Positions 1 through 37,440 of a stretch of 37,440 bases of DNA are shown piece by piece; the stretch's first letter is position 1; each line of letters begins with the position of its first letter. Both the position numbers and the translations under genes were made by a program. The notes under the pieces are model-generated. The model was not told the origin of the DNA and did no database searches. It saw only the letters and a program-made list of their open reading frames with translations. Source of the stretch: Bacillota bacterium (GTDB lineage Bacteria; Bacillota; Sulfobacillia; Sulfobacillales; Sulfobacillaceae); the NCBI GenBank assembly GCA_023475835.1, contig JAMCVM010000081.1, forward strand, positions 1-37,440. The letters are read 5' to 3'.

Positions 1-85
1 TAGGTTCAGGCTCGGTCGCAAACAACGTCAACAGTTCGTCCCGAGTACGCAGGATCCATTCCATAAGTAGGTCCCGTCCTTTCAT
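1..85 (-). CDS. 5' end of an unidentified gene, cut by window edge
   Basis: A minus-strand frame is open from ATG at 83-85, with an in-frame ATG at 62-64, to the window edge (28 codons). The peptide starts MKGRDLLMEWILRTRDELL and looks helical. A weak AAGGAC lies about 11 nt before the second ATG. Too little is visible to name a family, and a chance frame is possible. Confidence 0.3.
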   Translation of the reverse strand, partial: MKGRDLLMEWILRTRDELLTLFATEPEP

Positions 86-250
86 GATCGTTGGGGACAG
101 AATACCTCCAATCGCAAAGAAATGCCGGAGTTATTTTTGGGATCCACTACCCGCACGTGACCCCCTGAGTAGTTACGTTTTAAGAGGATAAAAGACGACC
201 GCGACATAGTCCACGTAGGTTCGGAGAATGATAAATCTGTGGGAGAATGA

Positions 251-259
251 TTATCCACA
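251..259 (+). promoter_or_regulatory. Exact DnaA box (TTATCCACA)
   Basis: TTATCCACA matches the consensus DnaA box exactly. It is a single copy, with a loose partner TGTGGGAGA just upstream, so it is not an origin by itself. One such 9-mer is expected by chance in a few windows of this size. It gains some weight only from the nearby parS-like palindrome and origin-proximal genes. Confidence 0.3.
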
Positions 260-1049
260 GCGTTTTTCTGACGTAGCAATCGTATTCCTCGAAGGCCCAA
301 CGCCCGGAGCGTTTGAGGGGTTGGGGAGGTCGTGGCTTTTTCTCGATGAAAAAGGTCTGCGGGTAGTGGTGGCTGAGTCTGGGGACGAGAATTTCTGAAA
401 TAATGCCTATGGGGTCGATGTACTTCGCGCGGTTCATGGATTTATTTAGGGGAGGGCGCCACCGGCTTGCCAATCCCTAATGGAATCATGGGTTGAAACG
501 TCCAGGGCCCTGGCATCTAAGGGACCAATGGGACCCGGATGCACAATAGTGTTTGGCGGTGAACGCGTTGGAGGGCAAGCGAATTCGGTAAGAGAAGGGG
601 CTGTCAAGGGACAGCTTGACGCTGATCGTAACCGGGGTGTTGGGTTGAGACAGCCTGGTGCGCGGAGACTGACGAAAAATAGGACGCTCGCTGACGACGG
701 TATGGTTTTGTGGGAGGGTGTGACGTAAATCGGTGAGGGCTAGGTGGGGTTTTCTGTGACGATGATTTGAGGCAGGTTTGTGGGATGTGCTACGACATTG
801 TTGGAGGTGGGTGCTGAAACGTGATGACGCTTTGCTCAACCGAAACCGTATGAATTGGGTTCAGGCACACCTGGAACGGTTCTTTCAAACGGGAACAACA
901 CCGCGAGGAGAATCCCGAGTGTTGTTTTGTTAAACTTGTTGGTTGGTATATGGCGGTGTTCGAAAGCGTTGGGCTCTCAAGTGTTGTTGAGCAGGGAGGG
1001 ACAGCTTTTAATTGCGGGGGCTCTGGAGTCGGTAACTGAGGTTTTAGAC

Positions 1050-1079
1050 ACAAAAATGTTCCTCGAGGAACATTTTTGT
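1050..1079. promoter_or_regulatory. 30-bp perfect palindrome, parS-like core
   Basis: The sequence is perfectly self-complementary over 30 bp, with half-site ACAAAAATGTTCCTC and centre TCGA. Its central 16 bases, TGTTCCTCGAGGAACA, resemble the ParB-binding parS site of Bacillota (TGTTCCACGTGAAACA type) but differ in the middle and lower arm. It lies 67 nt before the ykvI-like start. As RNA it would form a hairpin, but with no U-tract. A chromosome-segregation site is the most attractive reading; a repressor operator is the alternative. Confidence 0.55.
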
Positions 1080-1146
1080 CCTGCCCAACTTGGGGCCTAT
1101 CCATGCCAAGCTCTGCGTATGCATGCAACTATACGGAGGGATCGAA

Positions 1147-2121
1147 ATGAAACGACGACCTTGGCTTGGGGTGGGATTGACGTACGTGGGCACCGTTATT
1201 GGGGCCGGATTTGCGAGCGGTCAAGAAATATGGCAGTTTTTTTCCCGTCACGGGGATTGGGGAGCGCTAGGTATTGGGCTGGCAGGGACGATGTTCTACT
1301 TTATCGGTCGTTCCGCCCTAGAAAGGGGAAGGTCAGGGACTCCCCACTTCTCGGCGTTTTTGTCTAACATTTATGGGCGTTATGGGATCATCCTAGACTA
1401 TTTAACTACTTTGGTGCTAGCGGTTGGTATCGGCGTCGTGGCGGTAGGCGGGGGTGCGGTTTTGGCCATCCTGACCCATTGGCCTCGTCCACTCTGCTCC
1501 ATCATGGTTCTAACGGCAATTATCTTCTCCGCCTTGAAGGGAAGCACATTGATTGTAAGAATCAACACCTTGTTGGTACCCTACTTACTTTTGCTTACGT
1601 TGATCATTGGTTTCTGGCCGGCCAATAACCATCGGGCGGCGCCTCAGATTATTAGTCAGGGATGGTGGTTTTCCGCTTTGCTCTACGTGTCGTATAATCT
1701 GTTTACGGGTATGACAACATTGCTGAGTTTAGGGTCAATTCTCGACACACCGCGGGACTCTTTGCGTGCAGCGCTTTTAGCTTCCTCGCTGTTGACTCTG
1801 ATGGCCCTATTAGAGCATCGGGTCCTGCTCACCATCGGAAACGCCGGAAGCCTGCCGATGATGACGGCAGCGAGCTCGATCGGCGGACCAATGCATTGGC
1901 TTTTCGGTGTAAGCTTATTAGCCGCCATGTATACGACTGGAATCGGCGAGGCGTTTTCTTTAGTGAGTCGTTACGGCAGGCTGCGCGCACAGTGGATATG
2001 GTTGTCGGGTCTTATGATTGGCTGGCCCTTTCAAACATTGATTGCTTCTATTTACCCGGTTTTGGGGGTTATGTCGGTCGCCTTTTGGGCTCCATTGCTC
2101 GTCCCTACTCGCAAGCGATAG
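1147..2121 (+). CDS. YkvI-family membrane transporter
   Basis: A polytopic membrane protein of 324 residues with about ten hydrophobic segments. It resembles the YkvI/YcaM-like group of the amino-acid/sodium symporter fold: the N-terminal region GLTYVGTVIGAGFASGQEI, with a glycine-rich break in helix 1 and the GFASGQE stretch, is typical. Substrate is unknown; family members are only loosely linked to branched-chain amino acids. I start at ATG 1147 because GGAGGG lies 7 nt upstream; longer in-frame starts lack a ribosome site. A C-terminal basic PTRKR ends the protein. The next gene starts 22 nt after the stop, suggesting one transcript with the TPR and membrane genes downstream. Confidence 0.8.
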   Translation: MKRRPWLGVGLTYVGTVIGAGFASGQEIWQFFSRHGDWGALGIGLAGTMFYFIGRSALERGRSGTPHFSAFLSNIYGRYGIILDYLTTLVLAVGIGVVAVGGGAVLAILTHWPRPLCSIMVLTAIIFSALKGSTLIVRINTLLVPYLLLLTLIIGFWPANNHRAAPQIISQGWWFSALLYVSYNLFTGMTTLLSLGSILDTPRDSLRAALLASSLLTLMALLEHRVLLTIGNAGSLPMMTAASSIGGPMHWLFGVSLLAAMYTTGIGEAFSLVSRYGRLRAQWIWLSGLMIGWPFQTLIASIYPVLGVMSVAFWAPLLVPTRKR

Positions 2122-2143
2122 AGTGCCGTATCCATGAATTGAG

Positions 2144-2704
2144 GTGGCGAAGTTCGAGTCCGCAGCAGAAGATTTATTAATGGAGGGAAATCGCGCCTGG
2201 GACAATGGCCTGAGGGAACACGCCTTAGAATGCTACCAGATGCTAGTCGACCGTTTCCCTAACCTTCCAGACGGGTACAATAAGTTGGGGGTGGTATCGG
2301 CCGAACTTGGAAATTTACAGGAGGCCGAGCGATATTTTTTAACCGCCATCGACTGTGATCGCAAACACGTGCCTTCTTTGAGCAATTTAGGCAACATTTG
2401 CTTGGAACGCGGCGACTTGGACGAAGCCATAGCATATTATGCCTTGGCCCTTGAATCCGACCCCGAATATCCCCCCGCTCATCATAATTTGGCGGTGGCT
2501 TATCGAAAAAAAGGGGAGCTTGGCGTCTTTGTTCGACACCTTAAAAAATCACAACGCTTTGAACGGCAACGGGACCGCTTGTCGCTGCAAGCTGGCAACG
2601 CTACAAGATGGCAGAAGACCGCTGCTAGAGTTCCCGATCGCTGGTGGATTTGGGTGATGGTTTTGATCTTGGTTTTGTTTGCTGTGGGGAGGGCATTGCG
2701 GTGA
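2144..2704 (+). CDS. TPR protein with C-terminal membrane anchor
   Basis: A 186-residue protein made of tandem tetratricopeptide repeats. Helical pairs with the usual A/G/Y spacing run from about residue 10 to 130, for example PDGYNKLGVVSAELGNLQEA and PSLSNLGNICLERGDLDEA. The last 20 residues (WWIWVMVLILVLFAVGRAL) form one membrane helix, so the repeats probably face the cytoplasm and bind a partner. An in-frame TGA at 2135 forces the start to GTG 2144, which has only a weak GAGG next to it, so reinitiation from the upstream gene is likely. The stop overlaps the next start (GTGA). The partner is not known. Confidence 0.8.
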   Translation: MAKFESAAEDLLMEGNRAWDNGLREHALECYQMLVDRFPNLPDGYNKLGVVSAELGNLQEAERYFLTAIDCDRKHVPSLSNLGNICLERGDLDEAIAYYALALESDPEYPPAHHNLAVAYRKKGELGVFVRHLKKSQRFERQRDRLSLQAGNATRWQKTAARVPDRWWIWVMVLILVLFAVGRALR

Positions 2705-3063
2705 GCACAATGGCGCCAGGATGGCGACTCGCATTTGGATGGGCGATTGGATTGCTCCTGCCTTTGGGCGTATTATGGGCCGTCCGCGGAGATACGGCCG
2801 ATTTGTCCCGGATTACCCAATTTTTAGTGCTATTCGTGTTAGCGATGATCGCAGGCAAACTCGGAAAATGGATCTCCGGTTCGATTTGGGATCAAACGCT
2901 TAAGTCAGTGTTAGATGACTGCGCCTTATCGCTGATCCTCGCGGTCGTCGCCTATGAGGCTTCGATCTGGATGCTGCACCATGGCGGTGGGCCGATCAAT
3001 CCTATGTGGGCGGCCCTGGCCGGCACCTATTTAATCATGCTGTGGCCCATCCGGTCACGGTAA
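2701..3063 (+). CDS. Small four-helix membrane protein, unknown function
   Basis: A 120-residue hydrophobic protein with about four membrane segments (roughly residues 7-27, 33-50, 68-85 and 97-115). GTG 2701 is chosen because GGGGAGGG lies about 6 nt upstream and the codon overlaps the TPR stop in a GTGA, a classic coupled pair; the frame is open further 5' but without a ribosome site. I recognise no family motif. Coupling to the TPR protein and closeness to the CvpA-like gene suggest a membrane complex, but that is inference. Confidence 0.75.
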   Translation: MSTMAPGWRLAFGWAIGLLLPLGVLWAVRGDTADLSRITQFLVLFVLAMIAGKLGKWISGSIWDQTLKSVLDDCALSLILAVVAYEASIWMLHHGGGPINPMWAALAGTYLIMLWPIRSR

Positions 3064-3080
3064 TCAAAGAAATCGCCACG

Positions 3081-3096
3081 GGTCACTTAAGTGACC
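3081..3096. promoter_or_regulatory. 16-bp perfect palindrome before cvpA-like gene
   Basis: GGTCACTTAAGTGACC is a perfect 16-bp palindrome lying between the preceding stop (3063) and the AAGGAGG ribosome site of the next gene. It has no loop or U-tract, so a dimeric-repressor operator is more likely than a terminator. Confidence 0.45.
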
Positions 3097-3109
3097 GAAG
3101 GAGGCTCTC

Positions 3110-3676
3110 GTGAACTGGGTATCTGTCGCTATTCTTGGTTATGTGGGATTGGGTGCCCTGTCCGGGCTCCGACGTGGTCTAAGTCTCGTCGTGTTCTCCG
3201 TTGCTGGCTATATCGCAGGTATGTTATTGGCCAGTCGGTACCAAAAGGTTATTGTGGCAAGCATAGTGCACGCCTTACCGATTCAGCGCTGGGTGAATCG
3301 GTACATTCCGCTGGCAGCCTCAAACCTTGGCGGAGTGCATCAAGCGACCGACCGCTGGGTGATCAGCATTTTGGGAGTATTGGTTTTCTTGTTAGTGATC
3401 TTTGCTGTAGAAGCCCTCGGTCGATCCGTCGGAGTCGTCGTCAGCCAACTAGTGAAGACCTTTCGCGTGACTGGATTTCTCAACGGCATTGGCGGCCTGG
3501 CCGCTGGGTTGGTTGAACATGGCCTAGTGGCCTGCTTGATCTTGGGTGTTCTCGTCAGCTTTCCTCTGGTTAGTCATACGTCTTTAGTCGTGGACTTGGA
3601 TCACAATGCTCTGGTAACGGTTCTGGTCGGATGGTACCATCGCCTGACCTTGACTCCGGCAGCCAAATGGCTCTAG
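3110..3676 (+). CDS. CvpA-family membrane protein
   Basis: A 188-residue membrane protein with four hydrophobic segments. The N-terminus NWVSVAILGYVGLGALSGLRRGL matches the CvpA/colicin V production pattern: a first helix, then G-x-x-x-G-x-x-R-G-L entering the second helix. A later segment ends in the glycine-rich GFLNGIGGLAAGL, also typical. The family role is poorly defined (envelope homeostasis, toxin secretion, biofilm-related phenotypes). Start is GTG 3110, with AAGGAGG 6 nt upstream. It is separated from the preceding gene by a perfect palindrome, so it may be controlled on its own. Confidence 0.75.
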   Translation: MNWVSVAILGYVGLGALSGLRRGLSLVVFSVAGYIAGMLLASRYQKVIVASIVHALPIQRWVNRYIPLAASNLGGVHQATDRWVISILGVLVFLLVIFAVEALGRSVGVVVSQLVKTFRVTGFLNGIGGLAAGLVEHGLVACLILGVLVSFPLVSHTSLVVDLDHNALVTVLVGWYHRLTLTPAAKWL

Positions 3677-4310
3677 TAGAGTGCAGTATGAATCTCCACG
3701 CGACCCGGAGCAGCAAAATTCACCGGCTGGGTTCCGTAGGGACTGGGACAGACCACCCAACAGGGTGAAAAAATCCAAGGAACGCGGCGCATATTCACTC
3801 TTATCGTGCATCGAGGGGCCATTTACCGTGCACTCGCACCCTCAACCCAAGATTGCAACTGCTTCGTCAGGGGGTGCGCGCTGGAGGATTCGTATACGGG
3901 CCCCATCATGGCACATCAACCAGCCAATAGTCAGCGGCGCTTTACGCCAACGGCATCCCCAAAAAAGTTGGCACAAACCTCCGTAAATGCTCGATCGCCC
4001 ATCGACCCCCCGGAATGAAGCGCAGTGGCGGTGGATTTTAGTGCGTAGCCAATAGCCGATCGGAGCGTAGCCTAATTCGGGGGTGTTTTGCGAAAGGCCC
4101 AATACAATTTGCCCCGCCACATATCGGCAACAATAATCGCTATGATAGAATTCACCATGAGCCTTAAATAGGTGTGAGCAGGCGACGGCTTAACCTGGTT
4201 GGCTCACCCTTTTGATGTGTCGTCTAGGGGGCTAGTCGTCCAGTGCCGCAGGCAGTTGCCGGCTTTAGGTGACGTTGGGTTCAAATTGGGGCGAAACTGA
4301 GGGAAGACCG
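3677..4310. other. Gap with possible gene remnant, no intact gene
   Basis: No intact gene is visible in these 630 bases. On the minus strand one frame between about 4130 and 3830 reads protein-like pieces (GGSMGDRAFTEVCANFFGDA, then MMGPVYESSSAHPLTKQLQS) interrupted by stops, which looks like a decayed gene of unknown family. A weak hairpin, GTGAGC (4174-4179) with GCTCAC (4202-4207) followed by CCTTTT, could end transcription of the upstream genes. Confidence 0.3.
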
Positions 4311-4526
4311 ATGGCAAAAGAACGACTGACGTTTGAGTTAAATCAGGTCGTCGAACTAAAGAAGCCGCATCCATGTGGCAGTAAATCCTGGAAGATTTTG
4401 CGTACCGGGATTGATTTTGGTTTGCGATGCGAAGGATGTGGACATCGCATCCTCATTCCTCGCAAGGATTTTGAACGCGCAGTAAAGCGTATTCTGAGCG
4501 ACCCCAGCAGTGATCTTTCCTCCTGA
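4311..4526 (+). CDS. DUF951 family protein
   Basis: A 71-residue basic protein matching the DUF951 family of Bacillota: an N-terminal LNQVVELKKPHPCGSKSW followed by GIDFGLRCEGCGHRILIPR. Three cysteines (C in HPCG, and CEGC) probably form part of a metal or nucleic-acid binding site. Function is unproven, though the family is often found a few genes before rpsF, as here. I start at ATG 4311, preceded by GAGGGAAG; an upstream in-frame GTG would add residues not seen in the family. It ends at a hairpin shared with the convergent mrfB gene. Confidence 0.85.
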   Translation: MAKERLTFELNQVVELKKPHPCGSKSWKILRTGIDFGLRCEGCGHRILIPRKDFERAVKRILSDPSSDLSS

Positions 4527-4532
4527 ATATGA

Positions 4533-4557
4533 GCCCGACCCCGGCTCGGCGTCGGGC
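4533..4557. terminator. Hairpin between convergent DUF951 and mrfB genes
   Basis: GCCCGAC pairs with GTCGGGC across an 11-nt loop, just after the DUF951 stop. A second small stem (GATTGC/GCAATC, 4568-4586) follows. Neither has a good U-tract, so termination strength is uncertain. Confidence 0.45.
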
Positions 4558-4640
4558 CAGAGAATATGATTGCGTGTGAGGCAATCACGCCTGGATTTAA
4601 CGTATTCTTTCGGGTTTTGGCTCAACGCGGCGGAAAAGAG

Positions 4641-5924
4641 TTACCGTATTTCCACCGACCCGCCTGCGAGCTTGTTTCGAAGTCGCTCCAGGCGCCTCTC
4701 ATGGGGGCTGTCGGCGGCCACCGGATGACGTCGCAGCGAGCGTTGCTTCCCTATCCATACGGTCCGCGCTTGTTCCGCATAGTCGAGGGCCCGGCGATAA
4801 TCTTGTAGATGATGTTCGTAGATTTTCGATAGATCTAACAGAAGTTCCTCGGACGGAAAAATTTGCTCGGATAAACCTTCCTCCCACCATTCCAAGCACC
4901 CCTGCCAATCTCCTTGGCGTTTTAGCAACCGTCCCATCGCCAGGCGCGCCGATTGGCGAAAGGGACCGGATCGAAGGGCTATTTTTTCGTAGCCACGTTG
5001 CGCTAACCCATCATGTCCCAATTGCTCATACCAGCGACTAATTGCGAAACACTCCCGATCCGAAGCCATCGCCGAGTCCCTATAACGTAAGATTTTCCAT
5101 GATAAATGGATATATAAACTGATTAACGACAGCACGTCCCATTCATTATGGGTTAGCACCCCCCAAATGACATCCATGTCGCGCTTGCGAAGATAGTCAA
5201 AGTAGAGGATTGGGGCCATCTGCCCTGGGATGTCTCCCTCGCGCACTACTTCCAGCTGCTGCTGTTCCACAGTGGCGAGACGACACGACGGGAGCTGATC
5301 CGCCCAGAGTCTCCTGGTTGGATACAGCAAATCGATATGCTCAAAGGCAGGCAGAGCCGGAACCGACCCGCGCAGCAACGTATGGCGCGATCGGACTTGC
5401 GGCCAGTCGAAGGATTTGCCGTTATAAGTCAGCCAATACTTGGCGTCGTCCACCCGGGAAAAAAACGCCTGGTATAGGGGAGCCTCAGCTGCAGGAGAGG
5501 AAAGAAAGTGCTGAGTGACCACGACCTCACTGCCCTCAAAACGGGCGTAGCCGAGAAGAAAGACAAGGTTACCGGCTCCATGGTAAAGACCCGTGGTTTC
5601 GGTATCAAAGAAGACGAGATCCCGCGCAGTTACCTGTTTTGGCTTGAGCGGATGATCAATGCTTAAAGACTCCCAGTCATTCAATACGTCATACAACTCA
5701 TAAAAACGATAGCGACCGTGACGATGGGACAAAGCAAACCGATGTTCGACCGTCACGATCGGCGATGGAGTCGCGTCCGTCACGGTCACCGCCGGGGCTG
5801 TGGCGGGGCCATGCGTGTCTTCCGCTGACTTAATTTTTTCCGCTCCGCCAGGGTTGTCCTTGAGAATGTGCGACCGGTAGCGCGCTAATTGCTCCTTGAG
5901 TAGCGTTCCAGAAGTATCCGCCAT
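4641..5924 (-). CDS. mrfB: MrfB-type DEDDh 3'-5' exonuclease (YprB) with TPR C-terminus
   Basis: A 427-residue protein matching B. subtilis MrfB/YprB. The RNase H-like exonuclease core runs from about residue 95 to 275 and shows all acidic motifs: FFDTETTG (Asp107, Glu109), TYNGKSFDWPQ, and HNEWDVLSL with the catalytic His and last Asp. The C-terminal third has TPR-like helices (WYEQLGHDGLAQRGYEKIAL onward). In B. subtilis it works with the MrfA helicase to remove mitomycin C-type lesions outside the UvrABC pathway. It starts 15 nt after mrfA stops, so the two form an operon. TTG 5927 directly precedes ATG 5924; AGAGAGGA fits the ATG better. Confidence 0.88.
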   Translation of the reverse strand: MADTSGTLLKEQLARYRSHILKDNPGGAEKIKSAEDTHGPATAPAVTVTDATPSPIVTVEHRFALSHRHGRYRFYELYDVLNDWESLSIDHPLKPKQVTARDLVFFDTETTGLYHGAGNLVFLLGYARFEGSEVVVTQHFLSSPAAEAPLYQAFFSRVDDAKYWLTYNGKSFDWPQVRSRHTLLRGSVPALPAFEHIDLLYPTRRLWADQLPSCRLATVEQQQLEVVREGDIPGQMAPILYFDYLRKRDMDVIWGVLTHNEWDVLSLISLYIHLSWKILRYRDSAMASDRECFAISRWYEQLGHDGLAQRGYEKIALRSGPFRQSARLAMGRLLKRQGDWQGCLEWWEEGLSEQIFPSEELLLDLSKIYEHHLQDYRRALDYAEQARTVWIGKQRSLRRHPVAADSPHERRLERLRNKLAGGSVEIR

Positions 5925-5939
5925 CAATAAAATCCTCTC

Positions 5940-8207
5940 TTAGGCATCGACTAGACATTGAATGAGCGCTCGAGCCAGGCGCTTGCTGGAAGGATAGCCT
6001 ACTCCTGTACAAGAGGGGCACCCTGATTCACAAGGGCACGCATCGATCAAGCGATCCGACGCTTGCAGCATTACATCAGCATCACGGTACACCTGTTCCG
6101 AAAGCCCGACTCCGCCCGGATAGCGGTCATATAGGAAAATGGTCGGAGCTCCAGAATGGACGGCTTTTCTTTGGGGGACAACGTGAAGATCGCGTGGGTC
6201 GCACATCACAAATAATGGAGCGACATGGCCTAGCACATGGGCTAACCCTACGAGTCCACGTTCCACCTCGTCCTTGCCCAGGGCTTGGAAAAGGTCTTCC
6301 GAGAAGCTAATCCAGGCTGCGGTGGTATGGAATTCCTCTTCCGGAAGGTGGATTGGCCCCGATCCCACATTCTCCTGGGTTTCAAACTTTATCTTTTTAA
6401 AAATTGTAGCCATGGCATGGACGGACACCTCGCCTCGGCCTAGGCTTGATGACCCTTGGTCACGAATCTCGTCTTCCGTCAGGACTTTCAATTGCACCGC
6501 GAGATTGGCATCCGTGTAATAGTCTACCTGCACTTCCCGTACATAAGCTTTTTTCTCGGCATAGTCCAGTTTTTCCACTTGAAATTGAATCCCTTGGTGT
6601 AGATAAATGGCTTCTTCATGCAACAAGGTGAGGGAACTAAATCGGTCCATTTCACCGATGACCCGCTCTTGGCCCCGTTCCGAAATATCGATAATGACCA
6701 CGTTTTCTTGCGAGGCCGAGCGCAGACTAATCTCGTGGGCAGGAAACGAATCACTCATCCAGTACCATTTGCCTTGCGCGTGATGTAAAATTTCGGCTTC
6801 CACCAAGAAGTCGAGAATCTCCGTCACGTTTTGGCCACCGAATAGGGCTCCTTCGCCGAAGGGCAGTTCGTAGGCGGCACACTTAAGCTGGTCTACCAGA
6901 ATGATGAGATTGTTGGGGTTGATGCGCGCCGTCTCCGGGCTAGAGTCGAAGAAATATTCGGGATGTTTCAACACATATTGGTCCATCGGCGTCGACCCCC
7001 CGACCATCACCACCACCGATTCGCCCTGGCGCCGTCCTGACCGTCCAGCTTGTTGCCACGTACTGGCGATAGAACCTGGATAGCCGGTGATGACACACGC
7101 CTGCAGTTGACCAATATCCACGCCCAATTCGAGCGCATTGGTGCTGACGACCCCGATAATCTCACCTTCACGCAAACCCCGTTCGATTTCTCGCCGTTCA
7201 CTTGGCAAATAGCCACCCCGGTACCCTCGAATGGCGCGTGCGCCCACAGGGGTTTTGATACGGTCCTGCAAGTAGGTCAGTAAAATCTCCACACGGACTC
7301 GACTGCGTGCAAATACGATGGTCTGAATTCGGTTGCTCAAAAACCGTCCGGCAATGTCACTGACTTCTAGGGTCGCACTACGCCGAATGTTTAGAGGGGC
7401 ATTGACCACCGGAGGGTTATAGAAAATGAAGTGCTTTCGCCCTGTCGGGGCTCCATTGTTATCGACGAGGACGAATGGTTCTTCGACCAACTGCTCCGCT
7501 AGTTGTTTAGGATTGGCAATGGTGGCTGAGGTGGCAATGAACTGAGGCTTCCCCCCGTAAAAGGCAGCAATGCGTTTCAGGCGCCGCACCACATTGGCCA
7601 CATGACTACCGAAAACGCCACGATACGTGTGCAACTCGTCAATCACCACATATTTGAGGTTCTCAAAAAATGCGACCCACTGTGTGTGATGGGGCAAGAT
7701 GGCAGTATGCAGCATATCTGGGTTAGTAATGACAATGTTCCCTGCCGTCCGGATGTGCTGCCGAATGCTGGCGGGCGTATCTCCGTCGTAGGTTTCTGAT
7801 TTAATGGGAATTCCGGTCCCGGCGATGAGGTCGACCAACTCCGCTTTCTGGTCTTGCGCCAATGCTTTGGTCGGAAAAATATACAGGCTTCGTGTCTTGG
7901 CATCAAGCGTCAACGCTTGTAAGATCGGTAAGTGGTAACAAAGACTCTTGCCCGAGGCTGTAGGGGTTACCGTGACAATGTTTTGACCGCAAGAGACCAG
8001 GCTATACGCGGTTGCCTGATGAGTATACAGGTCGACAATGCCGCGGCGTTTCAGCGCCTCGCTAATTCTGGGGTCGAGTCCCGTAGGGAACGGCACGGAC
8101 TGGGCAGGCCGAGCGGGAAGGGTCTGCCAGTGCTGGACCTGTTCCATAAAATCCGGGTCGTCACGGAGCTGCTGAAGCAATTGGGACAAATCTGGTCGCG
8201 GTTGCAT
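5940..8207 (-). CDS. mrfA: MrfA-type DEAD/DEAH-box DNA helicase (YprA)
   Basis: A 755-residue superfamily 2 helicase of the YprA/MrfA group. Visible motifs: Q-region YTHQATAY, Walker A TPTASGKS (residues 81-88), motif II DELH (190-193), motif III SATIAN, and motif VI QQAGRSGRR. The C-terminal DUF1998-type domain carries four cysteines in CPCESGCPSC (724-733), the zinc site required in MrfA. It unwinds DNA in lesion repair and passes the strand to MrfB, encoded next. Start is ATG 8207 with GAGAGGATGATGGA just upstream. It is divergent from rpsF across about 310 bp that must hold both promoters. Confidence 0.9.
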   Translation of the reverse strand: MQPRPDLSQLLQQLRDDPDFMEQVQHWQTLPARPAQSVPFPTGLDPRISEALKRRGIVDLYTHQATAYSLVSCGQNIVTVTPTASGKSLCYHLPILQALTLDAKTRSLYIFPTKALAQDQKAELVDLIAGTGIPIKSETYDGDTPASIRQHIRTAGNIVITNPDMLHTAILPHHTQWVAFFENLKYVVIDELHTYRGVFGSHVANVVRRLKRIAAFYGGKPQFIATSATIANPKQLAEQLVEEPFVLVDNNGAPTGRKHFIFYNPPVVNAPLNIRRSATLEVSDIAGRFLSNRIQTIVFARSRVRVEILLTYLQDRIKTPVGARAIRGYRGGYLPSERREIERGLREGEIIGVVSTNALELGVDIGQLQACVITGYPGSIASTWQQAGRSGRRQGESVVVMVGGSTPMDQYVLKHPEYFFDSSPETARINPNNLIILVDQLKCAAYELPFGEGALFGGQNVTEILDFLVEAEILHHAQGKWYWMSDSFPAHEISLRSASQENVVIIDISERGQERVIGEMDRFSSLTLLHEEAIYLHQGIQFQVEKLDYAEKKAYVREVQVDYYTDANLAVQLKVLTEDEIRDQGSSSLGRGEVSVHAMATIFKKIKFETQENVGSGPIHLPEEEFHTTAAWISFSEDLFQALGKDEVERGLVGLAHVLGHVAPLFVMCDPRDLHVVPQRKAVHSGAPTIFLYDRYPGGVGLSEQVYRDADVMLQASDRLIDACPCESGCPSCTGVGYPSSKRLARALIQCLVDA

Positions 8208-8519
8208 TCCATCATCCTCTCGGCCAAATTTAGGCTATCCAGAGGCCTCGTAGCGTGCAAATGTTTCTGGATCGATGATAGCATCATTGCCGGGACTGCG
8301 TCTAGACCTCAGTCCCCTCGCAATCTGGCAGGGCCCCTACCGGCCGCGAAAGGCAGTGGCTGCACTCCTTGGGGCATTGTGACGGAAAGTTTACCATATC
8401 ATATTCGCAGTCCTGCGTGGGAGTATCATGTCCCGAGCGGTCGTTGCGAAGAACCATCTTTGATAACCTAATCTAGGATCCAACCACTCGTTTTAGACTG
8501 GCGCCAGACATCCAAGCGG
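8208..8519. other. Divergent intergenic region mrfA / rpsF
   Basis: No gene is supported here. A small inverted repeat GATGAT-AGC-ATCAT lies near 8273-8288, and the minus-strand sequence near 8385-8400 (TATGGTAAACT) could be a -10 region for mrfA. I cannot identify a LexA-type operator. Confidence 0.35.
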
Positions 8520-8548
8520 TTGCAATGGCTCCAAAAACTTGCTAGACT
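8520..8548 (+). promoter_or_regulatory. Sigma-A type promoter of the rpsF operon
   Basis: TTGCAA (8520-8525) and TAGACT (8543-8548) are 17 bp apart, a good housekeeping promoter about 90 bp before the rpsF start. Confidence 0.6.
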
Positions 8549-8581
8549 TACCGTGTCTGGGACAAGATCCCGCGCCACTCT

Positions 8582-8639
8582 GCTCCGATTCGAATCGGAG
8601 CCCCCACTACTAATGGGGTCCGTGGAGGAGGTGAGAAGT
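8582..8639 (+). promoter_or_regulatory. rpsF mRNA leader with hairpins, possible S6:S18 autoregulation
   Basis: The leader holds a 20-base perfect palindrome (GCTCCGATTC and its mirror, 8582-8601). It is followed by CCCC...GGGG and a CCG immediately after the second stem, then the GGAGGTGA ribosome site. Many bacteria control rpsF by S6:S18 binding to a leader hairpin with an exposed CCG mimicking 16S helix 22. The match here is suggestive only. Confidence 0.35.
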
Positions 8640-8927
8640 TTGGCTCAATATGAGCTCATGTATATTTTGAAACCCGATCTGGGCGACGAACAGACAGCAG
8701 CTGACATTGAACGGTTTAATGACATGGTTGTCCGTGCCTCTGGAACGATCGACAAGACCGATAAATGGGGCCGTCGTAAGTTGTCTTTTGATATTGATGG
8801 GCACGGCGAAGGATTCTACGTATTAGTGACCTTTCAAGGCGATGGGACCATCGCCAATGAAGTGACCCGTCAGTTAAAGATCCAAGAAGACGTATTGCGT
8901 TCGATGATTGTGCGACTTGACGCGTAG
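8640..8927 (+). CDS. rpsF: 30S ribosomal protein bS6
   Basis: A 95-residue bS6, the usual length. It opens with AQYELMYILKPDLG and contains KWGRRKLSFDIDGHGEGFYV, both typical. bS6 dimerises with bS18 and binds the 16S platform. The frame is open much further upstream, but I place the start at TTG 8640 because GGAGGTGA sits at the right distance and the family begins exactly there. It is the first gene of the rpsF-ssb-rpsR operon; the promoter TTGCAA-17-TAGACT lies upstream. Confidence 0.96.
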   Translation: MAQYELMYILKPDLGDEQTAADIERFNDMVVRASGTIDKTDKWGRRKLSFDIDGHGEGFYVLVTFQGDGTIANEVTRQLKIQEDVLRSMIVRLDA

Positions 8928-8962
8928 TGAAGTAATGGCAGGCAAAGAAGGAAGGCTACGTC

Positions 8963-9364
8963 ATGCTAAACCGAATCATCCTCATTGGCCGTCTTACTCG
9001 GGATCCTGAATTACGATACACGCCGCAAGGCGTACCGGTAGCTAGCTTTTCTTTGGCCGTGGACCGTCCGTTCACGAATCAAGCAGGCCAACGAGAGACG
9101 GATTTCGTCGATTGCGTAGCTTGGCGGAAACTTGGAGAAACCGTGGGCAATCATCTGACTAAAGGACGGTTAGCTGCAGTGGAAGGTCGACTGCAGATTC
9201 GAAGTTATGATGCCCAGGATGGGACTAAGCGTAGGGTGGCAGAAGTGATTGCGGATAGCGTCCAGTTTCTGGATCGACCAAGAGACGGCCAGGGGAGCCA
9301 ATCACCTTCTGAAGGCGGCTATGGGGATGAAGAGGTCGCTTTGCCGGATGACTTGCCATTTTAG
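8963..9364 (+). CDS. ssb: Single-stranded DNA-binding protein
   Basis: A 133-residue SSB. The OB-fold begins MLNRIILIGRLTRDPELRYT and includes TDFVDCVAWRKLGE and AVEGRLQIRSY. A short acidic linker follows, ending in DDLPF, the conserved tip that recruits replication and repair enzymes. Binding of single-stranded DNA protects replication intermediates, fitting dnaB downstream and the mrfAB pair upstream. ATG 8963 follows GAAGGAAGG. It sits between rpsF and rpsR, the standard order in Bacillota. Confidence 0.96.
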   Translation: MLNRIILIGRLTRDPELRYTPQGVPVASFSLAVDRPFTNQAGQRETDFVDCVAWRKLGETVGNHLTKGRLAAVEGRLQIRSYDAQDGTKRRVAEVIADSVQFLDRPRDGQGSQSPSEGGYGDEEVALPDDLPF

Positions 9365-9425
9365 TCGAGCCGACTCCTTGCAGAAGGATAATTGAGCGGA
9401 GGTCAGAACGAAAGGAGAGCAAGCG

Positions 9426-9653
9426 ATGCGCAAGGAACGTGGGCGAAAGCCAAAGAAAAAGGTTTGTAGTTATTGTGCGGAGAAAGTTCCTGTAGATTAT
9501 AAAGAGGCAACCCGCCTTCGTAAATATATTACGGAGCGGGGTAAGATGTTGCCACGCCGGATTTCTGGAAATTGCGCCAAGCACCAGCGGCAACTGACCA
9601 CGGCGATCAAGCGTGCGCGGATCATGGCCTTGATACCGTTTACGATTGAGTAA
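9426..9653 (+). CDS. rpsR: 30S ribosomal protein bS18
   Basis: A 75-residue bS18, very basic at the N-terminus ([11 protein letters not shown]). The core [22 protein letters not shown] and the [20 protein letters not shown] end are diagnostic. A CSYC pair and a later C-x-x-H (NCAKH) could hold zinc, as in the Cys-containing S18 form. It pairs with bS6 in the 30S platform. ATG 9426 follows AAAGGAGAG. A strong terminator 105 nt downstream closes this operon. Confidence 0.96.
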
Positions 9654-9757
9654 AACCACTTTGCGGATGTATTTTGTACTTGTCGTGCAGGCAGAATTGC
9701 TTGAGACTGCGACGACCTTTGGGGCACATTGAGGGCGCCAGGTCGGGTAAAGACAGG

Positions 9758-9809
9758 GACCCGTCGGTCGTCATCTTGGAATCGTTAGATGACGACGGAC
9801 GGGACTTTT
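9758..9809 (+). terminator. Strong Rho-independent terminator after rpsR
   Basis: An 18-bp stem with two mismatches (9758-9775 with 9788-9805; inner core GTCGTCATC/GATGACGAC), a 12-nt loop and a TTTT run. It separates rpsF-ssb-rpsR from rplI-lonC-dnaB, or works as an attenuator for the latter. Confidence 0.75.
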
Positions 9810-9843
9810 GGTGTGATAGAAAGGCTTAGAGAGGGAGATGGCA

Positions 9844-10284
9844 ATGCGGGTAGTCCTCCTGACAGATGTAAAAGGCAGCGGAAAAAAGGGCGACGTAGTA
9901 GAAGTAAAAGACGGGTACGCCCGTAACTATCTCTTGCCAAAGGGGTTTGCTAGGGTAGTCACGGACGCGATCCAGCGCGAATTGGCAGAGCAACAGGCTC
10001 GAGCCACGGCCAAAGAATCCCGAGAACGGGCCAAACAACAAGAGACTTGTGACGCGCTTAACGGTCGGACCATCGAGATTTCGGCTCATGTGGGAGAACA
10101 AGGCAGGTTGTTTGGCGCAGTGACGCATGCGGATGTGGCCGAAGCCTTGCTGAAGTTAGGGTTCACCGTGGACAAGAAAAGGGTCGATATGGACCCCATC
10201 AAGCACATCGGTGAGCACAACGCTCGACTTCACCTTTATCCAGGCATCGACGCCGAAATCGTTGTTCATGTGGTAGAGAAATAG
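9844..10284 (+). CDS. rplI: 50S ribosomal protein bL9
   Basis: A 146-residue bL9. The N-terminal domain MRVVLLTDVKGSGKKGDVV continues into the signature DGYARNYLLPKGFA, then a long helix rich in E, Q and A and a C-terminal domain ending IVVHVVEK. bL9 binds 23S rRNA near the L1 stalk. ATG 9838 lies only two nucleotides after GAGGGAG, while ATG 9844 has proper spacing and gives the family's exact N-terminus, so I choose 9844. It is followed by lonC after 35 nt. Confidence 0.95.
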   Translation: MRVVLLTDVKGSGKKGDVVEVKDGYARNYLLPKGFARVVTDAIQRELAEQQARATAKESRERAKQQETCDALNGRTIEISAHVGEQGRLFGAVTHADVAEALLKLGFTVDKKRVDMDPIKHIGEHNARLHLYPGIDAEIVVHVVEK

Positions 10285-10319
10285 CAGGGAATGTTGCTGA
10301 AGGGGGAGGAGGGACTTCG

Positions 10320-12197
10320 TTGACGCTCGAAACCAAGGGAGATAAACCCAAACGCGGCCTAGTGATCGATCGTAAAGTGCAGGCACTCCACGATATTCTC
10401 CTGCAGATATACGGACCGGAGCGGTTAGTACTTAAGGCCGGCAAGTTGCATGCACTTCAAGATTTGCGCTCTGAGCAACTCGGTCGACGGGTACTGGCTT
10501 TGCAGAAAATTATTTTAGACGATCCCTCACTCACGGTCGTTCCCGAGCGTCCGCAAATCACGCGTATTCTCCATCGACTAGAGGAAGAACTCTCGGATAT
10601 TCTTGCTCGCCGCAGTCTCGAAGAAGAGCTCGAAAAGCGTATTGGAGAGCGAATGCAAGATCGGCACGAAGAATACGTTCGTGATATTCGGGCGCAACTG
10701 TTGAAAGAGGAGACCGGTCCGGAAACCCCAGAAACTTTAAAAAAGCTGGCTCGTTTGATTAAATTGGACGAAGGCGGGCTGAAGGGGGGATCGTTAGCCG
10801 ACCTTCGCCCCAAGGCATTGAACGAAGTGGTCGGTCAAGAAGAAGCGATTCAAAGTCTGCTGGCGAAATTAGTCACACCGTTTCCACAGCACATTCTTCT
10901 ATATGGTCCGCCCGGCGTAGGCAAAACCACGGTGGCTCGTTTGGCGCTAAAGGCGGCTTGTGCCATTGAGTTTAGCCCGTTCGCGGAAGAAGCGCCGTTT
11001 GTCGAGGTGGATGGGTCCACCTTACGCTGGGATCCCCGCGAAGTCACCAATCCCCTGTTGGGGTCGGTGCACGATCCGATCTACCAAGGTGCACGAAGAG
11101 ATCTGGCCGAAGGTGGAATTCCCGAACCGAAAACCGGATTGGTCACCGACGCTCATGGGGGCGTGTTGTTTGTCGATGAAATCGGCGAAATGGACCCGAT
11201 TTTGCAGAACAAGCTGCTCAAGGTGCTGGAGGACAAGCGAGTCAGTTTCGATTCTCCGTACTACGATCCCCAGGATCCTAACGTTCCTCAGTACGTCAGG
11301 AAGTTGTTTGAAGATGGAGCGCCAGCGAATTTTGTCCTCATTGGAGCCACCACTCGCAGTCCGGAAGATTTAAGCCCGGCGCTCCGATCCCGTTGCGTAG
11401 AAGTCTATTTTGATCCGTTAACCCCTGCCCAAGTGGAGCGGATCGCCGAGGACACGGCGAAACGCCTTGGGGTTAGCATTAGTTCGACCGCTCTAGAACT
11501 TATCGGTCGGTATACACTTGACGGCCGACGAGCCACTGCACTGGTGTTAGATGCCTACGGTCTTCGCCATCAGTCGGAAGGCACCAAGCCCACGTTGTTA
11601 GATGCCGATGACCTGCGGCTGGTTATTGCCCGCGCTCGACTGACTCAGGTTAAAGCGGAAAAGGCAAAAACCGGCGTTCTAGTCGGCCGAGTGTCGGGTT
11701 TGGCGGTGGCCGGATTCATAGGCACGGTACTCGAGATCGAGGCCGAAGTCTTTCCCGCCCACGAGAAGGGCCGAGGTCAGTGGCGATTTAATGAAACGGC
11801 CGGATCGATGGCCCGCGATTCGGTGTTTAACGCGGGAGCGGCACTGCGCAGATTGTTAAACCGGGATCTCAACGACTACGATGTGCATGTGAATGTGGTC
11901 GGCGGAGGAAATATTGATGGACCTTCGGCAGGTCTTGCCATCTTTTTAGCCATTTACAGTGCTTTGACCGGTTCGCCAATTCGACAAGATGTTGCAGTTA
12001 CAGGAGAATTAGCTCTCTCGGGGATGGTTAAGCCAGTCGGAGGAATTCCAGAAAAGGTGTTGGGGGCTAGACAAGCGGGAATTCCGCTGGTGATTGTGCC
12101 GAAAGAAAACGCCGCTGACTTGCCGATTCTTAGCGACGGACCAAAAATCTTGGTGGTTGAACGGGTCGAAGAGGCGCTCAAAGAGGTTTTGATATGA
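10320..12197 (+). CDS. lonC: LonC-type spore-former Lon family protease
   Basis: A 625-residue Lon-family protease lacking the large N-terminal Lon domain, as in the spore-former group called spore_lon_C. Residues 80-130 look coiled-coil. The AAA+ module has Walker A GPPGVGKT (196-203), Walker B GVLFVDEIGEMD (from 281) and an arginine-bearing SPALRSRCV. The C-terminal peptidase domain has the catalytic dyad Ser536 in DGPSAG and Lys579 in GGIPEK, 43 residues apart exactly as in LonA. Both ATPase motifs look intact. Start TTG 10320 follows GGGGGAGGAGGG. Its stop overlaps the dnaB start (ATGA), so the two are translationally coupled. Confidence 0.88.
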   Translation: MTLETKGDKPKRGLVIDRKVQALHDILLQIYGPERLVLKAGKLHALQDLRSEQLGRRVLALQKIILDDPSLTVVPERPQITRILHRLEEELSDILARRSLEEELEKRIGERMQDRHEEYVRDIRAQLLKEETGPETPETLKKLARLIKLDEGGLKGGSLADLRPKALNEVVGQEEAIQSLLAKLVTPFPQHILLYGPPGVGKTTVARLALKAACAIEFSPFAEEAPFVEVDGSTLRWDPREVTNPLLGSVHDPIYQGARRDLAEGGIPEPKTGLVTDAHGGVLFVDEIGEMDPILQNKLLKVLEDKRVSFDSPYYDPQDPNVPQYVRKLFEDGAPANFVLIGATTRSPEDLSPALRSRCVEVYFDPLTPAQVERIAEDTAKRLGVSISSTALELIGRYTLDGRRATALVLDAYGLRHQSEGTKPTLLDADDLRLVIARARLTQVKAEKAKTGVLVGRVSGLAVAGFIGTVLEIEAEVFPAHEKGRGQWRFNETAGSMARDSVFNAGAALRRLLNRDLNDYDVHVNVVGGGNIDGPSAGLAIFLAIYSALTGSPIRQDVAVTGELALSGMVKPVGGIPEKVLGARQAGIPLVIVPKENAADLPILSDGPKILVVERVEEALKEVLI

Positions 12198-13546
12198 ATA
12201 TGCCCAACCTGCCGTTTGCGGTAGGTACTGGACGCCTGCCCCCCCAATCCCCCGACGCAGAAATCTCGGTGCTCGGTGCCATGTTGTTGTCATCTGAAGC
12301 GGTCACCCGAGCCATGGAGATTTTGCGGCCTGAGGATTTCTACCAAGAAGTGCATCAACTGATCTTTGCCGCGATGCTCGAACTGTTTAACCAGACCCGT
12401 CCGATAGACATCGTGACCGCTGGCGAACAGCTGCGTCAACGGGGGCAACTAGAGCAGATCGGCGGATTGGCCTATTTAATGGAATTAGCGAACATGGTGC
12501 CTACCGCTGCCCATTTGGAACATTACGCCGAGGTGGTCCGGGCTTCGAGTTCCTTGCGCCAAATCATTGGCGTGGCTACAGAACTGGTGACTAGCGCGTA
12601 TCGGGCGGATAAGGGACCGCAGGATATTTTGGACCAGGCTCAGGCGGCACTCTTCCAACTGGCGCAAAGAGGCAACCAGGATGTCGCTCGACTTCAGGAA
12701 GTGTTGATGGAAACCTTTAGTCGGTTGGAGACTTTGTATGGCAGTCATGGGAAGCTGGTGGGTCTGCCCACCGGATTTACCGACTTGGATCGGATGACTG
12801 CGGGGTTGCAGGCATCCGACCTCATTGTGGTAGCGGCTCGCCCATCCATGGGCAAGACCATGCTGTGCCTTAATTTGGCTAGGCACGTAGCCCTCCAAGA
12901 GCACGTGCCAGTGCTGCTCTTTAGCCTCGAAATGTCGCGCGAGCAACTGGCGCTTCGGCTATTGAGTGCGGAATCAGAAATTGAGGGACATCGCTTAAGA
13001 ACGGGAGAACTCGATGGGCAGGCGTGGTCGAAGCTCAGTCTGGCGCTAGGCCGGCTCGGAGAAAGCCCCATTTACATTGATGACACGCCCGGCATCTCGG
13101 CGCTGGAGCTACGCGCTAAAGCGCGTAGACTGAAGGCCCAACAAGACATTGGATTGGTGATTGTGGACTATATGCAACTCATGCAAGGGCGCCGTTCAGA
13201 AAATCGTCAGCAAGAGATTTCGGATATTTCGAGGTCGCTTAAGGCCTTGGCCCGGGAACTTAAGGTGCCGGTAGTCACGTTGTCGCAGTTGTCTCGGGCG
13301 GTGGAAAGCCGTAACGACAAGCGTCCGATGCTTTCTGACCTTAGGGAATCGGGAGCGATTGAACAGGATGCAGATTTGGTGGCATTTTTGTATCGTGAAG
13401 ATTATTACTCGAAGGAGATCGAAAATCCTGAGGTGACCGAACTGATCGTTGCTAAGCAGAGAAATGGGCCCACCGGCGTGGTCAAATTGTTATTTAAAAA
13501 GGATATTGGGAAATTCTACAACACGACCAATATGGCTGAGGTCTGA
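12194..13546 (+). CDS. dnaB: Replicative DNA helicase DnaB
   Basis: A 450-residue DnaB-family hexameric 5'-3' helicase. The N-terminal domain (about residues 15-120, PDAEISVLGAMLLS) recruits primase. The RecA-like C-terminal domain carries Walker A ARPSMGKT (215-222), Walker B LVIVDYMQLM (from 321) and SQLSRAVE, followed by LRESGAIEQDAD. It unwinds DNA at the replication fork. ATG 12194 overlaps the lonC stop. purA begins 18 nt after its stop, so the transcript probably continues. Confidence 0.96.
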   Translation: MNMPNLPFAVGTGRLPPQSPDAEISVLGAMLLSSEAVTRAMEILRPEDFYQEVHQLIFAAMLELFNQTRPIDIVTAGEQLRQRGQLEQIGGLAYLMELANMVPTAAHLEHYAEVVRASSSLRQIIGVATELVTSAYRADKGPQDILDQAQAALFQLAQRGNQDVARLQEVLMETFSRLETLYGSHGKLVGLPTGFTDLDRMTAGLQASDLIVVAARPSMGKTMLCLNLARHVALQEHVPVLLFSLEMSREQLALRLLSAESEIEGHRLRTGELDGQAWSKLSLALGRLGESPIYIDDTPGISALELRAKARRLKAQQDIGLVIVDYMQLMQGRRSENRQQEISDISRSLKALARELKVPVVTLSQLSRAVESRNDKRPMLSDLRESGAIEQDADLVAFLYREDYYSKEIENPEVTELIVAKQRNGPTGVVKLLFKKDIGKFYNTTNMAEV

Positions 13547-13563
13547 TAGGGAGAGATTACACG

Positions 13564-14847
13564 ATGTCCGCAGTAATCGTGGTAGGAACACAGTGGGGGG
13601 ACGAAGGCAAGGGCAAGATCATCGATTTCTTGTCCGAACAGGCAAACATGGTGGTGCGCCATCAAGGAGGCAACAACGCGGGACACACGGTGGTTTCAGG
13701 GGATCGTGAATATAAGCTCCACTTGATACCCTCAGGAATTTTGTATCCGGACACCGATTGCGTAATTGCCAGCGGGGTGGTAGTAGACCCACGGGTCCTC
13801 CTGGACGAGGTGGATTATTTACATCAACGAGGCATCCAAACCGACCGCTTGCGGGTGTCGTCTGAGGCCCATCTTATCATGCCCTATCACCTGGTTTTCG
13901 ACTCACTCGCCGAAGATCGACTGGGCAGCCAGAAGCTTGGAACGACGCTGAGAGGTGTCGGTCCAGCGTATATGGACAAAGCGTCACGGATGGGAGTACG
14001 AATTGGAGATTTGTTGCAGCCCGAAGTGTTTCGAGATCGCCTGAGCCGAGTGCTGGCTGAAAAAAATCATTTATTGTCCAAGGCTTATGGTCGAGACGAG
14101 TTTGATTTTGATGCCATGTTTACGCAATATTTGGCGTACGGAGAGGCCATGAAGCCGTACATCGCGAATACATCGGTCATCATCAATCAAGCCATCGATG
14201 CGGGCCGAAGAGTTCTATTCGAGGGCGCTCAGGGGACGATGCTGGATATCGATCATGGCACCTATCCGTTTGTTACCTCATCTCACCCAATCGCTGGGGG
14301 CGCTTGCATTGGTGCTGGCGTGGGTCCGACGAAAATCGATCAAGTGTACGGGGTCGTGAAAGCCTACACCTCTAGGGTGGGCGACGGGCCTTTTCCTTCT
14401 GAACTTTTGGACTCTGTCGGCGATGGAATTCGTGAAGAAGGTCACGAGTATGGGACGACTACCGGCCGTCCTCGCCGAATTGGTTGGTTAGACACCGTGG
14501 TGCTGCGACATGCGAGTCGGGTTAATGGCTTGACTGGCTTGGCGGTGACTCGTCTCGATGTATTGGATCGTTTGGATACGTTGAAAGTCGCGGTGGCCTA
14601 TCGTTATGGTGGCGATGTGGTGACCGAATTGCCGGATTCTCTCGAGCGATTGTCTAGCGTTGAGCCTGTATATGAGACGATGCAAGGGTGGCAGAGGTCC
14701 ATTACGGAAGTCCGTCGACTAGAGGACCTGCCCTCAGCTGCACGTCGCTATTTGGATCGAATTGCCGAGTTGGCGGAGGTGCCGCTGGCTTTGGTTTCCG
14801 TCGGTCGTGAACGTACCAGCACGATTACCCTGCAACCGCTTTTTTAG
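13564..14847 (+). CDS. purA: Adenylosuccinate synthetase
   Basis: A 427-residue PurA that joins IMP and aspartate using GTP in AMP synthesis. The N-terminal GTP/IMP site GTQWGDEGKGKIID is complete, as is QGGNNAGHTVV; the C-terminal SVGRERTSTI is typical of the GTP-binding end. Length is normal for the family. ATG 13564 has GAGAGA before it. It closes the rplI-lonC-dnaB-purA run; dnaB-purA adjacency is common in Bacillota. The stop lies 6 nt before the tRNA-Gly promoter, with no clear terminator between. Confidence 0.97.
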   Translation: MSAVIVVGTQWGDEGKGKIIDFLSEQANMVVRHQGGNNAGHTVVSGDREYKLHLIPSGILYPDTDCVIASGVVVDPRVLLDEVDYLHQRGIQTDRLRVSSEAHLIMPYHLVFDSLAEDRLGSQKLGTTLRGVGPAYMDKASRMGVRIGDLLQPEVFRDRLSRVLAEKNHLLSKAYGRDEFDFDAMFTQYLAYGEAMKPYIANTSVIINQAIDAGRRVLFEGAQGTMLDIDHGTYPFVTSSHPIAGGACIGAGVGPTKIDQVYGVVKAYTSRVGDGPFPSELLDSVGDGIREEGHEYGTTTGRPRRIGWLDTVVLRHASRVNGLTGLAVTRLDVLDRLDTLKVAVAYRYGGDVVTELPDSLERLSSVEPVYETMQGWQRSITEVRRLEDLPSAARRYLDRIAELAEVPLALVSVGRERTSTITLQPLF

Positions 14848-14853
14848 TGCCCC

Positions 14854-14882
14854 TTGACCCAGAAAGCCTGGGGTGGTAGCAT
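14854..14882 (+). promoter_or_regulatory. Promoter of tRNA-Gly
   Basis: TTGACC (14854-14859) and TAGCAT (14877-14882) are 17 bp apart and end 9 nt before the tRNA, just after the purA stop. Confidence 0.65.
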
Positions 14883-14891
14883 GAAGAGTGC

Positions 14892-14967
14892 GCGGAAGTA
14901 GCTCAGTTGGTAGAGCGTCGGCTTCCCAAGCCGAAGGTCGCGGGTTCGAACCCCGTCTTCCGCTCCA
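14892..14967 (+). tRNA. tRNA-Gly (anticodon CCC)
   Basis: A 76-nt cloverleaf. The acceptor GCGGAAG pairs with CTTCCGC, the D-arm has AGCTCAGTTGGTAGAGC, the anticodon loop TTCCCAA gives CCC, and the T-loop is GGTTCGAACCCC. The terminal CCA is encoded. It reads GGG codons. Confidence 0.97.
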
Positions 14968-14976
14968 TTCTTTTGT

Positions 14977-15873
14977 CTACCACAGTTCATGATGGGTCTC
15001 ATTTCCGTGTTCTAGCTGAATAGTGACATGGTTAATCCCAATACCATCAAGTGCATCGTGAATTTGACAGAGCAAGATTTGCGGGTCTTGGCTTTTCCAT
15101 AAGGGTTGGACGGCTACGTGGCAAGCGAGCGCGGTTTGGCCGCTGCCAATCCGCCAGACATGTAAATCGTGAATGCGTTCTACCCCCTGAACGGATTCAA
15201 TGGCCTGGGTGATTACGGATGGATTGACGTTAGGAGGAGTGGCCTCCATGAGAATCCCGAAGGCCTCTTTTATGATCCGCCACGTGGTGACGGCCATGGC
15301 CAAGGCAATGAGCGCGGTCAACAACGGATTGATGATCCGCCATCCGGTGACAGCCAGAATGGCACCCCCCAGCAGGACAGCAAAGGAACTGGCTGCATCA
15401 CTTAATAAGTGAATCCAGGTACCAAAAAGGTTCAGATTGCCATTGGGGCGGAACCGAACCGCCAGCGCTCCATAAACGAGAAGTGCTACGGTTGCGGTGA
15501 CCATCATGAGCGAGCTATTAGTAGGCACGGGATGATGCCACTGTTGAGCCGCTGCGAGGAGCAGCCCTGCCGCCACGGAAATTAGCAACAGCCCGTTGAA
15601 GAAGGCTACCAGGACTTCTATCCGCGCAAACCCGAACGTCATTCGCTCTGTAGGGGGGCGGCGCAATTGCTTAAAGGCGTACCATGACAAACCAATAGCG
15701 GCAATGTCGGTCAGTGTGTGGCCAGCATCGGCCCACAGTGCCAGGCTATGAGACCGCCACGCACCAAGAGCCAACAAGCCAATCAGGCCCACCGTGACCC
15801 AAAACGTTAATGGAAGTTGGGCAGCATCCGAATCGTCCGGACGATGAGAATGCAGGTCAGTGTGTTGTGGCAT
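14977..15873 (-). CDS. Cation diffusion facilitator (CzcD-like) exporter
   Basis: A 298-residue CDF transporter exporting divalent metals (Zn, Co, Cd, Fe class) by proton exchange. A histidine/aspartate-rich N-terminus (QHTDLHSHRPDDSD) precedes six membrane segments. The two metal-site motifs are present: HTLTD within ADAGHTLTD in helix 2 and HLLSD in helix 5. A cytoplasmic C-terminal domain (VQGVERIHDLHVWRIG) completes the family pattern, with length normal. ATG 15873 is preferred; a TTG five codons upstream is possible, and neither has a strong ribosome site. It is convergent with tRNA-Gly. The exact metal cannot be read from sequence. Confidence 0.88.
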   Translation of the reverse strand: MPQHTDLHSHRPDDSDAAQLPLTFWVTVGLIGLLALGAWRSHSLALWADAGHTLTDIAAIGLSWYAFKQLRRPPTERMTFGFARIEVLVAFFNGLLLISVAAGLLLAAAQQWHHPVPTNSSLMMVTATVALLVYGALAVRFRPNGNLNLFGTWIHLLSDAASSFAVLLGGAILAVTGWRIINPLLTALIALAMAVTTWRIIKEAFGILMEATPPNVNPSVITQAIESVQGVERIHDLHVWRIGSGQTALACHVAVQPLWKSQDPQILLCQIHDALDGIGINHVTIQLEHGNETHHELW

Positions 15874-16098
15874 CAGCAGTTCGTCCAATCTGTGCGCGGT
15901 CCCTAGGAGCCTGGTGCGAAACCCGAAAAATCATCTTTCAGGGATCACCACCACGCGGGTTTCAGGGTCCTCGATCCGGTGTTTTGGGACTTATGCACCA
16001 GGTCTCTAGGTTGTGTCACTCTATGTTTATTAGTCTACCACTCAAATCGTAACACATCAGCGCGAGAGGTCTGGATCGGCGAACAGTGGGTGGGCATT

Positions 16099-16536
16099 TC
16101 AACGCCAGGAACCGGGTGGGATGCGGATGCGCCTAACATAATAAAACGCTAAGACAGCGATTAATCCGTATAGGAGGGCATCGCCCAAGGCTATGGCATA
16201 GGGACCCCATCGGGACGCTTGGTCGAATTCATAGAGGCGGGTGCCTAAGGCACCATTGAGAGCGAATGCTCGAGCCGCGTCCACGTAGTGATAGCGACTG
16301 AGTAGTACAATTTGAGCCGAAAGGCTGCCTATACCGCCGCCATAGAGTCCGACCCCGGCCACCTCTTGGACACTGCGACTCAATGAGGCGCTCATCACCA
16401 ATAGCCGAACAACAACGCCACAAGCCAACAAGTGCACCTCGAGCATCCAGTCAGGGTTAAGGCCAACAGACCATAGCGCAATCGGAACCGTTAAGATTGC
16501 TGCTATAGTCAGCGTGATGAACGATAGCGGTCGCAT
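16099..16536 (-). CDS. Small integral membrane protein, unknown function
   Basis: A 145-residue protein with four hydrophobic stretches (about residues 4-24, 33-48, 68-85 and 112-133), ending in the basic RRIRIPPGSWR. I see no family motif. The start ATG 16536 has GGGGGAAGG 7 nt upstream. It stands alone between the CDF exporter and the tRNA-Thr promoter, so no partner can be inferred. Confidence 0.65.
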   Translation of the reverse strand: MRPLSFITLTIAAILTVPIALWSVGLNPDWMLEVHLLACGVVVRLLVMSASLSRSVQEVAGVGLYGGGIGSLSAQIVLLSRYHYVDAARAFALNGALGTRLYEFDQASRWGPYAIALGDALLYGLIAVLAFYYVRRIRIPPGSWR

Positions 16537-16614
16537 TAAATGCCTTCCCCCTATGATTGCCTTCTATGGCACTATATGTACCCAGGAACCAGACTAAGCT
16601 CCAAGAAATCAGAC

Positions 16615-16643
16615 TTGAGCTTAACTTCGGTCCCGAGTATAAT
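16615..16643 (+). promoter_or_regulatory. Promoter of tRNA-Thr
   Basis: TTGAGC (16615-16620), a 17-bp spacer and a perfect TATAAT (16638-16643), 9 nt before the tRNA. Confidence 0.75.
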
Positions 16644-16652
16644 GTAACTATT

Positions 16653-16728
16653 GCTGGCGTAGCTCAGTTGGTAGAGCAGCGGTTTCGTAAACCGCAGGTC
16701 GTCGGTTCGAGTCCGACCGTCAGCTCCA
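16653..16728 (+). tRNA. tRNA-Thr (anticodon CGT), likely integration target
   Basis: A 76-nt cloverleaf: acceptor GCTGGCG with CGTCAGC (one G-T pair), anticodon loop TTCGTAA giving CGT, T-loop GGTTCGAGTCC, encoded CCA. It reads ACG codons. Its 3' end overlaps the stop codon of an integrase remnant on the other strand, the usual geometry of an element integrated at a tRNA gene. Confidence 0.97.
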
Positions 16729-16972
16729 TTTTTTGAGACAGAGCAAGGAATTCATGGATAACCCTAATCGTCGGAGTGGCCGTTCTCTGCGTTGTTGCCG
16801 CAATCGACCCGCTAGCGCTTCGGCTTTCGATCTCTGTGCTTCGGTTAACGCATGTGTATCAGTTTGTGCGGTGAAGCTGACTTGGCTGTGACCGAGTCGG
16901 TCTGCGATGACACGCAGATTTTCTCTTTCGGACAGAAGGAGACTGGCGTGGGTATGGCGCTTATGTGACCGG
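16720..16972 (-). pseudogene. Tyrosine recombinase remnant abutting tRNA-Thr
   Basis: The C-terminal part of a phage/ICE-type tyrosine integrase. It reads HKRHTHASLLLSERENLRVI then ADRLGHSQVSFTAQTDTHAL, continuing to a stop (TGA 16720-16722) inside the tRNA 3' end. The H-x-x-R-H-T-H box is present, but the position where a catalytic tyrosine is expected (family pattern T-Y-T-H-A-L) is aspartate. The N-terminal two thirds are missing; the reading joins another integrase tail of opposite polarity at about 16972. It is a dead relic of the element that used this tRNA. Confidence 0.8.
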
Positions 16973-17132
16973 GTTGCCTAAGCGGAATACTTTATCCACC
17001 ACTTTGCTCAACCAAGGCACGCCCCTCGTGGCTGTCCAATCCATTCTCGGCCACGAGAAACCGACCCAACTCTATGCCGTGTTGAGTGGCGAGGGTCGCC
17101 ATCAAGCCCATCAACGATATTTTGTGCAGTAA
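16973..17132 (+). pseudogene. Second tyrosine recombinase tail, opposite strand
   Basis: A plus-strand frame reads TLLNQGTPLVAVQSILGHEK, then TQLYAVLSG and a stop at 17130-17132. This is the end of another tyrosine recombinase, with box II degraded to KRNT and the nucleophile tyrosine kept in QLYAVL. It lies back to back with the minus-strand tail, so the two relics come from different genes joined by deletion. No start or N-terminal domain is present. Confidence 0.75.
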
Positions 17133-17556
17133 ACCGTCCCAAGGGACGAATGTTCTGCGTTAATGCAAATGAATTCTCCGGGTGATCCCACCAGAAGTGG
17201 GTGTCCTCGCCAATGGTGTCTGCCCGGAAGGTAGAGTCCAAGGGGTGCGGTACGTAGGCGAATCCCAGACCCGTTAGAGAAATCTCGGAATAATCCGGTA
17301 GTGGCGCTAATTCGAGGTCGGAATAATGCCGACCGTCGTGAGGATCACGGGACCGCATAAACACTGAAGCCCCATTTCCCTTCGATAGTTCCCCACAATC
17401 GCGTGCTCGTGCTGGTGCGCCCATCAAGTGCTTGGCCGATCGCAGGAGCACTGCCTTCGCGAATCCAAATGTTCGAACCAATCCAGAGTACCCAAACCGT
17501 GTCTTCATTGGGATATAACTCTCGGAAAGCAGTCTTGCGAGCAGATCCGAGGGCAT
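17133..17556 (-). pseudogene. Degenerate ORF with FWWDHPE-type tail
   Basis: Protein-like sequence is split over two minus-strand frames. One, ending at TGA 17345-17347, reads NEDTVWVLWIGSNIWIREGS and RLWGTIEGKWGFSVYAVP. The other reads GLGFAYVPHPLDSTF and then GEDTHFWWDHPENSFALTQN before running into sequence antisense to the integrase tail. The latter tail resembles the C-terminus of the winged-helix protein at 29984-30400. I cannot name the family; it is a frameshifted, 3'-truncated relic, probably rearranged. Confidence 0.5.
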
Positions 17557-17558
17557 CG

Positions 17559-18156
17559 TCATCGGATTGCCCGTCGGAGTTTGCTCAGAGCGAGGTGATG
17601 CGCCCGAGAGACGCTGGGCTGACTGAGCGCGCAAATCTGGGGCGTTGGTCGTTGGGGGCTGCCTGCCAGTACAGTTGGTCCACCACGCAGATTTCCTTCC
17701 CATTCCGTACCTCATTCGATTTGATGACGCTTGAGTGGTTCCGGTATCGAGACGCAGATGATCGGCATCAGCCACATCGGTCGTGGCACCGAGTCCATCT
17801 CGATTCCAGCGCTGTTGTCGCCGAGCAAGATCGATGACGGCGTGCGCAATGACCTGCCGACACCACGCCCTCCATTGGTCTGGCGTGAACTCGTTCACCG
17901 TCCATTTTTTCTCTGGAGTAGCGGCGGTAGCGTCCCCCTACTCTCGGTGTGGACCGTGTCCGTGCACCGGCATGTGATAGCGTGTCCAAAGGACCTTGCT
18001 TAAGTGGTGAGCAGTCTCGACATGCTGCTGAACGATATCACAGATGCACGTTGGTACGGTGGAGTCAAAGATTGTGGTACATACCCGCACACACGGTAAT
18101 TCGATTTGGGTTAGCCGTAGCAATTGATTCGGCGTTAAGGTGTCTAACGACTCCAT
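17559..18156 (-). pseudogene. Decayed sigma-70-like gene
   Basis: Starts at ATG 18156 with AGGAGAAGG about 9 nt upstream. The first 72 codons (MESLDTLTPNQLLRLTQIEL...) end at TAG 17938-17940, but the same frame then continues with TPDQWRAWCRQVIAHAVIDL ARRQQRW, like a sigma region 2. Further on, in another frame (17639-17559), SQPSVSRAHHLALSKLRRAI reads as a region 4 helix-turn-helix and ends at TGA. So the gene carries an in-frame stop and at least one frameshift. The sigma-factor call rests mainly on region 4; another helix-turn-helix activator is possible. The first 72 codons could still be translated. Confidence 0.5.
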
Positions 18157-18319
18157 GGAACGCTGCCTTCTCCTAAACCCCCTTGAGTGAGGTGAGAGCC
18201 GATAATCAGATCATCATACCGGCTATCCAGGAGAACTCTTACCCTACGCTGAACTTTTTGTGAACTCTTAGTGCAGAGAAACTGAAGTCGTGAAATATAG
18301 AGAATCCCAAAATGTTAGG

Positions 18320-18655
18320 CTATGCGTGCTGCGTCGACGATTCTGTATGAAGCACATACCCGCCTTCGCGTCGGGTGACCAGCCATTGGGGATGATGGGG
18401 ATCAGGTTCGATTGTTTGACGGATGCGATGAATATGGGGTTGCAGATCCCAGCGCGTGCGGGCTTCGCCTCAGCCGATGAGACAGAGGGTCGCTGGGCCA
18501 CCAGTTGAATGGCGTGCCGTTCGAGGGACGCCCAAATGTGAAAAGTGCGGCCTGGTAAGGGGACAAAAGTCTGGTGGCGCCAGATCCCCTGTTGATCCCA
18601 ATCGATCCAACACCTCGTACGCAGCACTTGTAATCCATGCCGATGTTCGATGAAG
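18320..18655 (-). pseudogene. Frameshifted OmpR-type winged-helix gene
   Basis: The N-terminal half reads VLRTRCWIDWDQQGIWRHQT and FVPLPGRTFHIWASLERHA in one frame. The C-terminal half reads DLQPHIHRIRQTIEPDPHHP then QWLVTRREGGYVLHTES in another, ending at TAG 18320-18322. Together they match the winged-helix proteins at 25104-25466 and 29984-30400 (recognition helix region LQPHIHRIRQ, wing GGYVL). A strong AGGAGG precedes the expected start, where only ATC is now found. Frameshift plus lost start make it a pseudogene. Confidence 0.65.
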
Positions 18656-18788
18656 AACCTCCTGATAATTAACGCAAAAGACTTGTCCCGGCACAAATAG
18701 CACACAATATAACGCTCTGCGGATGGCAAAGGTTACCACCCACAGAGCAATCAATTTTCTTTAGACAACGACCAGACTAGAGCGCAAA

Positions 18789-18816
18789 CAACGGGGGCGT
18801 ATGTGCAGTAACGCCA
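18789..18816 (-). repeat. Boundary repeat, copy 1 (right half only, reversed)
   Basis: On the minus strand this reads GCACATACGCCCCCGTT, the right half of the boundary element. No CTGCCCGTTAA left box is seen. It is the only copy in reverse orientation. Confidence 0.55.
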
Positions 18817-18915
18817 CAATGAGCGGTTAAACGCTGCCTCGGTGTGTCGAAGGCTCTGATAGACAACGACGACCGGATCTTGAGATAATGAGTTGACAAG
18901 AAAGGGGCTGGGGCT

Positions 18916-19122
18916 ATGAACTCAAAGGAGGAACTGCGACGCCTAATTGATCACATGGATGATCGGTGGGTCGACGATGTGGCGGATTATGTTCGGTGGC
19001 TACAGCAAGACACAGACGTGCTAACGCCCGACGAATGGCAACGGGTGCAACACGGTGAGCGGGAGCTTGCACAGGGTGAGCGCATCCCTCTTAAGGATTG
19101 GCGCCGCCAACACGATGTATGA
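18916..19122 (+). CDS. Antitoxin of a type II toxin-antitoxin pair
   Basis: A 68-residue acidic protein. The N-terminal helices (EELRRLIDHMDDRWVDDVAD YV) and the C-terminal half TPDEWQRVQHGERELAQGE resemble small antitoxins encoded before RelE/ParE toxins. It overlaps the toxin start by 8 nt, the usual coupling. AAAGGGG precedes ATG 18916. Antitoxins of this type usually bind and silence the toxin and repress their own promoter. Since the partner is frameshifted, it may now be an orphan. Confidence 0.7.
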   Translation: MNSKEELRRLIDHMDDRWVDDVADYVRWLQQDTDVLTPDEWQRVQHGERELAQGERIPLKDWRRQHDV

Positions 19123-19376
19123 AATTGTCCTTTCGCGGCAAGCCGTACGGTATTTAGAACGGCTCGATCGGACTTCCCAGCGACGACTGGTAGGTCGCCT
19201 GGAACAACTGGCCGAAAATCCCCTTGGGCCGTTTACAAAACCGCTCACTAATGCGGAGGGCCTACCGGTCGAGCCGAGTGGGCACATGGCGTATCGTCTA
19301 TCGAGTCGATGAGTCCACCAATGAGGTCCTGATTAGCGACATCGCTCCGCGCGGTGAGGTCTATCGCCGGCTTTAG
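19115..19376 (+). pseudogene. RelE/ParE-type toxin, frameshifted
   Basis: ATG 19115 opens YEIVLSRQAVRYLERLDRTS, the start of a RelE/ParE mRNA-interferase or gyrase-poison fold. In frame it ends early at 19312. A +1 shift near 19280 restores TWRIVYRVDESTNEVLISDI and then APRGEVYRRL with a stop at 19374-19376, which is the normal family C-terminus (G-x-W-R-I-x-Y-R-V, VxISDI). The full gene would give about 87 residues. A true inactivating indel or a sequencing error are both possible. Confidence 0.7.
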
Positions 19377-19377
19377 T

Positions 19378-19492
19378 CCGGGGAAACTTCGCTTGTTTCT
19401 ATTTCTTCAGGTGGTTAATCATGTCCTAACGGCGGCGAAAGGCAGTAAGCTCTCGAAGCGCTTTGGGACCTGTTGCAAAGAAGTTTCCCCGG
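19378..19492. repeat. 115-bp segment with 13-bp terminal inverted repeats
   Basis: CCGGGGAAACTTC at 19378-19390 is exactly mirrored by GAAGTTTCCCCGG at 19480-19492, with 89 bp between. The left arm begins one base after the toxin stop. It could be a small MITE-like insertion or an RNA structure before the methyltransferase gene. I saw no target-site duplication. Confidence 0.5.
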
Positions 19493-19565
19493 AGATTACC
19501 CAGTGTGGCGCTGACCAGTAGGCATACACCGTTCGCATGTGTCCGCAAGCCCTTGGAGGTGGCCT

Positions 19566-20402
19566 ATGGGAGATAGCGATCAGTCCCCTTCCCGTGAGGC
19601 GTTGCGGGCGTGGCAAGAGAACGCCGCGTTCTGGGACGAACAGATGGGTGAAGGGAATGATTTTCACTTAACGCTGGTTCGTCCCGCCGTCGAGCGTTTG
19701 CTCGGAGCGGTGCAGGGGCAACGCGTCCTGGATGTGGGCTGTGGAAACGGTCTGTTCACCCGCCGACTAGTAGACCTCGGCGCGAATGTGGTGGCCGTGG
19801 ATGGCAGTGCCCGGATGGTGGCGCGGGCTGTGGCCCGCGGCGATGGAAACGGCGCGGCGTCCTACCAGGTGATGGATGTCACTAATGAAGAAGAGCTTCT
19901 GGCCCTCGGGGTCGACGCGTTTGATGCTGCGGTGGCGACCATGGTGTTGATGGATCTTTCCGATATCGGGCCACTGGCGGGTGCGCTGCCTCGCCTGTTG
20001 AAGTCGGGAGGCCGATTTGTGTTTGCGGTGTCGCACCCGTGTTTCCACACCTCCGGCACGAACCTGGTCATGGAGCAGATTAACCACGACGGCCGACCCA
20101 GTGTCGCCCACGCGGTGAAAGTGACCACCTACCGGACGCTCGCGCCGGTTCCCGGAGTCGCCATTGTTGGACAGCCGGTGCTCCAGACGTACTTCGACCG
20201 CCCGCTTTCCGTTCTGCTGACTCCCTTCTTTGCTGCAGGGCTTCAGTTAGACGGCCTCGATGAACCAGTCCTACCGCCGGCGCCGAATGGTGCCCAGCCG
20301 CATCTGTGGGACGCACACCGCGAGATTCCACCGATTCTCGTGGCGCGTCTTCGCTACTCGGACGACGGATCATCGCCGGTGGAAGAGCGACCGGTCCCAT
20401 AA
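19566..20402 (+). CDS. Class I SAM-dependent methyltransferase
   Basis: A 278-residue methyltransferase with a Rossmann core. Motif I VLDVGCGNGLFTRRLVDLG binds SAM (about residues 51-69); motif II has an acidic residue in VVAVDGSARMV. A motif IV-like DAFDAAVATMVLMDL and a post-motif LLKSGGRFVFAVSHPCF follow. It resembles small-molecule methyltransferases of the UbiE type; substrate unknown. GGAGGT lies 5 nt before ATG 19566, so I use this rather than an earlier in-frame ATG at 19539. It is GC-rich and isolated between repeat elements. Confidence 0.82.
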   Translation: MGDSDQSPSREALRAWQENAAFWDEQMGEGNDFHLTLVRPAVERLLGAVQGQRVLDVGCGNGLFTRRLVDLGANVVAVDGSARMVARAVARGDGNGAASYQVMDVTNEEELLALGVDAFDAAVATMVLMDLSDIGPLAGALPRLLKSGGRFVFAVSHPCFHTSGTNLVMEQINHDGRPSVAHAVKVTTYRTLAPVPGVAIVGQPVLQTYFDRPLSVLLTPFFAAGLQLDGLDEPVLPPAPNGAQPHLWDAHREIPPILVARLRYSDDGSSPVEERPVP

Positions 20403-20431
20403 GCCCCGCCAATGCGCGGATGCTCATGATG

Positions 20432-20486
20432 GACTAATGCGTGCGTATGCGCTTTAGTCGCTAGTGCGTGTACGCCCCCGTTAACG
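20432..20486 (+). repeat. Boundary repeat, copy 2
   Basis: Right half GTGTACGCCCCCGTTAACG is well preserved. The preceding spacer forms a stem GACTAA...TTTAGTC; the left CTGCCCGTTAA box is not recognisable. It lies between the methyltransferase and GNAT stop codons. Confidence 0.6.
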
Positions 20487-20502
20487 ATTCAAGATGCGCT
20501 TT

Positions 20503-20952
20503 CTAACTTATGCCCTTTTGCATGAAAATCGTGTCCGATTTCCGGGTTGTTTCCTCGAAGCCATGGTTCTTGTACAGTATTTGTGCTGCATTTTGCTTTA
20601 TGGTTGTATCCAAGCGGAGAACCTTGTAACCTAATGCTTTTGCTCGGTATTCGAGTGCCTCAAGAAGTGCTGTTCCAAAATGCCGACCTTGAAAAGACGG
20701 ATGCACCCTCATTCTTTTAATTTCTGCCATCGCAGTCGAGACTTTCATCAATGCCCCCATTGCCACAACTTGACCTTCATATTCACCAACAAGAAAATCT
20801 CCGCGGTTTCTTAAGTAAACAATTTCTATATTTTGCAAATCATCATCCCATGGTCCTAGTCCCCGATGTGCTCCAATTTGAGCTAGGGCTGGGTTATGCA
20901 AGTTCCACACAACTTCTTGATCAGAAGACTGATACTGCCTGATTGTCAACAT
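20503..20952 (-). CDS. GNAT-family N-acetyltransferase
   Basis: A 149-residue GNAT enzyme transferring acetyl from acetyl-CoA to an amine. Motif A, which holds the CoA pyrophosphate, is RVHPSFQGRHFGTALLEALE (Q/R-x-x-G-x-G/A); motif B is the LYKNHGFEET end. The substrate cannot be inferred. The gene is visibly richer in A+T than its neighbours, which suggests separate origin. Only a moderate AAAGGGG precedes ATG 20952. It is enclosed by boundary repeats on both sides, so it looks like a single-gene module. Confidence 0.85.
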   Translation of the reverse strand: MLTIRQYQSSDQEVVWNLHNPALAQIGAHRGLGPWDDDLQNIEIVYLRNRGDFLVGEYEGQVVAMGALMKVSTAMAEIKRMRVHPSFQGRHFGTALLEALEYRAKALGYKVLRLDTTIKQNAAQILYKNHGFEETTRKSDTIFMQKGIS

Positions 20953-20970
20953 GCCATCACTCGCCCCTTT

Positions 20971-21019
20971 CCGCTCGTTAACGGCCTGGCCGCTGACGCA
21001 TATACGCCCCCGTTTACGC
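20971..21019 (+). repeat. Boundary repeat, copy 3
   Basis: Left box CGCTCGTTAACG, a short spacer with GGCCTGGCC, and right box GCATATACGCCCCCGTTTACG. It lies just upstream of the GNAT start. Confidence 0.65.
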
Positions 21020-21288
21020 AGTAGATTTTGCGGTGAGTACGCGATTCTAAAACTTTATAGAAAACGAAAGCAAGCCTTGCGAGTATTGGGACAAAGATTT
21101 GTTGCAGGTCCCAAATCGAGAACAACTAACGTCGTATTTGTTGGGTAAGCACTGGTCTTGCCTAGGCGTGCTTGTCCTACCGAGGAAGATAACTCGAAGA
21201 ACTCTCGATAGATTATCCGGCTAGAGACCAACTATTGTCAGGATGCTGGGTGATCATCTGGCCTATCTAATCCAAGGAGGCAAGACTT

Positions 21289-21411
21289 ATGACGTTTCTA
21301 GACTGGGAAGAAAGTGAAGCGGTTCATAGCAATTTGTATACAAGAACGGTTACCAAAACCATCCGCGCGGCGTTATACATTCAACGGGCAAGAATCGTCC
21401 TCGACGATTAG
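21289..21411 (+). CDS. Small ORF (40 aa) upstream of YCF48-type gene
   Basis: ATG 21289 follows an excellent AAGGAGG with 7-nt spacing. The 40-residue peptide begins MTFLDWEESEAVHSNLYTRT and ends RARIVLDD; it is soluble-looking with no signal sequence. The stop is 26 nt before the ATG of the secreted BNR-repeat protein, whose own site AAGGAGG is equally strong, so they are probably one operon. I recognise no family. A leader peptide or a small regulator of the downstream gene are both possible. The 270 bp before it show no other gene. Confidence 0.55.
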   Translation: MTFLDWEESEAVHSNLYTRTVTKTIRAALYIQRARIVLDD

Positions 21412-21437
21412 GCCTAAGGGATAAGGAGGACATTCCT

Positions 21438-22670
21438 ATGGGATTCAGGTCGGAGTGGGGTATACGCTTAGCTGGCGTTTCGATGCGATCGGGGAAAGCG
21501 GCCTTGGTGGCGGCTGCCACGGGAATATTAGTGATGGCTCCCACCGTGGTGGCGGCGACGCCTCCGGTTACGGTGACCAGCTTACCTCCTGCCATCATGC
21601 CTGGCGGTTTAATTGATGTGGAAATGGCTTCAGCACGGGTGGGTTGGGCGGTGGAGGCTAACGGTCAGGTCATGAAGACCGAAGACGGAGGTCAACGCTG
21701 GACCGATGTTGCCCCGAAAACACTTGCCTCGGCCCTCCAGGCGAGTGCTCGCACATGGACTCCGCCGTTGGATGGAGGGCTTACGCAATGGGTGTTTCCC
21801 AACGCCTGGACCGCTTGGATTGTTACCGAGCCGGACCAGGGTAACAACAATGCCGTCGACGTGTGGCATACCACCGACGGCGGCGGGCGCTGGAGTGAAG
21901 CGACTCTCACTCCCGCGGTAACCGGATGGCATTTCTTGGGGTATGCAGCGATTACAGCCCTTGGTAACCAGGATGCGTGGGTGCTCACCGCAGGCAACGA
22001 TGGCTTTTATCGACTTTGGCAGTCGACTCGCCGTCGACCGACGTGGACCGCGGTGGCTCACGGAACTTTCGACGACGGGGGACTGGCCGGCCTGGCGTTC
22101 TTTACCGGTCGCAAGGGGGTGCTGGCAGAGAATGGATATCAAAGGCCAGAGGCGAGTTTATTAGAGTCAACGACCGGAGGGAGGTCGTGGCGAGCACGCC
22201 CAATCATTCCTCCTGGGGCGGCCACAAGGTACCCTGAACTGTCCGCTCCCAGTGTAATTTCGTCCACCCTTGGCATGCTAGCGGTTATCTGGCATGCGAG
22301 TTCTGCCTCCGCTCCACCGTCCGACCCATCGGCGCTAATCAACCTCTATCGCACCACCACCCACGGAGTCAGTTGGCACTTGGTTGGTCCTTTGCCTACA
22401 CACAATTCGGACACGGCCTTGACCCTCCATTGGATCAATGCCCAACAAGGTTGGTTACTCACCACTCCGGGGAATGCCGCGCCTCGATTGTATGCCACCA
22501 ACACGGGAGGGCTGACATGGCACCGAGTCTCGCTGCCGTCCGGGATCCCCTTAAGCCTCGAGCGAGTGTCGGCCAACGACGGGTTTGAACTCTCTTTAGC
22601 CGGGTCGCACACGGTTCTATATCGAACCCGTGACGGTGCACTACAATGGAAGGCCGTCCATGTGCAGTAG
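21438..22670 (+). CDS. Secreted YCF48/BNR-repeat beta-propeller protein, paralog 1
   Basis: A 410-residue exported protein. A signal or anchor helix lies at about residues 18-38 (AALVAAATGILVMAPTVVA). The rest is a beta-propeller of the YCF48/HCF136 or BNR (Asp-box) type: repeated T-x-x-G-G-x-x-W motifs occur as TEDGGQRW, TTDGGGRW, TTGGRSW, TNTGGLTW and TRDGALQW. In phototrophs YCF48 helps assemble photosystem II; in other bacteria the fold serves as an extracytoplasmic binding scaffold, and nothing here suggests photosynthesis. ATG 21438 follows AAGGAGGACATTCCT. Three paralogs occur within 14 kb. Confidence 0.78.
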   Translation: MGFRSEWGIRLAGVSMRSGKAALVAAATGILVMAPTVVAATPPVTVTSLPPAIMPGGLIDVEMASARVGWAVEANGQVMKTEDGGQRWTDVAPKTLASALQASARTWTPPLDGGLTQWVFPNAWTAWIVTEPDQGNNNAVDVWHTTDGGGRWSEATLTPAVTGWHFLGYAAITALGNQDAWVLTAGNDGFYRLWQSTRRRPTWTAVAHGTFDDGGLAGLAFFTGRKGVLAENGYQRPEASLLESTTGGRSWRARPIIPPGAATRYPELSAPSVISSTLGMLAVIWHASSASAPPSDPSALINLYRTTTHGVSWHLVGPLPTHNSDTALTLHWINAQQGWLLTTPGNAAPRLYATNTGGLTWHRVSLPSGIPLSLERVSANDGFELSLAGSHTVLYRTRDGALQWKAVHVQ

Positions 22671-22691
22671 GGAACTCCCTTAGGGCGCAGT

Positions 22692-22759
22692 TCTGCCCGT
22701 TAACGTCACAAGCCTGGGAATGGTCAGCTCCGGGCTTGTGGCACATACGCCCCCGTTAA
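22692..22759 (+). repeat. Boundary repeat, copy 4 (long hairpin form)
   Basis: Left box CTGCCCGTTAACG, hairpin arms CACAAGCC and GGCTTGTG around a GGGAATGGTCAGCTCC loop region, right box CACATACGCCCCCGTTAA. It fills the space between the convergent YCF48-1 and Nudix stops. Confidence 0.85.
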
Positions 22760-22772
22760 TGACACAAAACTT

Positions 22773-23231
22773 CTACTCGAGTCTACTGACGCGTTGATAG
22801 GGATTCACTTTCCACGTCTCATAGGGCAGGCTGTTTTTGTTCTGAAGCGCGTCCCGCGTTCTCGATAGAAAATGGGGCCGTACGATATAGTCGCCGATAT
22901 TTTGTTCGGTCAAACGAATAAACCGCGCCTCCTGGATTTCCTCAGGCTGAATGCCAATCGTGCCCCCAACATACTGGCCAATGAATACCACCGACAGTAC
23001 GGTCATGGAGACGTTATAGTAAATCCCTGTCACCCGTTGGGGGCGTATCGTGATGCCTGTTTCTTCCAGAACTTCTCTCCGCACCGCTTCATCTAAAGGC
23101 TCGCCTTCTTCCACTTGACCGCCAGGTAGTTCCCAGGTATCTGAACGCCAATGAGTCTTCACGCATAACACATCTCCCTGGGCATCATAGACTAGGGCCG
23201 ACACCGCAACGATATGCTTAGGTACCATCAT
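22773..23231 (-). CDS. Nudix hydrolase
   Basis: A 152-residue Nudix protein hydrolysing nucleoside diphosphate derivatives. The Nudix box GX5EX7REUXEEXGU is complete: GGQVEEGEPLDEAVRREVLE then ETGI, with the metal-binding REVLEE. Upstream TWELPGG is typical of the family. Substrate (oxidised dNTP, sugar nucleotide or other) cannot be told. The tandem ATG at 23231/23228 follows AGAAGGAGA with good spacing. It is bounded by repeat copies 4 and 5 and looks like a single-gene module. Confidence 0.9.
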   Translation of the reverse strand: MMVPKHIVAVSALVYDAQGDVLCVKTHWRSDTWELPGGQVEEGEPLDEAVRREVLEETGITIRPQRVTGIYYNVSMTVLSVVFIGQYVGGTIGIQPEEIQEARFIRLTEQNIGDYIVRPHFLSRTRDALQNKNSLPYETWKVNPYQRVSRLE

Positions 23232-23398
23232 ATCCCATTCTCTCCTTCTGACTGTTATGGCTAACTCGATTAGTCTAGGGTTTTGGCTAAGTCAGTGGTC
23301 ATCAGTTCTAGCCTAATTCCCGGGTTGCACTGGTGGTCGGGGAGCTCCCCCAACGGTATTCTCAGCATTCGCTGATTAGCGTAGGCAGTGGGTTTTCT

Positions 23399-23497
23399 GG
23401 TGAGCTTTACAGCGAATACTGGTGGTGCGTCAATCAGCGAACCCAGCACTGCGGGCTGGTATTATCTCATAACGGTCGCGAGTGCGCTATCCTGCCC
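23399..23497 (+). pseudogene. Possible FWW-type tail remnant
   Basis: The frame reads GELYSEYWWCVNQRTQHCGL VLSHNGRECAIL and runs straight into boundary repeat copy 5. It aligns loosely with the tails at 30400 and 33537 (W, H-C, G and the final hydrophobics). The rest of 23232-23660 holds nothing else I can identify. Weakly supported. Confidence 0.3.
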
Positions 23498-23536
23498 GTT
23501 AATCCATTAAGCTCTAAGGCACATACGCCCCCGATA
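23491..23536 (+). repeat. Boundary repeat, copy 5 (short form)
   Basis: Left box CCTGCCCGTTAAT, spacer CCATTAAGCTCTAAG, right box GCACATACGCCCCCGATA. There is no hairpin. Nearly identical to copy 10 at 31562. Confidence 0.8.
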
Positions 23537-23660
23537 GAGCCCTAAACGCTCTCCATTGAAACCGAGACCACTACGCCGGTCCGAGGAGGATATGGGAACT
23601 TACGAAACCAGGTTGGTATGTCCTCTGTCGCAGGGCCGCTCATCTCCGATGGCTGCATCG

Positions 23661-24926
23661 CTAGGACATCGGCGTGGAGTCGGTGGCCCCGAGTCTAGCC
23701 TGCCACACCGCCGGAATCCATGCCGACGCCAAACCGACGACACAGACCCAAGCGCCACCGACCGCGATGACGGGGTCGGCACCCACGCGGTCACCCACCC
23801 ACCCGGCGACCAGGGCGCTTATCGGGATCGCCGAGACGGCGATCGCGGATTGGAAACCCCAATATCGGCCGCGCACATCTGGTGGCACCAACAATTGGGT
23901 CACCGTCCCCATGGCCACACTGCCGAGCGTCATGCTAGCCCCCATGACGACCGCGCACCCGTCGGCGACAACCATGGAGGAAGTCTGGGTGATGGCGATG
24001 ATCGCGAGGCCGGCAATGAACCACCCCAGTGCGTACAGACGACCGGCTCCGGCCCACTGCTCCATTCGACGAACCACGGGTCCTGATACCAGGACCCCCA
24101 CGGTGCTCATCGCATCAAACACCCCGAATCCGGCCGCCCCTTGGTGAAAGTGCAGCCGAATCAACGCGACGTACAGCGGGCCGGTGCCGGAGGTTATGTT
24201 CAGCGCAACGCCCAGTATCGTCATCGCGCGCAGCAGGGGGGTGTCCCGAATCGTGCGCCAGCCTTCCGCCAGGTCCTGGCGCAGATTGGACGAGGCGGTT
24301 CCTTCGATCGTGCGTTGCGGCAAATGCGCGAGGCTCACGCCCACCGCGGCACACAGGAAGGAGGCGGCATCGCCCATAACGGCCCCCGCCCCGCCCACCG
24401 CTGCAATCACTAGTCCGGCCAAGGCGCTGCCGGCCATGCTCGCCGCGTTGCTGACGGTATTCATTAGGCCCGACGCCGTTACCAAGAGATCCGGGGGAAT
24501 AATATCCGGCATCACTGAGTACGCCGCCGGACCGCCAAAGGTTTTCCCTGCATTTAGAACGAACACGGCACCCAAAGCGATGACCACCGTGAGATGCGCA
24601 AAATGAAGAAGGATAGCCACGGCGGCGGCCACGGCGGCCGATCCCAGGTTCATCGCCAGCAAGATGTGCGTACGGTTACGCCGATCGGCAACGGTGCCCG
24701 CGATGGGACCCAGAAGCAAGCGATCTAAGTGCCAGACCACTTGAATGAGAGCGGTTTGGAGCAGGGAATGACTGGCCGCGTAAATAATCCAGATGACCGC
24801 TAAAGTAAAAAACGCATCCCCCACGCCGGACACCGTGTTTCCACCCGAAAGGAACACCCACGTCCGATTGGAGAATAAGCGGCGATAGGTTGATTGGGGG
24901 TCAGGGGTGACTGAAGAACTTTGCAA
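23661..24926 (-). CDS. MFS transporter, probable drug/solute exporter
   Basis: A 421-residue major facilitator with about 12 membrane helices. The loop 2-3 signature appears as GPIAGTVADRRNRTH (G-x-x-x-D-R-x-x-R), placing it with MFS exporters of the MFS_3 type (enterobactin/macrolide exporter-like). The N-terminal frame is open to 24989, but I choose TTG 24926 because GGGAGGT lies 5 nt upstream and the earlier part is polar and unlike the family. The substrate is not predictable. High G+C makes its antisense strand open, giving long false frames. It is bounded by repeat copies 5 and 6. Confidence 0.85.
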   Translation of the reverse strand: MQSSSVTPDPQSTYRRLFSNRTWVFLSGGNTVSGVGDAFFTLAVIWIIYAASHSLLQTALIQVVWHLDRLLLGPIAGTVADRRNRTHILLAMNLGSAAVAAAVAILLHFAHLTVVIALGAVFVLNAGKTFGGPAAYSVMPDIIPPDLLVTASGLMNTVSNAASMAGSALAGLVIAAVGGAGAVMGDAASFLCAAVGVSLAHLPQRTIEGTASSNLRQDLAEGWRTIRDTPLLRAMTILGVALNITSGTGPLYVALIRLHFHQGAAGFGVFDAMSTVGVLVSGPVVRRMEQWAGAGRLYALGWFIAGLAIIAITQTSSMVVADGCAVVMGASMTLGSVAMGTVTQLLVPPDVRGRYWGFQSAIAVSAIPISALVAGWVGDRVGADPVIAVGGAWVCVVGLASAWIPAVWQARLGATDSTPMS

Positions 24927-25054
24927 TTGGCACCTCCCGTTTTTCTCGCACAGAGGACCAGCGCGACTTGGGGGATATGGTGTATGCATGATATGATCAC
25001 CAAAATAGTATCCTATTGTTATCTATCTACGCAAGGTAACTGACCTAAGGCGTA

Positions 25055-25075
25055 CTCCTGCCCGTTAATTCCACA
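25055..25075 (+). repeat. Boundary repeat, copy 6 (left half only)
   Basis: ACTCCTGCCCGTTAATTCCA matches the left box and start of the spacer. The right box ACGCCCCCGTTAA is absent, so the copy is truncated. Confidence 0.6.
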
Positions 25076-25103
25076 ACCAAAGAGACGCTACATCGCTAGT
25101 CGA

Positions 25104-25466
25104 TCACCAATTCCTCGTTGCTGAGGTTAGTAGGACATAGCCGAGCCCACGCTCTGTTCTTAATACCTGGGGGTGATTCGGGCCACGTTCGATCACTTGT
25201 CGTAAACGATGAATATAGCGATACACGTCGGTAGCGGTCCGACCGGGTTGACTTTGACTGCTCCACCCCACCGAAATCAGGGTTGGAAATGTAATGAGTT
25301 GGCCAGGGTGGGAACAAAAATAGTCTAATAATCGATATTCCACCGGCGGGAGTGGCGTCAATTGCTGATGGGACCAGACCCCATGCGCACGCCGGTCAAA
25401 TCGTATTCCTGCACTCAGACGGATGGTGGCGGCCCTCCCGTAGGACGCCCCCTCTTCGTTCACCAT
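25104..25466 (-). CDS. Stand-alone OmpR/PhoB-type winged-helix regulator
   Basis: A 120-residue protein that is almost entirely a Trans_reg_C winged helix: LTPLPPVEYRLLDYFCSHPG (helices 1-2), then DVYRYIHRLRQVIERGPNHP (recognition helix) and the wing RTERGLGYVLL. There is no receiver domain, membrane helix or other sensor. GGGGAGG lies 9 nt before ATG 25466. It is divergent from a YCF48-type gene 184 bp away, so that gene is its likely target. A closely related gene is at 29984 and a broken one at 18320. The input signal is unknown. Confidence 0.8.
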   Translation of the reverse strand: MVNEEGASYGRAATIRLSAGIRFDRRAHGVWSHQQLTPLPPVEYRLLDYFCSHPGQLITFPTLISVGWSSQSQPGRTATDVYRYIHRLRQVIERGPNHPQVLRTERGLGYVLLTSATRNW

Positions 25467-25650
25467 GAAAATCGACCTCCCCTAGAGAAGCTTGATGGTC
25501 TCGCTCTCTAGTAAAACGTCCGAACAATGGGAATGGTTGCCATTTACCTAAGAAATCCGATCCTACACCGTGACGTTATGAAACCATCCTAGTAAGTACA
25601 GCGTTATCCCTCATGAGCGCTGTAGTGGGGCTAAATACAGAAGGAGAGCG

Positions 25651-26925
25651 ATGCATGTGGCCGAGCAAATATCGAACCTGTTGAGGCGTCCAACGCGTTT
25701 AGGCGTACTAGCCGTGATGATCGGAGGAAGCCTCGCACTAACCTCCATGAACCTGGCGGTATACGCGCATAGCCGAATTTCCACCACGACCGCAAGGATT
25801 CTGTGGCAGAAACGAACCGTGGCGGCTAATGGCCAAAAAACCACGATTTCTTTTCGTCCGCAATCACTCCAAAACAGCACCAGAGGTGTCCCAGGGGGGT
25901 GGGGCCAAGTCAAATGGCCGACGGCGAATGTGGCTTGGGCTTGGATTCAGCCGCACATGAACGGCGGGTTTTTGGAACACACTACGAATGGCGGTAAAAC
26001 CTGGTCCTTTTGGTATACCCCACGGATTGAGTGGTCGCAGGTGGCCGCTATCGGCGCACAAAGCGTTTCACTTTTAGGTCAGCGGCTTCCTAACCCTCAT
26101 GCCATCCATCCTCATCCGCCGTTGCTTTGGTTGCATACGACGAATGGTGGCAGGGTCTGGACGCGTTGGACGCTCACTAGTCCCCCTTTAGGACACAGTA
26201 TTAACACCACCGCGATTTTCCCACGGACGGGATTTCAGGCACTAGGCGTTGATCAGGGCGGTCAGTTCTGGTGGACCCGTGGGGTGCGCTGGCATACGCT
26301 GTGGCCTTCGTCCGACCGAGTGACGGCGATAACGTTCATACCGGGTCAGGGCGAGGAAGTAGCAGTGCAGACCACCATGCACACGAATTGGGCGGGCCGA
26401 ATTACTGTGAGCGCTAACGGGCAGGTCACTACCGGTGGGTGGACTCAGACGCCAGACTCGATCACGGGCATGGATTGGTTCACATCCACCGATGGGTGGG
26501 TCTGGTCACCGTCTGAGCTGTGGCACACGACGAACGGAGGAATCACGTGGACTGCGCTGGGCCCTTGGCCGGGCACGCGCTGGTCCGGCGGTCAGCTGAT
26601 CATGACCTCAGCACAGACCGGATTTGCCGCCGTCGAGTCGACGAACGGCGGTCCTCCGTGGGATTATACCGAGCTCTGGCGCACTCGGTCTGCGGGCCGC
26701 ACGTGGACTCGGATCCGACTTCCGGTCATCCACTACCAGTTGCCCAATTTTACGGGTACCTTAGTGGGGTTTGATGTGGCGGCAGTGCGTCCTCCTCACA
26801 CGCTCACCTTGTGGTACGGGCCGGTCTCAGGCTCTGGAGGCCTTCCTCAGCGAATTTGGAGTCCCAACGCAGGAAATACGTGGCATCTGGCCAACCATCA
26901 AGCAGTAGAACCCGGGACGCAGTAA
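25651..26925 (+). CDS. Secreted YCF48/BNR-repeat beta-propeller protein, paralog 2
   Basis: A 424-residue exported protein with a hydrophobic segment at about residues 17-37 (LGVLAVMIGGSLALTSMNLA). The body carries propeller blades with T-T-N-G-G-x-x-W boxes: HTTNGGKTW, HTTNGGRVW, HTTNGGITW and a degenerate TRSAGRTW. The sequence is unusually rich in tryptophan. ATG 25651 follows AGAAGGAGAG. It is divergent from an OmpR-type winged-helix gene, a pairing that suggests regulation. The stop codon lies at the foot of a 19-bp hairpin that must terminate it. Confidence 0.78.
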   Translation: MHVAEQISNLLRRPTRLGVLAVMIGGSLALTSMNLAVYAHSRISTTTARILWQKRTVAANGQKTTISFRPQSLQNSTRGVPGGWGQVKWPTANVAWAWIQPHMNGGFLEHTTNGGKTWSFWYTPRIEWSQVAAIGAQSVSLLGQRLPNPHAIHPHPPLLWLHTTNGGRVWTRWTLTSPPLGHSINTTAIFPRTGFQALGVDQGGQFWWTRGVRWHTLWPSSDRVTAITFIPGQGEEVAVQTTMHTNWAGRITVSANGQVTTGGWTQTPDSITGMDWFTSTDGWVWSPSELWHTTNGGITWTALGPWPGTRWSGGQLIMTSAQTGFAAVESTNGGPPWDYTELWRTRSAGRTWTRIRLPVIHYQLPNFTGTLVGFDVAAVRPPHTLTLWYGPVSGSGGLPQRIWSPNAGNTWHLANHQAVEPGTQ

Positions 26926-26999
26926 CGCCACAACATCAACGCCCACCAGTCGGAATTAAACGGAATTAAACGACTTGAGCGGGCGTTGATGTTGTGGCG
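26926..26999. terminator. 19-bp perfect hairpin, boundary element variant
   Basis: CGCCACAACATCAACGCCC pairs perfectly with its mirror at 26981-26999 around a 36-nt loop. The loop holds a tandem CGGAATTAAA repeat. It fills the gap between convergent stop codons at 26925 and 27007, so it can end transcription from both sides. The start GTAACGCCACAA and the end GTGGCGCATATA recall the boundary repeats, but the CCCGTTAA boxes are absent. Confidence 0.65.
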
Positions 27000-27006
27000 C
27001 ATATAA

Positions 27007-27768
27007 TTAGCAAGTCAGTTTACTGGCGTCGATGTTGTTGTCTGATCCTCCAACGAGGAGCACCTGCTGCGGGCAAGAACCAAACGTGGACTTAAAATTA
27101 TCAATGCCTCCCTGGTAGCCTAGACCAGTGGTTCCACACAGCGTAGGAATATTTTCTGCCGCCTTATCCCAGACGGTCACCCCGAAAAATCCCGACAGTC
27201 CGCATGCGGTATAGTTTCCCAGGTTGCCATCACAATAATTCTGTGGCACACAAACTCCCGTTCCGCCGATGGCATTGAGGAACTTCTGCAGAGTTGTGCA
27301 ATTCCAGTCCGTTCCTGTAGACGGCGTTTCGTAATACCCAAGGTCACTGAACAGTCCCGAACTCGTGTTCCCGTTGTAGTTATCGACCATCGTAATGGTG
27401 GCTGAAGATGACGCATAGTCTGCCTCCGCATCCAAAAAGGGAGCCAGTGCACCAACGTTACTCACGAGTGCATTCTGAATTTTGGCCGCTTGCGTTCCGA
27501 CGGTTGCGTTCGCACCTTGATTGTTGAACGAGTAACAAAAAATTCCCGAAGGAAACCCTTTTTTGTAATTGTTTGCGATGTTGGTCAGATAAGTGACAAC
27601 ATTGTTAAGACTTCCTTCGGTACTGATTGCCTGGCTAATTTCGCCAATCGCCGCAACCACCCCGCTATATCCGTTTGCTGCATCAAACTGCCCGTGACTT
27701 TCGGCAGTCGTCGGCGTCAGGGGACCGTTGGTCAAAATTCCCGTATCTAGCAGATCGAAAAAATTCAT
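27007..27768 (-). CDS. Eight-cysteine protein, possible glycoside-hydrolase-like
   Basis: A 253-residue protein starting NFFDLLDTGILTNGPLTPTT, with no signal peptide. It is rich in Asn, Gly, Ser and Thr and has eight cysteines, mostly in the second half (NYCDG, TACGL, TLCGT, GSCPQ, final LTC), as in a disulfide-bonded extracytoplasmic protein. ALAPFLDAEADYASS recalls the acidic strand of GH25 or DUF1906 TIM barrels, but I cannot confirm a family. The ribosome site of ATG 27768 is weak. It stands alone between two boundary elements. How it would reach an oxidising compartment without a signal is unclear. Confidence 0.6.
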   Translation of the reverse strand: MNFFDLLDTGILTNGPLTPTTAESHGQFDAANGYSGVVAAIGEISQAISTEGSLNNVVTYLTNIANNYKKGFPSGIFCYSFNNQGANATVGTQAAKIQNALVSNVGALAPFLDAEADYASSSATITMVDNYNGNTSSGLFSDLGYYETPSTGTDWNCTTLQKFLNAIGGTGVCVPQNYCDGNLGNYTACGLSGFFGVTVWDKAAENIPTLCGTTGLGYQGGIDNFKSTFGSCPQQVLLVGGSDNNIDASKLTC

Positions 27769-28070
27769 CGTAGGTCACGTCCCTATCCATCGAATTCCGG
27801 GGGATTGGTCCCGGTAGACGAAGCATAGGCTAGAGATCGCCGTGGTGCGTTTCCAATAGTCTTCTCTTATCCGATCGTCGTGGACGATATGCTCCTCGGC
27901 CATACTATAGTTGACTTAGCGGAGTTCGTGACGTTTGTAATGATCTGGATTTCTACTCAAAAGTGATGCTTAACCTCTGTGAAGTATACGGAGAATCTTT
28001 CAGAAATCTCCTGTTAGGTTCCCCGCCCGACACCGAAGCGAAAAAGAGTTCATGGGACCTTAAAGCATAT
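27769..28070. other. Intergenic region, no gene seen
   Basis: About 300 bp without a supported gene. A TTGACT at 27911 and TGTAAT at 27936 are 19 bp apart, a poor plus-strand promoter with no gene to serve. The minus-strand promoter of the preceding gene should be here but I cannot place it. Confidence 0.35.
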
Positions 28071-28139
28071 TCCTGCCCGTTAACGCCACAAGCCTGGGAA
28101 TGGTCATCTCCGGGCTTGTGGCATATACGCCCCCATTAA
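28071..28139 (+). repeat. Boundary repeat, copy 8 (long hairpin form)
   Basis: Left box CCTGCCCGTTAACG, stem GCCACAAGCC/GGCTTGTGGC, right box ATATACGCCCCCATTAA. Its core is identical to copy 9 over about 55 bp. It lies beyond the 3' end of YCF48 paralog 3. Confidence 0.85.
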
Positions 28140-28243
28140 TGCCCTGATTCAACTTCAAAGTCTCCTTGTGCCATACTTGCGGCTCTGTGTCTCGCATAGT
28201 GCTTGCTTGGCTATCAATCGAAGAATGACAGCCCCAGTTGCCC

Positions 28244-29488
28244 CTAATCCGTTAACACCGGCACCCACGAAGTCCAGCGTCTCCCTCCGTCGGTGGTCAT
28301 CCAAACTGTTGGACCGTTCCCCCACAGCCATCCTACCTGTTGGTTGAGAAAGTCGATGTTCTTGAGGATGCCTTTCTGTGCGCCAGAGCCAAGCAGCGTG
28401 GCCGTGCTTTGTAGGGTCCAGCGCTGTCCTCCGGTCGTCGAACGCCAGAGCTTCGTCGGGGTAAGTATCCAGAAGACTTGGTTGGAGACCAAGTCTGCAA
28501 TCTGCTGTCCCGTCCAGTTGGAAGGCACGCTGATGGGGGTGGTGGTTAAGTCGCCCCAATGCTGCCCGCCATTCGTGGTCCGTAGGATCGCAAAGATTCC
28601 AGGGAACAGGCGGGTCAGCAAAACGCCGTGTGTCCCATCGAAGATCGGGGGGAGTTCGGCCAAATTGAGTCCCGCGATCAGGGTGACCGAGACAGCAGTC
28701 CAGGTATGTCCGCCGTTGAGCGTGCGTTCCAACGTGTCCACGCCGCCGAGGGGGAGGAGGTTCCGGTTGCTGGACTCCAAGAACATCCAACCGCTCGTGG
28801 CATTATCGAACGTGGGCCAACCGATTCCATGGGCCGTTTGATACACGCGGGCCCAGGTATGACCGCCATTGGTGGTGCGCCACACCTCCATGCCGAAGGA
28901 TCCTGCCATGGCCCCACCGGGTGGAATGAGGGGGTCGAAGACCATCCAGCCGACATGAGCATTGACAAAGTCGACTTGATTCAAAATGGGATTAAAGAGT
29001 GCCCTGTCTGCGAGATTGGGTAGATGCACCGTCCACTGCTGCCAACGCGAACCGCTATCATGCGTCACGCTGAGAAGAATCGTTCCGGACCCGCTGGGGT
29101 AGGACACCGCGGTGTCGGTCGCCGCCCAGGCGGTCGCCGGGCTGACGAAGTCGGTGACGGTATCGTGGGGAAGGATCAGCGGCCCGGGTTGCTCATTAAA
29201 CGTGACATGGGGGGGGGTCACATTGATCCATTGGCGGCCACCGTCGACGGTATGCAGTATCTGGCCGCCGAAGAGCGCCTTAGGACTCGCTAAGTGCCAA
29301 TCGGTGGCCCAGCCCACCGTCGCCGTTTCCATCTGGAGACTAGTTAGATGGACGGTGGTGGGGTGGACGTGGGCGGACGGGGTCAACGCCGCCGATCCAT
29401 TGGCTGCGACCAGGAGGGAGCTCGTAAGAATGGCACCCAGAATCCCATTCCAGCGCCGTTGCCGGATTAATGGAAAATACTTAGACAC
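28244..29488 (-). CDS. Secreted YCF48/BNR-repeat beta-propeller protein, paralog 3
   Basis: A 414-residue exported protein. Basic residues (RQRRW) precede the signal helix ILGAILTSSLLVAANGSAAL (about 17-36). Propeller boxes include TVDGGRQW, TTNGGHTW, TLNGGHTW, TTNGGQHW, TTGGQRW and TTDGGRRW, giving about six blades. GTG 29488 follows GGGAGGG with 7-nt spacing. Repeat copies 8 and 9 flank it closely, so it forms a single-gene module of about 1.6 kb. It diverges from the winged-helix gene at 29984 across about 500 bp. Confidence 0.78.
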   Translation of the reverse strand: MSKYFPLIRQRRWNGILGAILTSSLLVAANGSAALTPSAHVHPTTVHLTSLQMETATVGWATDWHLASPKALFGGQILHTVDGGRQWINVTPPHVTFNEQPGPLILPHDTVTDFVSPATAWAATDTAVSYPSGSGTILLSVTHDSGSRWQQWTVHLPNLADRALFNPILNQVDFVNAHVGWMVFDPLIPPGGAMAGSFGMEVWRTTNGGHTWARVYQTAHGIGWPTFDNATSGWMFLESSNRNLLPLGGVDTLERTLNGGHTWTAVSVTLIAGLNLAELPPIFDGTHGVLLTRLFPGIFAILRTTNGGQHWGDLTTTPISVPSNWTGQQIADLVSNQVFWILTPTKLWRSTTGGQRWTLQSTATLLGSGAQKGILKNIDFLNQQVGWLWGNGPTVWMTTDGGRRWTSWVPVLTD

Positions 29489-29983
29489 TAAAATTCCCTC
29501 CCAGGGCCGTCACGTACCTCAGAATGCCGTTAGGCCGTTCACCGTGTATAACGTCAAGCACGCCAATTGGGTTACCGAGGGGGGATGTCCAATGAAAAGG
29601 CGCTGCCTTTGACGCCCGTGCTGGGTCGCAGGCAACCCTATCCGGGTGAGTTTGCGTGGATTTAGTTAGGGAATATTTCCTTTGCTGCTTAGGGCACACT
29701 CCTGCCCGTTAACGCCACAAGCCTGGGAATGGTCATCTCCGGGCTTGTGGCATATACGCCCCCGTTAAGGCTGCAAATGCATTTAAATCCTTTGGTAACC
29801 TTTGCCACCGGTGCGACGTTATATTTATCGTCATGGCGGTCAGATGCGTCGAGCGTACGGAATTGTTTTGGAGGATGAGAATGGATCTTGCTCACGATCG
29901 TTAACGGATTCGCGGTCGCGGTTCGTTCCATTGAAATTACGCGGGAGGGTGACAGAGTTAGGTGATTGCATGGGAAGGGTCGA
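29489..29983. other. Divergent intergenic region with boundary repeat copy 9
   Basis: Apart from repeat copy 9 I see no gene. A CGATCGTTAACGGATTCG stretch at about 29896-29913 carries another CGTTAACG and may be a related binding site ahead of the winged-helix gene. Confidence 0.35.
29701..29768 (+). repeat. Boundary repeat, copy 9 (long hairpin form)
   Basis: Left box CCTGCCCGTTAACG, stem GCCACAAGCC/GGCTTGTGGC, right box ATATACGCCCCCGTTAA. This is the cleanest copy and best consensus. Confidence 0.87.
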
Positions 29984-30400
29984 ATGCACATGAGTTCTCA
30001 ACCCGCCTACCTGGTTATTCATGCAGATCTCGTCGTGGATTTCTTGCGCCACGGCTTGTGGTATCAAGATCGGTTTATTCCTATGCCTCCGATTCCTTTT
30101 CGCATTTTGCGACAGTTGGTCGAACAGGCCAACACGATTGTTCCGATCGAAGCCTTGCTTCACGCGGGATGGCCAGACGAGGTTCGTGGGCGTGAAGACT
30201 TGTATCCGCAAATTCACTACCTGCGTACGCTGCTGGAAGTCAATGTGCGGCATCCTCAAGTGCTTATCACCCGCTGGCGAGACGGATACTGGCTACGGAT
30301 GGATGGACCGGGGTGGTTTTGGTGGGATCATCCGGAAATACGGCTCCATTGGGCGAAGGATATTCACTTAGGCCATCGCAAAACCGTGGTGCTATTTTAG
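29984..30400 (+). CDS. OmpR-type winged-helix protein with FWWDHPE tail
   Basis: A 138-residue protein. Residues about 10-105 form an OmpR/PhoB winged helix: PPIPFRILRQLVEQANTIVP, then DLYPQIHYLRTLLEVNVRHP and the wing TRWRDGYWLRMDG. A C-terminal tail GWFWWDHPEIRLHWAKDIHL GHRKTVVLF follows, shared as a remnant by at least three other sites in the window. No receiver domain or membrane segment is present. ATG 29984 (or 29990) is preceded by GGGAAGGG. It is followed 121 nt later by a secreted-protein gene that it may control. What the aromatic tail binds is unknown. Confidence 0.72.
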   Translation: MHMSSQPAYLVIHADLVVDFLRHGLWYQDRFIPMPPIPFRILRQLVEQANTIVPIEALLHAGWPDEVRGREDLYPQIHYLRTLLEVNVRHPQVLITRWRDGYWLRMDGPGWFWWDHPEIRLHWAKDIHLGHRKTVVLF

Positions 30401-30521
30401 CCGAAAACTGGCACCGATTGGGTGTAACCATTGCAACGGCGGCGGCGTTGATCGATTAGATGCACATTGTTTCAACACCTCCCGCCGATCGTTTCGAGGA
30501 AGGTACGATAAGGAGGAAACT

Positions 30522-31370
30522 ATGCAACGTGTTGACGTTCGACGGCGAGCCACGATCGTGAGCCTCATCATAGGCAGTACCAGTCTGGTGGCGTTAACGC
30601 TGGGAACCAAAGCGACTCCGCCCGCGTTTCCCCCATACGTGCAGCAGGCGTTGGCCGTGGCCGCTAAGAAAACCCAGGTCCCGGTGCTGGGGCCCTTATG
30701 GATTCCTGACCGCGCCGCGGCCAATTCCCGCCTTATTCCCGCGCATGGCACCTTTGCCGCCAGTCTGCAATCCTCCCGCACTGCTTACGCGATTTCTTGG
30801 TACTATGAACCACACAGCTTGTCGGTCAATAATCCGGAGATAGCTCAAGATTCGATGGGCCCTCAGCATGCTCCGATGCTCATCGTTGAGGGTATCCGGT
30901 ATCCGACTCGCTCTAAAGCACGAGCGGTGGTCTTAAGTAATATCTTCTATCCAAAAACCTACTATGCTGTACCCGCGAACGCGCGACCCGTCCATCTCGC
31001 GTCTGGGCTTACCGGAAGGCTATGGTTGACAAAAGGCAAAGGCACCGATGACATCGTCTGGCAGGAGCGTGGATGGACCATCGCGACCTCGGCCCCCATG
31101 CCCTCGCTCCAGAAGAAATCCCTATGGGCTACTCAGGCTACTACCTGGGCACAAACGCTCGTTCCGAAAATCATGGCCCCCATGCCGGGCCAAGTCGGGA
31201 CCATTACCGATAACCCTTCCGGTGGGGTATGGGTGAAATGGCAACGGGGCCGGATTGTCTATGCCATCTATGTCCCATACGGGCTGTCACCAGCAACCAC
31301 GGTAGTTGGCTCGTTAATCCATACGCGGCGTCTTCTCACCGAGCCTAAGATAACGCGAGACCCTGTTTAG
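30522..31370 (+). CDS. Secreted protein of a three-member local family, paralog A
   Basis: A 282-residue exported protein: basic start RRRATIVSLIIGSTSLVALTL, then the mature start PPAFPPYVQQALAVAAKKTQ VPVLGPLWIP. It shares with the proteins at 32189 and 35775 the pattern FP-x-x-V-x-x-A-M/L-x-x-V, a P-L-W/A-P-T-W-x-P element, an S/PVN box and a W-x-E-R/H-GWTI strand. No known domain is recognised. AAGGAGG sits 6 nt before ATG 30522. It directly follows the FWWDHPE winged-helix gene, and repeat copies 9 and 10 bound the pair. Confidence 0.7.
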   Translation: MQRVDVRRRATIVSLIIGSTSLVALTLGTKATPPAFPPYVQQALAVAAKKTQVPVLGPLWIPDRAAANSRLIPAHGTFAASLQSSRTAYAISWYYEPHSLSVNNPEIAQDSMGPQHAPMLIVEGIRYPTRSKARAVVLSNIFYPKTYYAVPANARPVHLASGLTGRLWLTKGKGTDDIVWQERGWTIATSAPMPSLQKKSLWATQATTWAQTLVPKIMAPMPGQVGTITDNPSGGVWVKWQRGRIVYAIYVPYGLSPATTVVGSLIHTRRLLTEPKITRDPV

Positions 31371-31410
31371 GCGCATTCATTGCTGTCTCATGCATCCTCC
31401 CGGCCATTCT

Positions 31411-31558
31411 CATGGGTCGGCGTGTATCGAGATGATCGAATGCGTCCATGATGGCTTGACCACCTTGGGGCATCACGTCACCGTCGCGGAAAATGCCACT
31501 CATGAAACGGTACATTCTACTGGTTCATCTCCGACGGTACCTTCAACCGTCTACTAAA
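31411..31558 (+). pseudogene. Fragment of a possible glycosyltransferase-like gene
   Basis: The frame reads EMIECVHDGLTTLGHHVTVA EN and then diverges. The DNA from about 31427 to 31494 is close to 90% identical to 33282-33349, where a longer version stands. It has no start and ends just before boundary repeat copy 10, so it is a duplicated gene scrap. Confidence 0.5.
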
Positions 31559-31561
31559 CAC

Positions 31562-31613
31562 TCCTGCCCGTTAATCCATTAAGCTCTGAGGCACATACGC
31601 CCCCGTTTACGCC
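31562..31613 (+). repeat. Boundary repeat, copy 10 (short form)
   Basis: Left box CCTGCCCGTTAAT, spacer CCATTAAGCTCTGAG, right box GCACATACGCCCCCGTTTACG. One base differs from copy 5 across the spacer. Confidence 0.82.
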
Positions 31614-31648
31614 GTGAGACATGGCTTATTGTCAAGATCTGCCTCCAC

Positions 31649-31801
31649 CTAATATCGGGCTTTGCGTAAACTTTTCGCAGTATAATCGTCGACAAACTGA
31701 ACGTCGACGGCAAGCGCTTGCTCGGGATACTCCGCCAACCACGCCAAGGCCTGTCGGAAAAAGCGGCAACCGTGCGTGGCATACATCGTCACCGATGCCA
31801 T
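31649..31801 (-). CDS. Short glutaredoxin-like protein, probably truncated
   Basis: A 50-residue frame with a strong GGAGGAG 8 nt before ATG 31801. The start ASVTMYATHGCRFFRQALAW follows the first strand and active-site loop of glutaredoxins (V-x-x-Y-x-x-x-x-C-x-x-C), but the second cysteine is phenylalanine. It then reads VDVQFVDDYTAKSLRKARY and stops about 30 residues short of a normal glutaredoxin. I take it as a decayed redox protein or a small remnant; a monothiol function is possible but unlikely. Confidence 0.45.
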   Translation of the reverse strand: MASVTMYATHGCRFFRQALAWLAEYPEQALAVDVQFVDDYTAKSLRKARY

Positions 31802-31905
31802 CGTCGTCTCTCCTCCTCAGTCATGCTGGGTTGTCGCGTTATTCCCTGACCGCTCCGTCAGGGGTGAGAGGAGTAACCCTCTTACTTATTAGAGCGCTTT
31901 GACGA

Positions 31906-32060
31906 TCGATTTGGATTCAGGAAATTTTCACAGAGTATGTCTTTCACGCTGATCGATCCGGGGAAGATATTTACTTTTGGCTTGAAAATCCTCGTTTGCA
32001 TCCCTGCTTAGCTAAGCAGATCCGGATCCAACCTCGAAAAACGGTGCTGTTAGAACAACG
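31906..32060 (+). pseudogene. FWW-type tail remnant
   Basis: The plus-strand frame reads FTEYVFHADRSGEDIYFWLE NPRLHPCLAKQIRIQPRKTV LLEQR. It matches the C-terminal tail of the winged-helix protein at 29984 (FW-x-x-x-P, AKxI, RKTV-L) but lacks the DNA-binding part. The frame runs on without family character to 32205, into the next gene. Confidence 0.5.
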
Positions 32061-32188
32061 GCTAGACCTCATTGAGGATCCAATAAAAGCCCGATACATC
32101 GGGATCGTCGGTAACCGAAAGCTCATCCGCAGCGTTATCACTAGTAGGCTTTCAACCCATCACGAAATAGGAGGAGCGAGCGACACAG

Positions 32189-33034
32189 ATGCCCTATCTC
32201 ACTAAGCCAGTCTCGGTTTCCGGGATTACCGCCATACTAATGGTGACTCCGCTGCTGATCGGTACACAACGCGCCCCGCATACCCGTTTTCCGCCAGTGG
32301 TGAACGCGGCGATGACCCAGGTGCAAAGAATCACGCCGATATTCCTCTCTGCACCCACCTGGATGCCGCACACTATGCCTCCGGTCATTGGTAGACTACC
32401 CGGATATCCAGTAGCCCGGGTACAAGCCACACGGACTAGATATACCGTGACCATCGATTACGCCCGCCATCCGCTCCCCGTCAACTCGAAACGCTGGGCG
32501 ACCGAGAATCTCGACCCCGTGCTAAACTCATATTTGATCTTTGGCGCACGACAGTACCCACACAATTCTGCGGCGATAGCTGCTTTACACGATCAGCGCA
32601 AAATGCTACTACAATTGGGTCCTCTGCCACGGGCAAGTCGCGTCGCCCTCGCCTCGCATCAGATCGCCCAATATCAGCTGGCCGACAAGGCGGTTTCCCT
32701 GATGACATGGCACGAACATGGATGGACCATCACGATGTCCGAAAGCTTTGCTGCCTCGTCACCCGTCCAAGCAAAGGCATGGGCTACCGAGACAGCTTCC
32801 ACATTTATGACATCCGTGCCCCCATGTCCCAGCCGCCACGGAGTGTTGGTGCAAGAAGGTGGCGGTTCCATGAATACCGTGATAGCGGTATGGGCCATAG
32901 GTCGTAGGATGTACACAGTTGGGTCCGATTTCGGAATGCATCCGGTCGCCCAGGCCATCACCAGTTGGACGCCCTGGAGTCCCCCAAAACAACCCTCCTT
33001 CTGGTCCCGAGTGATCCAATGGTGGGACCATTGA
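32189..33034 (+). CDS. Secreted protein of a three-member local family, paralog B
   Basis: A 281-residue exported protein with a short hydrophobic segment (GITAILMVTPLLIG). The mature part begins TRFPPVVNAAMTQVQRITPI and has SAPTWMP, the PVN box, FGARQYP and WHEHGWTITMS, all in the order seen in paralogs A and C. The C-terminus is tryptophan-rich (SFWSRVIQWWDH). GGAGGAG lies 14 nt before ATG 32189, rather far, so the exact start is uncertain. No known fold is recognised. It follows a winged-helix tail remnant, as if an original regulator-secreted protein pair had lost its first gene. Confidence 0.68.
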   Translation: MPYLTKPVSVSGITAILMVTPLLIGTQRAPHTRFPPVVNAAMTQVQRITPIFLSAPTWMPHTMPPVIGRLPGYPVARVQATRTRYTVTIDYARHPLPVNSKRWATENLDPVLNSYLIFGARQYPHNSAAIAALHDQRKMLLQLGPLPRASRVALASHQIAQYQLADKAVSLMTWHEHGWTITMSESFAASSPVQAKAWATETASTFMTSVPPCPSRHGVLVQEGGGSMNTVIAVWAIGRRMYTVGSDFGMHPVAQAITSWTPWSPPKQPSFWSRVIQWWDH

Positions 33035-33224
33035 TAATCTAAGAGAACAAAACCATGTGATTTCACGGGAGAATCATGCGACCGTTCGGTCATGCGCATG
33101 CGAGCGCTTTCATCGAGATGGCCGGATTAAAAGCAACAGGAGAGGCCCGCGCCCAGGGATTCGAGGGGCTCTCGTGAACGAAAAGCGAGGAGGTCTTGTG
33201 GGTACCGATTGGGAGGCAAGTCTC

Positions 33225-33533
33225 ATGCACTTCCATTGGTGTTTAGGACATCCCCGAGGACGTCCGCATGTGGCCGCATTCATCGCGATGATCGAATGCG
33301 GCCATGATGGCCTGACCCCCTTGGGGCACCACGTCACGATCGCAGAAAATCGTTGGGAAGCTGGAGCTATCAACGTGTGCTTTGGTGCCCATCACCTCGC
33401 TCAGATCGGGGCTTATACTTCAAACTATTGCTACTGGCGAAGATATTCATTTTTGGAGAGACAACCCTGGGATCCACTGGCATTGCGCGAAACAAATCCA
33501 TTTGGGTCACAAAAAAGCAGTGCTGTTAACTAG
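33225..33533 (+). pseudogene. Truncated glycosyltransferase-like gene start
   Basis: ATG 33225 follows GGGAGG with 8-nt spacing. The frame reads HFHWCLGHPRGRPHVAAFI, then ECGHDGLTPLGHHVTIAENR and WEAGAINVCFGAHHL, which recalls the N-terminal half of a glycosyltransferase (G-H-x-V-T strand, INVCFGAHHL). About 70 residues in, the real reading is lost and the frame becomes antisense-like over the tail at 33436. So the gene was truncated and fused to another fragment. The family call is tentative. Confidence 0.5.
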
Positions 33534-33537
33534 CTAA
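33436..33537 (+). pseudogene. FWW-type tail remnant
   Basis: A second frame reads GEDIHFWRDNPGIHWHCAKQ IHLGHKKAVLLTS and stops at TAA 33535-33537. It closely matches the tail of the protein at 29984 (IHLGH-K/R-K-x-V-L). It overlaps the end of the truncated gene start at 33225 in a different frame, so it marks a fusion point between fragments. Confidence 0.6.
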
Positions 33538-33570
33538 CGCGGCCTTTAACGACGAAAGGAGAGATGGTGG

Positions 33571-34257
33571 ATGAGTTGGTATTTTGGAGCAGACTCAGGA
33601 ACGACCACTAATACGTGGGGACGCAGTTTTTATATTGGTCGGATTGGATCAGGCACGTCCACGGTAAACTATGAGTACTTTGTATTGTCCGATACCGTGG
33701 ATATTCCCGCTTACACCTATTGGAACGTGCGCGGTCCGGCTAGAAATCCCACGGCGTCTCCATCGAATGCCGCCTGGGGTCTGCTCAAGCTGATGCGTAC
33801 TGGACCGCCTACGGCAAGGCTAAATCGAAGATGCAGTAGCCTGGACAAACCTTATTTGGTCAAATTTCCAAAGGGCCGGAGGATGGAGTACCGAAACGAC
33901 TTCGGAAAACTGGGCAGTGGTCAACGGGTTCCTGCGTAGATTGGCTAGTAAGGCTGGTTCGGACTTTACTGTTGGGATTTCGGGAAGCCAGTCGGGAAAA
34001 CTATATGGGTTTCTCAAAGCGGACGAGTGGACGTCTCCCGAGGAAATTGTGGTGTGGACAGAAGATCATACGAGTGACACGACCTGTTCGTATATTGAAA
34101 GTATTTTTTGTCGATGCCGGATGTCGGCGGATACGAACCGATGATTTGGCAATACCACGGCGATCCCGACTATGATATTACGCCGTATAACGGAGGAATT
34201 TCCGGTAGTCCGCTGCGGTGGAATCCCACCAAAGTTGGTACGGGAGAGTGTGGATAG
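33571..34257 (+). pseudogene. Frameshifted glycoside-hydrolase-like (DUF1906-type) gene
   Basis: ATG 33571 follows AAAGGAGAG. The first frame reads SWYFGADSGTTTNTWGRSFY to SPSNAAWG (about 70 residues). A shift near 33783 gives SAQADAYWTAYGKAKSKM; another near 33833 gives AVAWTNLIWSNFQRAGGWST through KADEWTSPEEIVVWTEDH; a last near 34110 gives MPDVGGYEPMIWQYHGDPDY and a stop at 34255-34257. The joined product of about 225 residues, with its WQYHGDPDYDIT end, resembles DUF1906/GH25-like TIM barrels acting on cell-wall sugars. Three shifts indicate a pseudogene. Confidence 0.6.
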
Positions 34258-34264
34258 TCGATAG

Positions 34265-34293
34265 AAGTAGGAAGACGACTCGCCTTCCTACTT
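34265..34293. terminator. Hairpin between convergent genes
   Basis: AAGTAGGAAG pairs with CTTCCTACTT around a 9-nt loop. It overlaps the stop of YCF48 paralog 4 and follows the pseudogene stop, so it can serve both strands. Confidence 0.6.
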
Positions 34294-35308
34294 ACTGGAC
34301 GTCCCACTGAGCAATGATTTTTTGGGTGAAGGTGCGAACGTTCAAGACCCATCCCTGCGGAGTAGATTGCCAAGAGACGGTGCTGAGGGGATTCGTCGCG
34401 TTCTGGGACTCGGTCGGTAAAACCGTCCACTGCCAGTGACTGCCGCCATCGGTCGTAAAGTACACCACGGAATACCCCGGCTTTTGAGTGCCGTTAGCGT
34501 TTAAGGCCCCATAGGCCGTGAGCAGGGCACCTAGCTGTGGGGTTGCGAAGACCGGAAGCCCTACTGGGTTTGGCGAATAGTCCTCTTTCGGATTGGAGGC
34601 GTGGGGCGCCAACAACGGAGGAACTGGCAATGCAATTCGCTGCCAGGTTTTGCCCCCGTTCATCGTTTTCGCCAGGAATTTCAGGTTTCGCACGGAATCA
34701 GTATTCAGGGACATCCAACCCACCTGCGCCTGGCTAAAGACCACGCCGGCGTTATCCGAGTATGGCAGATTGGCATTGACCAGTTGCCAGGTCGCCCCTC
34801 CATCGGTGGTACAGTACAGGCGATCCTGCCCCGGTTTTGCTGGCATATTCACGGGGATCATCAGCCATCCGCGTTCCCGCGAGTCCCAATTACTTTGGAT
34901 CGTGGCATCAGAGATTTGCCCACCTTTGGGTAAGGCTAAGAACGCCGTGTGCCATGTGCGCCCGCCGTTGGCCGTCGTCCACACCAGCCATTGCCGACCA
35001 TCTTGAGCAACGCCGACCATCACCGCCTGTTCGGGACTCGTGAACGAAGTGGCGAGTAACTCTGCGTGGGGGTGGGGTGCGCTGTCGATCGTCCAAGACT
35101 GGCCATCATTGGTGGTGCGCAGCACTTGTCGCGTCGCACTGAGGCCCCATCCAATCGTGGGGGTCACCTTCGTTACATCATGGACGGTCACCTTCGTTTC
35201 TGGAAGGTGCGTGGTTGCCGTAGGGTGTGCAGCGGTGACCATTGCCAGAGCGGTGGTCGCTGCAAGGATGCTGGCCACGCGAGCGATATGGTATTTATGT
35301 CTACGCAT
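34292..35308 (-). CDS. Secreted YCF48/BNR-repeat beta-propeller protein, paralog 4
   Basis: A 338-residue exported protein, the shortest of the four paralogs. The signal helix is VASILAATTALAMVTAAHPT. Propeller boxes: TTNDGQSW, TANGGRTW, TTDGGATW, TMNGGKTW and TTDGGSHW, about five blades. A TTG directly precedes ATG 35308; AAAGGGGA fits the ATG better. Like the others it is probably an extracytoplasmic binding scaffold. Boundary repeat copy 11 lies 70 bp upstream of the start. Confidence 0.77.
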   Translation of the reverse strand: MRRHKYHIARVASILAATTALAMVTAAHPTATTHLPETKVTVHDVTKVTPTIGWGLSATRQVLRTTNDGQSWTIDSAPHPHAELLATSFTSPEQAVMVGVAQDGRQWLVWTTANGGRTWHTAFLALPKGGQISDATIQSNWDSRERGWLMIPVNMPAKPGQDRLYCTTDGGATWQLVNANLPYSDNAGVVFSQAQVGWMSLNTDSVRNLKFLAKTMNGGKTWQRIALPVPPLLAPHASNPKEDYSPNPVGLPVFATPQLGALLTAYGALNANGTQKPGYSVVYFTTDGGSHWQWTVLPTESQNATNPLSTVSWQSTPQGWVLNVRTFTQKIIAQWDVQ

Positions 35309-35379
35309 CAAGAATATCCCCTTTCGTTATCTATAAACGATAACGTTCGTGGTGACGTAAAGGTTTCATTTGGCACATA

Positions 35380-35450
35380 CCTGCCGGTTAATGCGGGAAG
35401 CGAGACGAATTTCCAGCCATGGGCTTCAGGCACAAAGGCCCCCGTTAATA
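35380..35450 (+). repeat. Boundary repeat, copy 11 (diverged)
   Basis: Left box ACCTGCCGGTTAATG, a different spacer (GCGGGAAGCGAG ... CATGGGCTTCAGG), right box CACAAAGGCCCCCGTTAAT. Both boxes are kept while the middle is replaced, which shows the boxes rather than the hairpin are the conserved part. Confidence 0.65.
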
Positions 35451-35645
35451 GACTAAGCCGTCCACATGCTTCTGCTCATTAGGGTATGTTTGCCCGACCG
35501 TTGCCATCATTCGATACGGTAATAATGTTGGACGTCAAAAACTCGAAAACCTTTCGACCTGTACAACACGTCTTCTCCCCGTCTACCATCACCCCAAAAC
35601 GCCGTGCGAAACGCCTATGGCTTCCGCAAAACTGAAAATAATCCA

Positions 35646-35688
35646 GGAATGGCCTCCGCGTAGACGTCGTTTACGCGGAGGCCATTCC
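35646..35688. other. 17-bp perfect hairpin upstream of secreted paralog C
   Basis: GGAATGGCCTCCGCGTA pairs perfectly with TACGCGGAGGCCATTCC around a 9-nt loop. No U-tract follows, and it lies 86 nt before a gene start, so a plain terminator is unlikely. It could be an mRNA leader structure or a protein-binding palindrome. The rest of 35451-35774 shows nothing else. Confidence 0.6.
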
Positions 35689-35774
35689 GTAACCTTGTTG
35701 AGCTCGCCGACGTTATACCAGGAGAACGCTCGTGCCGAGTCGTTGACCGTCGAAAATGAAGGAAGGTTTGGACC

Positions 35775-36566
35775 GTGATTATCGGACGCCGTGTCATTCG
35801 ATGCCTAGAGGCAGGCCTCACCGGACTGCTATTGATTCCCGTTGTGGGAGCTGCCACCGGGGAACCTCCGTCGTTTCCAACCGTAATTAATCAAGCCATG
35901 GCAGTGGTGGCAAAGATCACCACCGTTCCCCTAAAGGCGCCCACATGGGCGCCAAAAGTCGGTCCAACCCACACGCCAATTGCCTCAATCGGACACTTAA
36001 CCGCGACGACCACCGAGAGGAAAACCGCGTACCGAGTCAACTTATACTACACGCCCAAGACGCTCCCAGTGAACTACCGGTTCATCTGGAAATACACAAA
36101 CATCAACAACGCCGATGGTGACTATTGGTTTGGCGGTGCCCGCCAGGCAAGCATCACTGGCGCCCAAGTAGCGGTACAGAAGAACGTTTACTTCTGGAAA
36201 GTGCCGAAGCGTACGATTCCAGTGACGCTGCACTCCGGAGTGCGGGCAAAGTTTTGGTATCGAGGTCCTGAGCGTCAGGAGCAAAGTACGATGGCATGGC
36301 GCGTCAAAGGATGGTCTGTCGAATTACTAGCCAGTGGGTTTCCCAAGTCCGTCGCGGTCAGCTCTGCGAAAGGACTCACCGCGATGGTGCCACGCTGTCC
36401 GTCCTCCGATGGGACCATCGCGGTTGAAGTCGCGCCTGATCATACTTTGGTCTCTGCGATGTGGCGCACGGGCCGGGTGACCGAGACCGTTGGTTCCGTC
36501 ATTGGGAGCAACCCGGTCGTTCACCTGATACCATCCCTACGGTGGTGGACCGCTCCATCCGCGTAA
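35775..36566 (+). CDS. Secreted protein of a three-member local family, paralog C
   Basis: A 263-residue exported protein. RRVIRCLEAGLTGLLLIPVV forms the signal, then the mature part begins PPSFPTVINQAMAVVAKITT VPLKAPTWAP. The LPVN box, FGGARQ and WRVKGWSVELL match paralogs A and B in order, though overall identity is low. GTG 35775 follows GGAAGG with 8-nt spacing. A 17-bp hairpin lies in the leader region. It is a one-gene module between repeat copies 11 and 12; unlike A, no regulator is adjacent. Function unknown. Confidence 0.7.
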   Translation: MIIGRRVIRCLEAGLTGLLLIPVVGAATGEPPSFPTVINQAMAVVAKITTVPLKAPTWAPKVGPTHTPIASIGHLTATTTERKTAYRVNLYYTPKTLPVNYRFIWKYTNINNADGDYWFGGARQASITGAQVAVQKNVYFWKVPKRTIPVTLHSGVRAKFWYRGPERQEQSTMAWRVKGWSVELLASGFPKSVAVSSAKGLTAMVPRCPSSDGTIAVEVAPDHTLVSAMWRTGRVTETVGSVIGSNPVVHLIPSLRWWTAPSA

Positions 36567-36625
36567 GCAGGCAGGTGGAATTCGACCGAAGGCGCTTAAG
36601 GCAAAGGCGTGGGCGTATGGCACAT

Positions 36626-36674
36626 TCCTGTCCGTTAATCCATTAACTTCTGTGGCGTATTCGCCCCCGTTTGT
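36626..36674 (+). repeat. Boundary repeat, copy 12 (short form, inside 3' end of a gene)
   Basis: Left box CCTGTCCGTTAAT, spacer CCATTAACTTCTGTG, right box GTATTCGCCCCCGTTTGTC. On the minus strand it is read as the last residues GANTPQKLMD of the convergent gene, so the stop codon of that gene comes from the repeat. Confidence 0.75.
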
Positions 36675-37173
36675 CCCATAGCCACAGGCCCTATAGATCG
36701 CCATTGTCGGGGCAGGGGAATCATCGTGCCGAGTGACGATAAATCAAACGCTTGCTCCGAAATGCCGAAGTCGAGGATCGTGTGCGTCTGGGTGTCAATC
36801 GTAAACATAATCATAGTCCCGGTGGGAAACGGTTGTCCCGGAGGAATCCGAGCATATCGGTCTACAAATTGCCCGTGGATTGCCACAAAATAGACTGGTG
36901 GATTCGAGTCAACCTGGCTCGCCATGGCTGTTTGCACGGCAGCCTGCCGCGTGGTCCACACCGCCGACGCTGACGACGGCGTAGCATCGCCCATGCGTGT
37001 CGCCAGCGTTTGCGCGATGGTCGTAACGTAAGGCGGTAGGTTAGAAGACGTTGCACGCACGCTTTGGCCCCCTCGGATCGAGGTAGTATGGATGTTCGCC
37101 GCAAGAAACCCGGTTCCCAATAGTCCGGCAACTAGAGTCCGACTCCCGCCAAAATTACGGAACGTTGTCGCAT
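36635..37173 (-). pseudogene. Exported protein gene with a likely 5' frameshift
   Basis: AAGGAGGG lies 6 nt before ATG 37173, but that frame (MRQRSVILAGVGL) stops after 13 codons. A one-base shift near 37140 gives LVAGLLGTGFLAANIHTTSI and an open frame to 36635, so the natural product would begin MRQRSVILAGVG and continue as an exported protein of about 175 residues. The body (NLPPYVTTIAQTLATRMGDA, PPVYFVAIHGQFVDRYARIP) matches no family I know. A shift inside the signal peptide could be real or a sequencing error. The in-frame 5' extension to 37333 has no ribosome site. The last ten or so residues come from a boundary repeat. Confidence 0.5.
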
Positions 37174-37440
37174 TGATTATACCCTCCTTCAAATGCCGAC
37201 ACGAGATGTTTATGACCGAATAAATCGTAAAATCGCCACCAACTATATACCCGGTCGTAAAGATCTGAAAGATCCGGGAGTTGCAGACCAACGGATCGGT
37301 GGGTCTGAAAATCGCGACTTGGATTGAAGGCATGAGCCGGAATTTTTGGTAGGTTGCGGGGCTGAAGGATGGATGGATCGGGCTCTGATCCGAAGGGACA
37401 CGCCGTGGTCGTCTGACGGTCGAACATCCATACTACCTCG
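37174..37440. other. Window end, no supported gene
   Basis: Minus-strand frames here are open (for example one containing DLYDRVYSWWRFYDLFGHKH) but lack start signals and a recognisable family. It may hold the end of another aromatic-rich gene fragment. Confidence 0.3.

Follow-up and report, generated by a model that had tools for sequence, protein, structure and literature searches.

The window analysed here is the whole of a 37,440-base contig (C121) from a source genome (G000) assembled in 246 contigs. It contains an intact tRNA-Thr(CGT) gene followed by two opposed C-terminal tails of tyrosine recombinases (YRs), which are separated by a short palindrome of the type found in recombinase in trio (RIT) elements. 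The features of this junction are listed below.

16653..16728, plus strand: intact tRNA-Thr(CGT) (ARAGORN; Rfam tRNA match at 16653–16725)
16723..16959, minus strand: first YR C-half, which begins with the Arg-His codons of HxxRH and has Asp in place of the catalytic Tyr; homology ends at ~16785
16955..16960, no strand: 6-bp spacer TGGCGC (GCGCCA on the minus strand, Arg codon included)
16961..16981, no strand: decayed RIT palindrome TTATGTGACCGGGTTGCCTAA, which carries one inserted base and otherwise agrees at 18 of 20 positions with TTATGCGACCGGTTGCATAA from the G003:C92 RIT
16982..16987, no strand: 6-bp spacer GCGGAA, read from the sequence
16983..17132, plus strand: second YR C-half (multi-copy type), from the Arg codon of the box to the TAA stop codon at 17130–17132

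The minus frame (16723–16977; ...KRHTHASLLLSERENLRVIADRLGHSQVSFTAQTDTHAL...) matches the C-terminal end of PF00589 with an E-value of 7.9e-4 (profile positions 130–168), as does the plus frame (16938–17129; ...KRNTLSTTLLNQGTPLVAVQSILGHEKPTQLYAVLSGEGRHQAHQRYFVQ) with an E-value of 2.8e-4 (profile positions 133–159). Both matches lie under the curated cut-off, which is expected because the tails are fragments. The minus tail is 55% identical to the YR that adjoins tRNA-Thr(TGT) in G011, and the plus tail shares 86% identity with further copies of one multi-copy YR type. Judged from sequence, these close relatives make it certain that both fragments are genuine YR C-terminal tails. Together with ARAGORN, Rfam, and PF00589, they bear out the original prediction that two opposed YR tails follow tRNA-Thr.

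The minus tail had been described as ending inside the tRNA. Its reading frame does reach the tRNA because its own stop codon has been lost, but integrase homology already stops near 16785. As predicted, Asp occupies the position of the catalytic Tyr in this tail. The plus tail retains the Tyr, and its HxxRH box, which was thought to be lost, is lost only in part: the Arg is kept and the His residues are gone (PKRN). Two residues are also missing after GHEKP. Both tails are truncated at an identical point, the Arg-His codons of the HxxRH box, and this common start codon around a palindrome did not figure in the original prediction. The N-halves of both split YR genes are absent from the window's assembly; that of the plus-type YR had no counterpart in the window's own genome beyond Xer-type matches and was found in G001, a genome of the same genus. 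Elsewhere in the source genome, tRNA-Arg(ACG) is followed by two opposed YR tails in a similar arrangement (G000:C187, ~21166–21630; L051, 9166–9631). The plus tail of that pair is of the window's plus type, and the palindrome has been lost from the junction.

Between the two tails, the junction reads TGGCGC-TTATGTGACCGGGTTGCCTAA-GCGGAA. The arrangement that marks one end of a RIT, a palindrome set off from the target by 6-bp spacers, is found at 16961–16981, and the palindrome match sits exactly in the slot predicted between the two tail starts. The score of the gapped palindrome alignment was reached by 1 of 3,000 dinucleotide shuffles of the 472-bp junction region; this test was used in place of a strict ungapped matrix scan, which was not significant across the whole window. 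Because the palindrome is decayed and the ungapped scan is not significant, the case rests on position plus comparison. The palindrome is perfect or near-perfect in G004:C162, G003:C92, and G047:C52. The same pattern, ATGGCGGTTATGTAACCGGTAGCATAATCGCCATA, links two YR C-halves in G004:C162, adjoining tRNA-Arg, and variants of it link one YR C-half to other sequence in G001:C256, G013:C18, and G019:C23. As a control, the reversed pattern was searched for in 41 genomes and matched nowhere. The ritA, ritB, and ritC trio is absent from the window, which marks it as a scar and not an element, and the terminal inverted repeats present in related RITs are likewise absent. The window's own assembly contains no other copy of the palindrome and no intact RIT of matching type.

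Comparison with relatives indicates that the tRNA-Thr(CGT) gene is a site of integration. The 96% identity between the window and G001 breaks off exactly at the tRNA 3′ end (16728), a synteny break of the kind that serves as a criterion for tRNA-integrated genomic islands, and the claim that accessory DNA starts at this point is upheld. Empty sites, for which a comparison had been proposed, are found in five relatives (G005, G006, G011, G016, and G023), where a glycerate-kinase gene lies directly 3′ of the tRNA. In G002, a 1,641-bp insert with YR remnants separates the tRNA from the glycerate-kinase gene. A ~31-bp stretch of the tRNA 3′ end is repeated around this insert, the distal copy preceding the kinase gene. 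No tRNA-adjacent copy of the glycerate-kinase gene was found in G000, G001, G004, G010, or G013, each of which has a single kinase gene elsewhere. Searches with a 20-mer and an 18-mer for the distal att site predicted for the window, which would directly repeat the tRNA 3′ end, detected none in the window or elsewhere in the genome; the only near match was the tRNA-Thr(TGT) isoacceptor at C164, apart from weak chance matches. The contig stops at 37440, so the end bearing the distal att may have been lost.

RIT elements contain three overlapping YR genes, measure ~3.5 kb, and have terminal inverted repeats and a palindrome that overlaps one end (PMC3414803; PMC2864759). Complete RITs are found inserted in YR genes. 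In G047:C52, a 3,467-bp element that encodes three overlapping YR frames (421, 361, and 375 amino acids) is delimited by the palindrome on one side and a RIT end on the other; a single YR gene, split at HDL|RH, supplies both flanks. When joined, these flanks read IRIHDLRHGMATQWLSAGINPKVASERLGHA, contain no stop codon, and match PF00589 (1.6e-24). The same RIT is inserted in the opposite orientation in G003:C92, again after HDL|RH, and the palindrome lies on the C-half side in both cases. A palindrome on this side in either orientation fits a circle joint of the form Y'-spacer-palindrome-spacer-Y with two inverted cores, and the published account of RITs (PMC3414803) is in accord with it. The rit gene trio is present in the matching elements L167 and L151, and joined flanks restore open reading frames in G047, L213, L222, L242, and others, as would be expected of a target split without loss. 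In G001:C345, the N-half of a plus-type YR ends ...KMHPHSLRH and runs into the RIT-type end TTATGGGATTGTTTCGGTTATGCGAAG; in G001:C256, the C-half of a plus-type YR is joined to the palindrome and a RIT-type end. These two halves indicate that the plus-type gene family was struck by such an element in the same genus. On G001:C345 (L270, ~1650–2100), only ~400 bp separate the RIT-type end from the end of the interrupted YR gene, and the structure looks like a short non-autonomous RIT derivative.

The palindrome joins two YR C-halves with no RIT in the window, G004:C162, and G013:C163. This is the rarer form, and in G013:C163 the palindrome has a different sequence and is located away from tRNAs. 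The reciprocal form is present at L192, where a RIT without a palindrome lies between two YR N-halves (left, ...KKKGSHTLRH; right, ...DEITPHWLRH; both PF00589). Three further RITs (L188, L189, and L243) have a palindrome and a YR C-half at both ends.

That both tails break off at one catalytic codon, with a RIT-type palindrome between them, points to RIT insertion into integrase genes. We consider it highly likely that the junction is an old RIT scar, that the Arg-His codons of HxxRH in YR genes were the target, and that the YR of the tRNA-Thr element was one such target to which the YR of another element was joined beyond. The first target would have been the YR gene of the tRNA-Thr-integrated element, reading toward the tRNA; the second YR gene, from another element, would have been joined on the far side. 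The joint of the circular RIT is proposed to be Y'-spacer-X'X-spacer-Y, in which X'X is the 20-bp palindrome. Because X'X is palindromic, the circle would carry two inverted cross-over cores. Recombination between one core and a target would place target-N beside a RIT end and X'X beside target-C in either orientation of the RIT, a layout that can be read directly from the complete insertions. If the second core then acted on a further YR gene, X'X may be left with a YR C-half on each side and without a RIT. The two-core model predicts a reciprocal product in which a RIT lies between N-halves with no palindrome, and L192 matches this product exactly. Alternatively, the same RIT-free form may arise when a RIT bounded by X'X on both sides is excised; normal excision from a copy like L188, L189, or L243 would yield the form seen in the window. 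The RIT-containing forms with C-halves or N-halves at both ends could also be made by homologous recombination between two RIT copies, so we infer the exact route, as we do the RIT that acted at the window, the order of events, and the two-core chemistry. Later decay in the window would have converted Tyr to Asp, deleted two residues, and inserted a base in the palindrome.

The original prediction attributed the opposed tails to repeated integration at the tRNA, an interpretation that proves half right. The identity break with G001, the empty sites, and the G002 insert all identify the tRNA as an integration site, but the same-codon truncation and the RIT-type palindrome mark the opposed tails as a RIT scar in integrase genes. 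If the two adjoining, decayed integrase tails were left by successive integrations at the tRNA, their truncation points would owe their positions to chance deletion. Such a history is in keeping with the integration at tRNA-Thr in G002 and with the usual orientation of the minus tail, whose C-terminal end faces the tRNA, an arrangement also seen next to tRNA-Thr(TGT) in G011. However, it is unlikely given the shared start codon of the two tails, the RIT palindrome between them, the recurrence of this structure next to tRNA-Arg in G004 and at a site in G013 that is not near a tRNA, and the failure to find a distal att in the window or genome.

Perfect palindromes can mislead short-k assembly, and metagenomes supply most of the comparison loci, which raises the question of whether the head-to-head join is an assembly artifact created through the palindrome. 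The palindrome in the window is imperfect, with one insertion and several substitutions, and is thus unable to act as an assembly bridge; we regard an artifact as very improbable. A split integrase like that of SSV1, in which attP lies inside each HxxRH box, attB is a shared palindrome, and the C-halves are left behind, would account for the separated YR C-halves and N-halves that do occur at the same core. Nevertheless, the split genes are of diverse YR types, each RIT group has an invariant palindrome and invariant ends, and related RITs split unrelated genes (RT, ParA, IstB, and RadC) with the same layout. This identical layout in unrelated genes led us to reject the SSV1-like model, which we judge to have hardly any chance of being correct.

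The range of genes interrupted by RITs emerged from a survey across bacteria in which one genome per species was scanned with a RitC alignment, yielding 80 loci. Fragmented metagenome assemblies are the source of many of the loci considered here. Where the limits of an element could be set, terminal inverted repeats and a 20-bp palindrome at one end were present in many cases. The joined flanks read ...R^H in YR targets (L185, L213, L222, and L242), PGLG^KTHLA and similar in the Walker A motif of IstB (L191, L195, L220, and L231), KGGV^GKTTT in the Walker A motif of ParA (L207, L211, L216, and L217), and S^HNHPSG in RadC (L253); in reverse transcriptases (RTs) of the intron type, the target is GTPQGG (L201, L227, and L229). 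Pfam matches on the joined proteins comprise integrase, IstB, ParA-type AAA_31, RadC, and RVT_1 with GIIM. An IstA target, GHEK^GNVE (L258 and a pair in G005), was assigned by motif reading with no Pfam match. The pair in G005 (L146 and L148) consists of near-identical RITs that occupy the same IstA motif in two IS21-like copies and face in opposite directions. The cultured strain Neobacillus sp. PS3-12 carries three identical RITs. At L241, a RIT lies at the SGGK^DST codons of a gene that looks like a PP-loop (PAPS-reductase-like) gene, an unusual target.

We think it reasonably probable that a general rule applies to RITs: each lineage would have as its target the codons for a single catalytic motif, in genes that belong to other mobile elements (YR HxxRH, intron RT GTPQGG, ParA or IstB Walker A, IstA GHEKGNVE, and RadC HNHPSG), and would insert through a circle joint that is palindromic and carries two inverted cores. 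If both cores were used, halves of two target genes would be fused, and the window would represent such a fusion. Described RIT copies interrupt radC and transposase genes (PMC2864759; PMC3414803), cases that fit this rule. RIT target specificity is given as not tested in PMC10214605, and we found no account in the open-access literature of RIT targeting at catalytic-motif codons or of a two-sided scar.

The window differs from RIT elements in having only the 20-bp palindromic remnant and two target halves. Tn554, SE, and GInt elements each have several recombinases or partners and insert site-specifically, and SEs have a 6-bp spacer between inverted motifs; these elements differ from RITs in their gene sets, and no 20-bp palindrome at one end is reported for them in the accessible text of the same article (PMC10214605). 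Islands that integrate into tRNA genes by means of tyrosine integrases likewise use the tRNA-Thr 3′ end as att site with the integrase gene adjoining, a model that accounts for the position of the minus-tail gene but not for the head-to-head join. The target of Tn554 is radC. Res-site hunter transposons and motif-targeting inteins and homing elements are likewise parasites directed at conserved sequences, be it sites in other mobile elements or catalytic codons, but their enzymes and chemistry are unrelated to those of RITs.

RITs have so far had no defined target or working model, and the open literature gives both their target specificity and their movement as untested. Insertion at conserved catalytic-motif codons would make a target available wherever other mobile elements occur, and it would also disarm the integrases, transposases, maturases, and partition proteins of competitors. 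The two-core joint would explain why broken integrase halves lie head to head, and annotators gain a simple means to separate RIT scars from the leftovers of tRNA integration.

Other repeats are present in the window. A ~206-bp interspersed repeat (23253–23458) occurs in dozens of copies in the source genome and in G001 and has no Rfam match. A second short repeat family has three copies in the window (22679–22759, 28073–28141, and 29688–29768) and more elsewhere in the genome. The accessory stretch also encodes three proteins with BNR/Asp-box-type (PSII_BNR) matches, at 21438–22670, 28244–29488, and 34292–35311.
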